Shown here: one piece after another, positions 1 to 64,000 of the stretch | Layout of the letters: the number at the start of each line of letters is the position of its first letter | Numbering within the stretch: the stretch's first letter is position 1 | Assembly: GCA_019925105.1 (NCBI GenBank) | Contig: JAHGAU010000016.1 | Coordinates: forward strand, 992,001-1,056,000 | DNA from: Niebla homalea | Taxonomy: Eukaryota > Ascomycota > Lecanoromycetes > Lecanorales > Ramalinaceae | Direction of reading: 5' to 3' | DNA: 64,000 nt | Program-made: the position numbers and the translations under genes | Notes under the pieces: generated by a model | What the model was told of the DNA's origin: nothing | The model's database searches: none | What the model saw: only the letters and a program-made list of their open reading frames with translations

Positions 1-981
1 CGTCCCTGGATGTCTCTTGACCTATCCCGCGCCCTTTACCCTGCCCTGGCTTCCTCACGATATTTCCCCTACCATCCAGCACAGCGACATGCGACGCCTC
101 ATCCACGATGTTCTCAATACTGCCCATGGGAAGGGTCAGGTAGCCAGTGTTGTAGCTCGCGAGAGCGACGTAGATGTACACGATTAACATGACGAGGAAG
201 GAGGGGATGGCCAGTGACCACCATCGGTTGGGGTAGTAATAGATGCCGAGTTGGTGGAGGAAGTGGGAGGGGAGGTAGGACCAGAGGAGGTAGATCACTA
301 GAAGAAAAGACGGTCTCGAGTCAGTAGCTTCGAATAGCGAGCAGAGGCAAGCGAAAGTGGGCAATGCTCATGGGGAGATAATGGATCTATGTCCCGGTTG
401 CTTTCGCGGGAGGACAGCGAGAAGGGGGGAAACCAACAGAAGGCGAGCGACGATAGCAGGTAGAGGACAAAGCCATAGTATTCATAAGTAGGCACCTTGG
501 GGCTCGCTCTGGGTACCGTGACGGTTATGCGCGCGGACTTTGTCACCGCACTTTCGGTCTCGTTGGGCGTGTCGTTTTCCGAGGTTTCGGGGGTGCTGGG
601 ACGCGAAGTGGTGGTTGAGAATGGCGGGCGCAGCAGAGACGTCAGCGAAGGCGACGGTGGAAGTGGTGTGGGCGGGCGGTTGTAGAAGGGCGGCGCGAAA
701 GCGTTGGCCATGAGGAGCGAGGAGCTGGAGTGGTGCAGCATGCGCGGTTTTGAAGTCGTGGAGTCATCTTCTGATGCGGAGGACGAGGAGTCTCCGGATG
801 TGCTGGAGCCTTCGGAGGGTACTTCTTCGCTTGAAGCGTCCAGGGTTGAGGACTGTAGTGAGGGGGATGCCAGACGAGATGCTGTGGGCGTCTCAGAGTC
901 GGGGGTCGAGGCATCCGACGCAAGGGAGAACGGGCGATTCAGTGGAGGTTTCGGAGGGTCGCGAAGAGGCATCGGCATCAT
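1..981 (-). CDS. GPI19: PIG-P / Gpi19-like subunit of GPI-GlcNAc transferase (3' end off window)
   Basis: PIG-P is a small two-helix ER membrane subunit of the GPI-N-acetylglucosaminyltransferase, which starts GPI-anchor synthesis. The N-terminal part is long, Ser/Pro-rich and probably disordered. The conserved domain begins with PTYEYYGFVLYLLSSLAF near 490-440 and continues after an intron at 437-298 (140 nt, GT-AG) as IYLLWSYLPSHFLHQLG and then YYYPNRWWSLAIPSFLV, the classic PIG-P pattern of two hydrophobic helices around a YYP motif. Splicing is phase-consistent: T from exon 1 plus TG from exon 2 encodes Leu. After the second helix come LPMGSIENIVDEASHVAVLD and a basic tail that runs off the left edge, so the stop is not seen. 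I chose the Met at 981 (MMPMPLRDPP); an in-frame Met at 1065 is possible. The gene is divergent from the regulator at 1404. Confidence 0.85.
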
Positions 982-1403
982 GCATCGAGTTGTTCCGCAG
1001 AGAATGCGTAGAAAGGACCTCAGGCCTAATTGCAAACATGGACTGTTTGCTCTTGGACAGGCCAAATTGTGAGGTGACGTTGAGGCAGCTAAATTGAAGG
1101 AAAGCTAAGTTCCTTTCTGGGTTAGTGAGAAGCACGCCAATATAAATTAATGTTGGACGACGACTGTCTCACTTCATATATTCGCAATTCCACATCGTGA
1201 AGATTTAACCAACATTTGCGCAACTTCGACGTTGTAGACTGTGCTTACATTATGACGTATGATGGCTCCCCGCTAAAAGGGGCTGTCTTTATCCGGTAAG
1301 GCTTGCTCTTGACGCGTTGTGTCGAGGCAAACAATCAAGCGCGCGGGTATAATCCCGTTGCTGCTAAGTCCGGCTGTTGCGATTTTGTAAAAGGTTGAGA
1401 GTC
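982..1403. promoter_or_regulatory. Divergent intergenic region between PIG-P and the Zn2Cys6 gene
   Basis: About 340-420 bp separate the two divergent start codons, so the region must hold both promoters. It contains the AT-rich stretch tataaattaatg near 1141 and no convincing ORF. No operator-like palindrome was recognised. Confidence 0.45.
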
Positions 1404-4130
1404 ATGTCCTCTCTTCTGCGAAGGAATGGCAAATTGCCATCTTGCGAGCCATGCAGAAAGTCAAAATTGAGCTGTGACCATATACGCCCCGTCTGTGGAC
1501 GGTGCCAGAAAAAGAAGCAGGCGCCCCAACTTTGTACTTACCATCCTGCACCCATGACTGATCCAAAGCGTGCGACCAACGAGATTGCTCATAATTCCTC
1601 CAAACGACCCAGAAATGGCACGACAAATCTATCTGACCCAGCTGGCTATCCAAAACCTACTCAATCTCCGGGAGGCCACAAAGGTCTTGCTGCTCATCAC
1701 AAGCAGGTCGACGACACGATCCATCGGCATGCGCCAGCACCAGAAGCGGCCAAGATTACGGGCGAGACTGGCGAAGGTTACCTCGGACCAACGTCGTACG
1801 GCGCAGTGTTTCGAGAGAGCCAGCTCCTTGACAACGAAGCTGAACGATCCTCCCCTTCACAGCAAGCGACCTCGACTGATTCTGTTGGACACTCAGATGG
1901 CCCTTGCAACCTCGAGTCGGCCAGGCATGTGGCCGAAGGCCTTGATGTACTCCAGCTTCTCCCTGATTATAGCCTCGCATGCCGGCTGCTCGACAGATAC
2001 TACGAAGTTGGCGACGTAATCTGCCACGAGCAGACCGCCAGAAAGTGTCATGAGTCCATGTGGTCAGCTTATCATAATGCGCTTCACGGAAATCGAAGCA
2101 AAGAGCTCTTGGGGAACATGTCGAAGCGGCTGTGTAAGAATGCGATGCTGGTAAGTTAGCACTTGGGAGCTCGATGCACTGTACGCCTTTCGCCATACTG
2201 TCAAAGCTCTGAGCAGATTTCACTGAATATCACCTGACCATCATGTTACGTTGATATACCGTCCCCCAACCAGTAGCTAATGCTGGATAGCCACTAACTC
2301 CGACCAATAATTCGAAAGACTGGTTGAATTCATACTCAGGAAGCAATCTACGCTGGGAGCTAATTGCTTATTTCTTCATCTGCTATGCCAATGGTGTCTT
2401 GAGCTACCCAGAGAGGGACAAGCTTTTCGCGGATCCAACCACAATGTCTAGAGTCCAATTCGGAGATCGCATGAGAGCATGTGCTGAAGCATGCCTGTCA
2501 CTAGTGAACGATGTCGACTCGCCCAATGATTTTGTAGTTGCAGCTATGTTGAACGTATCTTGTGTTCAGTCCTGGACAGATGGGGACACCAGTGAGTTTG
2601 CACAGAGACGCAGCCCAGATGCGGGCAGCTGATCAGGCATAGGCCCACAGCTGTGGAGGCGCTACAGCAATTTGTGTGGAATTATTACTCAGCTAGGACT
2701 ACATCGAGAACCGGACCCGAAGCATACCCCAGGCGTGACTCCCGCGCCATCTTTCCTGGTTGCAGAATTTAGGAGAAGACTCTTCTGCGATGTAAGGCTT
2801 TAGTTTTCCTCTGTGGGTGTGATGGCCCTCCACTTTACTGACCTTGCGAAGTTCTTCAATCTACAGCAACAGCTCTGCACAATCACTGGTCGGCCGCCAC
2901 TTCTCAGCAGACGCTTCGTTACTACACACATGCCTCTCGACCTGACAGATGAGGAGCTCAATGCTGAAGATCACGAGCTCATGCTGCATCGAAAAAAGCT
3001 CAATGCATTGGGCTGGAACCCTACATTTGATGGTATTTCCCGAAACAGGGTTATCCGAGCTTGGCATTTGATGTCCCTTATACGTGATGAGATCTTGGAG
3101 CTCGCGCAAGGGCCATTAGATGAAAGTCTGCATGAACGGAGAGAGTATGTTGTCAAATTTTGTTTTGATCCTGTGCAACCAGGGACTGGGCTAACATGAT
3201 ACCAGACGCTTGAAAGTCAAACTTGCTACGGACTGGGCTCAAATACCGTCAGTCTTACACCATGATCCACTTGCTGATCTCGCCCAATTGGGAGCACCAA
3301 ACTTCTCAACCTCCCTCTACCAGGAGTATCTAATTAATCGGTTCCTTCTCAATCGCCTACCTGATCAAGGTTCCCGCGAGATCAAACAAGATCTGATTGA
3401 TTCAGCAATTCAGATGCTTCAGAACGCCCTCGCATTATCAGCTGCGCGAGACAAGCTGCCCGACTTCTATCTTTGTACGGTATGGACGGTAAGCGATCGA
3501 GTCCGTTCATGACAAGACTACTTGCAGGCTGTATTATAGCCCGAGGCATTCGCCTCGTTGTCGCCGGCGACAACAATTTTCTCTCCACAAGTCTACTCTA
3601 GCCTTTCCTGAATATCTCTGAATTGATTCCCGGCCACCCGTGAAAACCGCACCTAGCAGCTCCATACACATCGCTTAAACATCATGATAGCTAACACGGC
3701 TCATCAGATCTCATATAGCGGTATCCCAGCAGCCGCAACCCTTTCGGTCGAGCTCCTCAAACAATCGAAATACCCACACGAATGGCGGCCTAAGCTCCCT
3801 CGCGCAGATGTTATCCAGAGCCTAAGCCAGTTCCTTGGGTGCTTGGACTGGGTGAGCCCAACAGAAGGAAATCACAAAATCTGTGTGCGCATGAGAAAGA
3901 TCATTAAGCGCGTCTTGGATGAGGTTTTGGAGTTACCACCCGCACCAGTAGCCCCGCCTTCATCAGATCCTCCATCTGAGTTTGGGAGAGGTGATGCACC
4001 TGATCCTGAGATGGGTGACGTGGAATTGTCGGCGTGTCTGAGCGGTGATGGGAGGGAGGAAGCAGATTTTCTAGACTGGTTGAATTCTGTTGATTGGACG
4101 CGTGATGTGCTTCAGGACGCTTGGATGTGA
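1404..4130 (+). CDS. Zn2Cys6 fungal-specific transcription factor, six exons
   Basis: Likely a nuclear transcription factor of the Gal4-type Zn2Cys6 class with a middle fungal-specific regulatory domain. Cysteines 14, 17, 24, 31, 34 and 44 form C-X2-C-X6-C-X6-C-X2-C-X9-C, followed by a basic Ser/Pro-rich linker. I inferred exons 1404-2150, 2291-2591, 2643-2791, 2867-3144, 3206-3488 and 3708-4130; all junctions keep frame and give about 726 residues. Exon 2 opens with TPTNNSKDWLNSYSGSNLRW, exon 3 carries LWRRYSNLCGIITQLGLHRE, exon 4 has GRPPLLSRR, and exon 6 has YSGIPAAATLSVELLKQS, all typical landmarks of the fungal_trans domain. The C-terminus is acidic and Pro-rich, as in activation domains. 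The fourth acceptor could instead lie 6 nt downstream, and intron 5 (219 nt) is long. I see no premature stop. The target pathway cannot be told from sequence. Confidence 0.85.
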
Positions 4131-4807
4131 AGATGCGGATGGTTTTGCGGAATAGCTACTTGGCTCTGGCTTTCAGGGATCGGTGCGACATCATTTGGTC
4201 TCCTTATGATGTGTTTCAATAGGACTCTCTGGCAGCTGCCTACTACTACTGTATTTTCTCAAATTTGCGCTTCATTGATACGAGTGCTCTCTTGGGACTA
4301 GCCCCTTAACCCCGGTAACGACGGAGGACAGCCAAGCATTCCTCTTTCCGCAGCGAATTTAGCACGATCCCGATCCCGATAGTGTTTGGCCCGTCATCCC
4401 ATTGCCTCCTTTCTTGTAACCAACGGTTTAGCTCCTCGAAGACGAGCGGCCATACGGAAAGCACTCGAATTCCCAGCCCGACCTGTAACCTGGCGACTAA
4501 CCAATGTCCCTGCCTTCGGCGATGAGAACCCGGACCCTGAGTCCGGGGAATGATCTTCAGGCTCTCAAGGCTTCCGCTGACTGCCATGCCTGTGATGTAC
4601 AGGCAGACGGGTTAAGATGGTGATGGTGTCGTGATTGTTCTCCTTAGGACAGCAAGTCAGGAAGATGTTGAGGTATCTACAACGTCTGAAGCATCTTGTT
4701 GGACGGAAAAAAAGATGGATGACCTTACAGGTCAAGATATCCAGATAATGGTAAACGTTATTCTAGGTTTATCCTCCTGAATGACTTAGCTGACGCAGAG
4801 ATGGCTC
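4131..4807. other. Non-coding or unrecognised stretch downstream of the regulator
   Basis: A 93-codon minus-strand ORF (4306-4587) is present but I recognise no domain and would not call it a gene. The rest shows no clear coding signal or repeat. Confidence 0.4.
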
Positions 4808-5138
4808 AGGGCTCACCTCCAAGCTTGCCAACATCGAGGTCAAAGACATACCGAGGAAGTGGAGCGACGGAGTACCTGATACCATCCTTCACCATGATAC
4901 GAGGGGACTTCTCGTGAGCATCAGTCTCCTCGTCTGCTTACGCATCTTACGCGCTACAACCTGCCAGGAATTCCGAAAAGAAGCAACTTACTGACGTATC
5001 ATTTCCAAATAGATCACCCTCATCTACAGGCTCGAACCTCTCCCAAAGGTTTCTGGGAAGATATGCTGCAAAGCCAAAGCCTCGTGCCCAAAGATTGCAA
5101 TTTTCCAGCGGCCCATTGCTTGACAGCCACCTATACAC
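4808..5138 (-). pseudogene. Unrecognised spliced coding remnant
   Basis: Two stretches on the minus strand read like protein. The first is ENCNLWARGFGFAAYLPRN and its continuation to GDLFGNDTS, which ends at a good GTAAGT donor. The second, after a possible acceptor, reads ETDAHEKSPRIMVKDGIRY and ends in DVGKLGGEP then a stop. Codon phase can be kept across an intron of about 65 nt. No start codon is obvious and the family is unknown, so this may be a fragment rather than a living gene. Confidence 0.3.
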
Positions 5139-5898
5139 CGATCACCCGGCCTGCTCTACTTACCCCTCAGCCTGTTTGGCTTCTGCGTACAACTGGTGGC
5201 GTGCGTTGACAGCAAGCTAGCGAAGACGGGTGGGCCCACTGAGGCCATGGAGACGTCTGCGCTTCAGCCAGCATTAAGGCTGCAATAAAATATCCCACCC
5301 ACTTGGTCAAATTTGAAAGGAAGGAATGGCTCTATGACTGCCCATCAAGCATTTAAAAAAGCATTCTTGCTACAGCCACAGAGCCTAGGTTTTCGGTGAA
5401 ATCTCCTACGCTGAACGCACTGCGAAGTCTCCGACTGGCATTCAGTCCTCCATCCTCAACGGCTCGGGTCTCTTCACTCCACCATCAATTTCTTCTTCAA
5501 TCTACTGTCTAACCTTCGAGAGCGGACGCCTTATCTATCCTCAATCAGACTCTCCGAGGCTTGTCTGTTCCCCTTGCCAATCAACTGCATCACATCTCAT
5601 ATCGCTGTCTTTCTCGCAGCCGAACGCGGACTTTATTCTCGAGATAGGCCTCTTTTTACCAGTATCGTCATCAGCAACATCCAAAGGGTTCCTCGCTTAA
5701 GCATCTCCATACCTCATCATCTCAGTCTTCTTGACCTCCCGCGTCCCTACACACTGAGTTTGACTCTGTTACAGCAGCATAACCTAGGTCTTGGATAAAA
5801 CTTCTCGGGACATTATTCAAGAGGACCCTGAACATATTAGACCATCTATCAATTGGGAGCAGATACGATGACAGATTCCCACGACGTTATCACATGGC
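5139..5898. other. No supported gene; CT-rich stretch
   Basis: Pyrimidine-rich, promoter-like sequence (about 5400-5760) with only short shadow ORFs. The first copy of a dispersed 32-bp motif lies at 5771-5802. Confidence 0.4.
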
Positions 5899-6374
5899 AC
5901 GCTGAAGAAAGAGCTCGGCGATGAGCTGAAAGCTGTCGAGGACTACGTTTCCAATACTGCATGGATGATCTTCGAGCCCGGCCGGACCGTATATGGCCTG
6001 AAAGATGGGCGGCCTGTTACTGCCAAGCTCACCATTACCAGCAATGTCCAAGACAATTGCGGCAACAAGATCCTGAGATCGACCTGTGAATTTGTCGAAT
6101 GGGGTGGCTTGACTTCCGAACGCCACATGGAACAATCTATAGCTATAAGCTTTCAGGGCACTTCCAAATCACCAAATTGGCCTGTTATTGACTCTTCCAC
6201 CACGAAAAGGCAGACAAGATAAAGGAGCAGCTGATCAAGCATGGCAAGTCTTTCGAGTCGCTCGTTAGAACTGCCTACAACAGGACCGGGATTTCCTGCG
6301 AAAGTCACCTTCACGAGGACTACAAGATCCAATGCATCCAAGTATGGAAAGCCCAACCTCAAAAATATTGCTGA
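5899..6374 (+). pseudogene. Decayed DUF7025-like domain (N-terminal region of fungal AAA+ ATPases)
   Basis: An open stretch from 5899 reads TLKKELGDELKAVEDYVSNT, then FEPGRTVYGLKDGRPVTAKL and STCEFVEWGGLTSERH, matching the order seen in DUF7025 (a 'phi-FxPGxxVY' segment, then 'CEYIDxxG', then 'FxGxxxIxxLxxYPL'). After a frame change near 6160 it continues as FQITKLACY, a TGA stop, then KADKIKEQLIKHGKSFESLV, the end of the same domain. One frameshift and at least two stops make it non-functional. The AAA+ ATPase core is not found downstream. Family assignment is from memory of the motif order. Confidence 0.5.
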
Positions 6375-6724
6375 GCAGCTCCAGGTTTCCATCAGTGCGA
6401 TTTTGAATAGAATGGCTTGGCATTCGGTCACTACACCAATTTTCAGGCAGAACCCATTCCTTAGATCCAACCCTAGGGGGAATTATATCGTTGCGACAGC
6501 AGCAGAATCTAGGTCTTCGATAAAACTCTACTTTGGTCTTCTTTTGAAAAGAATGGAAAACCAATCACAGTGGCTCGGGGTCACCGCTTGCTATTTACCG
6601 TTCCTTTCCTGAAGAATGGAGGATGCTATCATTGCGGTCCACGCCAAGGATAGTCGTCAGGGTTCTAGTTTACCTTGTGACAGCAGCAGAATCTAGGGTT
6701 TAGCAGAAACTGTTGCCTGTAATT

Positions 6725-6757
6725 AGCAGCAGCAGCAGCGGCAGTAGCAGCAGCAGC
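6725..6757 (+). repeat. CAG microsatellite
   Basis: An imperfect (CAG)n tract of about 11 units, interrupted by CGG and TAG, between the third and fourth copies of the 32-bp motif. Confidence 0.85.
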
Positions 6758-6892
6758 CAAATATAGTCAACCGAAAAGCCTCCTCCCTCAGCTAAGGCTC
6801 CTCACGCTCCTCCCACATCAACGCATTCACTACCTCCCTCCTCAACACCAAAGTGGTCAGCAGCAGAACCCAGGTCTTAGTGGGAAGTCCGG

Positions 6893-7018
6893 GGAGAAAT
6901 TATAGCTGTCGTACTAGACGAAGCTCATGGCATCAAGAACCCAGGATCTGAATTGTCTCAAGCGGTCAATGGGATCGCTACCAAAATAGCGGATGTAGCC
7001 TTGCAAGTACTGTTGTAG
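6893..7018 (+). pseudogene. SNF2-helicase fragment with DEAH motif
   Basis: A short open stretch reads GEIIAVVLDEAHGIKNPGSE and then LSQAVNGIATKIADVA before a TAG at 7016. 'VVLDEAHGIKNP' is the Walker B/motif II signature of SNF2-family ATPases. Motif I, motif III and the C-terminal helicase lobe are absent, so this is an isolated relic. A more complete but broken SNF2-like relic lies at 44.5-46.5 kb. Confidence 0.65.
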
Positions 7019-7414
7019 AGTCGAAACGGCCGGCGGCTAGCCTCCTCCCGTCCGTCCCTACCACCGTCCAGCAAGCACCAAACCGTCATTGAAAGCTAAG
7101 CCTCAAGAAGCACCAACGATGTTCTCCGGCTCAGTGACGTTTTGCGTTTGAGTTCATACGACCATACAGCCTTTCCGATCATGGTCGATTGGAGTTGGAG
7201 TTTCGATTAGCAACATCTGCGGTGGCTACGGCCGCAAGTTGTGCAAATGCAACCTGTGTCAGAAATGTTACCATTGAGAAATGGGGTTATATTAGGTGCA
7301 CGAGCTTAGTAAAAAATAACGCAAACCCATTGGGGAAGTTTACTGCGAAAACAGCCACAAGTGGTTCCCTCCTCCATTCGCTTCATGTACGGGTGTATCC
7401 CGCTCCCCTGTGTC
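7019..7414. other. No supported gene
   Basis: Only short ORFs without recognisable motifs, lying between the SNF2 fragment and the RRM relic. Confidence 0.4.
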
Positions 7415-7663
7415 TCAGATGCTCTTTTTGACGGCCCAATCAACATCAATGGGTCTTCCATTGACCTCTTTCCCATTCATATCTTTGAGCGCCTTCTCAG
7501 CATTCTGACGTCCCCTCAACAGTACAAAGCCAAAACCAGAAGAAAAGCCTTGACGCTTGCTTGGCATATTGACATGTATGATCTTCCCGTAGGACATGAA
7601 TAGCTTGCCGAGTTGAATCTCGGTCTTTATGGACTAAGGAAGGTTTCTTACAATCAATCTTGG
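7415..7663 (-). pseudogene. NOP4-like RRM domain relic with a Trp-to-stop change
   Basis: The minus strand encodes PRLIVRNLP, a TAG stop at 7636-7634, then SIKTEIQLGKLFMSYGKIIH and, further on, SGFGFVLLRGRQNAEKALKD and GRPIDVDWAVKK. These are RNP2, RNP1 and the 'VDWAV' tail typical of the second RRM of NOP4/RBM28-type ribosome-biogenesis factors, where the stop position is normally Trp (NLPWSIKT). A single TGG to TAG change explains the stop, as RIP would. Only one RRM is recognisable; upstream sequence to about 7880 is unclear. A functional NOP4 presumably exists elsewhere in the genome. Confidence 0.65.
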
Positions 7664-7882
7664 TGCTGTTTGAGCTGTTTGTGACCGTCAGGTCCGGCCC
7701 TCGTGATTTGGCAAGCCCGTTGGAGGGTTTCTTCAACTTCGATATCTTGGATGCACAAACTTGTTGATGGCATTTTTCAGCCAAATTTCGTGGTATGTCG
7801 TAGTGGCTGGTAGAAGGTGATTGCGGATTTTGCCGGCATTGTGATAGATGTCGTTGTGGTAGACGGATTTGGGAGGAAGGGC

Positions 7883-8582
7883 TCATGGCCTCTGGACTTC
7901 CCAGTCTGTTTGCACGGCCGGATCCCTGTCCGGTCCCATGATTACGAATAATCTCGCCTGGATATATATGACCATTTTCGTGTATGGTCCATCGGCTATG
8001 TAGACTTTACATTTGCTGCCAACCCTCATTCGTCTTGAGTATACACTGGTCAGGTTGATCTTTGCTTGCCAAAATTGCAGCAAGTTGGCACGAATGTTGT
8101 TGTCCATCTAGAGAATAACGATACGTAAACAAAACCTTTCTCACAAATCACAAATCTTTAGGAATAATGTTTTATTGACATACCGATCTCGTGACGACTC
8201 CCGCACGTGCCCAGGGTGCAAAATCCATGGGCGTCAGGACGATGTGCATTGAATTCATTCTTTGCCAGCAGCTTGCTGGCACTCTGGCAAGAAACATTGC
8301 CGTGAATTGGCTGCTTGGTAGGATAAAACAAGTGTTTCTCCACAGCAGTGGAGCTGCTTCTGCTCGGACTGTCTTGCTGGTGGCGAGGATTGCCACGGAG
8401 GGTGCATCGTAGTTTGTCATGTGGATGTGTGGTGCAACAACGTTGAGGGGGAGGGGCTGCACGCCTTTGCTCCCGTGCAGGAGTGTTTTGTCCCCTTTGA
8501 GATAGGGGCAAACAACTGGCCTAACCAGGCAGTGTTTGTAGATCATCAGGCGAATTTCGGGAGGGAATCGCATGATGTCCAT
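7883..8582 (-). CDS. F-box-like 'FPPEIRxMIY' protein, two exons
   Basis: Member of the large fungal group of short proteins opening with an F-box-like helix; MDIMRFPPEIRLMIYKHCLV sits at the N-terminus. Such proteins are usually hypothetical, and a ubiquitin-ligase adaptor role is only suggested by the motif. Exon 1 is 8582-8184 and exon 2 is 8107-7883, around a 76-nt intron (GTATGT...CTAG) that preserves phase, giving about 207 residues. The middle part has YDAPSVAILATSKTVRAEA and PLLWRNTCFILPS, which is repeated in a broken copy at 41.6-41.9 kb. The reading frame continues open upstream to 8846, but the Met at 8582 directly precedes the domain. No premature stop is seen, so it may be functional. 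Confidence 0.6.
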
Positions 8583-9910
8583 GGCTAGATAACTCTGAGC
8601 TTCAAGACTCTTCCTTCTCAAACGCTTTACGCTCCAATGGAGCGTTTCACATACCTGTGATGCTGGGCCAATGGCAGAGAAGAGCCGAACAATTGTTGGG
8701 TGACCACGCCAGTGTCGGTCTACCTTATGTTCAAGACTGTTGACGAAGAGGGCATTGGGGGTGGAGCCTTCGGGTTGACTACCTAAAATGGGTACAATCA
8801 CTGCGACGTGGTGATGAAACGAATGCCACCCTCCCCCCATTCTCATTCTCCTTCGACTCCTCTACCTCCTTTACCCACTCCTCAACTCCAACACCTTCTG
8901 TAATTCGCTTACAAACCCTTTCCATCATGTTCTGCTACATTCAGACGTGGTTCCTGGCAGCTTGATTGCATCGCAATCGCCCATTTAGTCCCCATGACGG
9001 AGCCTGGAAACGCCCAAGGGGGGCGACACATCCAGCGAGTATGCACACAAGCATCATGCATCTGGACGAGCAGGCCAAGTATTCCTCCTCGCCCATCCAC
9101 TAAAAGGGGTCGTCAACGGCTAGTGTACGATTTGGGGCGAAAGCGCTGTTGGCAAACATCAGCGGCCTCCACCACTACCATATCCGCCCCTGTTTGAGCA
9201 TTCGTGGGCTTCGCCGTTGGCGTTTTAAACGGTACAAAATATTGGCTCGCCTTTTGGGATCTATGCTGACGACTTTGCAGTCAATATCTGGGGGTTCTTA
9301 GACTGGAGACGTACTCATCCCCCGTTGATCGGCGGAATTTGAATGGTCCCTTCATCTATGTAGCGAGAATATGTACTGCGAATCCACCAATCCCAAACCT
9401 TCCCCGGCGTTGTGAAGGGGAGATGATCTGCAAATTCGCCAATCCAAGTCTTCCCTCGCCGCTATGGTGGGATGATCTACAAAGCCACCAAGTCAGGCAT
9501 ATCTTACTTTAGCGCACCTTCTTACCTAGCGATAAAGGAAAACGGCTCCTCAAGCATGCGGCTGCGGATATTGACGTGGTATAGACAGCAACAGGAAAAA
9601 TTAAGAGACTCTCGGCAAATGCTATACATGTCCACTAGACTATCGAACCTAACTGGGGATTGGAAAGGCGATTTCGTTGCACAAGATACAAGGCCAATGT
9701 TTTTAGTGATAGTTTGAGAGATTGGTGCCGAGAATAAAGCTGTCTTCCGTTGTCCAAACGTCAAAGACGGCACAAAAGCAGAATCTTGCCAACTTGATGA
9801 CGAAGGATTCACATGGGATAAGGACTCGGAACCTAAAAGTTCACTGACCGACGGATCTGGAAGCCCCGAACAGCAAGCCGAACTGCAGGTGTCATTGGAG
9901 TTCCCCCTAT
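8583..9910. other. Gene-poor stretch upstream of the F-box-like gene
   Basis: Apart from the open extension to 8846, only short ORFs with no recognisable domain. I see no repeat or RNA gene. Confidence 0.4.
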
Positions 9911-10614
9911 CTACTCGTTTCGATATACCTTATACCTCCAATCTCCTTCTTCTTCAAAGACTTCCTGAAAGCCCGCAGGACCTCCGTCCTCATGTGACCA
10001 TACCCGAAGCCAGGATTCTTGATATGACCCATATCCAAGTGAGATCCATTCTCTTTGCTCATCTGACGTGCACAATTTTGTATGACCCTCATCTTTTGTG
10101 ACCATGTTCCACATAACCTATGTCTCCTTTGTTCGTCTGCTGAGGCCTTGGGATATCATTGCGTCAGTATATTGGTCCGCGCTCATGGAAATTGACGCCG
10201 CTAGACCGCTAAAACTGTACATACCGTGCCCAGATTGGCTGGATCCGTAATGGCCGTTTTCATAGGGGTAATTATCAGATAAACAGTCTTGATCATGCAG
10301 AACTCCCATTCCCTCAGTGTTGTCTGCTGGTGAAAAAATGCATACTCGGCACTTGTCAGCTTGAGAAAGGTTTTCTCCAGCTGTAGCGTCGAGATTTCTT
10401 GGCCTATTTCACGGTTTGCCAGCAACAAGCCAAGCGATGGCATCCTAAACCCATCTTGACTCATGAACCTTACTACGGTGTTTGGCAGCTTTTTCATCGC
10501 GCCTGTGCTGCTCGTGTACGGCTCATGGGTAGCGAAAGGGTAAACATAAAGGTCGCTCAGGCAGTATTCGTATATTCTGTTCCGAATTTCTGGCGGTAAA
10601 TGAAGGAATCTCAT
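9911..10614 (-). CDS. Second F-box-like 'LPPEIRNRIY' protein, two exons
   Basis: Starts MRFLHLPPEIRNRIYEYCLS, the same F-box-like opening as the gene at 8582. Exon 1 is 10614-10225. A GTATGT donor at 10224 and an acceptor TAG at 10120-10118 give a 107-nt intron and keep phase into exon 2 (10117-9911), which encodes a charged C-terminus ending EEEGDWRYKVYRNE, for about 198 residues. Exon 2 is also open in another frame, so the 3' splice site is uncertain. The two genes are on the same strand about 1.3 kb apart and may be an old local duplication. Function unknown. Confidence 0.5.
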
Positions 10615-10912
10615 GTCTAGAGACTGAGTTTTTCAGCTGCCTTGCTCCTGAGTTATGATCGCTGACTAAAAGTGCGGTTTCACTCACTTGGAGGGTCTTG
10701 TAGATGAGCGAAGACTCGGAGGGGATCCCTAACCAATGGAAGCCAGCCACCGTCTACGTTGCTTAGAGAAACGGAGAGAGCGCCAAGCATGCTGGGTCAT
10801 CACTGCCTGCTGATGATTGGTCATGACACCTGCCAACCGCGCGAAGCGCGACGAATAAACGCTTATGCCTTAAATTACCATAGCGCACGAACACAACAAA
10901 CTTTCCAACACA
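10615..10912. other. Short intergenic gap
   Basis: No supported feature between the second F-box-like gene and the inverted-repeat element. Confidence 0.4.
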
Positions 10913-11385
10913 GCGACCAGTGGGACTTTTCAACGGCTGCTCCTCTTCCCTCCGTACGGGAGGGAAGCTGCGCTCTTCCTCTATCTGGGGTGTCACTGGC
11001 TCATCAACCCGCGGGTCAGGCAGGTGAGTCAGTGACAGGCTGTCCTGTCGGGTAAAAAGTACCGCCAACCCACTGAACGGAGCAATCCGGGACGTGGGTT
11101 GGTGGTCACCTTGCAGAGACAGCCCCCCAGGGGGGGAAGGGTGCAGTGAGGCATTGCTGGGAAGCTACGCTCTTCCTCTATCTGGGGTGTCACTGGCTCA
11201 TCAACCCGCGGGTCGGGGAGGTGAGTCAGTGACAAGCTGTCCTGTCGGGTAAAAAGTACCGCCAACCCAACTGAACGGAGCAATCCGGGATGTGGGTTGG
11301 TGGTCACCTTGCAGTGACAGCCCCCCAGATAAGGAAGGGCGTAGTGAGGCAATGGAAGGCAGCCGTTGAAGGTCCCACTGGTCGC
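10913..11385. mobile_element. MITE-like element with terminal inverted repeats and internal duplication
   Basis: A 28-bp left end (10913-10940, starting gcgaccagtgggac) is repeated inverted at 11359-11385, with two differences including a 1-nt gap. Between them lie two direct copies of a ~197-bp unit (about 10963-11159 and 11160-11355), about 90% alike. The arms extend the inverted similarity imperfectly inward (tatctgggg...gtcac). It has no coding capacity. I could not settle a target-site duplication. The structure suggests a non-autonomous DNA element, or two overlapping copies. Confidence 0.6.
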
Positions 11386-11539
11386 TTACCTGGAAATGGA
11401 AGGCGTCTTGGGGAAGGAAAAGAAGTGAGTCCCACCCTGTGTCTATCCTTATGAGACTTCGACTAAAGCATGGAAACAGGGACTTGACTCTGGGGCAGGG
11501 TCTTTTGTATGCTCACATCCTTATTTTACTGAAATTTTA

Positions 11540-12254
11540 ACTTTATAGTGCTGATGGTGATGACCTATACAGATGATCCTGCCCCAAGAAAGATGCCGCC
11601 AGGAGATGTGGCCTGCTTCACCGCTACAAATGTGGTGAAGTTGGCCACATCTCCCGCGAATACCTCCCATGCCACCACTAGCCCCCGGAGGAGGTGGATT
11701 TGCACCTCCTTCGCCCGGGGGAGGTGGCATGGGAGGTGCATGGAGATGGACATCTGGATCGAAGTCCAGTGCAAACCGCCTACAACACTCGCAGCCACAG
11801 TCCGGTCGGCAAGATCCGATCGAACGAGTCGTACGACTCGGTTCAGTCGGCAGGGTCTTTCAGCGACCATGATGAACACCAAGCAGGAGAGGTTGTCAAA
11901 GCGTTGAATGAGAGGGTGACTCAGCTGGGTGTGAACGAAGGTATGGCGGCGGTACAGCGGTGGTAGAAGTGTCCAGGAATGCTACCAATACCGCAAAGGA
12001 TGGAAAATACATCCTCCCCCTTTACGACACCTGGATTGAGAGCACGATCAAACGAAAACGTCCGGTCGGGCGAGATCTATTCACATTCTCCCAAGAATCA
12101 GATTGGCCAACATGAGGATCTTGAACAGCTACTCGACCAACAACCTCTTAATTCAAGAGTGCATCCGATTAGGGGGAGCTTCGAACCAATCTTCAAGCAA
12201 GGTAAGCTGCAAGACACATATCTTCTAAAGGAACAGCATACTTATTTACAATGA
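11540..12254 (+). pseudogene. Broken gene: zinc-knuckle relic, Gly/Pro-rich part, then open frame with one TAG
   Basis: At 11622-11663 a CCHC zinc knuckle is readable as YKCGEVGHISREY; the first Cys has become Arg and the last Tyr. A Gly/Pro-rich segment (PGGGGFAPPSPGGGG) follows. From 11694 one frame stays open through SNESYDSVQSAGSFSD and ALNERVTQLGVNEG, a TAG at 11964, and then RSNENVRSGEIYSHSPKNQI up to a possible GTAAGC donor at 12202. This looks like a nucleic-acid-binding or signalling protein gene broken by point mutation. A related knuckle relic lies on the minus strand near 13.4 kb. Confidence 0.4.
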
Positions 12255-13318
12255 TGACTGTGCAAACAGACAGGACACAGACAGTGTGACAACTCAACAA
12301 AAACCTCAACTTCTCACACGATCCTCGGGCCTGCTGCTACCAAGTCAAAACACAATCTCTTCATCGATACCCGAAGCACAGTCAGCAGCTGGTAAAGTGA
12401 CTACGCGCACCGTTTTACCCTACAAGCAATCCACAGCGTCGCCAGACTTGCCAAATAATGCCAAACTATTTTTATTTGATCCGCTCGAACCGGCAACGGG
12501 TCTTGTGCCTGTTTGTGACTTGCATCGTTGCAGAGATGCTGAAATAAAGCTTATGTTACCTGGGAAATTGTAATTCAAACAACCCTCGTCATCAACCGGG
12601 CGGCATAGCTGACAATCTTTCCAGAACACCACCAGCCTACCCTCATCCTCCTCAAGCTTCTCTCTCGACACTGGAGAATTAGAGAATACACCCACTCTCT
12701 GCCATTCAAGAAGAAGATGACCATGACGCTCACCGGAGGTCTCACTCCTACGCAAGGCTGTGTGTTGGATGTTCACCAGGGCAGGCAATGGGTGGAATTG
12801 ATGGGTAAAATGCTCAAATGGACGGTTCAGGGCTTAGCAGCTGAAGTTCGATCCCCCAATTTCCACTGCCCAATGTCAAAATCAAATTGAACCAGAGGAG
12901 TCTCGAGCGTATTGGGGATGGGGCAGGGTAGTGCAGTAGTGTCTGGACAGTGAGAGGAAGGGCAGAAGCAGGCAACTGGGGAGGTTCTTGCGGCCAGGTT
13001 TGAGGTTGAGGTTTCGCGGGAAGGTGCATGGAAAAGGATGGAAAATAGAAGGGAGGTCTGGAGGTTGATGGACGTGAAAGGAAAGAAAAGAAGCTTTCAG
13101 AGGGTGGAATCTTAAAACTTTTATCTGATTTGGTTTCTTCACATATTCTCCAGACAAAGTTCCGTGGCTTCCTCTGACTTCATTCTTCAAACCTTCCATG
13201 CTCCTCCATGACCATCCGACTCCGTCATGGCCTTTTTACGCAGGGACCGTAAGAAGTAACAGTTATGGCCTTTATTTGTTGTATTTGCCGTTCCCCTCCC
13301 CACCAATCTATTTGATCC
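12255..13318. other. Unassigned stretch with a short open frame
   Basis: A 95-codon plus-strand frame (12286-12573; TTQQKPQLLTRSSGLLLPSQ) could be a further exon of the preceding broken gene, but I found no phase-consistent splice. The remainder (12.6-13.3 kb) has overlapping antisense ORFs of unclear status. Confidence 0.3.
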
Positions 13319-14257
13319 TCACGTTCTCTGTGCCAAAAGCAATGGTCGGCCCTCTTCCATGGTACTCTCCCGCAACACTCTCTTGGGCAAACAGCTTGGA
13401 TGTCCCCTGGCTGATTGCATTCGTAGCAAGCCCATGCCATCGAGCCATTGAAACCCGAGCATAGGTAAATTGCCAGAGCACTGCTTAAGGGCCCGGTGCT
13501 CAAAAATGATCACCGTAGAGAGCTGGTGGGTGCCGGTGGGAAGGCAGACGTGCGAATGCTCGTTTGTGGGATCGCCATCCACGAAGGCTGTAGAACGGGG
13601 AGCTGCCGGTGGAAGTGGATGACTGCATAAAGCAGAATCCCGTGTGAGCCGCAGATGACGCGGCCATCGCTTGTTTGGGCCGGTATTGGTATCTTTGTCT
13701 GTGGGAAGGCCATTCAAGTGGACTCTGATCTCTGAAGGGTGAGAGAGGTAGTTGAGTACATAACCACGCTCCTCTGTGCCTTGTGGGGGTACATCGTTGA
13801 AGCCAACGATCTTGAAAAGGTTTAGGTATCGACGGGCTAAGAAATAATGTCTGAATGATCGAGCAGGTGGGTGTTGTTTGGATGCTTCTAATGGTCTGGC
13901 GAGGTCGGTAGGAGGATAACCAGGCAAGGCTGATTTAAATACGGCATGCCCTAAGCAACGCCTTGGACCTGCCATAAAGTTCATGGGATCGACCCTTTGC
14001 TTCCAATGAGAGTCGATGGAGTCGATGATGATTATTCCATGATTAAGGTGGTTCCGACGGTTCTTCGTCAAGTTTCGCTCCTCACCGAAAAAGGTGCAAG
14101 AGCTCCTGAATTGGCTTTTGGGCCATCGTGATCTGAGCTGTCTGAGAGGACGGATACCTGGACTTGACAGAGTCTGCGTAGCGTTGAACATTTCGCTCCA
14201 TACAGAAGTGAGGGAAATTGCCAACAGTATAGCTCGGGGAAGCATCTGAGGCCGCAA
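13319..14257 (-). CDS. Unrecognised 312-codon ORF with an out-of-frame zinc-knuckle trace
   Basis: A long open frame on the minus strand with natural-looking segments, e.g. FLARRYLNLFKIVGFNDVPP and LSHPSEIRVHLNGLPTDKD around 13.70-13.87 kb. I do not recognise a family. Near 13445-13399 a different frame reads ACYECNQPGDIQAVCP, a CCHC zinc knuckle with His changed to Asp, so the 3' part of this ORF has probably been frameshifted or is not coding. Treat as uncertain; it may be a relic whose frame is open by chance. Confidence 0.3.
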   Translation of the reverse strand: MRPQMLPRAILLAISLTSVWSEMFNATQTLSSPGIRPLRQLRSRWPKSQFRSSCTFFGEERNLTKNRRNHLNHGIIIIDSIDSHWKQRVDPMNFMAGPRRCLGHAVFKSALPGYPPTDLARPLEASKQHPPARSFRHYFLARRYLNLFKIVGFNDVPPQGTEERGYVLNYLSHPSEIRVHLNGLPTDKDTNTGPNKRWPRHLRLTRDSALCSHPLPPAAPRSTAFVDGDPTNEHSHVCLPTGTHQLSTVIIFEHRALKQCSGNLPMLGFQWLDGMGLLRMQSARGHPSCLPKRVLRESTMEEGRPLLLAQRT

Positions 14258-15050
14258 GGTTGGTCCTTTGGAATTTTGGAAGACGAGTCAGAGACTCATC
14301 CCCCCAGCCTCGCCCGCAGTTTTCACAGCCCAATTCCTTCCTTTCACGGGGATTGGCCGTCGACAGGCCGGCGTGCCACCAACTACCAGGGCATTAGATG
14401 TCAGGATCGATAGACTCCTGGAGGACTATAGCATACCACTGGAGCGTGATTTGGTTGAGAGGTAAAAGACACTGGTATAAAGGGCTGGAGTGACAACCCT
14501 GCTCCAGGGGTCGTGGTCAACCCACAATGCAGATTGGCTTAATGCGGCGTCTGTCAAATCAATGGTGTTCTCGGTACACCAAAGCCTTTCTTAGTCGTCA
14601 ACGTTTCTCATAGCATGGAGGTTCTTTCTGAGTGACCCTTGGGCCTCATAGGCCAATAATAGATTGCCACTAAATATGCCAAGCAATTCGATAGATTGCC
14701 GTTAGCGCCCACGTCCTTCTCTGTCCAGCAGCTCAACTTCTTCAAGTCTACCTCACCATCCTGATCATCGCTTTGCCGGACTAGTTGATGAGCGGGAGGA
14801 TCCAAGCGGTCAGATGTCACCAGAAATAAGACCTCAGCGCTGTATCGGACGACCACAACTCTCGCGATTCTGTTGATCCTCCCTCAACTGAACTTCTTCG
14901 TGAAGCATAATGGCAACAACAAGCTTCAAGGCATGCGAAACCATCACTGTTGACTCGGAATCCTGCTGACACGAAGAAAAGACCAACAGAGAAGCTCGAA
15001 AAATGACGGAGAGTCGTCTCGCAGATCTTCCGCCTCCGTAGGCTCTTTTC
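14258..15050. other. No supported gene
   Basis: Short ORFs on both strands only; nothing recognised. Confidence 0.4.
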
Positions 15051-16211
15051 GTGCCACTCCTGGATCAGGAAAATGAGTCAAGAACAGCACTTGCTATGAT
15101 CAAACTAAACAGTGAGCGATTGTCCTCCGTGGTCCACATTCCGCATCAAATCAAACTACCAGCCCACGACCCAAATTTCAACGCCGTGAGACTTGTCGAA
15201 GGACAACCATGTCTCGTCGGTAGTAACGTTTGGGAAGAAAAATTGTTTTAGTCCAGATGACAAGCCTCTATGGATGTTGGACTGATGTCCAATACTGATG
15301 CCATCAGAGGTCGTCGCGTCTGTGATACATCTTCTTGAGCCTGATGGCCACATACCCAATTCATGCATAAATCGTGCTGCTTGGCTTGGGGGCTGGCTTC
15401 GGGCCCCTCATGGCACGCGTGCAGAGAACATCCTGCTTCTAGTATTTCACGGCTGATCTCTGGCCTACATTTAGTCTGAGATGTCCAAAATATCACCCAG
15501 GCGATTAACGGACGAGAGAATGTTCAGAGACCCTCTTTCACTCACTGGTCAGTATTCACCCTTACATCTTCTTGAATACCCCAATCTTCGAGAAGGAGAA
15601 CCACCACCCAGATTGCAACGCCACGAACCTTGTCAAAAGACAGTCATTGTTCGTCGGTAGTAACGTTTGGGAAGACCAAGCACGTTGCATCGGGAGTCTA
15701 TCGCTCCATGGACCATCTGGCTGTGGCCAGATGACTGTGCCCTTGGAGTAGAAGCTCTGTGATACATTTCACAGTCCTTAAGTCAATATGAATGCCCAGG
15801 CTCTTACATTAATCGCTAATCAGCAATCTCAATATAGTCCACTACATCGCAAAACCATCTCAAGGTTCCTATCGAGCCTGAGGAACCTTGGAATATATTT
15901 ACCGGTCAGTCCTCAGCAGCATATCCACAGCACTGGCTGGCAGATCTTTCTTCCCTCTATTTCACCATCTCATCAGGCCTTTAAGATCGAGAAAAATCAC
16001 CCCAGATTGCAACGCCGCAGACCTTGTCGAAGGACAATCATGGTTCGCTGGTAGTAACATTTGGGAAGAAAAAGCATTTTATGTCAAGGACTATCCACCC
16101 CTGGACTATCAGGCCCGATCTCGATGTCTATGTCTCTGGCGTTCGGACTCTTTGATACATCTCGATTTCGATCATACTGTCGTTTTGGCTACACTCAATC
16201 ACCCGAAATGA
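15051..16211 (+). repeat. Three diverged tandem copies of a coding segment
   Basis: About 170-bp segments at roughly 15160-15345, 15600-15770 and 15990-16165 are homologous, spaced 390-440 bp. Each reads as a version of CNAADLVEGQSWFAGSNIWE (copy 3; copies 1 and 2 vary) and ends near a tgatacatc motif. Copy 3 sits in a 107-codon open frame; copies 1 and 2 soon hit stops or shift frame. The parent protein is unknown to me. The array is old, tandemly duplicated coding DNA now decaying. Confidence 0.6.
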
Positions 16212-16589
16212 ACGCTTTTGATTGTTAACGACGATGTGCATCGTAGTAACGATAGTACCAATGAGAAGAGACCGGCGATCACTGTTCAAGATTGTACGAA
16301 ACCGGTCAACAGCTGCTCCCACCAAGCTACCAGCTCAGTTTGCAGCCCTTTCAACGCCCACAGTGATGGAAAGGGAATTTCATCCTTGTATCAGGCCAGC
16401 CAAATTCAATTCTTAGACAATTAGTTTCGACAAACGGTGATTGGCGGGATCAAGAACCCAGGATACCTGCCAAGGGAAGAAAGACAGTTATTAAGGAGAT
16501 AGAGCCAGTCAGTTGCAACAATACAATCACTAAATATATAGAGCCCGTTAAGGGCATGAAGATAGTCGTTTAGGAGATCGACCCGAGCC

Positions 16590-17718
16590 TCGAGTGCAGG
16601 AGCAATTACTTCGAAAGAGCAACGACGGTCTGGGGATGTTAAAAGCACGGAGGGCCCGAAGGGTCTTGGAGCAGAGGGAATGGCTGATCCGTACCCACGG
16701 AGAACAAGCACGAATGGGTTGCGAAGGCCGACAGGTGCACGTGTATCAACCACACCTCAATTGAACAAGTCCGCTGGCCTTACGCCAAAACCCCAAAACG
16801 GCTCACCAACTGCCTCGGTACCACTTCAAGATGAGCAGCATTAGGGGTTACCGCAGAATGATAATTTTGAGTTGGATCCCCACTCGAATGTGAACGGTCC
16901 TGAGCGGAGAAGTGAAGGGTCGCTACGCCAAGCCGACCTCTCTAAAGACCTCCCAGGAAACCATGCTAGCCGTGAACGTGGAGATGATTGGCCTTCCCTA
17001 TCGTGCAGACTCGAAGGGTGGCGTATTGAAGCCCTTAGACGAACCATCCCAGGGCTTGAAGCCTCGCAATTGAGGGCGAGGATGTCACGGTCGATCACCG
17101 TAGGCAACGACAAAGTCAAGGCAATCTACGGATTCAGGACGCTGCGCCATCGTGCCAGCAGATTCCGTGACGAGCACCAGATGGTAGGTCATCTTCCGAG
17201 GCGTTGTCTCCACTTTCATCGATCTCTCGGGAGTCTTGTGTCGTATGAAGCAATACTAATTCTGCATTCTACTTAGGGAGCATGGGTAGAACGGATAGGC
17301 ACCCTCGTCAAGGATCCTACTCAATCTCCATCTTCCTCGACCCAGTGTGGACTGCAAGCCCCAAATGAGATTGCTTCGCTGGATGTGGCCGTTCAGAATG
17401 AAGCCTTACTCTTCCTCAACACAGTGCGGACTGCAAGCCCCAAATGAGACTGCTTCGCTGGTTGCGGCCGATCAGAATGAAGCCTTACTAAACATTGATG
17501 ATGGTCATGACTTCAATCCAAAAGGCCATTTCCCCTTCATGGAGCTTCCTGGCGAGATTCGTAATAGAACCGACGATCTCTGCATTCTAAAAAGGTCCTT
17601 TTCCATCACCTGGCTCAAGCTTAGGAAAGGCCAGCCGCCGAGCCCATGCTATCGCCGACCCAACGACTCTCGGCGTCACGGCCAGGCGCCCAAGACCAAG
17701 CCGGACATCTACGAATAG
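16590..17718 (+). pseudogene. 'LPGEIRNR' F-box-like gene broken by a 79-bp tandem duplication
   Basis: One frame runs from about 16590 with a basic disordered N-terminus, meets a TAG near 16841, and continues through LRRTIPGLEASQLRARM and TLRHRASRFRDEHQM to a GTAGGT donor at 17184. A phase-consistent 93-nt intron ends at 17276, and the next exon starts GAWVERIGTLVKDPTQSPSS. Inside it a 79-bp segment is duplicated in tandem (17332-17410 and 17411-17489). Because 79 is not a multiple of three, the second copy is shifted by +1 and the frame stops soon after copy 1. In the frame of copy 2 the protein continues into HFPFMELPGEIRNRTDDLCI, an F-box-like motif. The fungal family is of unknown function. 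Confidence 0.65.
17332..17489 (+). repeat. 79-bp tandem duplication (two copies)
   Basis: Copies 17332-17410 and 17411-17489 share ggactgcaagccccaaatga and most other positions, with about eight differences. The length is not divisible by three, so it acts as a frameshift in the host gene. Confidence 0.9.
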
Positions 17719-18169
17719 CGCAGCGCCACTCCCAACCCGAAGCGCCCAGAAAGAGCAGAGATACAGCGAGCCTCAATCCACGTCGCAGGTCTCCAACCCA
17801 AGATTGTGGTCCCAAAGCGAGACCGCAATGCACTCACCACCACCTTTCACACAATTTCAAACAGGCCTTCACCGAACAACCCTTTGCTGAACAGTGGTGG
17901 GTGAAGGCCGGCAAGGGAAAGTCTCCAAGTCGCAACTCGATCAAAGCAGGAGAGACATAGGAAACGAGCATGGAAAAGACAAAAGGCAATGGCTTTGGTG
18001 GACGGCAGATTTCCTGTCTCCCCCATCGCGAGACATCTAACATTAGCTTTAGTGTAGGTTATGACCACCGTAGACGTGGCTTGAAGTATGTTTTGTATAA
18101 CCAGACCCCCATCTATTTCAAAGCACGAATTTTCTACCAGCTACAAGACATGAGTAGATTGTATGATCT
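17719..18169. other. Downstream remnant, no supported gene
   Basis: Probably the decayed 3' part of the preceding F-box-like gene; frames with charged, protein-like composition alternate but none is intact. Confidence 0.3.
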
Positions 18170-18952
18170 TCAATCGGCCCAGAGGTGTGCCTGAAAGTAG
18201 CAAAATCGACGTGGCGCCTCCTTCATTTGTAGGTTGCAAGTGCTTTGTCTCAACATCTCCAGTTTTGAGGGACTCCACGTACGTCTAAACATATCTTCCC
18301 ATGCCCTCCCTTTCCTCCAAGAAGAAACATGATAGCTTCCTTTCATGGTCCGATACATCTAGCAATCGCCTCACGACTCCGCATCTTGCTTCCTCTGCTC
18401 CCTCTCCTTATCTTCTTTACGACATTTCGCTACCCATCTCCTCAGCACTGCACATGCGTTGAATTTGAGCACGTCGACCTACCACACTTGTCTTCCATTG
18501 GTCTAAGCCAACCAGCATACCGTCACGTCCAACGACGCAATCTAGTCCAGGATTTCCCTGCTGTCTGATCAATCGCTGCTCTCTCTGCGCTTTTGGGATG
18601 TAAAGTCTCCACGTACGTCCAAACATATCTTTCAGGAACATGGCGTCTAGTCGCTGGTATTGCTTCAGCCTGAACGCCCGCTGCCCTTCCTGCTCTTGTA
18701 GGCGTAAGTCCTTTGTCTCGTCGAATCAAGTTGTGAGGAACTCTACGTACCTCCGAACATATCATCAAGATACATGATGTCCAGTCGGTGATACAGCCTC
18801 TGTGTGAGCTCGATCAACTGGCGCATTCCCGGCGCTTGTAGGATGTAAGTTCTTCTTTTTCCCCCCAACAGTATCCAATTCTGGGGACTCCACGTACGAC
18901 CGAACATGTCTTCTAAGTACATAGCGTCCAGTTTTTCATAATTCTGCTCCAT
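18170..18952 (-). repeat. Tandem exon-intron modules encoding RLDxMYLxDMFG
   Basis: On the minus strand a module is repeated at about 18950-18890, 18820-18740, 18690-18600 and 18310-18270. Each ends in DMFG or DMFR followed by a GTACGT donor-like sequence. Between the first modules, intron-like segments of about 63 and 56 nt end in ctacaag; the third is cut to 27 nt. Splicing the first three at these sites keeps one phase (phase 1 at each junction) and gives EKLDAMYLEDMFG, HRLDIMYLDDMFG and QRLDAMFLKDMFG. This looks like duplication of a symmetrical exon with its intron. The gene is no longer intact. Confidence 0.6.
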
Positions 18953-19256
18953 GATCGATCACTCCTTTTCCTGGATAGGCGTGAGTATCACGGGACCGTC
19001 AAAGAGGAGCCGCCCTTGTGAGAGGGGTTTACCCACCTCGACGTCTCGGTTCCGCCTTAATCCTGGATTGAAGACGCAGTGATCGTGCCAAATATGCCAG
19101 TATTTGTTTTTTATTGCTGTCCAAGCAGTCTCGATGATCCTGTCCAGCTTCAATGATCAGAAAGTCGAACCCTTGACGGTGTTGAGCCGAGAGTACCCAC
19201 AGAGTGGACAGGGAGGGCAGCGACTCTGCTTTCAGAAGCAGGGCAGTGGCAGACAA
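18953..19256 (-). pseudogene. Upstream remnant of the RLDxMYLxDMFG gene
   Basis: Minus-strand text reads AWTAIKNKYWHIWHDHCVFN, then PGLRRNRDVE, followed by a possible GTGGGT...CCAG intron and EKE-stop-SIMEQNYEKLDAM leading into the first repeat module. The in-frame TGA would be CGA before one C-to-T change. A frame change lies near 19150. Family unknown. Confidence 0.4.
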
Positions 19257-19721
19257 GGGCAGTAGGTGTTGGTAGGCACAGTCCGATGCTGTATGGTGCT
19301 ACTATTATTGGTGCCTCAATGCATACTGTACTTTGTTGAGCAGCGCTGAGTTATTTATGTGCCGAATTTGAAAGGGCGCTAGCCCCTGAGTGTTGTTGTC
19401 TTGGCTCTTTAGTGCAGAATCACCACCTGTGACTTTGTACCTACCAATGCCTTCGCATTCTCAAAGTCTTTCCGTCACCTTCCTCTGCCTGACTAGACCC
19501 AATGGACATGAGAAGCTGCACCACAGGCGAGTGCCTGGACAGGCGCTGCTCGCCCAAAGTACGGTAAGCCTCCCTCATGTCTGCCCAGCATTTTTCCTTG
19601 CCTTCTCTGATCAAACAGACCAGTAATTGCTCAGCTACTAAGCAAATATCTGCACATCAGCCGTGTGACCCTTGAGGGTATTCTAGGCTCACGGCGTTCG
19701 CCTGGACCATGACCGGCATCC
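19257..19721. other. No supported gene
   Basis: Only short ORFs; nothing recognised. Confidence 0.4.
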
Positions 19722-20542
19722 ACTCCTTCAAGGCAACAAAGCAAAGACGCAACGGAAGCTGACATTCCATCGCAAGAACCACCCTACGTCCGCAAATAAA
19801 AGCCTCAGCTGCTTGAAGCAGTCGTGCTCAGGCTCCAATTGATTCTGGCAGACGCGCCTCAACCCAGGTACCCAAAAGACTTCAAACCGTATCTGAAAAG
19901 GACACACCTACGACGATGGGTGCCCATGTCTGAAATCGATGGAGATTCTTTAAGCTCGGATGGGGAAACGGTAGCCATCTCATGAGAGGCCAGGAAGCTA
20001 GCGGTGGGCAAACGAATACTGTACAAAGCGCGGACAGACGGCCACATCGATGGAAAGCGACGTGCAGTCCGAGCAGCCCAAGTACCAGTGCAGCAGGCCG
20101 CAGATATCATTGCTGATGTTTCCACGCTGCTACGAAACAGGAGACGCGAGGGTCTGCTCCGCTACAGGGGCTTTCTGGCACAAGAGGAAAAATGACTGAC
20201 AGAAGCTCAGCTACCACAGTAAGCACTTTTCTATGCTGTTTCATGTATCATGTGTTAAGCATAACTATAAGCCTGACTTGCAGTTCCCGCAAGACTGGCA
20301 TCCCGAACTCGTTGATCGCTGGTCTCGGTAACGACCTCTACGGCAATACGACAATTCTCGAGCCTTTTACATACAAATATGCTCACAGCAATTCTGCCCA
20401 GAGTTCTACTGGACTCGGCACACGTGGAGACTATCTCTGTCCCGAACATTCAATTCCCTCAATATCACATCTCAACAATTCGCCCACGAACGCCTACTTT
20501 CCACAGCAATATCTAAAACAGACGGCACCAGATGATCGATGA
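19722..20542 (+). pseudogene. Spliced pseudogene with in-frame stops
   Basis: One plus-strand frame reads QLLEAVVLRLQLILADAPQ, YPKDFKPYLKRTHLRRW and, later, VQQAADIIADVSTLLRNRR, broken by a TAA near 19800 and a TGA near 19983, each one C-to-T step from CAA or CGA. A GTAAGC donor at 20219 and a TTGCAG acceptor ending 20283 bracket a 65-nt intron with a CTGAC branch. Downstream, PQDWHPELVDRWSR, a TAA, then CPEFYWTRHTWRLSLSRTFN are readable. No family was recognised. Confidence 0.45.
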
Positions 20543-21555
20543 CCTGCTGACCCTCCAGCCTGGGATTCCTGTGCATCAACATCCTCCAATGCATAGGGGT
20601 AGGCGCTGCTCTTTCAGGCAGGCGTAGATGTTGAAAAAAGGCCTGCTTTGAGTCTGTGTACAGAGCTCAACCATGCTTGCCGATTCTCTAAGTTAAACCA
20701 CCGCCAGAAATAATGCTGATGGGCTCCTGATAAGGTTGTTAGAATCTAGTCAGCTACTGGGTCGCATGGGGAGAGTGGAGACTGGACTGCATGCCGTGGC
20801 AGGCCTGGATGGCCCTTGAACCTTTATTGTAGGGAGGTAAATGTAGTAGACAGTGGGACTTGAATGAAAAAAAATTTGGGTGCTTGATCATAAACGTGCC
20901 CCGGAGTATGCTGAGCCTCCCATGTGTTTGCCCACCATACCTCGTTGTTCTCTCAGACCAAGCGCCCAATCCAATACCCGCATTGTTTGGATGTAAAACA
21001 AGAAGCAAGCACAGCACCAGTTGTTGAGAACGTTTGTTGGCAGAGAGCGTATCCATTCCCAGAAATCAAGGAGCGTGAAGTCCATGGCAGCTGATTGTGT
21101 CGCCGTGACAGGTGCCACTAGTCCAGCCATTGCTATCTATGCTCTGACCTTGCCCTTCTCCACGCTTGTATCAAAGTATCACGACCACCCCATCCCAAAT
21201 GTACAGTCCACCAAACGCAATTGACATGGCAGCCAGTACCCCTGTTGCGAGCGTGAATCGCCTCCTCATCTCATACAAGGTACCGCGGAGTCTCATTCTG
21301 CATATTTGGGGAAGGTTGTGGACTTGAGCTTTGTCAGACGTGCCACTGAATGTTTTATGGTAGAGCACCTACTTATCGAATCCATGAGAGCAAGAAGGGT
21401 TTGCGGAAGGCCATAGATGTCTTGACTGCTCGCAGTTACGAGCCGTTCTATTTGGTCGTTAATGCCGATGAGGGTTGCTTTTTTTAGCTGTGCTGATGCT
21501 TCCTTATCCCTGGGCAAGGCATCCGTGATCCTGCGTTCTTCTCAAGATTTGATGT
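20543..21555. other. No supported gene
   Basis: Several overlapping short ORFs on both strands; none shows a domain. No repeat was recognised. Confidence 0.4.
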
Positions 21556-21950
21556 TCATGTCATATACCGTGCCTTTAAATGGGTGGCATTGGAGGGCAG
21601 GCGCTCCTGATTTAGCGCTCGATTGGTATTAGGTGGCAAGGGTTCAGCCACCTGTCTAGTCGGTGGTGGTGGCCATGAGGCTGTCAGGAATAATTTTTCC
21701 AAGGCCTTCGATTCCGGTCCATCATCATTGAAAAATACTTTTAAGCTTGTTTGGCTTTTCTTCGCCTTTGACTTCTTGCCTGCCTTCTTTTTTCTAGAGT
21801 CTGGCTCCCTTTGGTCAACCTCGAAGACGCGCTCATCACTACTGCGACTCGCAGCAGCAGTGATGATCAAGAGCCTGGACTTCTTTGGCGAACATCTCGG
21901 AATGCTCCAAGGTGGAAGGTCCAGACAATCAAAATGCAGAATCCTGTCCA
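21556..21950 (-). pseudogene. Truncated copy of the lysine-rich gene at 27.5 kb
   Basis: The minus strand encodes ASRSSDERVFEVDQREPDSR and KKKAGKKSKAKKSQTSLKVF, closely matching ANRSSDEGVFEDDLKEPCSG and KKAGKKLKAKKSQTSLK of the plus-strand gene at 27465. DNA similarity continues upstream through its ATG region but with a frame break, and the copies diverge after 'SQTSLK'. The pair forms an inverted duplication about 5.7 kb apart. Confidence 0.6.
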
Positions 21951-22868
21951 GGCCATCGATCTGGGTGACCAGGCCAGTGACGTTGACGTGTAGGTCTGCG
22001 ACCGAACGATGTCCCGAGCGTCCAGTAGCCTTTGATCACAGTCAGTCTGATGTCGGGGACGATTTGGTGAGGGTGTGACAGTTCAATACCTGGCTTGAGT
22101 CCATTTGATATTTTGTGTGCAAGAAGGGCATGAAAGAGTGGATAAGTATAAGGGCTGTTAGGATCTGGTATAGTGAGGAAGATGATGCTTCGTGCTGGAG
22201 GCAAACTATGTCCTTGTAATGCTTCCGAAGTTCGTAGTACCCGGTCCCAGAATAGAGTAGCGCGGCACTACGGCTAGCGGTGCTCATCAGTCATTCCTGT
22301 CCCTTGCCATTACGGTAGAATAAGCGCCAATTTGTGCAGAGATTTTCTTCCCTTTATCTAACCATCAGACGATGCCAAATTGGTCTGTATCACTATGCGT
22401 TCACCTGTTCTTGTTCAAGGGGTAGAAGAAGAGTATGACAGCACAGGTGAAGAATCTACGAGCTGGTGTGTATTCTAGTCTCAGCATCGTTGTTATGATC
22501 CTATGCTAATGGGAATTCAGTTTGAAGCCTCAAATCAGGACACTCTTCAAAGGAATACAATCTAGCCGGCCTGCTCTTGCAACTTCTCCCTTTTCAAAAC
22601 TTATCGTTGCACATCCATGAGGGAGCGGACCGTTCTTGAAGATTACATCCTAGATCCAAGGGTGGTTGATCAACCAGGAAAGAGAAACAGAATTGTGAAT
22701 GACTGGCCAGAAGCATTCCAACCCTCATCTTCAGAGATCACTGCGGATGCATCTTTTGTCTCGTCTTGCGGGTCCGGTGCACAGCAACCTGAAGCCTAAT
22801 ACCTTCATCGTATATCTTTGATGAGGAGACTGAATGCCACAAAACCCAGAGACACGAAATCACACAAG
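21951..22868. other. No supported gene
   Basis: Short ORFs only (e.g. 22617-22799, 60 codons, acidic); no domain recognised. Confidence 0.4.
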
Positions 22869-22925
22869 AACGCCTGCAAGCCGTGTAAAAGCCAAGTCAA
22901 ATGTCAAAACTTTGGGCCTACCTTC
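22869..22925 (+). pseudogene. Zn2Cys6 DNA-binding-domain scrap
   Basis: The frame KNACKPCKSQVKCQNFGPT resembles the first half of a Zn2Cys6 domain (ACxPCxxxxxxC) with one residue missing between the second and third Cys, followed by a stop. The second Cys triplet is not found. This is a relic, distinct from the intact regulator at 1404. Confidence 0.4.
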
Positions 22926-23745
22926 TAATATCCTTCCAAGGTATCAGGCTCGCATTTCCGGTGCTGAAAATGAAAATACTGACTGCTGTTAGGCCTTTCC
23001 TCTACCTGGCAAATGACTACGCGCCTAACGCCAATGCAATCACTCACGGATCTATTACCCTGCTGGACCACCTACCTAATCAAATCCTAAAAAAGTACCT
23101 ACGATGAGATATGATAGCTTTTTCCATGCTGGGCTTCTCTTGGGCTTAGGAGGCAGAGAATGAGCGTGTACAAGACAGTCCAGCTGGCAGCAAAAGCCTT
23201 GATACTATTGGAGAACTCGACAGTCCTGCCGTCCGGGCTGAGAACGAAGCTGCCGTTGTTGGATTCTGTCCACAAGAGCTCGCAAGCCTTACCTCAGATC
23301 TTCGACCTCAATTTCAGCCAAAATACTCCTCGTGTCAGCGTGATCTCCTCACTTCGATCTTACAGAGACGTGACATTACTCTCAAGCTATGCAAGCTTGC
23401 TGGTCTTACATACAGTGGTGTATGGATTTGAGAAAAAAAGGACAACAAAAGATCAACTTGCCGCCGGGACTTTGAGGAAATAATTTAGCACAGAGATTCT
23501 ACCTGGTTGACATGAAGAAGACCGGGCGGTCCACGAATCGCTTATGGACGCCACCAAAAGCCAATCTCGCAAAGGAGCTATGCACAGAATCTAAACGCTT
23601 GCCAAAGGAAAATCTATTGCCTGATAAGACCGCCGGCCAAAAACCGGCTTGATCGCTCGAAGGTCAACGATAAAAGCGGTTTCCGGGATCTGCAACCTGC
23701 TTCGAGATCAAAGATCTGGTGAAAAACTCTGATAATACACATGGA
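22926..23745. other. Unassigned stretch
   Basis: A 107-codon plus-strand frame (23160-23483; VQLAAKALILLENSTVLPSG) is helix-like and could be the C-terminal relic of the neighbouring zinc-cluster regulator, but I cannot confirm it. Confidence 0.3.
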
Positions 23746-23833
23746 ATCAATGTTCCGATCACAGAATGTGGCCAAATGTCGATGCCCTCTTCATCGGGCT
23801 TCTGGATGTTTTCCTATCTAGCAGAGAAGAGAC
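23746..23833 (+). repeat. Dispersed repeat copy 1 (pair with 35710-35791)
   Basis: Shares atcaatgttccgatcaca, then atcgggctt, and a tail ending in agagac with 35710-35791, in the same orientation about 12 kb away, with small indels. Confidence 0.65.
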
Positions 23834-24280
23834 CGTTTGACACCATCCTGTAACGCAATACAATATGGATGAGAAAATCCAGCCCTGCCACGAAAATGCT
23901 GGTTGAATTGGAACAACGTGACAGTGGCTCAAAATCACACTCAAAGCCTTCACCAAACGATGATTCGGAGTCGATCTTCGGGGTATACCTGAAGAATCGC
24001 CCACTATGGATGGTGAACCCGCAGAGCAGCTCGAAAAGTCGCCTCGCAGGAGTAAACGGACAAGCTTTGACCTCTCGAACAAAAGAGTCCAGCGACTGGA
24101 GAGGAACTACGGCGTAAGGGATGTCCGCAAGGATAACGAGGTGCGAGGCGGCGTTATCATACGTGGAGAGAAAGGGTGAGAGGGCCTCTCCTCGCTCAGT
24201 AGTGAGAAGGCAGGTAGCTGGTGCGCCGCAAGGCTGCCCCGCCTGTCGTCCCACTATTGAGTAAGGAAAGCGCCTTTCAC

Positions 24281-24605
24281 CTCGAGCTTAGAGATTTAAG
24301 ACTTCATGCAAGACCCAGAAGACAGTCTGCAAGCACCTTCTGGAAGATTCATACATCAACCAGGTCGTCACTGATCCGGAGAACGCACAGAAGCGGGTCG
24401 AAAACGACCGCCGTGTCAATTACCAAAAGAAGCAGGCGATTGAGGAGGGTCGCATGTGAGGAGGGTCGCAAGTGAGGAGGGTCGAAAGCAAGGAGGGCCG
24501 CAAGCGAGGAGGGCCGTAAAGCGCATGGGCACTAAGGGTCGTGGCAAAAGGCGCCCCAATACAAGCAATCACTAAGACCAGCCCGAAGGACAAGACTGAT
24601 TCAGT
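24281..24605 (+). pseudogene. Charged coiled-coil protein relic
   Basis: Readable frames include FHLELRDLRLH, then after a frame change CKHLLEDSYINQVVTDPENA and KRVENDRRVNYQKKQAIEEG, leading into degenerate 16-bp repeats. The short 'LELRDLRLH' piece recurs as NLELKDLRLH at about 31.33 kb, so these belong to one dispersed family together with the duplicated segment at 30.9-31.5 kb. Family unknown; a mobile-element-encoded protein is possible but unproven. Confidence 0.4.
24442..24523 (+). repeat. Degenerate 15-17-bp minisatellite, five units
   Basis: Units of the type gaggagggtcgcaagt. The repeat would encode EEGRK-like peptides where the frame is kept. Confidence 0.75.
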
Positions 24606-25598
24606 CGGACTCATTAGTCAAATAGTTACTTTCGACCTCCATCCAACTCAATTACAACTCTATTGGTTCCATTATCAGCTCTAGTAGATTTATAAATACA
24701 TAAGATTACTTATAGTACAGATATATAATACGCTTTGCCTAGCGAGATTCCTAGTTTCTCTTAGTTTGGATCCTTCAATAACAAATTAATAGTAATTGAT
24801 CCGTTGCAAAAGCGTATGGTCAAGTGGTTTGGTTTCAAACCAAAATCCAAGAAACCAGGAAATGATACATCCCAAATCAAATACATGACAGGTCAAACTA
24901 ACAGTTCAAACCAATCTGTTGCAAAATCATTGGCAATACTGAAGAAGTGGATGGCCATCAGTTTCAGTGCACCGCAAGGTGCCTGGCCGGCTGTTGCCTC
25001 TTCACCAGACCTCGCCCCAAGCACCCGGCGGAAGAACGGTCAGATAGTGAGAGACTATGGATCGAGCAAGGGGGAGTATCCGTCTAAGAAGCCGAACGCG
25101 GCTACCGCGGGCCTCCATGGGAGAAAAAAATACCGTACTCACTGGATCCATACCGGTAATTGCGACTGCATACAGGAAGGCTGCAAGCCAGCAACTGCCA
25201 CCGACGGCTATGGTCGTCACGCCGTGGCCGGGAGACTAGAACATCTCAAACAAAGCCTCACCCACTGGTTGAGATCAACAAAGGTGCTATCCGCCAGGGA
25301 GAGAATCCGTACACCGAATACTACCTGCACCAAGGGGCGCAGCAATTGCCAAGCAGCCCGCAGGAGTCCATTTCAAAAATGGACTGCAGAAATGTTTTGA
25401 GAGGGAGCATCGGATCGATTCATCGACAAGGATCAGAATGGTCACAACTTATGGGGTAGGAAGCTAAAAGAGGAAGGAGCCAGGGGGGGGTCGGAGGATG
25501 GCTGCAGGGCCGGCCCCAGCCAGCCTTTTCGCATCTCACATCTCATACATTGAGACTGCCTCTCACATCTCATACAAATTTGAATCAGCTCTCAGATT
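24606..25598. other. AT-rich stretch then unclear ORFs
   Basis: 24617-24800 is markedly AT-rich. A 198-codon plus-strand ORF (24804-25400) overlaps two other open frames; PLVEINKGAIRQGENPYTEY (about 25262-25321) in one of them looks protein-like. No domain was recognised and I do not call a gene. Confidence 0.3.
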
Positions 25599-25985
25599 GT
25601 GAAACGTACATGCTCATGGCGAAACGAAGAACGTGCGAGTCATTTCCATGGTCGGTGCTCGTCGCCATCACCATCAAGATCATGGTTCCTCTGTATCTGG
25701 CATTGTACTTTATTCGTCAGAGAGTGTGATATGAGGCTCAAATCGCGGGACCCATTGAAGTCCCGGATGACATGTACCCAAAGGGGCGATACCCGGCGAT
25801 CTCCTCCTAAGCCACAGTCTCTACGGCGAATCTGAACAATCCTCGAGGGCCTTGACTTGGAAGAAATGCATGGAGGCTGAAAACGAACGAGTGCGTAAGA
25901 AGAATGATGAAAGGTAGAGGAAGGCCAATGATCATATGGAGAAGGCTTGGCGGGAGAGGATTGATTTGGCGCAAGGATCAGCGTA
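25599..25985 (+). pseudogene. Membrane-segment and coiled-coil relic
   Basis: One plus-strand frame gives VLVAITIKIMVPLYLALYFI (a transmembrane-like segment), then RQRV, a TGA (CGA with one C-to-T), and YEAQIAGPIEVPDDMYPKGR. A second frame gives KCMEAENERVRKKNDER, a TAG, and NDHMEKAWRERIDLAQGSAY. The pieces look like one decayed gene with stops and a frameshift. Family unknown. Confidence 0.4.
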
Positions 25986-26300
25986 CGCCTAAGGGATTTC
26001 TCTGCCGACATGTGGTCCCTTGGCATCATGGCCATCGAATCGAATGAAACGATGACGATTGGGACGAACATACTGAAAGCGGATGGCACACCGCATGGAC
26101 TCTGTACAGCCGTAACCATTCTCATTCCGCATAAACAATCTCTCTTGCAATCTCCCCTCTCGTTCCATCCTTGAACCACGTCTTCTGGTGACATATAAAC
26201 CCCTTTCATATTTTAAGCTCCTTCGCCTGCTTCGTATCTGAACCCAGGAGGCTTCATCGTTGAGCCACACCCCCTTTCACTCCACAGCATCGTCATCTCG
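25986..26300. other. Overlapping antisense ORFs, no call
   Basis: A 189-codon minus-strand ORF (25640-26209) overlaps the relic above and is probably a shadow; nothing recognised. Confidence 0.35.
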
Positions 26301-26555
26301 TTAGTCCACTATTGCACCAAATCGCGTTAGCCCATCCAAGCCCCTCGTAAACGGGTGGACCCATACCGATTTCAGGAGGCGGCCCGACAGCCAAAAGATG
26401 AACGCTGCAACGTAGAGGACTCCAAATGGGTGGGCACCTACGGCCAGCATGATGAAGATAGCGAGGATTAAAAAGAGCGTGGAGATGAGGATAATGGCGA
26501 ATATAAGGAAGATGGTGATCATGGAGATCGCGAAGATGGTGATCGCCGCGAGCAT
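26301..26555 (-). CDS. Small hydrophobic membrane protein, 84 aa
   Basis: Starts MLAAITIFAISMITIFLIFA and stays hydrophobic for about 42 residues, then AHPFGVLYVAAFIFWLSGRL forms a second hydrophobic segment before a basic tail. It probably has two to three membrane helices. The ATG follows a pyrimidine-rich leader (about 26590-26700) typical of fungal promoters. No homologous family was recognised and there are no neighbours of obvious related function. It could be a real small gene or the intact remnant of a larger one. Confidence 0.4.
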   Translation of the reverse strand: MLAAITIFAISMITIFLIFAIILISTLFLILAIFIMLAVGAHPFGVLYVAAFIFWLSGRLLKSVWVHPFTRGLDGLTRFGAIVD

Positions 26556-27175
26556 TGTAGTATCGTGGTAGTGACTTGATTTAGTAGTGAGAGGGAAGCT
26601 GTGAGGAGTAACGGGGAATCAGTCTTGGGGCGGAAGGATGTATGTGTAGCAGGAGAGATAGAACGAGGTATACGAGGGTAGCTGAAAGGGCATGGGAGAC
26701 TCACTTGTGCGGTCTGAAGAGCAAAGAAGGCTGAAAAACGAGCGTTTCTTGGATGATATTTGCTAGTAGCAGGAATTTGTGTGAGATGGACGACCAAGCA
26801 GCCGCGTAAGCGGAACACATTCGCGCACTACGCAGATGTGTTATGGCCCTTGTAAGAGATTCTGATTGGCCGTTGCTCGACTTGAGATTCACGCAAATTT
26901 GCTCGTCTACTATAATCAACCTATCGCGTATTACACTGCTCACCGGCTGTATCTACTTCTCTCCACGCTTCATACGTGTTCTACTCCCTCTCACCACATT
27001 TCGAATCTTCCTTTTCTTCCAACCAGGGCAGAGAAGTGATGAGACAAGCTTCATCCATACTGAAAGTATATACGGGCCATCTGGACCTGCAAGGTCGAAT
27101 CAACGACGACATGTCGTCCTCATGGTATGTAAATGAAATCCAATCCTTGACTGTCGTGACGGTGTCTTGATACGC
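26556..27175. other. Upstream region and unclear ORFs
   Basis: Contains the CT-rich leader of the small membrane-protein gene and short ORFs. The stretch VYTGHLDLQGRINDDMSSSW (about 27065-27124), followed by a GTATGT donor, may belong to the alpha-actinin relic. Confidence 0.35.
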
Positions 27176-27400
27176 AACTTGCTCACCAATGGCAGTTGTG
27201 CTTTGATCGATAATCACCGACCGGACTTGCTGAATCTCTACGAGCTTGATCCAACCGAGCATAGAAAAAACATGAAGCTGGCATATGAGGTCGCTCCAAA
27301 GGATCCCGCCATTCCTACGCTCCTAGACGTTGATGACGTCTGTGACGTCGCTAAGCCCGACGAATACTCAATGATCACGAGGTGCAAAAGCTCCACACAT
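27176..27400 (+). pseudogene. Alpha-actinin-type calponin-homology domain fragment
   Basis: The frame reads CALIDNHRPDLLNLYELDPT, then NMKLAYEVAPKDPAIPTLLD and VDDVCDVAKPDEYSMIT. This follows the second calponin-homology domain of alpha-actinin closely ('HRPDLI', 'NMQLAFDIA', 'IPxLLDVEDVCDVxKPDE'). The preceding residues SSSW end at a GTATGT donor and an acceptor TGGCAG lies just before CAL, but the expected 'NDGLAF' segment is missing. No spectrin repeats or EF-hands follow. It is an isolated piece of an actin cross-linker gene; a full copy should exist elsewhere. Confidence 0.65.
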
Positions 27401-27464
27401 GCGAGATAAAGCGGACGCCGGCAAAAATCCCCTCGTTTCACGTGATAAAACCTCTCCTTTCAAA

Positions 27465-28046
27465 ATGTCGCCCAAGAAATTCGGTCTTTCAGTCAACACT
27501 GCCGTTGCAAATCGCAGCAGTGATGAAGGCGTCTTTGAGGATGATTTGAAGGAGCCATGCTCGGGAAAGTCATCCAAGAAGGCAGGCAAGAAGTTGAAGG
27601 CGAAGAAAAGCCAAACAAGCTTGAAGTGTTTAAACCGCGCCTTTGCAGCACTCGAGAACATCGAGATCGCCGGCCGTGGTGTGAATAAATTTGCGAGCAA
27701 TATGGACACATCCATCCAGACGAAGAACAGTCCTGAGAAACGGACAAAAAATCTCAAATGGGATGTGCAGAGGAAAATTGTCGCTGGTGGAACCCACGAT
27801 GAACCTTTGGCTAAGGACGGCAAATACACTAAAAAGTGGGTCAGGAAAGCCAAAGACAGAGACCAACATCACATCATGCGTCATATCATGCCTTCTCTGC
27901 CGAGGAAGAAGAAGAAGACTGAGGCCGCTCTGCTCAAGAGACTTAGGGAAGAGCATCCGATAGGAACACCCAGATCGACACTCATCACAGATCAATTCAA
28001 CGAAGAAGTCGACTTCTGGAACCAAGCCTATTATGGCCCTCCATGA
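27465..28046 (+). CDS. Lysine-rich hypothetical protein, 193 aa
   Basis: An uninterrupted frame from ATGTCGCCC at 27465 (an in-frame Met at 27399 is possible). It is basic, with clusters KKAGKKLKAKKSQ and PRKKKKTE that could serve as nuclear signals, and ends EEVDFWNQAYYGPP. The N-terminal third is shared with the truncated minus-strand copy at 21.6-21.9 kb. No domain was recognised. Its intactness beside a decayed paralog suggests it may be functional, or only recently inactivated. Confidence 0.5.
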   Translation: MSPKKFGLSVNTAVANRSSDEGVFEDDLKEPCSGKSSKKAGKKLKAKKSQTSLKCLNRAFAALENIEIAGRGVNKFASNMDTSIQTKNSPEKRTKNLKWDVQRKIVAGGTHDEPLAKDGKYTKKWVRKAKDRDQHHIMRHIMPSLPRKKKKTEAALLKRLREEHPIGTPRSTLITDQFNEEVDFWNQAYYGPP

Positions 28047-30880
28047 CGTCGACTGAATGGACCATGGATCTTGCAAATGGGAAGAACATTGAGCAAAGCA
28101 CCCACAAATAGCTGCCGGCTCTTCATGGCAAGCACACCAACATGTGGAGGCGTCAAACAAAGGCTTACGGGATTCTTATTTTGGAAATGGCTGCAAAAAG
28201 GCTTCAAGAAGTCATTAGCTTCTGACTGACGAGGCTATCGAACGTTTGGTGGCGTATGGCTGGAAAGTTTGAGCTTCTCTAGCGTCTCTTGCCAAACAAC
28301 GAACAGGGGACACGGGGTCTTGATCTTCTTTCAAAAGGCCACGCCGTACGCTTGGATTTGTGCAAGGATCTTGCCTCGTCCTTTGAATCCCCCAGGCCAA
28401 CGATACATACACAGTCCCGGACGCGTAAATCGAGAGCATTTTGTGACGTCGCGGATGAATGTTCTTCTCCTCTGACGCTGTCTGGACTGGCTTTGATGCC
28501 GGATACCTTTGTGGCGTTGTGCTTCTACTCGCTAGGTATGGATGGAATCCTCTGTTGGAGTAATGCGCCAATTTGGGGCGCATCTTACGTTCATCTGGTT
28601 ACATTGGCAAATTGCCCCAGAACACGGCTCTACTACATCTCCTGTCCTCACAACGTAATCCAATTCCGGGCGTGTGACGCCGCTAAGAGCACGAGTACAT
28701 ATTGCGAGGTTGAAAGACCCAGAAGAGGAGATGAGGAAGGTGCGGAAATGATCGATTCGGAAGATCGTGAGGCTATACCCAAGATGAATTATTTGGCTTG
28801 GAGGTATGCTATTGGGTGCAATGTATGGCTTAATCGCGCAACTATCTAGCGTCAAGAATTATGAAATCTCTCAGATTCGCAATACTAAGCTAGCCGAACC
28901 TTTGATACTTCAAAAAGACACTCATGTTCCTTAATTTTCAGTCCACTCTGCATTGCTCTCCAGGTCCTACGGGTATCTTTCGCTTTGTGCTTTTCCCTTA
29001 ATGTTGATCGCTTGCTCAACCTAATATCACATGTGGCCGCGTGAAATCCACAAAATTTCATTTCCAATGCAATGGAAGCTTCATTCGAGCCTCGAACTAC
29101 CAAAAATCCCCTGTATAGGGCTGCGTAGGCACTATGATCCCCTCAATTGAGCAGCTCGCCACCATCCACGATTCGATGTAAAGATTGATCATGCACTGGC
29201 TCTCGGTGCCTCTTCTGGAATACCAATTTTGCAAATATAAAGTTCCACCCCACCTTTTTCCTCATATATGACGCCGAAGTAGCTCTCTTGCCCGCAAGAA
29301 AAGCCGCTTTCACGGGCCATGATCTATCGGACCTGTCAGCCCAAGACCTCAAATCTTTGGCCACTATTTTCGAGATTTGCTGAAGCAGTGATTCTGAGGC
29401 ATGCTGTGTGCGCAAGCTTGCCAATAGCGAGAGCAACTGCGAATGCTCCAAGATTCAGGGGGTTTGCCGACAAGGTGGATCAGCGCTGGCATGGTGGTAG
29501 GATCATCAGTGTCCAATGTGTACACGGCCCTGAAGCGCTTGCAAGTGTCGGATTCTTGGAGATGGTTGACTCATAGGACTGTATATCCAGCATCAAGCTG
29601 GTTGTATCGCATTGTAGCTATTTGTGGTAGCATGGACCCATCATATGAGGTATGTATGTCACCTAGCCGAGTCCGAGTTGGTCTTGGAAAAAAGGGGCTT
29701 GCCTAGCTACCCAGTGGTAATGAGTGAGTAGGTAGCATCGCAGGAATGTATATCTCCTCTCAATGATGGTGTCCTGGGATAACGTAGGGCTGCTCCAATA
29801 CCTTGAGCCAGCACGGCTTGTCTGACAAGGAGCTGAATGAGTCACATGAGCGGTTCTTAGGCGATGCTTTTTTAGGACCAATGGATCGAGATCCTCACTT
29901 CTCTTAGTGGCTGTTCATCCAATCATCGATCCAGGCCCAAACCTTCCATTCCTCGTCGAATGAACTAAAGTATGCTATTCACTACTCTGCAGACTTGCGT
30001 AGAGGCCCCTGAGCCAATAGAATCTGGCGGTGTAGGTGCTAGCGTAGATGCCTAGCTTCAAAACTCTAAACCAAACTAGGCCGTGTTTTCTTTCCCTGGC
30101 CAAATGCTTGCTTCCGTTCTCACGCACACAGAGAACCACGGTCTTTCCTGGTATACTGTACTCTAGCATGATGCTACACCTGATGATCATCTCCTTTTCA
30201 CCAGTGGCTGCGAAGTCAAGACGATGTCCTCATTGCACAGCTTGCATCAAGATGCGGGATCGAAGGCTTTGGAGATTTGCATGAGTCATACTCGTCAAAT
30301 GAGCTCAAATCATCAAAGTCTGTGTCAGGCAAATGATCCAAGAGGTATATAAGTCAGTCTCCCCTGCTTGTATTGCACTGCTAACATCCTATTTAGGCAC
30401 CTTCCGCCTCGAGGAAGCCCTGTACTTCGTTGGCTCCTAAGGGAAATTGGCATTAATAATTTTCTCTCGGCTTCGAGTTTTCTGCTGTTCCTTGTGGCGT
30501 GCAAAGCAACGTCCTTCCCTTCTTCTAGCAGCAAAAGACATCATACCTTCTACCATGTTTTCCGCAATGTCTAGCAAAGAGCGAGGTCCACAAGGCCCCT
30601 ACACCTCAGACCCATCCCGCAGCAGTGTTTTTCTTCACCAGACGACAACATCCCCACCCGTAAGCGTCCAATCATGGACATGAAGTAAATTGCGTCCGAC
30701 TGATTTGGATGTAGGCTGTTTCGACACTCCATCAATGTTGATGATGACCTGGATTCACTCGACCCTGCCGAGATCATCTTCACACGGATCCAAAGTGGGG
30801 ATAAAACCTCCCCCGAGCACTCCTATGGAGTAGCACATACCCCCCTCACAACATCAAGAGATCTCAAGAGGAGAAGATCG
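28047..30880. other. Long gene-poor stretch
   Basis: Several ORFs of 60-186 codons on both strands (e.g. 28289-28849 plus; 29143-29451 minus, with a helical SLLQQISKIVAKDLRSW segment). None carries a domain I recognise. CT-rich sequence and microsatellite-poor DNA otherwise. Confidence 0.35.
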
Positions 30881-31470
30881 AAGAACTTCTGAAAACGCTA
30901 GATATCTATCGAAAGCAAAATAGCGATTAGGTCCCAAATTGAAGAGTTACGAGGTCAAGCAACCGCAGAAAGAACCAAATCCGAGAATTTCGAACGGCAG
31001 TGGCGCGAAGAAGAGTCAGCTCATAGGCGAAGTCGGGACGAACTACTCCGAGGCTGCCGCCGATGTGTTTTCAAAGCACATGACGTATAGTGTTCCATTA
31101 TGGCCATTCATAACCCTACCGACTAGTGCTGTCCTACCTCCATATTTCGAACCATCACTCAAAGCGAGCAAATCCAAGAACTTCTGAAAACACTAGATAT
31201 TTATCAAAAGGATAATAGCAACTGAAGGTTCAACCTGGAGAGTCATGCCGTCGTACATATTCCAGAAATTCCGAACGGCAGTGACGCGAAGACCAGTCAA
31301 CGATCGGGGTTCCCGTGCGAATCAACCTCGAGCTTAAAGATTTAAGACTTCATTTTTGCCGGTCAACGGTGCCGGGTCAGACGTAGTGTTTCATTATGGC
31401 CATACGCTGTTGGCTCAGCAAAGGGGAATAGCAGCAGGCTCCCAGAATCAGACAGCTATACAATGGTGGA
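30881..31470 (+). repeat. ~295-bp tandem duplication of a coiled-coil coding segment
   Basis: Copies begin at 30881 and 31176 (shared aagaacttctgaaaac) and both pass through a 'ccgaa...cggcagtg.cgcgaaga' part to 'ttcattatggcca'. In copy 1 one frame reads SQIEELRGQATAERTKSENF and RQWREEESAHRRSRDELLRG, a coiled-coil-like stretch; copy 2 is more decayed but retains NLELKDLRLH. Related to the relic at 24.28 kb. Confidence 0.65.
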
Positions 31471-32600
31471 CGGCAGGATCACGATAGAACGGAGACGGAT
31501 GAAGAGCCGAGCTCCAGCTCGGGCACACACACCCCCACCCATTCAGACACAGCCAATGACTTTGGCCAGCCCGCACCAGTTGCTGAGCCTGAGGCCATGG
31601 ACACAACCCCAGATCAGCCTCATCCTCAGGCTTTTCTGCATATGGGCACCCTTCAGGCACGCCCGAACTGGCTTCCTTCACATGAGGGCCGATCAGCATC
31701 ATGTGTACATCACTTTCAAAAGGTGTGAATCATCCTTCTTCGATGTCGTCGGGAAGACAGACAGGCAAAGCGCTGGATCCGTCCAGTGGGGCGCAAGCAA
31801 TGTCATCCCGCAACCGCTGGATCAAAGCTTCCCAGAACGACCGATAATCGGCCTACCTCAACCACAATCGCAAAATGACATGGGTCCAGTGGACAAAAAT
31901 TCGGGACACAGCGAATCGTCGAAGGCGCACAGGACAATGCAGGTATGCTTGACACCTGGGAAAAAATGATGGAGGAGACAGTGGTACAACATAGACAAAC
32001 CTTCCCCCGGGAATGACGCAGCATCCTTGAGGTGGCTCAATCCACAACTCACCACCGTCATTCGTTGAGGCGTTCGGTATGTTTCCTGCACAAATGGTCC
32101 TACGAGAACGCGTCAGGCCCATGCACCAAACGAGATCATCTAGAGCTGCCTAATCTCCTCCGACTGCGCAGCACCGGTGGAGCGCAAAAAAAGCGCAACC
32201 ATTGGTGGCGTGGCATCACTCACGAAGACGTGGCCCGGATGGCCTGGATCCCAGGCACAAAAGCTGGTAAGCGCAGGAGGCAAAGGCGTTACGTGTCCAC
32301 TCCACCACCGACGCCGAAAGAAGAGCCAGAGAGAGATTCTGAGCCCCTGATGGGACAATGGCATCGCAAGAATTGAATACAAAAAAGTCAAAGAGTGCGA
32401 GGGTAGTGAGAAAGAACAGTCTCCAACACCGTGCGAAACCATTTCGATACCTACGGATGCTACTCCACGGATTCTGATGTAATGGCGGAGGAGGACGCGC
32501 GTTGTGAAGACCATCTGGATTGGAGTGACTAGGGTGACCTCTACATGCTGAGCCTTTACACCAACAGTCCATGGGAAAGCTGAAGAGGAGAAAAACCAGA
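31471..32600 (+). pseudogene. Disordered-protein gene relic
   Basis: A frame reads TETDEEPSSSSGTHTPTHSD and later PEAMDTTPDQPHPQAFLHMG, stopping near 31.72 kb. Other frames give MLDTWEKMMEETVVQHRQTF (about 31.95-32.01 kb) and NHWWRGITHEDVARMAWIPG (about 32.20-32.26 kb). Composition is strongly coding-like but frames change repeatedly. Family unknown; probably continuous with the coiled-coil duplication upstream. Confidence 0.35.
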
Positions 32601-32852
32601 ACTCCACCTGAGCGAAGGGAAACTTGGGGGCTTGGCTTCCCGGGGTTAGCGCCCGAAGCTTGGAGGAATTGGCGGTAGGTACGCGGGCCCCCCCCGGCGC
32701 CTCTCCCCTAATGCCTCATTTCAAATTCCAGTGCTGATTTTGCCAGTGTGGAGGTCGACGACATGCCGACGTGCTATCGTAATAGCGCATGGGGTAGCAG
32801 CAGTTACCCTGAACAATGTCCCGTGGTTGAAACACTGCCTTCGATGAAACAC

Positions 32853-33047
32853 CGTGACACCGTTCATCGATCTACAACAATTTCAAGACACGCACGAGTA
32901 CGAGTGCCTGAGAAAGGCGTGACACCGTTCATCGATCTACAACAGTTTCAAGACACGCACGAGTACGAGTGCCTGAGAAAGGCGTGACACCATTCATCGA
33001 TCTACAACAGTTTCAAGACACGCACGAGTACGAGTGCCTGAGAAAGG
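32853..33047 (+). repeat. 65-bp minisatellite, three near-identical copies
   Basis: Units start at 32853, 32918 and 32983 (cgtgacaccgttcatcgatc...), with only two variable positions. Near-identity in a region where other repeats are diverged implies recent amplification. Confidence 0.95.
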
Positions 33048-33340
33048 CGTGACGCTGGAGGTGGGGGTTGCGGTATGGTCAAGATGAAGGGTGGAGGAGA
33101 ACAGGTGTAGGACCGAGAAGAATCCAAGAGGGAGCAGCCGATGGCAGCGCAAGCAAACATACCATTATAAAGCAGAATCGAAGGCCGCCTTAAGACAAAC
33201 ACATCAAATCTATAGATTGTATTTACCTACGATGGTACGCTATCTTTTGAGACAGCCTGGTCCCATATGAGTGATGAAATTACTGCACATAGCAACGTCA
33301 CAGCCAGCTGCGACCACTATCGGTGCCCTTTTTGCCGCTG
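33048..33340. other. 3' flank of the Crh gene
   Basis: No gene recognised between the 65-bp minisatellite and the stop codon of the Crh gene. Confidence 0.4.
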
Positions 33341-33953
33341 TCATATCTTTACCCACCCTTTGGGTCCCTGCGCTCTGTACTCAAGCAACTCCGCGGTATC
33401 CTTTTCGTATGCAGCATTCGCTAACGCTGCTTCCTTTTTCCCTCTCCTCCTCTGTATCGCGCAGCATGCCCACAGCGCTGCCAACGCCAGCACAGCCGCG
33501 CCAATCACGCCAGCAGCGATCCCGATCTTCGCACCTTTGCTCAATCCCTCAAACCTCTGCTTCAGGCTCTTCTCCGGCGGTTTCGACAACGTCTCCTGGC
33601 TCGTCGAGTTGCCCGGGACCACCTTGATACTCTGCCACGACCCCTTCTGATCCCCATACTGATATTCCTTCCCACTGCTGAAATCCGTCACCCGCGCCGA
33701 CTTCACCGCCATCGTGTACGGGCCCTTCTCGTAGTCCACCTCCCCACCCGCCCACGCCACGGTGTAATTATTGTTGCTCGCATCCCCCGCCGGCCAGATC
33801 CCCAACCGCACCTGGCACGGCGTCTGTGGGTACGATTCGCCTCCATTCGCGTCCTCATAGAGCAAGGTCCGGATCAGGGCGCCGTCGACGTACCATTCCA
33901 ACTTCTCTTTCGTCCACGAGGTGGTGTAATTATGGAACCCGTCCTGCGGGCTC

Positions 33954-33986
<33 letters not shown>

Positions 33987-34489
33987 CTGTTGTTGTTGTT
34001 GTTGTTGTTGTTATCTGGGGGCATCGGATACCACTTCGCGCGCGCGACCGCATCCGTGGTGTTCCCCTTGCCGTAGTAATTGTTCTCCACGTGCGTGGTG
34101 TTGCTGCCGATGATCTCCCAGTCGATCTCGTCGAGGTCGTCCGACTGGAGGACGATGGAGGAGACGATGCCCTGGCCCGCGGCGGCCTGCATCCACACCT
34201 CCACGACCCCGAAGAACAGGTAAAATTTCGATTGGATGGTGGGGGAGTCGCCCTTTTGGTTGATGGTGAAGGAGGCGCCGTTGGAGGTCGAGTAGTCGAT
34301 GCTGCCCGCGGTGAGGTTCCAGGTGTTGCCCGGTTGGGCGGCGGTGAAGTCGAAGGTGTGGTTTGTTGAGAGGGCGGTGTCGGCGGGGCAGGTGCCGTTG
34401 AGCGGGTTGCAGGATGTCCAGGTCTGGGCGAGTGTGAGGGGGAGGGAGAGGAGGGTGTGAATGAGGAGGATGGACAGTGAAGAAGGCAT
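33341..34489 (-). CDS. GH16 Crh-type cell-wall transglycosidase (Crh1/Utr2 family)
   Basis: Crh proteins act at the cell surface, cutting chitin and joining it to beta-glucan during wall assembly. This single-exon 382-residue product starts at the Met at 34489, followed by a hydrophobic signal peptide ending near LTLAQ. Catalytic DEIDWE places nucleophile Glu121 and acid/base Glu125, with Asp123 between. Supporting GH16 landmarks include YLFFGVVEVWMQAAAGQGIV before the active site and NYTTSWTKEKLEWYVDGALI after it. An Asn-rich insertion (eight Asn, Ser, ten Asn) interrupts the domain at residues 160-178. Near the C-terminus (about 322-346) is a strong membrane segment followed by RRRGKK and a short cytosolic tail, as in filamentous Utr2 homologues, so membrane anchoring or GPI attachment is likely. 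No damage is seen. Confidence 0.9.
33957..34012 (+). repeat. GTT/AAC trinucleotide repeat inside the Crh gene
   Basis: About 19 units of GTT on the plus strand with one GCT interruption encode the poly-Asn run of the Crh enzyme. Its length is likely to vary between isolates. Confidence 0.95.
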
Positions 34490-35709
34490 CAGGTGAGTGA
34501 GATGTTTCACGCAAAAGAATGAACGCGCCGAGTGACGCTGGCAAATGAATGGACGCACACAACAAGTGAACTGCTGGTCAAAATGAGTGACTGGGGTTGA
34601 TGAACTTACTGTCCGAGGGCGCTGAAATGCAAAGATAGGGGGGCACTAGTCTAATTGGGAATAGCACGCCTCTCGGCCGTATCGACAAGTGGCTCAGAGG
34701 GTCAAATGGATTCGAAAATGCGACGTCTCCCAGCAAATGGGCAAAGCTATCATACGGCATTCATCACATACAATGACATACATAGGTAACAGGATCTGCA
34801 CAAGAACGTTGGAATTGTTGAGCCTGACCCTAGTGAATTGGAGCTTCACCTAATTCCAAACATTCCAGAGGATATGAAGAACATGCGTCCATGCCCAATT
34901 CGCGAGGACTATACTCACTGCTTCACAAAATCCGTTTTTTGCAATCGCTGGTTGCAGTGACAAATCTCCGCAGGAGCTTACGCCAATGTATGCCCATCAT
35001 CCCCTTTAGTGAACTAAGATGAAAACGTCTGGTCCAAAGTCTATTTCACCTTGCAGATGAATTGCCTATCTGTCCAGGCATCTTGGATCTCGTGGGAAAG
35101 ACTAGCGCCAGCGAGGCCATTCATAGTCGCATCCCGGGCGGAGCTTTCTGACCTAGATACGCAGTCACTGCATCCATTCCTCATGCTTAATCACTGTCTC
35201 CAATTCATGCGCAAATCTCACAACGCTGATGAATCTGCAATTTCCAGTTACCGCACCATTCAATGATCATATGAATAGCAATAGGGAATGCTTCAGTCAC
35301 ATTGTGCAATCACGCAACCTGCATTAGCCTGCGATACGTACCTTTCCTCTGGGTATAAATATCTCGCATCCCCCCCCATTTCTCACCTTTTCTCATTCCT
35401 GCCCAGGCAGTTCTGGGTTGGGAGCGGGCCTGGTCTGATCCTTCGGGCTTCGGAGCCTGGTTGCCGATGAGATCATGATACGCTAATCCAGATCCTTCAG
35501 CTCTGCAACTCTTTCTAAATGCATACAACTTTGTTGACGCTTCTCCGCTTACAAATGCAGCCTTTTCTTCTTCTTCTTTCCAGGTTCGAATGAGCTCTGA
35601 GTGCACTCGCCATCTGCTGGCACGACCTCACCATTCACCGGCTCTTGATGGCACTGACCCAGTGGTGCTCGAAATCCACCTTCAGCTGTCACCCAAGTTC
35701 AAGATCGGT
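34490..35709. other. Promoter region of the Crh gene and unassigned DNA
   Basis: The first few hundred bases are the Crh upstream region. Further on there are only short ORFs; FQNIPEDMKNMRPCPIREDY (about 34857-34916) looks protein-like but I cannot place it. Confidence 0.35.
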
Positions 35710-35791
35710 ATCAATGTTCCGATCACAGGTCTGGCCAATTTGACGCCATCGTGATCGGGCTTCCTGATAGTTTTCTATCCAGTACAGAGAC
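35710..35791 (+). repeat. Dispersed repeat copy 2 (pair with 23746-23833)
   Basis: Second copy of the atcaatgttccgatcaca family described at 23746; flanks differ. Confidence 0.65.
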
Positions 35792-36939
35792 TGCATTTTA
35801 CCCTCGCTTTATTACTCCGCTGTTGGCCTCTTGAACGAAATGGACTTGCACCTCCCTTATTTATGATTCGAAGACTTTACATTATGATGCATGACCATAC
35901 AACACGGGTGGGAGTTACTTAGCCCTATTACGACAATCGTCGACAAGGTGAAACTCGCGTTACCGAAACCGAACAAGGGTCTTCGCGAAAAACACAGCTT
36001 TTGCGTGCTTCCTGTGCGCCTCCTCCGAGTTTCGCCCTCTCTGGAACAATCATTTCAACGTTGCAAGACCTAAACGACACAGATTCAAATGATACAAGGC
36101 AGCTCGGATCCCCCTAGCATGCCTTCCCCAATTCGTTTGGCGGTGAATCATGTTGACAGCTGGATTCTTGATGAATCGAACTCCCGTGAAGAAATATTCA
36201 TGGAAGACGCTGTTCGACAAAATCACTAAACACAAACCCTTTATATCTCCTCACCTGAGACAATACGGCTGCAACGTCTATTCCCCCAGCAAGTCGATTC
36301 ATCGTACTGTCCGCAAAGCTGTTGCGATACGACGACGGGATTTTCATTCCAAAATTCTGGACCTCAGCAAGTAGTAACATTCACATGCACTAAACATCAC
36401 ATTATCCTATGGTGTGGATGGGACAATATCTCGCGGTCGCCCTTGCTTGGTTGAAAAGCTTCTCACCGTGCTTTTGGTGTCTCCAACACGCCCAATCAAT
36501 CATATTACAACCTGAGGATGGGGCCTTGTCCCTTCTCGAGACGGGGATACGCTCTCTATTAGAAGAAATATGGGACGGCCTGCCATCCTCAAAATTGACG
36601 ACACACTCTTTTACATCACGTTTAAAGATAGCTACATCCTATCCGGCTCCGGCGGTACAACGAACAAGACGAACAGATCGAAGAAGCGGTGACCTACCAC
36701 TGAACACGTCGAGTTCAAACAGTCAGCATGATGCTTCACTTATTACAGTCACACTTTACCAGGATCGTCTACCGTCGCTCCGAAATGGAGAATTTCAAAG
36801 ATTGCTGCATTGCGAAGAAGTTCAAAGCCAGCAGATCGCCCAAGCCAATCCAAGAACACATATTGTGCTGCTGCTGGTTTCTTGACCTCTCTACTCTTCT
36901 GCATCACTGTAATGGTGGATGGAGACATATTTCAACATC
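35792..36939. other. No supported gene
   Basis: Several 60-158-codon ORFs, none with a recognised domain. Alternating protein-like frames suggest further decay. Confidence 0.35.
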
Positions 36940-37530
36940 ACGTTACATACATCAAAATGTCTAGGCTGCTCCGCGGTGAGGAGATTGAGATTGCGAAAGT
37001 CTACGAGAAGACGATGGGGGGGTCCAGCTTGTATGCACGAATCACATTACTGAATCACATTACTTACATCAAAATGTCTAGGCTGCTCTACGGTGGGGAA
37101 AGGGAAATTGCGAGAGTCAACGAGAAGACGATCGAGGAATCCGGATGTGTGCTCAAATTGGGAGTGACATTCAAGCACTTCAAGTTTGCATACCTGGTCC
37201 AAGCTAGGATTGGCGGAACCCAGCATCAGTTAGGCTTGCCGAAAACAACAAGACCGTCATTGAGGAGATGGAGATTGCTGCGGGTCGAGAGAACGACACA
37301 GGGGACGTCGAATCTACAGGAGCTCTGGTGCACTGTCACGGCAGCGAATGGCGAAGGACTTCGAGGCCACGGATTGCCTTGCCGTCATCTCGAAATTGGG
37401 ATCAGGTATGAAGAAAGGTCGCAAGGACGTGTCTGGGCCAATGGTCCAATTCAGAGTGATGGGATCGGTAATGTCAAGATCGTGGCAACTGACGATGCCG
37501 TTCCGCGGAAAAAGCGCTCGAATTTAATGA
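36940..37530 (+). pseudogene. Relic with in-frame 117-bp tandem duplication
   Basis: A 245-codon open frame (36810-37547) contains YIKMSRLLRGEEIEIAKVYE and, 39 codons later, YIKMSRLLYGGEREIARVNE, reflecting a 117-bp duplication (36941-37057 and 37058-37174) that preserves frame. Further on another frame reads MAKDFEATDCLAVISKLGSG and GRKDVSGPMVQFRVMGSVMS, which looks more natural than the long frame there. No family was recognised; I regard the locus as a relic although one frame is still open. Confidence 0.4.
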
Positions 37531-38078
37531 CAGAATTGTGCAGGTGAATAAAGCATCCAGATTGGGAAAGGCGTAGGGCAATGATCTTGGCAGACAGTGA
37601 AGGCGACATTACAACCATCCCATCATAGGCGTGAACAACAAGTGCAGCGGACATCGACCACTTCATTTCTCTGCTATACCATTTCCTGTGTCGCTACATC
37701 ACCAACCTGCCTGTTTGCTAGAGTCACAAGATTGACCCTCAACGTCTTGCTGATTGAATCATGACGATCAAGATTATCGCCGCTTGATTTCTTCAAAACA
37801 TCATAAATGTCGGTCGTCTCTGACCGGTTGTTAAAATGGCCAATGTTTATTAGATTTGGGTTCGGCGCCTGCAGACGGGCTGTCAGTTGGGAGAGACTGC
37901 GGGGCACTTGAAGCTTCCGTTGTCGCAGCGCCGATCAACGTGGGGTCAACGACCAAATCGACCTTCTCCGAGGCGACACCAGCAATATGAATCTATCAAT
38001 CACGACGCTATCTCGCTCTTTTCTACTTTCTGAAGGCCCTCCTTTTTTTCTCATTACTTGCTATCATTGACGGACAAG
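37531..38078. other. Upstream region of the acid phosphatase gene
   Basis: No gene; a pyrimidine-rich stretch (cctttttttctcattac) lies just before the start codon, typical of fungal core promoters. Confidence 0.45.
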
Positions 38079-39575
38079 ATGCAGTCCACATTGCTCGCTC
38101 TAATTGCCAGCGCAATCACCGCTTCGCAAGCAGCAGAGACGATCCTTGGAGTCTACCTCTTCTCTCGCCATGGGGATCGCACCGCAAAGTCCACCCCACC
38201 AGCCAATTTGACTGACCTTGGCTACCAGGAGGTCTTTACCTCAGGTTCATACTATAGAGATCGCTACGTCTCGTTGTCCGCCTCAAACAAGATCGCGGGT
38301 CTGAATAGCGACATTGTCAAATTATCTCAGATTGCAGCCTCTGCACCACTTGACAATGTTCTCATGAATTCTGCCCAAGGTTTTCTGCAAGGATTGTACC
38401 CTCCAGTAGGATCAACCTTAGGACAAGAGACTTTGCGCAATGATACTGTCGTGCACGCTCCCCTCGATGGCTACCAGCTCATACCCATTCAGACTGTCAC
38501 TTCCGGTACCGGCAGTGAGGATTCTGCTTGGCTGCAGGGCGCCGGCAATTGCGCCAATGCCATCGTGAGCTCCAACAATTACTACACCTCGCTGGAGTAC
38601 AGGAGCATGTATGACAGCACCCTGGACTTCTACCAGAGCCTGGTGCCCGTCACCAATTCAACCTTCAATGCCAGTCAAGCCAACTTCCAAAATGCGTACA
38701 CCAGTAAATCATGTTTCAAGAATAGACGTGCTCCCAGGGAATGCTGACCTATTCGACCAGTCTTTGACCTCCTGAACGTCGCCTCAATCCACAATAACAG
38801 TATCCCATCCTCCGATCTGCTTACCAACAATACCCTTGACCAGCTGCGCATACTGGCTGATATTCATGAATACAACTTGGCCTACAACTCTTCCGACTCC
38901 ATTCGCGCAATCGCTGGCTCCACCTTGGCTGCACATGTTGTTCAAGCCCTCAACACCACCATTACCACTTCTGGCAAGACAGCCAAATTCTCATTACAAT
39001 TCGGCGCCTACGGCTCTTTCCAATCCTTCTTCGGTCTCGCAAACCTCCCACAAGCCAATCCGGACTTTCTTGGCGTTCCTGATTACGCCTCAAGCATGGC
39101 TTTCGAGCTCTTCACCACTGCGGTTCCGGCACCCTTCCCTCCACTTGAGGACTTGCAAGTTCGCTTTTTCTTCCACAACGGTACCACATCCAACAGTAGC
39201 GCACCCACCGCTTACCCACTTTTCGGTGGGAGCAGTCTAGAGATGGGCTGGGTGGATTTTACGAATGGAATGAACAAGTTTGCAATTGGAAGCCAGAAGG
39301 ATTGGTGTCAGGCCTGCGGCAACAGCACCGGTGTCTGTGCGTCGGTCGATACAAGCCCCTCGTCGGGTACAAAGGGGAGCAGTGCTGGTGACGAAAGCGG
39401 TCCAAGCAAGGCTGTCTGTGGGGTCATTGGTGCTCTCGTCACTCTTGTGGTTATTTCGGGCATTGAAGCTTTACTCTGGCTGTTTGTTGTGAGACCCAAA
39501 CAAAGAAGGAACGTTCTCAGTCATAGCAATGGCGCAAGCCAGAACGGCCAGGAGACGAAGGGAGATGGCGCTTAG
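38079..39575 (+). CDS. Secreted/membrane-anchored histidine acid phosphatase-like protein
   Basis: Likely a cell-surface or secretory phosphomonoesterase of the histidine acid phosphatase (phytase-like) clan. Exons 38079-38703 and 38761-39575 flank a 57-nt GT-AG intron, giving 479 residues. A signal peptide (ending near ASQA) precedes LFSRHGDRT, where Arg30-His31-Gly32 holds the nucleophilic His. Conserved-looking segments include MNSAQGFLQGLYPPVG and FGAYGSFQSFFGLANLP. The canonical C-terminal His-Asp pair is not evident; LQFGAYGSF occupies the area where it would be expected, so catalysis by this branch is uncertain. There are many N-glycosylation sequons. A hydrophobic helix at about 428-452, followed by RPKQRR, suggests a type I membrane protein. 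I chose the ATG at 38079, which directly precedes the signal peptide. Confidence 0.85.
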
Positions 39576-40689
39576 CTTCAGTGTCCTGATCGCGTCCCAA
39601 GTGGAGCATGGGCTAGAAGAAGCGGAAAGTCATGGCTTTCCCCTCTGACGAATGATGAATGACCCAGCTGGATGACTGCATGTACAGCAAAATATCAGAT
39701 ACGAGGATCATGCAGCTACAGCTTAAAACGTACAACTTCTCGCAAGCTATTATCCACTATTCTTTCCACTTCCATGATTCAGTCTTTATTCCTCTTGTCC
39801 TAAAAATATACATTGAAGTTGCCGTCAGCCACTTCTCTACCACATTGCTCACGTGATCATTATTTACGGCAGCAAATGGTTGTTTGATGGCCCTCAAGTT
39901 GCAGCCCACGACGCAGACAAGACTCTGGAATGCGAACTCTGCGTGGCGGGTGTAAATCTTGTCATGTCTCGAAACGTGAAGCTGAATTTTGCTTTGCTAA
40001 CCCTTGCTTGGGACGGCTGGCTTCATGGCTCAGGTGGACTTCATAATAAGTTTCATGAGTCGAAGAAGTCTCCACTTACCAACGCAGATCGAAAGGCCGT
40101 TCTCATTGCAGTTGACACGGAAGGGTCAGGCGGTCAGACCGGACCAGGACGAACCCCATACATCGACGCAACCTTTGTTAAATCCATTGCATTCGCAGTT
40201 TGAAGACTCAAAGATGTGCTGCATATTTCCCCCGCCCCTAACTTCCGAAGTTGGTATGATCATGCCAATGTAACTGAGCTGATGCATAGAGGGTGCCTCG
40301 GTGGGACCATATACACCCCAGGGTCATTGGCACGAATAGGAGGGCGGCCTCCAAAATCCGCACTGTAGCTTACGTAAGTACTTAGACTTTTCCCGCCATT
40401 CTCAGAGAGACAAGTGGAAAATAGGTTTGCCCACCTTCAGCGGCCTAAGTCAATCACACGACGGTCTTTACCAAAGATATTACGTCTACCATGGATCATT
40501 ACTGGATCTAGAGGTCTTGCAGTCCAACTGGTCAGGAACGACGCTTTTTACAAAACTCTTCATGTCGACTTCACAGACTATGTTGACGTACTGACACACG
40601 CCTGCGCAGACCATCTGACGGGTGTCGCTTGTACTGATAGGAAGCGTCAAGAGGAGGAGAATCATGACAAACCACTGTATCGAGCTTTC
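39576..40689. other. No supported gene
   Basis: A 116-codon plus-strand ORF (39853-40203) has no recognised domain. Otherwise empty. Confidence 0.4.
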
Positions 40690-41300
40690 CTTCAAAGGGG
40701 TAGCTACTCGACTCCGTATTTCTAGTATCGAAGCACTGACGAGTCTTTAGACTTGGTCCTAACCCCCAGGTACCTTCCATCACGATGGAAAGTACCATGT
40801 ACAACCCACTTGCAAAGCAGTTAGACAATGGGCACTACCCCGCACACATCCAAATCGCCGATGGAGGCATGACTTTCCTATCGTAAGGTACGGAAGACAC
40901 TTGGTTCTGCGCGGTCTGGGGCAGGCAAACAAAGTAGCACACCAAATCACTTTTCAACAAAGGCGGCCAACTCAGCGTACTCGTCCCTAGACCAGTTCCC
41001 ACCCTCCAAGTACCTTCTGTCACGACGGAAAACACCTCGGACTACAAACGTATAAAGCAGTTCGACAATTGCCTAGCTGCAAAAATCCACATTGCGAATG
41101 GGGTCATAACTTCCCTACTTTACGGTACGGAAAATATATCGTTCGGAGCGGTACTCGCCAGGCAGAAAAATAGCTCACGACACCGCTTTCCAACAAGCGC
41201 CGCGATCTCAGCGTGTTCGTCCTTACACGCCGGCAGGTTCCCCCAACAGGGAACAACGTACAAAGCTTCATACGGTTGAGCCGGAAGAATTGCAGCTATT
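40690..41300. repeat. ~240-bp degenerate tandem repeat, about 2.5 copies
   Basis: Units align with an offset of 240 bp between taccttccatcac (40771) and taccttctgtcac (41011), and about 237 bp to the next partial unit at 41218. On the minus strand copies share readable pieces such as VVTEGTWRVGTGLGTSTLS and MVLSIVMEGTWGLGPSLKT, so the unit may derive from coding sequence; no frame is intact. Confidence 0.6.
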
Positions 41301-41575
41301 CCTGGAAAAGTCTCTGCAACCATATTAAACTGAGAAATGCGGGGACGAAATTCTCCCGTCGGGTTGGTTGTGGAATTTACGGTGCTGAGGACGGTTCTAT
41401 GTTGGTCAAAGTCGGCTTCCTGGAGAGTGATTCGTTCACATCTTTGACCTCGTCATGCCTGGAATCGACGGTTCGACTGCTCTTCTCTTCCACTGGCCTG
41501 GCACAGCATCTCCAGTACATGGATCGCTTCACTAAAGTCTGAAACGTCTACGAAAGAAGAGTTTGAAAACTTAGA

Positions 41576-41902
41576 ATGTCTGATCTACAAACACTGCTTA
41601 ATCACGCCACTTGTTTGCCCATATCTCAAGGGTAAGAAAACTCTGCCATACGGGAAGAAAAGGGAGCGGCCATCGACATGGCTGAGTACGACGCACCGTC
41701 TGTGGCACTTCTCGCCACAAACAAGACAGTACGAGCCGAAGCCGCTCCACTGCTCTGGAAAAACACCTGCTTCATAATTCCAAGCAATCAGTACGCAGCC
41801 AAGCTTCGGGAGAAGGTGCAAGCAAATTGCTGGAGAATCATTGATTCCATTGACATTGCAATGTCGTATATAAATACCTTCGGTCATGTCCCGCTGAATT
41901 AG
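41576..41902 (+). pseudogene. Truncated copy of the F-box-like gene at 8.2 kb
   Basis: Reads LIYKHCLITPLVCPYLKGKK, then after a frame change AEYDAPSVALLATNKTVRAE and APLLWKNTCFIIPSNQY, clearly paralogous to the gene at 7883-8582 (YDAPSVAILATSKTVRAEA; PLLWRNTCFILPS). It lacks the start and the LPPEIR motif and carries a frameshift, so it is a non-functional duplicate in the opposite orientation about 33 kb away. Confidence 0.7.
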
Positions 41903-42260
41903 GACGTGGTTTCAGACGGCTTGACTAGACTACATTTACCGATTTAGTCCTATCACGGAGCCTGCAAAAGCCTCCACGGGATCCGAATTGGAGTAGCCTC
42001 GTGATCGACCATGGCCTCCACAGGTTTTTCCAACCTCCCCGGAAACAGAGCCAACCAACTTCTTCAATTTGGCTTACAATACCACGCAACAACATCAACC
42101 GGTCAGCACGCCGAAAGGATACAACGGTGACAGTGCAGCAATTGTTGACATAGGCGACCCTCCATAATTCAACCATCGCTGGCTGCTTGTGCCAGACTTT
42201 ATCCTAGATCTGACACCCTTTCGGCGCATTGAGTACTCCCCCAACAGTGCAGACTAGCAG
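41903..42260. other. No supported gene
   Basis: Short ORFs only. Confidence 0.4.
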
Positions 42261-43308
42261 ATGACCACTATGCAGCAGCATATGGATGCCCCTAGAGACG
42301 CCGCGATCAATCATCTCCATGCTAAGTAAGAGAAATTGTCCATTGAACTTCTAAAGTTTCAACTCTAAGGAGGAGGATCTACTTTGGTCTTGGAGGACCG
42401 ACAAAAAAGGTAGACGACACCGGAATAAAGTTTCGCAGCTGTCGGGATCCGAGTACCTGGATTACAAGGACCCGGCGCCACTGTATCCCAGAATAGAGGG
42501 AATAGTGTGCGAGTCAGATTCCGATGAAACCGCTGGGCGAGGCTTTGGCAACAGCTCAACCAGAAAGCAATGCGACTACCACTTCATGACGCCTTGACGA
42601 AGATGACGTCTTATTTGAAGGAATGTGCACTGACTAAGAAGAATAACTCCTTTTTGAAATTGCGGATGAAATCAGCCCTTATCCGGCTCAAGGCGCTCTC
42701 GTTTCTTGATGACATTCCAGGGTCCACCGCAGAAACTGGTAAAAGAGATACCAAATCTGCATTCATCAACCCTCATGCTCCTACAGATCCCCTACTGGAT
42801 CACGCGAGCCAACTGGTACCGAACGTGCCACAGACTCTCTGCATTTTTCACCACGAGCTTCAATTGAAGAATCTTCCGTATGGAATTTGCTTGCTGCAAT
42901 TTTGTCTACGTCTTGCATACAAGAGGCTTCCAGCGAAAGTGCGTATCCGTCGCTATTGAAATGTCATAAACTTTCCTATGTTGACCATTTCTCTAATAAT
43001 GAAGAGGACTCCGCCAAAATGTCACCATCTCCATCAAGCGAGCTTGGAATACCATACCAGCTCGGAAGTCGCAGGCGAAGCGGGTTGAACGTACCAAACA
43101 ATTGAAATGGAAGATTGAGGCATTATGGGATAAGGCGGAAGAGTTGGAGCATTGGAACTGCATAGCAGCGGCTAGTGTTTACAATGGCCAAGTCGCAGCA
43201 CACTTTTTGAGGAAAGAGTATGTGAAGCGAAAACCCACGAGTGCAAATTGGGTAATGAACTACAGTCGAAAAGAGACCGTCGTAAGAGGATGCTACACTT
43301 AAGAAAGG
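42261..43308 (+). pseudogene. Fragmented charged protein gene upstream of the heptad minisatellite
   Basis: Successive frames give MQQHMDAPRDAAINHLHAK, a TAA, EKLSIELLKFQL, then KEEDLLWSWRTDKKGRRHRN and ESDSDETAGRGFGNSSTRKQ, later SPSPSSELGIPYQLGSRRRS and QLKWKIEALWDKAEELEHW. The composition is strongly protein-like in each piece, but stops and frame changes separate them. It appears to have been a charged, partly coiled-coil protein running into the repeat at 43309. Family unknown. Confidence 0.4.
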
Positions 43309-43640
43309 AAGCGAAAAATCTGACGCTCTAGCGAAAAATCTAACGCTCAAGCGAGAATCTGAGGCTCGAGCGAAAAATCTGAGGCTCAAGCAAGATAGGG
43401 TCAAGCAAGCGTCTGAAGTTAAAGCGAAATATCTAACGCTCAAGCGAAATTCTAAGGCTCAAGCGAGAAATTTAAGGCTCAAGCGAGCCTCTGACGTTAA
43501 AGCGAAATATCTAACGCTCAAGCGAAAATCTGAGGCTCAAGCGAGAAAATCTGAGGCTCAAGCGAAACTCTGACGTTAAAGCGAAATTTATAACGCTCAA
43601 GCGAAACTCTGACGCTCAAGCGAAAAATTTGAAGCTTACC
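43309..43640 (+). repeat. ~21-bp minisatellite encoding heptad-like peptides
   Basis: About 15 units built on gcgaaaaatctgacgctcaa, varying between 20 and 22 bp. One frame stays open over about 85 codons, giving units such as AKNLTLK, SEAQARK and AKYLTLK, i.e. a seven-residue charged repeat compatible with a coiled coil, before an indel ends it. Confidence 0.85.
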
Positions 43641-44499
43641 CGAGGGACTTCACTTCGGTATAGTGGTGGAAGGTATCCGGGATAGAAGCTTATAACTTGC
43701 TTTTCGCCTTGAGCTTTACTCGTCTTTCTTCAATGGCCGGTTCTGACGTCTCCTATCTGGTGTGCCTACGGGGTTCAGCATACTCAAGCCAGCACTACTA
43801 CTATCAATACCTCGCCGTTAATGGTGCCAGCCACTGCCCCAATTCAGGAGCTGCTCGAAGGGTTTGCACGCCAGACATATTATGTTTGGCTCTCTGGACC
43901 TCGCCTTCTGCAGTATGGGCCCTGAATCGATTCTACCACTGGCTCAGTGAAAGGTCCTCGCGAGGATAAATCTACTTCGAACACGCTTAGCAAAGCTGGA
44001 TTGGAACTCGGAATGTGCGGAGTTTGTTAGAGATGTGGATATAGTGAGCTCTCTGAAGAAGCTTCACGGGCAATTCTGTTCTGCTGGCGTCGCATGGAGA
44101 CCGACCAGAGCGCTCTTATGAAATTTTCACTGCCTTGAGCAGATCTGTACATTGGTTCTATAAGTTGTTCATGATATTTTCAGGTCCGTACTTTTCACGG
44201 AGGGAAATTTGACTATTTTAAACCACTGCGTGGGTATCAATCTGAGATGAAAGTTCATCCGCCCGCGGTTCTACCGGTCGCGAAGAAGTGGGTAAATATA
44301 TCACATACTGAAAACCGGCGTCAGAAATACGTGATGCAGGAGTTCGTATGATCTATTCTGCTTTGGTACCGAGCTCTTTACGCGAACACTCCAACACGAG
44401 ATTTGCGTCTTTTAGAGAAATATCCAACTCAGATTACTGGGGCATGTTAGCGACTTGGCCTCGACGTGGATGACAAGTGAGTGCATGCTTACCCATCTT
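43641..44499. other. No supported gene
   Basis: A 90-codon ORF (43697-43969) without recognisable domain; otherwise empty. Confidence 0.4.
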
Positions 44500-46480
44500 C
44501 TTGACCCTCGCTGACGAGACCAGTTTCAACATGGTGCACCTGCGCAATTCTATGGTCCTCGTACATGGACATCTTCCCGCTGACCTGCGCCCTCCTCGGC
44601 CTCGACGAGGTGAATCCAATAACGCGGAACCCGGTGCATTCCATCCCCATTCCCGGCCTTAAGACCGCGTCCTACATGTTCCAGATCCACGGCGCCGTTG
44701 TGATGCGGCAGATGGCGCCCGCGCTTAACGGGGGCTACCTGGCCGATGAGACGGGCTTAAGTCAGGCTAGTCACCGCTCGTGTTGTGCTTCCTCGATCCT
44801 GTGGGCCTCCACTAAGAAGCAGGCAGTCCTTCGAGCTGCTCCTCTTCGTCCTCCTCAATCGGAAAATCGTTGACATGGTAACCGACATTCCGAGAAGAGA
44901 TTTGTCGGCGAGCTCTTACGTGTGGGCCTTCCAGAGGGGTGAGAGGGAATTCGGAGGCTGTACCGCTTCAAGGATAACGTGCCGCTAAGTGTACGAAGAG
45001 ATGGAGAGGCCGTTTTACGAGACCAAGACGGTCAGTTTTAACGTCTTGGCGCCGAACACGATCCATAGTGGCTTGGACATCCTTGCAAGAGTCAGGCACG
45101 CACAGTTGACGGTCCACTGCAATAAGGAGGGATGTCCAGCCACTGATGTAGCAATTGGCAGAGCAGCCGAGATCTTGCGGGCCAAATCCCCCAAGTTGAC
45201 CAGCCTGCACTTTCACAGCTCATGGACGGGGACGTTACTACGCAGCAGCGATACAATGCTGCCTGTTGCAACCCTCAGCGGTGTTGGAGAGTTGATAAAG
45301 GACAGGCTGAAGGTTTTTGGCTTGACGGTGGGTCACAGAAATCCAATGCCAACTACGTAAACAGAGAATTTTTGCGGCAAGGCGTCTCTGTGGACCAAAT
45401 GTCATCACCACAACCTCCAGCTGACATTCGCCCATGGGACCAAGGCACCTTCAACGCGAGACGCCGCGCAAGTGGCCAACACCGTCTGTTCCAGCCAGGA
45501 TCGCTCGCTTCTTCCTCCCTTGCTCCTGCGTGGCCTCGAACCCAGCGTGGTTCATCCGCCCCCTCCGTGACCTGACCTTCATCATCGGGCCTCCGAACCT
45601 TGTCAATAAGCGGCAGTGTAAGATCTACAAGCACCTCGACCTGGCACGCTTCCCGTGACGCATCTGCCAGACCTACGATTGTCAGAGGCACCATTGCGAG
45701 GACGTGCTGTATTTCGGCCCTGCCGCCGAGGCGGCAGCCGTGACCCACACCCTGGGCGCGAACGGGGCAGCTTGGATCCTCAGCACGGCGCAGCAGATCG
45801 GCATTGTCGTCATCACGAGCTACTACATCCTCAAAACCTGATGGAACCTGGCCGTCCTAGAGTGCACGTTAACGACCCAGGTCAAACATCCTTGGCTCAA
45901 GTTCAACAATGCCTCCTGTCAAAGACCCAGCTTTTCAGATCGTCCTATCTCGCGCTCACTGCGGGAGTCTCCCGGCATACCACCGAGATAACGATATCCC
46001 CAAGCCTGACCCCGATAACTTTCTGCAAATGCAACACAGGGATTATCAAGTCGCCACACAAGAGCAACGAGACCAGCTAAGGCCAGACATGAGAAGGTGG
46101 ATCGAGGGACAAGGACCGATGCCTGATTATCACAAAAAACAAAAGCGCATGATTGACAGTTCCGATACCGAATCCGCAGCTAGCAAACGCTCCAAGCCCT
46201 AACCAAAGCCGCAACTCCGACGGTCTCGCCTTTACCCATGTCGCAATAGACGAGGCGCATCTGTTTGCTTGGAAGTCAAACAAGCCCGTCGTCTTCCTCA
46301 TCAACTTGGCTGCCGGATGCCAGACCAAGGAGTTGTTCGTCACGGGCACACCCGTTCAAGAAGAGAAGTCAAGTTGTTACTCCATACTATCAGCAGTCGT
46401 TTATTGTTCTCAAATCATACCAAGGAACTGCACGCTGTCGATCAGGTTTACGGTGGAATAGATTGGAGGATCACAAGCTG
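44500..46480 (+). pseudogene. SNF2/Rad5-type helicase pseudogene
   Basis: Pieces of an SNF2-family ATPase occur in order: NGGYLADETGL followed by a disrupted GKT (motif I, about 44729-44765); QIGIVVITSYYILKT (motif Ia/Ib region, about 45790-45840); GLAFTHVAIDEAHLFAWKSN (motif II, DEAH at 46249-46260); and KELFVTGTPVQ (motif III, about 46330-46360). At least three frameshifts and several stops separate them, and the C-terminal helicase lobe is not found. Intervening frames such as RPGVHSIPIPGLKT-like and FNVLAPNTIHSGLDILAR stretches cannot be assigned. SNF2 proteins remodel chromatin or assist DNA repair, and this copy cannot do so. Confidence 0.65.
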
Positions 46481-46520
46481 TCGCTGGTCGGTGATTTACA
46501 TGGGAGAAAAACTGACTGGC
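46453..46520 (+). repeat. Inverted dispersed repeat, copy 1
   Basis: Encodes GGIDWRITSCRWSVIYMGEK; matches the reverse complement of 48187-48265 (GGEDWRIAIYRWSGIYTREK). The two lie 1.7 kb apart in inverted orientation. Confidence 0.65.
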
Positions 46521-47575
46521 GTCAGGGGCTGGTCTGAGCAGTCTTTCTGGAGTTTTGCGAGACTCGAAACTGTCAGTTGACAGAATCCCGCACTTGGACC
46601 AAGGGCAGGATTCTCGAACAACGAGCGTGGTTAGACTGAGAATTAGGTATGGTAGATGGATAAGTCTTAAGGCATGGGAGCTGCTATATAACGTTGGCTT
46701 CGTAGAATGCGAAGTAGCAATCAGGGTAGATAGTTATGTTCATACTCACCACTTAATAACATTATATGAAGCAGCAGTACAAAACTTGCTCTCGGAATTG
46801 ACAATGCAGCTAACTCGATCGCCACATCTGGCTTTAAACAGTCTGGGCAGAAGTCTTGACAGATGTCATTATAAAGAACAAGATCGATGAGCAGACCGAA
46901 AAGGAACCTGATCCCAGCAACTATGCGTCTGAAATCCCTGATCTATCAGCACTAAGACCTGGCGGAAGCACGCTGCTTCGACTCGCTTTGGAGGGAAAAG
47001 ATACAGTCTTGTACATTCAAAGTCCTCGGAGATGCGATGTTGGTAGGTATTCACTGTCAAAGAGATACTGGATGCTATTGACAAGCAAAAGCTCTCATGG
47101 AAGCATTCTTGGCCATATTCCATTGATCTCGGCAAGACTTAGCTCGCTATCGAAATCCCGTTGTACGTATTCTGTTGGTTGATCAATTGGTTCAGTGTGA
47201 GATTCGAGAAGCATGCTAGCTGTCAGGATGATGCAGGCAGGAACAATGTATGCAAATTATCCAAGAGTGATCGGCAGAGACGCTGTGTATGTAGGACTTC
47301 ATTATATTATCCCTGTCTAATGAATGCTGGTGACTTGTCCTTCGCCACACCTTTATCATCCGCCGCTGTATCGTTAGCAGTTTTGGAACGCGCAGCCTCG
47401 AGTACTTTGGAGCGGCCGCCCATATGGTGGGCTGGTGCATCACCTTTACCACTGATGAGCCGTTGGCCCTTGAGATATTCACCTTTTTTTTCCACACGCC
47501 TGGTCTCAGTAGACAGCCGATCCTCATGAGACGAGGTACCTTGGCTTGGATATCACGTGCACCCCCTTTTCCCAA
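46521..47575. other. Decayed sequence
   Basis: Readable protein-like pieces include TEKEPDPSNYASEIPDLSAL and LRPGGSTLLRLALEGKDTVL (about 46.89-47.01 kb, plus) and HMGGRSKVLEAARSKTANDT (about 47.37-47.43 kb, minus). None could be assigned to a family. Confidence 0.35.
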
Positions 47576-47884
47576 TCACCAGCCTTTATTGCTATAACAT
47601 TCCGTCCTGTCCCATTCGCCTCGCTCTCGTTTCTTATGCTCTTCCCCCTTGACAGTGTCTCCAGTATCTTCTCCACCATTTTCGACGTCACCAAGTATTT
47701 TATCGAGCCAAAGCTTCTCTTCTTCCTCATCGATAAGCAGGCTTAGGCCCAGGCTCTTGAGCACGCTGGCGTGTCCAACGAGGCGGCGAAGGTCGGTTTC
47801 CTTTCTGGGATCCTCTTTGAGATACCTGTGCTTGGCCTCGCGCACTAGCTTGTAGGTCTGAGTGTAAGAGTGGGAGGACGACAT
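47576..47884 (-). CDS. Small conserved-looking fungal protein, 102 aa
   Basis: Starts MSSSHSYTQTYKLVREAKHR, then DLRRLVGHASVLKSLGLSLL and a Glu-rich acidic tail. The 'YxxxYKLVRxxK...LRRLVGHAxxLxSL' layout resembles a group of short, uncharacterised ascomycete proteins I have seen without assigned function. It is helical and highly charged, with no signal peptide or membrane segment. The frame is intact with a clean ATG. It may continue through a 3' intron, since neighbouring minus-strand frames also look charged. Function unknown. Confidence 0.6.
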   Translation of the reverse strand: MSSSHSYTQTYKLVREAKHRYLKEDPRKETDLRRLVGHASVLKSLGLSLLIDEEEEKLWLDKILGDVENGGEDTGDTVKGEEHKKRERGEWDRTECYSNKGW

Positions 47885-49879
47885 TGCTTCGTTGCTGTAC
47901 TGAAGGTATTAGACATTTTCGGAACTATAGAGATCGAGATGCTGGCATCCAACAACACGCACCTCCTCCGATACAGGTCGTAAAGAATTGAGAGGTTGGA
48001 AAATTACAAGAGGATGACGACCTCAGGTACTAGTGCGTGTTAAATATGCCACTTTTTGCTTTACTGCAGACCACATACTTTCTAGATTCAGCAGCTCAAA
48101 GAATATGTGCGGGAACTTCAGTACGAGTCGGTTGTGCGTGATGCTGATGGTGTGTGGTGGAGCGTTTATCTTTGTGTCAAAACTCGTCTTTTTCTCCCTC
48201 GTGTAAATTCCCGACCAGCGATAGATTGCGATCCTCCAATCTTCTCCACCGTGATCCTCAATCACAGCGTAAAGTTCCTAGATATGGCGCAAGAATAATT
48301 AAGGTAATGCTGATATTATAGCAGAACGCAGGAACATATTGACTTCTCAAGCTATCAATACCGCAATATCACGTTCAACGAGAGCCAATGATAGTCGCCA
48401 AAATTAGAGGCTTATACGACTACTCTACGGCTTGTCCCGCTGTTTCGGAAGATTTCAAATAATCATTCAGCGTGCCTATCAAGTATGCACTAGCTGCGCC
48501 GGATTTCGACAACTTGCCAACCCGACTGCACGACGCCATTATTCACATTCTCGAACGAGCCTCGCCCGCAAGTATGCGTCTTTTACGAGTCCGAAGCTTC
48601 AGCATATCACCGTCAACTTCGATACCGTGAAATCTACACTAGTAGACAAGCTCAAAATCGACAAGGGTCTTGGGGTTTCGTGAGGATGTCAGAGGTTCTC
48701 AAGGGTTGCAATTTGAGTTGATAGGTGGGGCAAACTCTTGTTTCCTTGACACAGGATGTTTGTCATGCTGCTGATGACGAAAGGGTGCATATTCGGAAGG
48801 CCGTCTTTCCGAATTTCTACTCTAGCTGGGGTGGCTCGGCCGCTCAGGGGAACGCAATTTCAAATAGCTCAAAGCCAGATACTGAACATCGTTCGAGAAA
48901 GCAAAATTTGAATTGATTACTGTATCTTAAGGATATGGGACGCTTCCAATTCAAGCCTGCTGTGAATTGCGGTCGACATGGGTGATTGGATGCATTTGGC
49001 CGGAATTCAGGGGCAAAATGACATCTCTCAAAAATGGTCAATATGGGTATATGAGATTGAAGCTGCATGAGAGAGGATGATCCTGTCAAAGTATGAGGCT
49101 GCTCAGAGTGGTGGTTAGATGGTGGTGGAGTAAGATAGAGTGCAAATGTGCTTGTATCAATGTCCAATTTTAAGATTAGCATCCCATTACCATTGGCCGG
49201 ACCGATTGTGACACATTTGTTTACCCTTCAGTCGTACCCGGATGTCCACTTAGCGTGTCAGGTACTTCGTACTTGTTTCCATTCGATTCTCTCTAAGGCT
49301 CGCTACTGAGGTGCGTGCTCGCTCATCACACACAACATCGACCATGTATCATAAGTCTTGCCAGCATCATCATCGTCCTCTCAAACAATCTTCTGACTCC
49401 TGCCATCCTTTCTCTTGAATTTGAGCACTTTTGAGCCAGTGGTTGTGGCACAGTCGTGTGGGTTGGCCCAACTTGCACCATCACCAAACACGACAACAAC
49501 AACCATCTTCCCAACCACAACCAACAATAAACGTGTACAATGCTCAAAAACGCACATACACGTCAACTCATGTGGTCATATGGCGAATTTGACTTTTTCT
49601 GCACGCCTTGCACTCTTGAAGCTGATGTGGTGGGCGAGATGGCAATATTGCGACCGGGACACAACACCCACATAATGAGTCAAAAATCGTCCCCTTCCAT
49701 CCCCAAACAGCTTTCAAGGACACCAAAGACACTTACTGACACTACTGCTACCCAATTTCAGCGTAAGAAGATTTGAAAGACATTTCTCGACCTACCTCAC
49801 CGCCTCCAATCCGACGTTCCATAACAATCCTGAGCCTCCGACCGGCGTTTTGTCGTGCCAATGGCATTCCATACACAAA
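47885..49879. other. Gene-poor stretch leading into the snoRNA host
   Basis: Holds one inverted repeat copy (48187-48265) and a relic near 48.4-48.6 kb reading SVPIKYALAAPDFDNLPTRL and HDAIIHILERASPASMRLLR with one upstream stop. At 49.71-49.76 kb a cttactgac...tttcag branch/acceptor pair suggests the host transcript may already have an intron upstream of 49761. Confidence 0.35.
48187..48265 (-). repeat. Inverted dispersed repeat, copy 2
   Basis: Minus-strand partner of 46453-46520, reading GGEDWRIAIYRWSGIYTREK. Confidence 0.65.
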
Positions 49880-49918
49880 GTAAGTCTCCCTTATCCCTTC
49901 AAGTATCTTCCATACACC

Positions 49919-50134
49919 CAGAAACAAGATACATTCGATGATGAAAGCACGTCGTTTCGGCGACCTGTCCTCCTTATGATTGTCCATGATTGCACACTAG
50001 GAAACCAAGATGGAGGCTCTCAACCGCGGAGATATGCTTTTTCCATCCTTTGATCTCTGTTCGATTGGGCTTGTACACTACGGCCCTACTGCGGATTGAG
50101 AGTCTCCTCTCCTCTGATAGATGTTTCGATTCTG
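49919..50134 (+). ncRNA. C/D-box RNA candidate 1 (intronic)
   Basis: Box C GATGATGA at 49937-49944 and box D CTGA at 50114-50117. The closing stem is CAGA-AACA (49919-49926) with TGTT...TCTG (50122-50134). It lies within intron 49880-50214, which ends tgctgac...ctcaag. The ~200-nt length is long for a guide snoRNA. Confidence 0.5.
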
Positions 50135-50349
50135 TGGAAATTCTTGAGACTCATTTGCGTCAAGATCTTTTGAAGGTGGCTTTGCTGACTTTTTCCATCT
50201 CAAGGTATTCAACGGTCTCCAAGTCAGCCTCCTCCTCTCAAGCGTCGGAGCCTCCTACCCACATACTGCTATCTCACACCAGAGGATGCACAGCAAGTCT
50301 CCCCTTCCCTTAAAACATCTTCCATACGTCTCCAAAAAGCACACATTGG

Positions 50350-50446
50350 GATGATGAGCAAATTATACGCCAATACAAAGGGCAGGATGCTCAGCAGTCA
50401 GCTTTCGAGCTCTCTGTGATGCATCAAAACAATTAGAATATTCTGA
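50350..50446 (+). ncRNA. C/D-box RNA candidate 2 (intronic)
   Basis: Box C GATGATGA at 50350 and box D CTGA at 50443, with a C'-like TGTGATG between; no good closing stem was found. It lies inside a GC-AG intron (50293-50525) with an actaac branch. Size (~97 nt) is typical of a guide snoRNA. Confidence 0.45.
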
Positions 50447-50740
50447 GATCAAAAATTTAGGCACCGGAGTCTCTCACAATACAAGCAGGTCTGGAAAAGA
50501 AGAGTGCGTTATACTAACGGCTCAGAAAAGGTTGCCTGCGGCGGCCACACTGTACCGCCTGTTGTTCTAGAAGCCTGGTATACTACTGGGCTGAGCGTCC
50601 CGGTGTCCTTTCGACCCTCGGCAGCATCCCCAACCTCTCTCGCCTCAGATGAATTTTTCCAGAAGGCAAGTCCTCCCCTCTGCTGATCTTGGCTCCCTAC
50701 ACACATGCCTCTTCAGACGAGGGTTAGAACTCAGTCCCTC

Positions 50741-50877
50741 GGTTGTTACGATGATGAGAGTTGGTCACTTTGAGACCCAATCGTTGGCCCATTTGGGCTT
50801 CTTGTATTCTGAGGAAGTGCCGGAGTAGCTGCCGGGCTTCCATGATAGAGATGCTAATCTTCGCTGAGTAACAATTC
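50741..50877 (+). ncRNA. C/D-box snoRNA 3 (intronic)
   Basis: Closing stem GGTTGTTAC (50741-50749) pairs with GTAACAATT (50868-50876). Box C GATGATGA follows the 5' strand directly and box D CTGA (50864-50867) precedes the 3' strand directly. An internal CTGA near 50.80 kb may be D'. Located in GC-AG intron 50666-51017. Confidence 0.7.
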
Positions 50878-51133
50878 TTTTCCGAGGGACTGAATATTGA
50901 GATGGGAGCAGGGGCATGATGCTTCATGATGCTTGTCCTTCAGTGCAATTGTTCTTGACATATTGCCGTGCTCGAAGCCTTGGACACAGATGTGCTGACC
51001 ATACGCTTTCCACATAGCTCAACCTTCGCGGCATCGCCCTCTGCCTCTAGTTTATATCCATTCCTTCGAAGGATAAGTCATACAGGTCAGAGCTCCCCTT
51101 TCCTCCAAAAATCACACAATGCGTCTTTCGGGA

Positions 51134-51354
51134 GCACCAATCTTATGATGATAACTTTGGGTAATGGCATGGCATACATAGGTCTGTCTTCTTGTCATTG
51201 TATCGTTTCAAAATGACCTGATGCCCGATCTCTGGAAGACGGAATCATGGCCACTGCTTGGCAACGTTGGTGATGCAACGACCAGAGCTTTGACTGTTGG
51301 TATCCGGTGGAGATAAACTGTGGAGATTTTCTCTGCTTCTGACTAGATTGGTGC
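51134..51354 (+). ncRNA. Long C/D-box RNA, paralog family member a
   Basis: Perfect 10-bp closing stem GCACCAATCT (51134-51143) / AGATTGGTGC (51345-51354) around box C ATGATGA and box D CTGA (51339-51342), with D' CTGA at 51218. Central hairpin GCTTGG..CGTTG-gtgatg-CAACG..CCAGAGC at 51256-51288. It lies in intron 51086-51428. The guide sequence before D' is unique to this copy. Confidence 0.75.
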
Positions 51355-51542
51355 CCTCGCGTTCAAGTTTTCAACACCTTGATTCAACCTTAGCGCATTC
51401 GGACTTGCTGACCTTTCTCATGCTGCAGATCACCTCACTGTCGCCGCATCCCCGCCAGTCCAGACCTTGCCGTCTTCTCCAGTACACAAGTTACGTGTCT
51501 CTTTCTTATCTTTTAGAATTATCTACCATTCCAAATCCATGA

Positions 51543-51701
51543 GCACCAATTCGATGATGAAAGAGTCCTAAGGACACAAACAAAGCTCTTACTGAAGAAG
51601 GGTTGGCGGTCACTGCTTGGAAGCTTTGGTGATACAAAGATCCAAGCTCTGGCTGTGGGCATCCTTTGGAGAAATCTCTGTATCTCTGATAGTTCTGGTG
51701 C
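51543..51701 (+). ncRNA. Long C/D-box RNA, paralog family member b
   Basis: Outer stem GCACCA (51543-51548) / TGGTGC (51696-51701); box C GATGATGA 51553, D' CTGA 51592, box D CTGA 51686. Central hairpin GCTTGGA..CTTTG-gtgata-CAAAG..TCCAAGC at 51615-51647, where two stem pairs differ from member a but pairing is kept. Intron 51490-51779. Confidence 0.75.
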
Positions 51702-51890
51702 CGCTCGGGTTCAAGACCGAACATTGACATTTTTCTTTCTTGCTTGGGAGACATGATTGCTGACTTGTTGCTCCTGCAGACGATAATCAGATTTGGTCTT
51801 GCTGCTAACCAGGGATGTCGTCTGCCAGAAGAAAAACTTCGAGGCAAGTCTACCATTCCTTTTGTAGATCTTCCAGGTCGTAATGTCCTA

Positions 51891-52068
51891 GACCACCAAT
51901 TGCGTGATGAAAATCAATATCAATTCGGTATTATTCTCAATCTGTCAACTGAACAAAGGAGTCATAGACACTATGGTCAGGGCTTGACATCTTGGTGATA
52001 CAATGATTCAAGCTTTGACTGTGGCAATCCTTTGGAGACAAATCTGCTATTCTGACCAAAATGGTACT
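51891..52068 (+). ncRNA. Long C/D-box RNA, paralog family member c
   Basis: Box C GTGATGA 51904, D' CTGA 51949, box D CTGA 52052, with a weaker outer stem (ACCA/TGGT). Central hairpin GCTTGA..ATCTTG-gtgata-CAATGAT..TCAAGC at 51982-52013, again with compensating changes. GC-AG intron 51844-52145. Confidence 0.7.
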
Positions 52069-52238
52069 GTTCGGCTTCAAGCTGGGAGCTTTTGAAATTC
52101 TGATCGACTAAGGGGAAACCCAATTGCTGACTCTTTACCATTAAAGATGTTAGTCCTATCAACCCGTCGGCAAATTATTTTCTCAAAAAAATGTATCCAA
52201 GGCAAGTTTTCACCTTTCATTCCAAGCCTTCCATATCT

Positions 52239-52390
52239 CAGAGCATCATTCCAATGATGAGAACCGTGTCCATCTGAAATAAGGTCCAATGGTCACTGCT
52301 TAGTATTGTTGTTCATGCAACAAATCAAGCTTTGATTGTTCGTGTCTTTTGTAGACCAAATGCTTCTCTTTTCTGACATTACTGCTGCTG
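52239..52390 (+). ncRNA. Long C/D-box RNA, paralog family member d
   Basis: Outer stem CAGAGCA (52239-52245) / TGCTgCTG (52383-52390), box C AATGATGA 52253, D' CTGA 52274, box D CTGA 52373. Central hairpin GCTT..TTGTTG-ttcatg-CAACAA..AAGC at 52298-52330; the loop has diverged from GTGATA. GC-AG intron 52202-52459. Confidence 0.65.
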
Positions 52391-52578
52391 GGATCACATT
52401 CTATTGAAACTGTCCTTTGATTTTTGGATGACGGATATGCTGACTTCGCACGCTTCAAGATGATCGAAAATCCACAATCGGCCTCCAGCTCAGGCTTCAA
52501 CGTTCTTAACCACAATATCAACAAGTTGAGTCTCCACCTTTTCGCGAGAATTCTCTGTCCAAAAACATCTTGATCCGT

Positions 52579-52815
52579 GTAGCACCATTACTGTGATGAT
52601 GGCTAGTCGGCCCGCGACTCGATTATTTCAAATTGACCAAAACAAAGGTAGAGTATGAATGAAATAATCCAGAGAAAGGAATCAAAGCATGGCTGCAATG
52701 GGTTTTCAGTGGAGAAACCAAGACTTCGGCACAGGCACTCGCTGATTACCCACAGCAGTCTGCAACGAACGGCCTTGTGGAGACTTTTTAATCTTTTCTG
52801 AGTAATCGGTGCTAC
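52579..52815 (+). ncRNA. Long C/D-box RNA, paralog family member e
   Basis: Closing stem GTAGCACCATTAC (52579-52591) pairs with GTAATcGGTGCTAC (52802-52815), 13 bp with one bulge, immediately outside box C GTGATGA (52593) and box D CTGA (52798). It shares the tggagac...ttttctga 3' part with members b-d; the central hairpin is not recognisable in the same form. Intron 52525-52902. Confidence 0.7.
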
Positions 52816-53047
52816 CGACTTTGCGAGATAGGCACTGCGCAAGATTTTCTTTTGCCATCTTCAAAAGTGGATTGGCTGACTTTGTGATTTTGCCAAAATC
52901 AGATCTGCGCCGAAGGCTGATTATGTATCGCACAATTTTGGAGGACAAGAGAGGCAAGAGAGGGCGATGCAACCGAAACTTCTGAAATTTACCACACCTG
53001 CTCCCAATCCCCATGATTGGTGGACCTTGACTGACTTCTTGATTTAG

Positions 53048-53731
53048 GGTAGCCAGCAAGAGATTCACCTGTCCGTTGGTGCTGGCTACGAACCTTCTAA
53101 CTTTGTGCTCGCACGAGGTTAGGAGAGCCAAGAATCTCACCGAGTAGCCTCTCTGCCTAGTATCGGGGGCAGTGAGAGCAGAGTAGAGTATCTCATCATT
53201 CCTTTCGTTTGGAAATTGGCTAACTTCTTTTTTCTAGGGCCGGTGACTGGATCCACGGCCTCTCTGCCTAGTATCGGAGGTAGGGAGAGCAGAGTGCAGT
53301 ATCCCATCCCTCCCTTCTCAAAAATTACGGGCTAACTTTTGAACTTAGGGCGGCCGGCAAGAGATCCACCTCTCCGCTGGTGCTGGCTATCCACCTCCCC
53401 TGCCCCGGTCGGGGAGGGCCAAGGATCTCACCGAGTCAAGAGTATCCCCACTCCCAATCTTGTGAGCACTGGCTGACCTCTCCTTCCTAGTGTCGGTGGT
53501 GGCATCGAGCCACTTGGCTGGATCCAAGCTCTCCCGCCTAGTATTGGGGAGGCGAGAGCTGAGTTGAGCAGTCTGATCCCTACCTCCTTGATAAGAGCTT
53601 GCTGACTTTTGGTTCTAGGGCGGCCAGCAAAGATCCACCTCTCCCCGGTGCTGGCTATCAACCTCCCCTGCCGCGGTCGGGGAGGGCTAACGGATCTGGG
53701 AAACGGGGGACTGGTTTGGGATTGCGTATCG
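53048..53731 (+). repeat. Alternating A/B hairpin modules separated by 48-50-nt introns
   Basis: Type A modules (53048-53137, 53349-53441, 53619-53731) share GCCAGC/GCTGGC, a GAGATCC...GGATCTC pair and an internal hairpin. Type B modules (53138-53187, 53238-53298, 53491-53570) share ctctctgcctagtatcgg and a hairpin closed by CTCTC/GAGAG. Four tiny introns (53188-53237, 53299-53348, 53442-53490, 53571-53618) separate the modules from B0 onward; all begin GT, have GGCTAAC/GCTGAC branch points and end in TAG. The exons cannot be coding. Confidence 0.7.
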
Positions 53732-53791
53732 GTGAGTCACCTCATTTTCAATCCTGATCATTTGCATTCCTTGCTCTGCACGTGGATCGTC

Positions 53792-53875
53792 GTGATGAAT
53801 CAAATTTCAATATTATTTCCTAGTGATTTCAACCCAACTTTACTGGGTCGGTACAAACGGCGATGTACCATCTGA
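53792..53875 (+). ncRNA. C/D-box RNA candidate in the last mapped intron
   Basis: Box C GTGATGA 53792 and box D CTGA 53872 give a typical ~84-nt guide size inside intron 53732-53973 (GTGAGT donor, ggctgac branch, ttag acceptor). No convincing closing stem was found; an alternative D box is at 53940. Confidence 0.45.
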
Positions 53876-53973
53876 ACGCATGCCTCCATATATTGGAGGG
53901 TCTACATAGAACATTTTCACTCACCTGCGGCACGCTCGTCTGAGAAACCCTGGCTGACTTGAATCTCTCTTAG

Positions 53974-54312
53974 GATCTCAAAACTCTCTATCTTCCTCGC
54001 ATGCTGAACTTTGGCTAACTTCTTCTCTCAGAACGGGCATCGAGGGACTTTGATGCCTTGTCCGACGCGGATCACACTGATTGACAAGCTTGTCTGAGGA
54101 GATGCTCGCTAGGGTGAATATTTGTCTCGAAGCTTCTGCTTTAAAGACATAGACCCTTGCCTACAGCTTTCCATTGATGATCATATTATACTACACAAAT
54201 GATGTGCTTAGCCTCCGGTATACCGGGTTGGGTTCGCATCGGTCAAAGCATTACAATTTTTGAAACTTGATTGGGAACCACGAGGGACTCAAACAGGGCG
54301 GTCTCTAGCCCC
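53974..54312. other. Downstream part of the host locus
   Basis: Another ggctaac...ctcag branch/acceptor pair near 54012-54030 suggests at least one more intron; otherwise nothing recognised. Confidence 0.35.
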
Positions 54313-54478
54313 GGTGATTGCTATGATGATCCATCACTACCAACTGATACTACCCTTTTGACAAGGAGCCATCTTGTGTTTCACTTGGGATACCAGACTA
54401 CCCTTGCGGTAGGCCATTACTCCCATGAGAAGCCTGTTGTGTTCCACATGCAAAGACCGAGCGTTCTGAGCAATCACC
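54313..54478 (+). ncRNA. C/D-box RNA with perfect 9-bp terminal stem
   Basis: GGTGATTGC (54313-54321) pairs perfectly with GCAATCACC (54470-54478). Box C TATGATGA follows and box D CTGA (54466-54469) precedes the stem halves exactly as in C/D snoRNAs. An internal CTGA at 54344 and an ATGAGAAG at 54425 could be D' and C'. Shares its flank (ctagcccc) and both box regions with the RNA at 54665. Confidence 0.75.
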
Positions 54479-54664
54479 GAATGCGGCAGAGGATGGATTG
54501 AATTCGGGAGGATGGATGTTTTGGGAAGTGGGTCGGCAATGGTCGAGGGAAATAGGGCGATCATGGGTGGTCACGTGAGAGATGCCAAAGTGCGTCAAGG
54601 TTGTCTCTCTGAGCGCCTTCGGTCGTCACATTTGAAGATATCTCACTTACCGCCCTAGCCCCAG

Positions 54665-54801
54665 GGTTGCTATGATGACTTGAAAAACAAAACTGTAAAG
54701 AACATTCGCAAGGGTGAAGTGACTATCATGAGGAAGCGCTACCCATGACTCACCTCGCGGCCCCAATGAGAAGAACTTTTCAGAGCTACCACTGAGCAAC
54801 C
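54665..54801 (+). ncRNA. C/D-box RNA, paralog of the 54313 RNA
   Basis: GGTTGC (54665-54670) / GCAACC (54796-54801) close box C ATGATGA (54672) and box D CTGA (54792-54795). It shares gctatgatga, an atgagaag element and ctgagcaa with the preceding RNA, but the guide-like interior differs. Flanked upstream by cttaccgccctagcccc. Confidence 0.7.
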
Positions 54802-54992
54802 ACAGACTTGAATAATTAGATGCTGATGAGAAGTATCCGCAGCTGAGCATCAATTTTATCAATTGAACCATTTCCAGACCAATCCATCTTCACGTGTATT
54901 TCTCGCGTCGCGACCCCATTCTTGCGTTATGCCATCAAGCAACTGCCAATCGTCAATTAACTTTGCCTGTACTTGAATAGATCATTCCCGAG

Positions 54993-55154
54993 ATGAAATA
55001 CCTATCATGGACGTTTGCCTTGCTTGTGCTGCTCTTCATCGACCTCGGCCTCGCCGTTCCTCTTCGCAACCTTATCCTCTACTGCCTCCTAATCCGTCTG
55101 TGCTGGCTGCGCCTGACAACAGTACGATTGCAGGGGACACCCTCACGCGTATGA
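54993..55154 (+). CDS. Possible small secreted protein ORF, 53 aa
   Basis: Starts MKYLSWTFALLVLLFIDLGL followed by AVP, a classical signal peptide with a plausible cleavage after Ala. The mature part is short, hydrophobic and ends at a TGA soon afterwards. A CCTGACAACAG branch/acceptor-like sequence at about 55112 hints at an intron, so the true mature peptide may be different. It could be a relic of a small secreted (effector-like) protein gene. There are too few residues to judge. Confidence 0.3.
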   Translation: MKYLSWTFALLVLLFIDLGLAVPLRNLILYCLLIRLCWLRLTTVRLQGTPSRV

Positions 55155-56811
55155 TGATGGGCTAATCTTAACATATAGGCTATTCAATGATCAGAGAATG
55201 ATGTGAACAAGGGCCTGAGTGCCGTTGAAGCATGGGTGGACACTGATCATGGTGAAAAAGTGTAGAATGGCTTCGTTTGTTGATTGTCTAGGTATGCAAA
55301 AGCGCATTTGTATGCAAGGCTAAGCTCTTGTTGACTTAAAAGCAGGTGCTAGTATATCGTGTATCATAGTGAACCAATCGAGCACCGCTCTCTCACGTCC
55401 CCTGATCCGCATCCACATCCTCCCTTGTTACCTCGTAACGCAGAATCCACTAGTTTCCCTCCAGTCGCATTGTCAGCAAGGACCCCCTTTAGACGTGATA
55501 AAAGAGGAGGATATGTAAACAGGTGGTTTGGAAAGAGAAGGAATTAGAGCAGCCGACGACGTGGAGCCATGGGAAATTTACAAAGGAAGAGAAAGACGCA
55601 TGCTGGATTACTCTGGGTTCAGGAGGCTGAAAAATGGCAGCGATGAGCCTGCTAATGACAGTCACTGTCTACTATCTATATTGGAGACCCATCATGTCTG
55701 AAGCGAGTCAATGTTGGTCTTGTGGAGCGCAAAAGATGCTTGCAGACTGGCTATGCGAAGTTGCAAAGATTGCGAATTGTACAGTAACATTAATCCTTGT
55801 TTGGAGCGAACGTTGTCAAAAAAGTTCTGTAATCTCGTTGCTGCAAGCTCTTCGGATCGTACTTTCGCAAATTCATATTGGCAAAAGACTAGCACCATCA
55901 TCATCTTGAGACTTCAAGGTCCGGATAGGAAAAATCCAACTACTCCAGCGTTGAACCGTAGAGACCGTGGTCCAGACCGCCAGGCCCATCTGCTTCCGCA
56001 GGCTTCGGATGCAAAGACCAATCCCATAGGGGTCCCGGAAGCTTAGCGACCGAAGCAACTACATCATGACCTTCATCCTTGACCATTCCACAAATGGACC
56101 AACCCAGCAGCTCCAGCGTCGAACTGTAGATAACGTGACCCAGACCACTACCCCTCCCCTCTCTTATCCCAGATAATGCGCTATCCCTATTAGTCTACCG
56201 CAAAAAGCATGTCCAGCCGCTCCTCGCTGAGCACCAGACCGTTTGCCGGGCTATGGCCGGGCTTGCCCGTAGAATAACCGACAGATTCAACGCTGGAGAC
56301 GTAGAATTGACAGGATTGGGTCTAGTGGCTAGGGAAGTATGTCATTCCGTGTCTCGTGACTAGAACTCGGACGGAATGAGAGGCCGAGACGACGGCCGTG
56401 GGGACCCTTGAGGGGGGAGAGGGGATATGATAGGCTGAGAGGGTCCTGGAGGATTTGTAAATCTTCCGGGCAGGTCCATCGCTTCTACTGGAAGGACTGT
56501 TGTATTTGAGTGTAGAGATTTCCTGCGTGAGCTCAGTCTCCTTTGCTGGGCTTTTTAACTGGTTTGATGGCACAGAATCAAGGTTGAGCATCATGAAGCT
56601 GGAAAAGCTGTTCGTGTAGTCTAAACCCAGCATGGAAAGGATTTTGAGAATGTTAGTTGAAGTGACAGACGACTCCTATGATTGTTCCAAGAAAATATGG
56701 CGCTCGGGGAATGAACAGACGGGTTTGGGTTACCGCATCAACATGCGGCTCGCTTTACTGAACCGCTAGGTGAGACCCCTGTCACCTAAGTCGTGCGATT
56801 TTTGGGTTAGA
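55155..56811. other. Unassigned, partly repetitive stretch
   Basis: An imperfect ~170-bp repeat (55940 and 56108; ccagcgt.gaac.gtaga) is present. One plus-strand frame near 56195-56340 reads LVYRKKHVQPLLAEHQTVCR and ELTGLGLVAREVCHSVS, protein-like but unassigned. A 103-codon minus-strand ORF (56322-56633) and a minus-strand helix-like frame (55692-55904) are not supported further. Confidence 0.3.
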
Positions 56812-56931
56812 TGCATTTTGAAGCTATTAAAAGAGACTTCCCGGCCCTTTGAGCAAGCTTTGTTGTATCAGGTGCATTTTGAAGCTATTCAAAGATACAT
56901 CCCGGCCCTTTGAGCAACTCAATTGCAATCG
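56812..56931 (+). repeat. 61-bp direct repeat, two copies
   Basis: tgcattttgaagctatt and tcccggccctttgagcaa occur at 56812-56865 and again at 56873-56926, with a few differences. Confidence 0.85.
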
Positions 56932-57502
56932 CTAGATCAAAATCCGGCGTAAAAGTCACATTCTTTGCTGCCTATGTGTGATTTCCCTTTCATTATACTT
57001 GTAGCATGGCCAACATTCTCGCTCCCAGGTACCGATCGACTGACCAGTGATCGAATTGCTCTGCGAAATTCAGGAAAGTCGGTATTCTAGGCTCTCCCAG
57101 CACCGTCTTAAATGACTGCGAGACGATCATCTTCCTTTATGAGCGTTGCCACATAGAGGCGCCTCGCAAAAAAGGTAGCCCTTTCACATTGAGGCTACGA
57201 ATCTCGCGCGAGTCACTTTTCGCGTTGAGACTGAAGCAAGAATTAGGATTTTTTGGGGCTGGAAGCATGTAGCCGTAGTAACATAGGGGCACTTCAATCT
57301 TATCTCGGCAGACCTTCCTAATTGGATTTTTCATGGATTCCGGATCCTGGCGCGGGCGGCATTTCCTGTGCACTTTCGACAGGAAATTTGAATCCAATAA
57401 ATTGCATTCATCTTCTCTGAATGTTGCATGAGTTGTTGCCACGAAATTGCAATTTACCATTAGTGGTTGCCATACAAGCTTGATCAAACGAAGTCACCAC
57501 CC
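56932..57502. other. Upstream region of the hydrolase gene
   Basis: No gene supported; a 116-codon antisense ORF (57137-57487) has no domain. It should contain the promoter of the hydrolase. Confidence 0.4.
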
Positions 57503-58276
57503 ATGGCACCTTCCGTACCTTCCAGCAAACCCTCCATTGTCCTCGTCCATGGCGCTTGGCATGTTCCAGCACACTATACGGCCTTCATCTCCCATCTGGA
57601 AGCGGTCGGCTTTGACGTGACTTGCCCGATCTTGCCTTTTTGCGACGACTCAAAGCGCCATACTAAAGCAGACCTGTACGCCGATGCTCAACTCATCCAC
57701 GACCATGTTGTTCCTCTACTAGACCAATCCCATTCTGTGCTCATGCTCCTCCATTCTTACGGCGGTGCCGTCGGTACTGAAGCCGCCCGGGGACTTTCGA
57801 CATCCGAGCGCGGTGCCCAGGGACTTCCTGGTGGAGTTGTACAGCTCGTGTACATGTGCGCGTTCCTGTTGCAGGTTGGCGAAAGCGTCATGGGTGAGAG
57901 TATGCCACGACCTGTCCCAGAGCCAGTCCAGGTCAACGAAAAGGATGGCACCACGTTCCTCCAAGAGGACCCCATCGACCTGCTGTACGCCGACGTTAAG
58001 CCCGAGGCTCGGGCGCAGGAGATGAAAGATATGCTGGTGAGGCAGAACGGAAAGGCTGGAATGGATCAAATCACTTGGCCTGCTTGGAGCAGGATTCCAA
58101 CCACGTATTTGAGAACTGAGGAGGACAGAATAATGTTCCTGGACTGGCAGGACAGGCAAATCGGTAAAGTGAAGCAAGCTGGTATCGAGATCGCCGTAAA
58201 GACGTTCAAGGCGAGCCAAAGTCCATTTCTGAGTATACCCGAACAGATAGTTGCAGCTATTGAGAATGGATTTTGA
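57503..58276 (+). CDS. Alpha/beta-hydrolase (AB_hydrolase_6 type) with Gln in place of catalytic His
   Basis: A 257-residue single-exon member of the fungal alpha/beta-hydrolase group related to plant methyl-salicylate/hydroxynitrile-type esterases. VLVHGAWH (residues 13-20) forms the oxyanion-hole loop, LLHSYGG carries the predicted nucleophile Ser85, and the sheet/helix pattern is complete. In relatives the catalytic His lies in a conserved 'HSPF' just before the last helix; here the text is KASQSPFLSIPEQI, i.e. Gln239. The rest of the frame is intact with no stops, so this may be a catalytically dead or altered homologue rather than an obvious pseudogene. Start chosen at 57503 (MAPSVPSS); the frame is open slightly upstream but without a better Met. 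Confidence 0.85.
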   Translation: MAPSVPSSKPSIVLVHGAWHVPAHYTAFISHLEAVGFDVTCPILPFCDDSKRHTKADLYADAQLIHDHVVPLLDQSHSVLMLLHSYGGAVGTEAARGLSTSERGAQGLPGGVVQLVYMCAFLLQVGESVMGESMPRPVPEPVQVNEKDGTTFLQEDPIDLLYADVKPEARAQEMKDMLVRQNGKAGMDQITWPAWSRIPTTYLRTEEDRIMFLDWQDRQIGKVKQAGIEIAVKTFKASQSPFLSIPEQIVAAIENGF

Positions 58277-58859
58277 GTCAAGCTGAGCGATCGTAACCAG
58301 ATTGGCCAATTGGCCTCGGGCTTTGACTACACATGATTGTCATTAGCTATACCTTTCAATAGCAATGAAGAAATGCATCAGGCCATTTATACGACCTAGG
58401 TTTCTCCGACTTTTGCTGAAGAGGAAATTGCTTAAAGCTGGAGACTCTACGCAAAACATTTGGTTGCTTAGATTGGCTAAGTTAGCCCGCTTGTAATTGC
58501 GGCAATTGTTGCCTGTCAATTGCAACCTGGTTGACAAAATCAGTAGATTTGGTCAATGATGGTGGAGAAATCAGCGCATTGCTTTTAGGGTGAGAATCTA
58601 AAAGGTTTAGCGCTTGCTGACTCCCCCTGCAAACTGCTTAGTAGATACACCCATGCCCCGGGACTCAACAGCGACCTGAGTTGGACACCGGGGAAGCTCT
58701 TCTGCTGCAAAGTCACCATGCCTAGGATCCTCAAGTTGCCTGCAAAGTGCTGCCATGGAGTCATTTAGCGTGCTGAATCCTGCCTTCCAGGTTGTGGCCT
58801 TGGTCAAGGGTGGTTGCTATATGAAGTACAAGAGCCCACCAGTCAACGAACTTCTGATG
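58277..58859. other. Intergenic, hydrolase to GMC relic
   Basis: Short ORFs only. No clear promoter remains in front of the GMC relic. Confidence 0.4.
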
Positions 58860-60800
58860 AGGGCACTATTCCTCGCACATGTAGACGTTGCTAATATTGA
58901 TTTCGACTATTTGATTGTTGGTGGAGGCACGCCTAGCTTTGCAGCAGCAATTGGCATGTCGGAGCACGCTCATCACATCATTCGAGTTGCACTGCCAACT
59001 TTCATCCACCCGCTGCACGATCGGTCTTTTCAAACGATACCCCAAGCTGATCAGAACGGTCGAGTGGTCGGACATGCGAGGCAAGCAGCTTGGCGGCACC
59101 AGTGCCATCAATTGCCTGTATCAAACCCATGCATCTCAACTTAACATTGGCGACTAGGGTAAGCTGGGCAACAAGGACTGGTCATGGGAGGAGCTACAGC
59201 CATATTACCTCAAGGCTGAATCATACAGTCCTCGAGCTGCAGAGATCTCAAGCGAAAACGACACAACTTACATCCAGCTAACCCTTCATGCAACAGCTGG
59301 TCCTATCGGAACTTCCTCTACGCCTTGCTCTGCCGACTTCTTTGAATCTTGGGTTTCGAAATACAAGAGCGTCGGTCTTGGCTCGACAGGTGATCCTTGA
59401 GATGGGCTGGACAGAGATGGCTACACCACAATCGCGTCTGCAGCGCGTTAGAGTGCATTTCGGAGCTATCCTGCCAGCGCTTACTGGAAGCCGAACCATG
59501 CTAGCCCTGGGTTGCATGTACTTATCAACGCTCATGCGACAAAGATCGTCTTTGATCCTCACACGAAGCCTCTACGCGCTACCGGTATCGATACCCACAC
59601 TACTCATCAAAGAGGAGAGGTCATCGCATATATAGGAAGGTCCCAATTACCGCAGCTGCCCGAGTTTTCTGGAATTGGCGGGCTGAATTCCTAAAGCAAT
59701 ATGACATATGGGCAGTGCTTGAAATTCCAAATGTTGAAGAGAAACTGCGGGTAAGCGACTTTTTGAAACGCTCTCCGAGGGCAAGTCTGATCTCGGATGC
59801 AATCCAGGAATATCTTCTCGTACCTTTGCGCTCTGAAGTAGCACCGGGCGAATCTACCTTTGAGAGCTTTCGTGATCCAGCTGTTGGTGCGGCAGCCAGT
59901 CTGGGAGACACGAAACATACCGAGCCCTTTACCCCCAATGCAGGTAGCGCTTACATCTCCTTCGCCCAGGTTCAAAAGCCCCTTGAAGTGGTGAGTACTT
60001 CATACTCACTCGTGAGACGCTTTCAGCTCTGGAAATGAGGACAGCTGGCCCCTTAGCCTCGTTTCGCTTCTGTATACTAAGCTTGCTAATGCTCATTCTC
60101 GGTGTCCAGTGCATTCCAGTGCCAGCACCAGCATTCTGGATGAGGCTCTGCCACACTCAGGCTCTCCTCAAAGAAAAAGTACACTCGCCAAACTCCTCGC
60201 ACCCACGGAAGCCTCCTTGCGAGAAGCCTATCTGTCCAGAGGCTTAACGCCATCCAAGGCCAACAACAGGAGCGTCATATTCAGCACCAGCCATCCTAGC
60301 AAACCCCTCACCTTCTTTTCCGTACTGGAGCCTCAAATCTCATGTGGCTTGGTGCACGTCACGTCATCATTGGCTTTGGCCCACCTTGCGATCGGACCAA
60401 GCTATGTTGCCTCCCCCACGGACTTGAATGTGAAGATCAGGAGGGCGTCAAATATTGAACGAATCGCGCGCACCAAGCCTCTAGCGTTGCACCTCAACGA
60501 AAGCGCTTAGCTGTATCAGCCAGGCTTCTATGAGCTGAACGAGAGCAATGCCGAGGTTTTCATGAGGGTGAATACTACAATTGAGTTACGGCCTATAGGA
60601 ACAAGCGCAATGTGTCTACGCAGTACTGGTGGCGTAGTAGATGAGCGTTTGGTGGCATTTGGTACGGATAATCTTAGGATTGCCGATGCAACTATCTTCC
60701 CTTTGCAGGTGAAGGGGAGCCTGCAGTCTTTGGTTCATGCGGTTGCTGAGCGGGCGGCGGAATGTATCAAGGAGGATAGGCGGGCGTGCATGATCCTGAA
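58860..60800 (+). pseudogene. GMC oxidoreductase pseudogene
   Basis: GMC enzymes are FAD-dependent alcohol/aldehyde/glucose oxidoreductases, often secreted. In order along the plus strand: FDYLIVGGGTPSFAAAI (FAD-binding Rossmann motif, ~58.90 kb); GKQLGGTSAINCLYQ (GMC signature 1, ~59.08 kb); NKDWSWEELQPYYLKAES (~59.17 kb); GLHVLINAHATKIVFDP (~59.51 kb); LPEFSGIGG (signature 2, ~59.66 kb); ARTKPLALHL (~60.46 kb); LRPIGTSAM (~60.59 kb); and FGTDNLRIADATIFP (~60.66 kb). The catalytic His before PIGTSAM is Arg. At least six frame changes or stops interrupt the ~600-codon gene, which is inactive. It sits 0.6 kb downstream of the hydrolase, but there is no evidence of a cluster. Confidence 0.85.
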
Positions 60801-62503
60801 TGATATTGCTGCGCATGGTCTGAATGATAGCGTTGCAGGGTATTGTAATGACGCCAATGCTTCTATTCCCATACTATTCCTGTATGGAGACCCTTTCAGA
60901 CAGAGTCTCCTCGGCTATTTGGAGAATGATAAGGCCATTATGGCTTCTGATCGTTTTCGACTAGGTTTTGCTTCAATCGTAATTCTGTATCTTGCCCCTT
61001 CCCAGGGGCAACGGGCGGGGAGCGTCATGGGCTGATCTTCCCGCTCTTTTGGTAGTCTCCCATCAAAATATTTCATTCCGCCCAAAATGACTCGTCGCAA
61101 TATTCAGGGAGCCACCTCTCACCCCCTTCCATCTAAGATCATGCTACTACATGTCGAGCAGAGTCATCGTTCATCGATTGCTGACGGGATCTCACTGCTC
61201 GAGTTCACCCAATACGCACCCATGATGTGGCACTCATGGTATGCTAACCATTCAGACCCATTCCAGCATTGAGCGGATACACCAGTAAACTCCACAAAAG
61301 CTTTCTCCACCATTCTACCAGCCTGAGGCTAACCCAACCGGTAGACTAGATCTGGACGATACATGCTTGTCTCGAAAGCATATCGATGCATCCCCTCCAT
61401 CCAACTTCAGTCGAACACTTGGAAGCGGCTATGAAGGAAATCGACTCATCCAAGCCCACCTCCGCTCTTTTGAATATGCACACCGGTTCGTCGCGAAGAT
61501 ACGACGACGGGCGAACACCTCACTATACAGACAAGCCTGAAGCAGCGTATTGGACATAAACCCCTGATTCCCAGAGCCACCGGCCTAGACCTTGAAAATG
61601 AGCGGAAGTTTGGTGGCACTGTGCCGCAATTATGGTGCTGCAGAAGCTCTTGGAAAGAGGAATGTCATGATGGTTGCGCCGGGGTTGGGTTAGCACGATG
61701 CTAGATACTCTTCGCCTGGTGAGAGTATCCCACCACCACACTGCCGATTCAAATGATGATTGAGAGTCATAGAGTGGGCCTGCAACACCCTGCTCACCTC
61801 GGCCTCACCTCTTACTCAACTCCTACTCACCTCCTCCTCACCTCCCGCTTGGGTTATCTCCTCCACCATCCGCTCATGCTCATCTGGCTGTGTCCCCCAC
61901 AATCATCCATGGTTCAGACCACGCTTCAATATTTCAGCCAAGGTCATTCAGCCATCCTGAAGAATATTATTCGGCCATCCGCGCCTCCATATTTCGATTC
62001 TGGCCTTACGGTGATCAAGCTTGCCGCCGAATGCCTCGACACCAATTGAAAATGCTGCCCGCAGAGTACAACAGTGCTTCAAACACCTACTCTTCAGCCA
62101 CCTGCTTCACACCGGAGAACTGCAACACTCTTGAAGGGGCGATAGTACGGATTGAGTACAAGACCCTCAGGTGCTGTTGCCAAAAGAATCTGATGGGATC
62201 TCTGCTCTCCCTCAGGTCCCCATGCCCAGAATGAGAGTGCAAATCTCATCAAGGAGCCTTGAAGACTCGTTTGGAAGGCAGATAACCAGTCCATAGCGGG
62301 TGAACCAGCCCGGCTGCGTTCTAACGCTTGATCCTTGCACTTACAATCGGGATAGTCAAGCACCGCTCAGCTTGACTCCTATGAACCTCTCAATTCCTAC
62401 CTCCGCCGCCAGGTCCGATCACTGTCGAGCTACAACTCGAGGTCAGTGTTTCCCTACATTCCTGTGATTAAGCGGTGCTGTACCACGTGCTGTCACCTGG
62501 TAG
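60801..62503. other. Gene-poor tail
   Basis: Only short ORFs with no recognisable domain, and a CT-rich tract at 61795-61870. Nothing else recognised. Confidence 0.4.
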
Positions 62504-62615
62504 CCTCAGACCCTACACATCCTCAGACCCTACACATCCTCAGACCCTACACATCCTCAGACCCTACACATCCTCAGACCCTACACATCCTCAGACCCTA
62601 CACATCCTTAGACCC
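62504..62615 (+). repeat. 17-bp minisatellite, six perfect units plus a partial
   Basis: Unit cctcagaccctacacat repeated head-to-tail at 62504-62605, followed by a diverged partial unit (ccttagaccc). Six perfect units imply recent expansion. 17 bp changes frame each copy, so it is not coding. Confidence 0.95.
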
Positions 62616-64000
62616 GGAGGCTCACCCTCGAAAAGGCCCTTCCATATCTATGATGTCTTGGTAGCATCGAGCGGAGCAGACTTACTTTCCTACCTTTCAT
62701 GATTCAGTCTTGAGGTCCACATATTCTCGTGAGTCTAACACGAGCTCTTTCTTGCCCATACAGATGGCTGATGTATAGCCAGACTCTACAGCCTCTGAAA
62801 TGTTTGCTACGGTGACTGGGCGAAGATGACCTCGCCTCTACTGAATTGACCCTCCTTATATTCTCCCCTTCGAGCAGATCATCTAATGCCTCAGTGTTTC
62901 CTAGCCTAGGCTACAATTGGCCCTGTCCTGAGGCAAAAACCAGACCCAGAGAGGAGAAATTGAGGGTTAAGAGGCGAGTGGCCTGGATCAATGGGATCAG
63001 CGTTTGTACAAGCAGGAGACGCTTGAAGGGGTATAATCTGCTGCTGGAGCTTGGAAGAAGAGGGCGCAAAGCTGACGCTCTGTAGTGGTTCATCTGATCC
63101 CCAAAGCCCCATGGGCCATGAGTCAAAGGATGAAAAATGAAGAGAAGGACTACAAACCTACTTACGAGTGGAAGGATAATATAACTCTTCATGGTCTCCC
63201 TGCCCGACAGCCCGCTTCTACTGCGCACCGTCCGCCTGGCACGGTCATACAGCAGCGACCGACCCAAAGACACCATAAACGCCATGGTGTCTCAGACAGC
63301 GCTTTGACGCGGGCTCAGAGTAGCCGATAGAAGAAGATCGTCATGCACCATGACCAGCCAAACTTTCAAAGGGTGTGAACATTCGAAGGCAAGGGGAGGC
63401 CAAGGTTTCAGAGAGTCACCGGCAGACCAGATTGACGCATCTGCAGACACGTTGATCCTGGGTCAAACTAGAATCTGAGGTAAGTGAGACCCGGCGTCTC
63501 AATGGAGGAATCCTCAGTCCTTCTCCCCCAAATGGGACAGCATCTTATAAGACATGTGCTGACTCCATGGTCCAGATAGGGCTATCAGTACTTTCTCCAG
63601 CCACCGAGCCACTCACAACGCACAACTAGACCAGCCCAGAATCATACCCACTGGGTCATCTCCAATGAGTGAGGAAATCGCTCACCCCTAGCCCTCCCCC
63701 TTAATTTCCGAGGACCCACGACGCCAGAGACATGGGAACCTTGGCCAAAAAAAAATCGACGAGGAAGCCAACTCACCCTCTCTTCTCCCTCAAATAGGAA
63801 CATCGGCCCCCATAAGAGCCTAGAAATACTAGCCTACACCGCTCACCGCAGGCAGTCTGGCTTCTCCATCCCCACCGCTCATCACCTCCACCACCGAACC
63901 CCCCTCCGCCTTCACCTCCACCGCGGCCAAGGAGAAAGGCACACAAGAGAAGGACAGAGCCAAAAATTGGACATCCTTCCACCTACCAGCACGCATTCAA
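62616..64000. other. Right end of window, no supported gene
   Basis: Short ORFs on both strands. Near 63732 an ATG opens MGTLAKKKSTRKPTHP, and a ccctcaaatag acceptor-like site follows, with an open His/Pro-rich frame running to the window edge. This could be the 5' end of a gene continuing to the right, but the evidence is thin. Confidence 0.3.

Follow-up and report, generated by a model that had tools for sequence, protein, structure and literature searches.

A candidate intronic box C/D snoRNA host locus with three predicted HDV-like ribozymes in Niebla homalea

Introduction

Formation of the ends of tandem snoRNAs is usually attributed to RNases and splicing, and to our knowledge the role of HDV-like ribozymes outside viruses and retroelements is largely open. 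Non-coding hosts with C/D snoRNAs in their introns are known from fungi, as the original prediction for this locus had noted; in the available passages on Neurospora crassa, UHG-like hosts carry such clusters (PMC2780460). The word "ribozyme" has no occurrence in that paper. HDV ribozyme variants are also known from fungi, with widely variable gene associations, and the available passages of their description do not join ribozymes with snoRNAs (PMC5640933). Among the papers listed in our literature searches, none linked fungal HDV-like ribozymes to snoRNA genes. Here we describe a region of a 64,000-nucleotide stretch of the Niebla homalea genome (hereafter the window). Like the UHG-like hosts in those passages (PMC2780460), it would carry one C/D snoRNA per intron in several introns, with short ORFs only.

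Results

The level of box C motifs was examined on both strands. RTGATGA (box C) occurs 11 times on the + strand and once on the - strand of 49800-54900, as a motif count, and 16 times on each strand over the other 58.9 kb of the window. The + strand count of 11 compares with about 1.4 expected (Poisson P = 2.6e-7). At least 11 box C/D pairs in one orientation had been claimed; the 11 box C motifs were recovered, and ten elements (A to J) with both RTGATGA and a CTGA box D were supported, the D boxes of B, E, F and G being assigned by reading. The box C at 53792, considered as an eleventh element, was rejected for want of a convincing box D partner. The elements, all on the + strand, are as follows.

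49880..50204, +, intron with C/D element A: box C 49938, box D 50114-50117; donor GTAAGT, acceptor GCTGAC..AAG, 63 nt to branch A, stem score 5.0
50293..50487, +, intron-like stretch with C/D element B: box C 50351, box D 50443-50446; donor GCAAGT, acceptor and D box weak, by reading
50666..51017, +, intron with C/D element C (50741-50875): box C 50751, box D 50864-50867; stem score 8.5, 123 nt to branch A
51086..51428, +, intron with C/D element D (51132-51356): box C 51145, box D 51339-51342; stem score 14.5, 55 nt to branch A
51490..51779, +, intron with C/D element E (51541-51704): box C 51554, box D 51686-51689 by reading; 59 nt to branch A, aligned with D, F, G and H
51844..52146, +, intron with C/D element F (51891-52072): box C 51904, box D 52052-52055 by reading; donor GCAAGT, 58 nt to branch A
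51934..51952, +, F guide at 51934-51948, followed by its D' box, CTGA (51949-51952), facing 18S TTGACAGATTGAGAG
52202..52459, +, intron with C/D element G (52241-52394): box C 52254, box D 52373-52376 by reading; donor GCAAGT, 49 nt to branch A
52525..52902, +, intron with C/D element H (52578-52816): box C 52593, box D 52798-52801; stem score 6.5, 63 nt to branch A
54308..54485, +, C/D element I: box C 54323, box D 54466-54469; stem score 14.0, no clear intron
54655..54812, +, C/D element J: box C 54672, box D 54792-54795; stem score 9.0, no clear intron

C/D pairs with a closing stem score of at least 5 numbered seven on the + strand of the region, none on its - strand and two on each strand of the rest of the window, with a mean of 0.22 in 60 dinucleotide shuffles. 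At a score of at least 8, five pairs remained on the + strand of the region and none on its - strand, on either strand of the rest of the window or in the shuffles (0.00); a separate shuffle draw gave one match in 60 at a score of at least 10. Among the five is E, scored with a CTGA that falls inside the predicted branch point rather than with its assigned D box (51686-51689), so that four of the five stems use assigned D boxes. By element, closing stems are present in C, D, H, I and J and weak in A, E is scored only with another CTGA, and those of B, F and G did not reach a score of 4. The four stems named beforehand (50741/50868, 51134/51345, 52579/52802 and 54313/54470) were all found again, with scores of 8.5, 14.5, 6.5 and 14.0. 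The extra length of D to G coincides with an internal hairpin common to these four, in which 4 of 18 pairs differ at both positions. The predicted C/D RNAs of the window, up to about 240 nt long with this shared hairpin, are unlike the Neurospora set, for which the available part of PMC2780460 (Table 1) gives mostly 69-137 nt, the longest apart from U3 being 177 and 212 nt.

The splice signals follow the same strand. With an acceptor pattern picked after the region had been read, GCTRAC..AG branchpoint-acceptor signals were found 13 times on the + strand and never on the - strand of 49800-54900; the 49.8 kb upstream contains 12 on its + strand and 7 on its - strand. Nine elements had been placed in separate introns with clear branch points and acceptors. 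Eight (A to H) are flanked by a donor-like site and an acceptor-like one; the acceptor matches GCTRAC..AG in all of these but B, whose acceptor is weaker and assigned by reading. The distance from element end to branch A is 49-63 nt in six of the eight. The donor is GCAAGT in four of the eight introns and poor in D (GTCAGA), E (GTTACG) and H (GTTGAG). No clear intron surrounds I (54323) or J (54672), and H, I and J lie outside, or at the edge of, the splice-pattern support.

Guides were sought as stretches of 10-21 bp ending at box D or D' with the target at +5, in the 18S rRNA and the readable lesser part of the 25S. The guide of F pairs with this genome's 18S rRNA over 15 bp, with one G-U, directly before CTGA. 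Its score of 14 was above all 30 shuffled-rRNA sets, in which the best of ten elements reached 8-11. The suggestion that nucleotides upstream of D or D' boxes would match rRNA thus held for F; in the other nine of the ten elements, no guide in 18S and the readable 25S was above chance (D, 10; G and H, 9; A, E and I, 8), C and J gave no match there, and B matches 18S over 13 nt at 50374-50386 but has no good D' box there. The splice-signal spacing, the closing stems, the one rRNA guide and the absence of an ORF relative are consistent with a C/D host without an evident protein. We consider an intronic box C/D host very probable, and the host gene seems to make no protein.

Three further features, overlooked in the original prediction, lie in predicted exons within 53051-53698.

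53051..53138, +, W1, an HDV-like ribozyme: putative cleavage just 5' of 53051; 68.1 bits with the held-out model (E 9.2e-16)
53352..53429, +, W2, an HDV-like ribozyme: putative cleavage just 5' of 53352; 44.1 bits with the held-out model (E 1.3e-9)
53622..53698, +, W3, an HDV-like ribozyme: putative cleavage just 5' of 53622; 46.6 bits with the held-out model (E 2.9e-10)

A model trained without the window copies retrieved all three, in a test that is not fully independent because the copies in the model had been found via their likeness to W1. With Rfam RF00094, W2 and W3 scored 33.2 and 32.8 bits; the gathering score of 50 bits was reached nowhere in the genome (best, 34.7), and we therefore term them HDV-like rather than members of RF00094. 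A control for this genome-wide search gave matches in 4 of 14 unrelated genomes. Within the window, a bare structural descriptor matched 7 places on the + strand and 3 on the - strand; 12 shuffles gave 22 matches. In all three, the predicted cut falls 3 nt past a predicted 3' splice site: exon starts 53349 for W2 and 53619 for W3, each with a GCTRAC..AG acceptor, and, for W1, AG 53046-53047, a site assigned by reading whose branch, ACTGAC, is outside the search pattern. Given these ribozymes, the locus would not simply be a host gene of known type, as had been proposed, while the C/D introns and the absence of an ORF relative agree with that proposal.

On another contig (C3, array L014), about ten more HDV-like copies alternate with H/ACA-like RNAs. 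Across 13 copies, 93.1% of cells pair, versus 36.5-48.8% when slid, and the paired cells follow the nested double-pseudoknot order (P1, 96.7%; P2, 85.1%; P3, 84.6%; P4, 100%). The cut-site pair is purine-pyrimidine, G-U in 12 copies and A-U in 1, and the GC before (C/U)AA or CGA in J4/2 is invariant (13/13). Covariation, measured by further pair types, was not better than in shuffles (346 of 500), and a second measure was weak (28 of 500). We consider the HDV-like fold very probable. By likeness to HDV ribozymes, the C of the invariant GC may be the catalytic cytosine. According to the available passages of PMC5640933, fungal HDV variants share the P1-P4 pseudoknot layout and the extra nucleotide between P2 and P3; their cut-site pair is typically C-G, in contrast to G-U or A-U here. 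By reading, W1 and the C3 copies have an ACGAACC..GGAGAGCC form of P4 that may equal the loop-E form in those passages, whereas W2 and W3, unlike the fungal variants described there, do not have the ACGAACC form.

The spacer before C3 copy A2 has a clear fold and, like box H/ACA snoRNAs, consists of a hairpin, an ANANNA hinge (by reading), a second hairpin, ACA and 3 nt. The predicted cut is 3 nt past ACA in six of nine C3 copies (A2, A3, A4, A5, A8 and also A6 if its first ACA is taken), and the spacing is 5 or 6 nt in A9, A1 and A7. No target of these H/ACA-like RNAs was above shuffles. Unlike in box H/ACA snoRNAs, their 3' ends would come from a ribozyme cut in tandem units; they have no counterpart in the window.

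Discussion

The sequence of the region itself shows the C and D boxes, a number of closing stems, the signals for splicing, a single guide and the HDV-type pairings. As the best explanation of the whole we favor, with moderate confidence, a + strand C/D host with one snoRNA per intron and three HDV-like ribozymes acting on it. We infer from the signals that the locus is expressed, spliced and cut, and what the cutting is for. A multi-exon, probably non-coding transcript would host the box C/D snoRNAs, and splicing, debranching and exonuclease trimming to the C/D core would free each of them to guide 2'-O-methylation, that of F targeting a C of the 18S rRNA. The ribozymes, in the 3' part of the transcript, would cut 3 nt past the 3' splice sites. 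Cuts there would either compete with removal of the immediately preceding intron or come after it, and might thus serve to process the host or adjust its dosage. This function in cutting the host transcript is put forward tentatively, with nearly even prospects.

A second gene, in C3, alternates ribozymes with H/ACA-like snoRNAs, which suggests that ribozymes may help cut out snoRNAs. More tentatively still, HDV-like ribozymes could take part in snoRNA biogenesis at both loci. In C3, the ribozyme after each H/ACA unit would cut 3 nt beyond ACA, forming the mature 3' end directly and leaving a 5'-OH ribozyme leader on the following unit; in the C/D host, cuts 3 nt past the 3' splice sites would set the balance between splicing and release. 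If so, ribozyme-punctuated snoRNA arrays would be a new processing route. The predicted cuts, at ACA + 3 and acceptor + 3, make ribozyme processing of a cellular non-coding RNA directly testable.

Alternatively, the locus could be an ordinary UHG-type C/D host in which the stretches resembling ribozymes, being silent or in decay, contribute nothing to snoRNA production. UHG-type hosts are established in Neurospora (available passages of PMC2780460), W2 and W3 have diverged further than W1, and lone HDV-like copies elsewhere (L015, L038 and L039) indicate that no snoRNA neighbor is needed. However, all three ribozymes keep P1, P2, P3, P4 and the GC of J4/2 despite their divergence, and all three keep the 3-nt acceptor spacing; we regard the relic explanation as unlikely. 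Arrival of the ribozymes with a retroelement, or with a SINE-like repeat inserted in the host, would recall R2 elements, which carry HDV-like ribozymes at their 5' end and, as proposed here, free one RNA from a longer transcript (available passages of PMC3774820). Unlike R2, the region has no retroelement coding sequence: no + strand ORF of at least 150 aa overlaps 49880-54801. DNA searches with the region and the C3 array matched only the ribozyme part and no dispersed element among the best candidates scored, and such an origin is very improbable.

The host could also be a protein-coding gene with snoRNA introns, since the predicted exon chain leaves a 105-aa ORF, the longest spliced one, open over exons 1-4. 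This ORF closes before most exons, its splice junctions are themselves predictions, and a protein search with it gave six candidates, none at E <= 10, making a coding host exceedingly doubtful. For the preferred C/D host with ribozymes, two predicted exons are of note.

50488..50665, +, host exon in which two hairpins (50511 and 50580) have UAUACUA loops; it overlaps the 105-aa spliced ORF
53238..53299, +, exon made up of two hairpins and flanked by predicted ribozymes, repeats D5 and D18

Folding was not better than in shuffles for the hairpins at 50511 and 50580 (z 0.00 and -0.74), nor for those of 53238-53299 and the resembling ones at 53147-53186 and 53491-53570 (z -0.81, -0.77 and -1.46). 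The UAUACUA-loop motif is also found ten times in the C3 array.

C/D-box elements in predicted introns of the host

The window (G000:C16:992001-1056000 of the 50.6-Mb, 52-contig Niebla homalea genome) had been predicted to carry an array of intronic C/D-box RNAs in a noncoding host at 49880..54801. The introns and rRNA fit a filamentous ascomycete, as do the named relatives of one window protein, which are lichen-forming ascomycetes among the 120 matches listed of 354. The array held up with corrected counts, although not every element was intronic. Between 49800 and 54900, RTGATGA was found 11 times on the + strand versus once on the - strand, and the remaining 58.9 kb had 16 on each. Among the ten C/D elements (A to J, + strand), seven had a closing stem score of at least 5 (A, C, D, E, H, I, and J, that of E being computed with a CTGA inside the branch point), compared with a shuffle mean of 0.22 (n = 60). 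Five pairs reached a score of at least 8, versus none in 60 shuffles; the separate shuffles drawn for a score of at least 10 gave one match. Elements I and J had good closing stems but no clear intron.

The acceptor pattern GCTRAC..AG, which was picked after the region had been read, occurred 13 times on the + strand and never on the - strand of the C/D region, and 12 and 7 times, respectively, in the 49.8 kb upstream. With element ends placed by eye, the branch A lay at 63 (A), 55 (D), 59 (E), 58 (F), 49 (G), and 63 (H) nt from the element end; the distance was 123 nt for C, and B had no nearby branch A (nearest, 548 nt). Predicted exons 4 to 8 were 55 to 68 nt long, and four of the eight donors were GCAAGT. 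A protein search with the 105-amino-acid open reading frame of spliced predicted exons 1 to 4 (49860-51085) found no homolog. The predicted window host belongs to a known kind of gene.

The long elements D to G shared a hairpin between D' and D (51241-52375) with 18 consensus pairs, 4 of them changed on both sides among the four sequences. The fold z-scores were -3.6 (E), -3.2 (F), -2.0 (G), and +0.4 (D).

Guide matches to rRNA

The rDNA of the genome was found by pattern and then read; the readable rRNA comprised 18S, 5.8S, and 754 nt at the start of 25S, with N throughout the remainder. Guides had to end 0 to 2 nt before CTGA, and 30 shuffled-rRNA sets served as the control. Pairing with rRNA, proposed originally as a check, was borne out for one of the ten elements. 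Element F paired with 18S over 15 bp, including one G-U (score, 14, versus a best of 8 to 11 over the ten elements in shuffled sets). By the +5 rule, its target is the C of TTGAC in 18S, which corresponds to human 18S Cm1272 (SNORD66). This target is absent from the 18S sites listed in a Neurospora table (PMC2780460). The scores of D (10), G and H (9 each), and A, E, and I (8 each) were at chance level, C and J had no match in the readable rRNA, and B had 13 perfect pairs with a poor D' box (ATGC). The 18S rDNA at locus L019 (- strand) contained at least two insertions, one of which was 269 nt long and had spliceosomal-type ends.

Predicted HDV-like ribozymes within the host

The original reading as an intronic C/D host was right in the main but overlooked three HDV-like ribozymes, predicted to cut before 53051, 53352, and 53622. 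At relaxed thresholds, the Rfam HDV_ribozyme model matched 53350-53431 (33.2 bits; E = 0.06) and 53620-53699 (32.8 bits; E = 0.07), below its cutoff of 50; genome-wide it matched two places, one being the window, and the identical search gave matches in 4 of 14 control genomes. The third copy (53051) was spotted by eye. A held-out model made from ten copies outside the window recovered all three (53051, E = 9.2e-16; 53352, E = 1.3e-9; 53622, E = 2.9e-10), the next-best window match having an E value of 0.53. Because those ten copies had been found by their likeness to the 53051 copy, the independent case is best for 53352 and 53622, both of them matched by Rfam as well.

The predicted cuts at 53352 and 53622 fall 3 nt past the predicted exon starts 53349 and 53619. 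By reading, the cut at 53051 likewise falls 3 nt past an AG (53046-53047), with a branch, ACTGAC, outside the GCTRAC pattern. The repeated hairpin exons between the ribozymes folded no better than shuffles.

Copies elsewhere in the genome

A DNA search with the C/D region gave ten further matches, nine on contig C3 and one on C38, all to one stretch of the 53051 copy. Over 13 aligned copies, P1 to P4 pairing was kept in 93.1% of cells, versus 36.5 to 48.8% when the alignment was slid. The covariation score and the cells paired were above all but 1 of 500 shuffles, and the pairs changed on both sides were above all but 28 of 500; further pair types showed no excess (346 of 500 shuffles were as high). 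A larger model, run on eight sources, gave 18 matches at E ≤ 1.6e-5, of which 13 were its building set. The other five were L038, two in L039, L041, and L014:7746-7826. A conserved-core pattern search that allowed 3 mismatches at most (18 places, versus 1 in the backwards control) had supplied four of the five. Both strands of P1 were altered in the L039 copies with pairing kept, by reading. The genome's best Rfam match (L016) scored 19.6 bits with the larger model. A second pattern search (16 places) added no ribozyme, and among eight doubtful loci, L037 alone matched, being the same place as L041.

HDV-like copies outside the window
L014 (G000:C3:1498000-1507900) 4721-7826, - strand: ten HDV-like copies in tandem, alternating with H/ACA-like units (model matches)
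L015:4620-4695, - strand: single HDV-like copy
L038:3011-3091, - strand: single HDV-like copy
L039:2810-2893, - strand: single HDV-like copy
L039:4825-4907, - strand: single HDV-like copy
L041:983-1058, + strand: single HDV-like copy

Predicted ribozymes alternating with H/ACA-like units

Copies in the C3 array were spaced 242 to 308 nt apart, with exceptions of 621 and 521 nt; the second wide gap held a decayed HDV-like copy (12.1 bits). The spacer before copy A2 (L014:6964-7127), folded without constraint, gave a hairpin, AAGATCAAAT, a hairpin, GACATAT, and the ribozyme, the upper stem ending 14 nt before the ACA by reading. The predicted cut lay 3 nt past the last ACA in A2, A3, A4, A5, and A8, or in six of the nine tested when A6 is included (ACACAT, distance of 3 or 1 nt); it lay at 6 nt in A1 and A7 and at 5 nt in A9. 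These spacings are not independent cases, since several units are recent duplicates. None of the four single copies read (L015, L038, and two in L039) had an ACA directly before the predicted cut. Compared with simple shuffles, the 85 nt before each predicted cut had fold z-scores between -4.3 and +0.1. For A3, A4, and A6, the optimal fold of this stretch gave the hairpin base a different pairing.

Elsewhere in the genome, only the ribozyme part of the array was matched, at four places, one at E = 0.53. A hairpin with a UAUACUA loop occurred ten times in the array; the window had two such hairpins, located in predicted exon 50488-50665 (50497-50600); two more matches on the window's - strand had a different loop context.

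No paper joining HDV-like ribozymes with snoRNA genes was among the matches listed for a library that covers few subscription journals. In the nearest paper listed (PMC5640933), variants of the HDV ribozyme in fungi form one class and an atypical snoRNA motif another. The predicted joining of HDV-like ribozymes to a C/D host, together with the predicted array of ribozymes and H/ACA-like units, would make up a novel variant that merits a bench test.

For one C3 unit (L014:5355-5476, - strand), there was a match to Rfam Telomerase-vert at the H/ACA end of that model (31.3 bits; cutoff, 70), the loop being CCUGAGCUGUGG. Donor-like GTRAGT words numbered 39 in the 2.7 kb beyond the array (L014:1-2700, - strand), versus 1 in the array's 3.45 kb.
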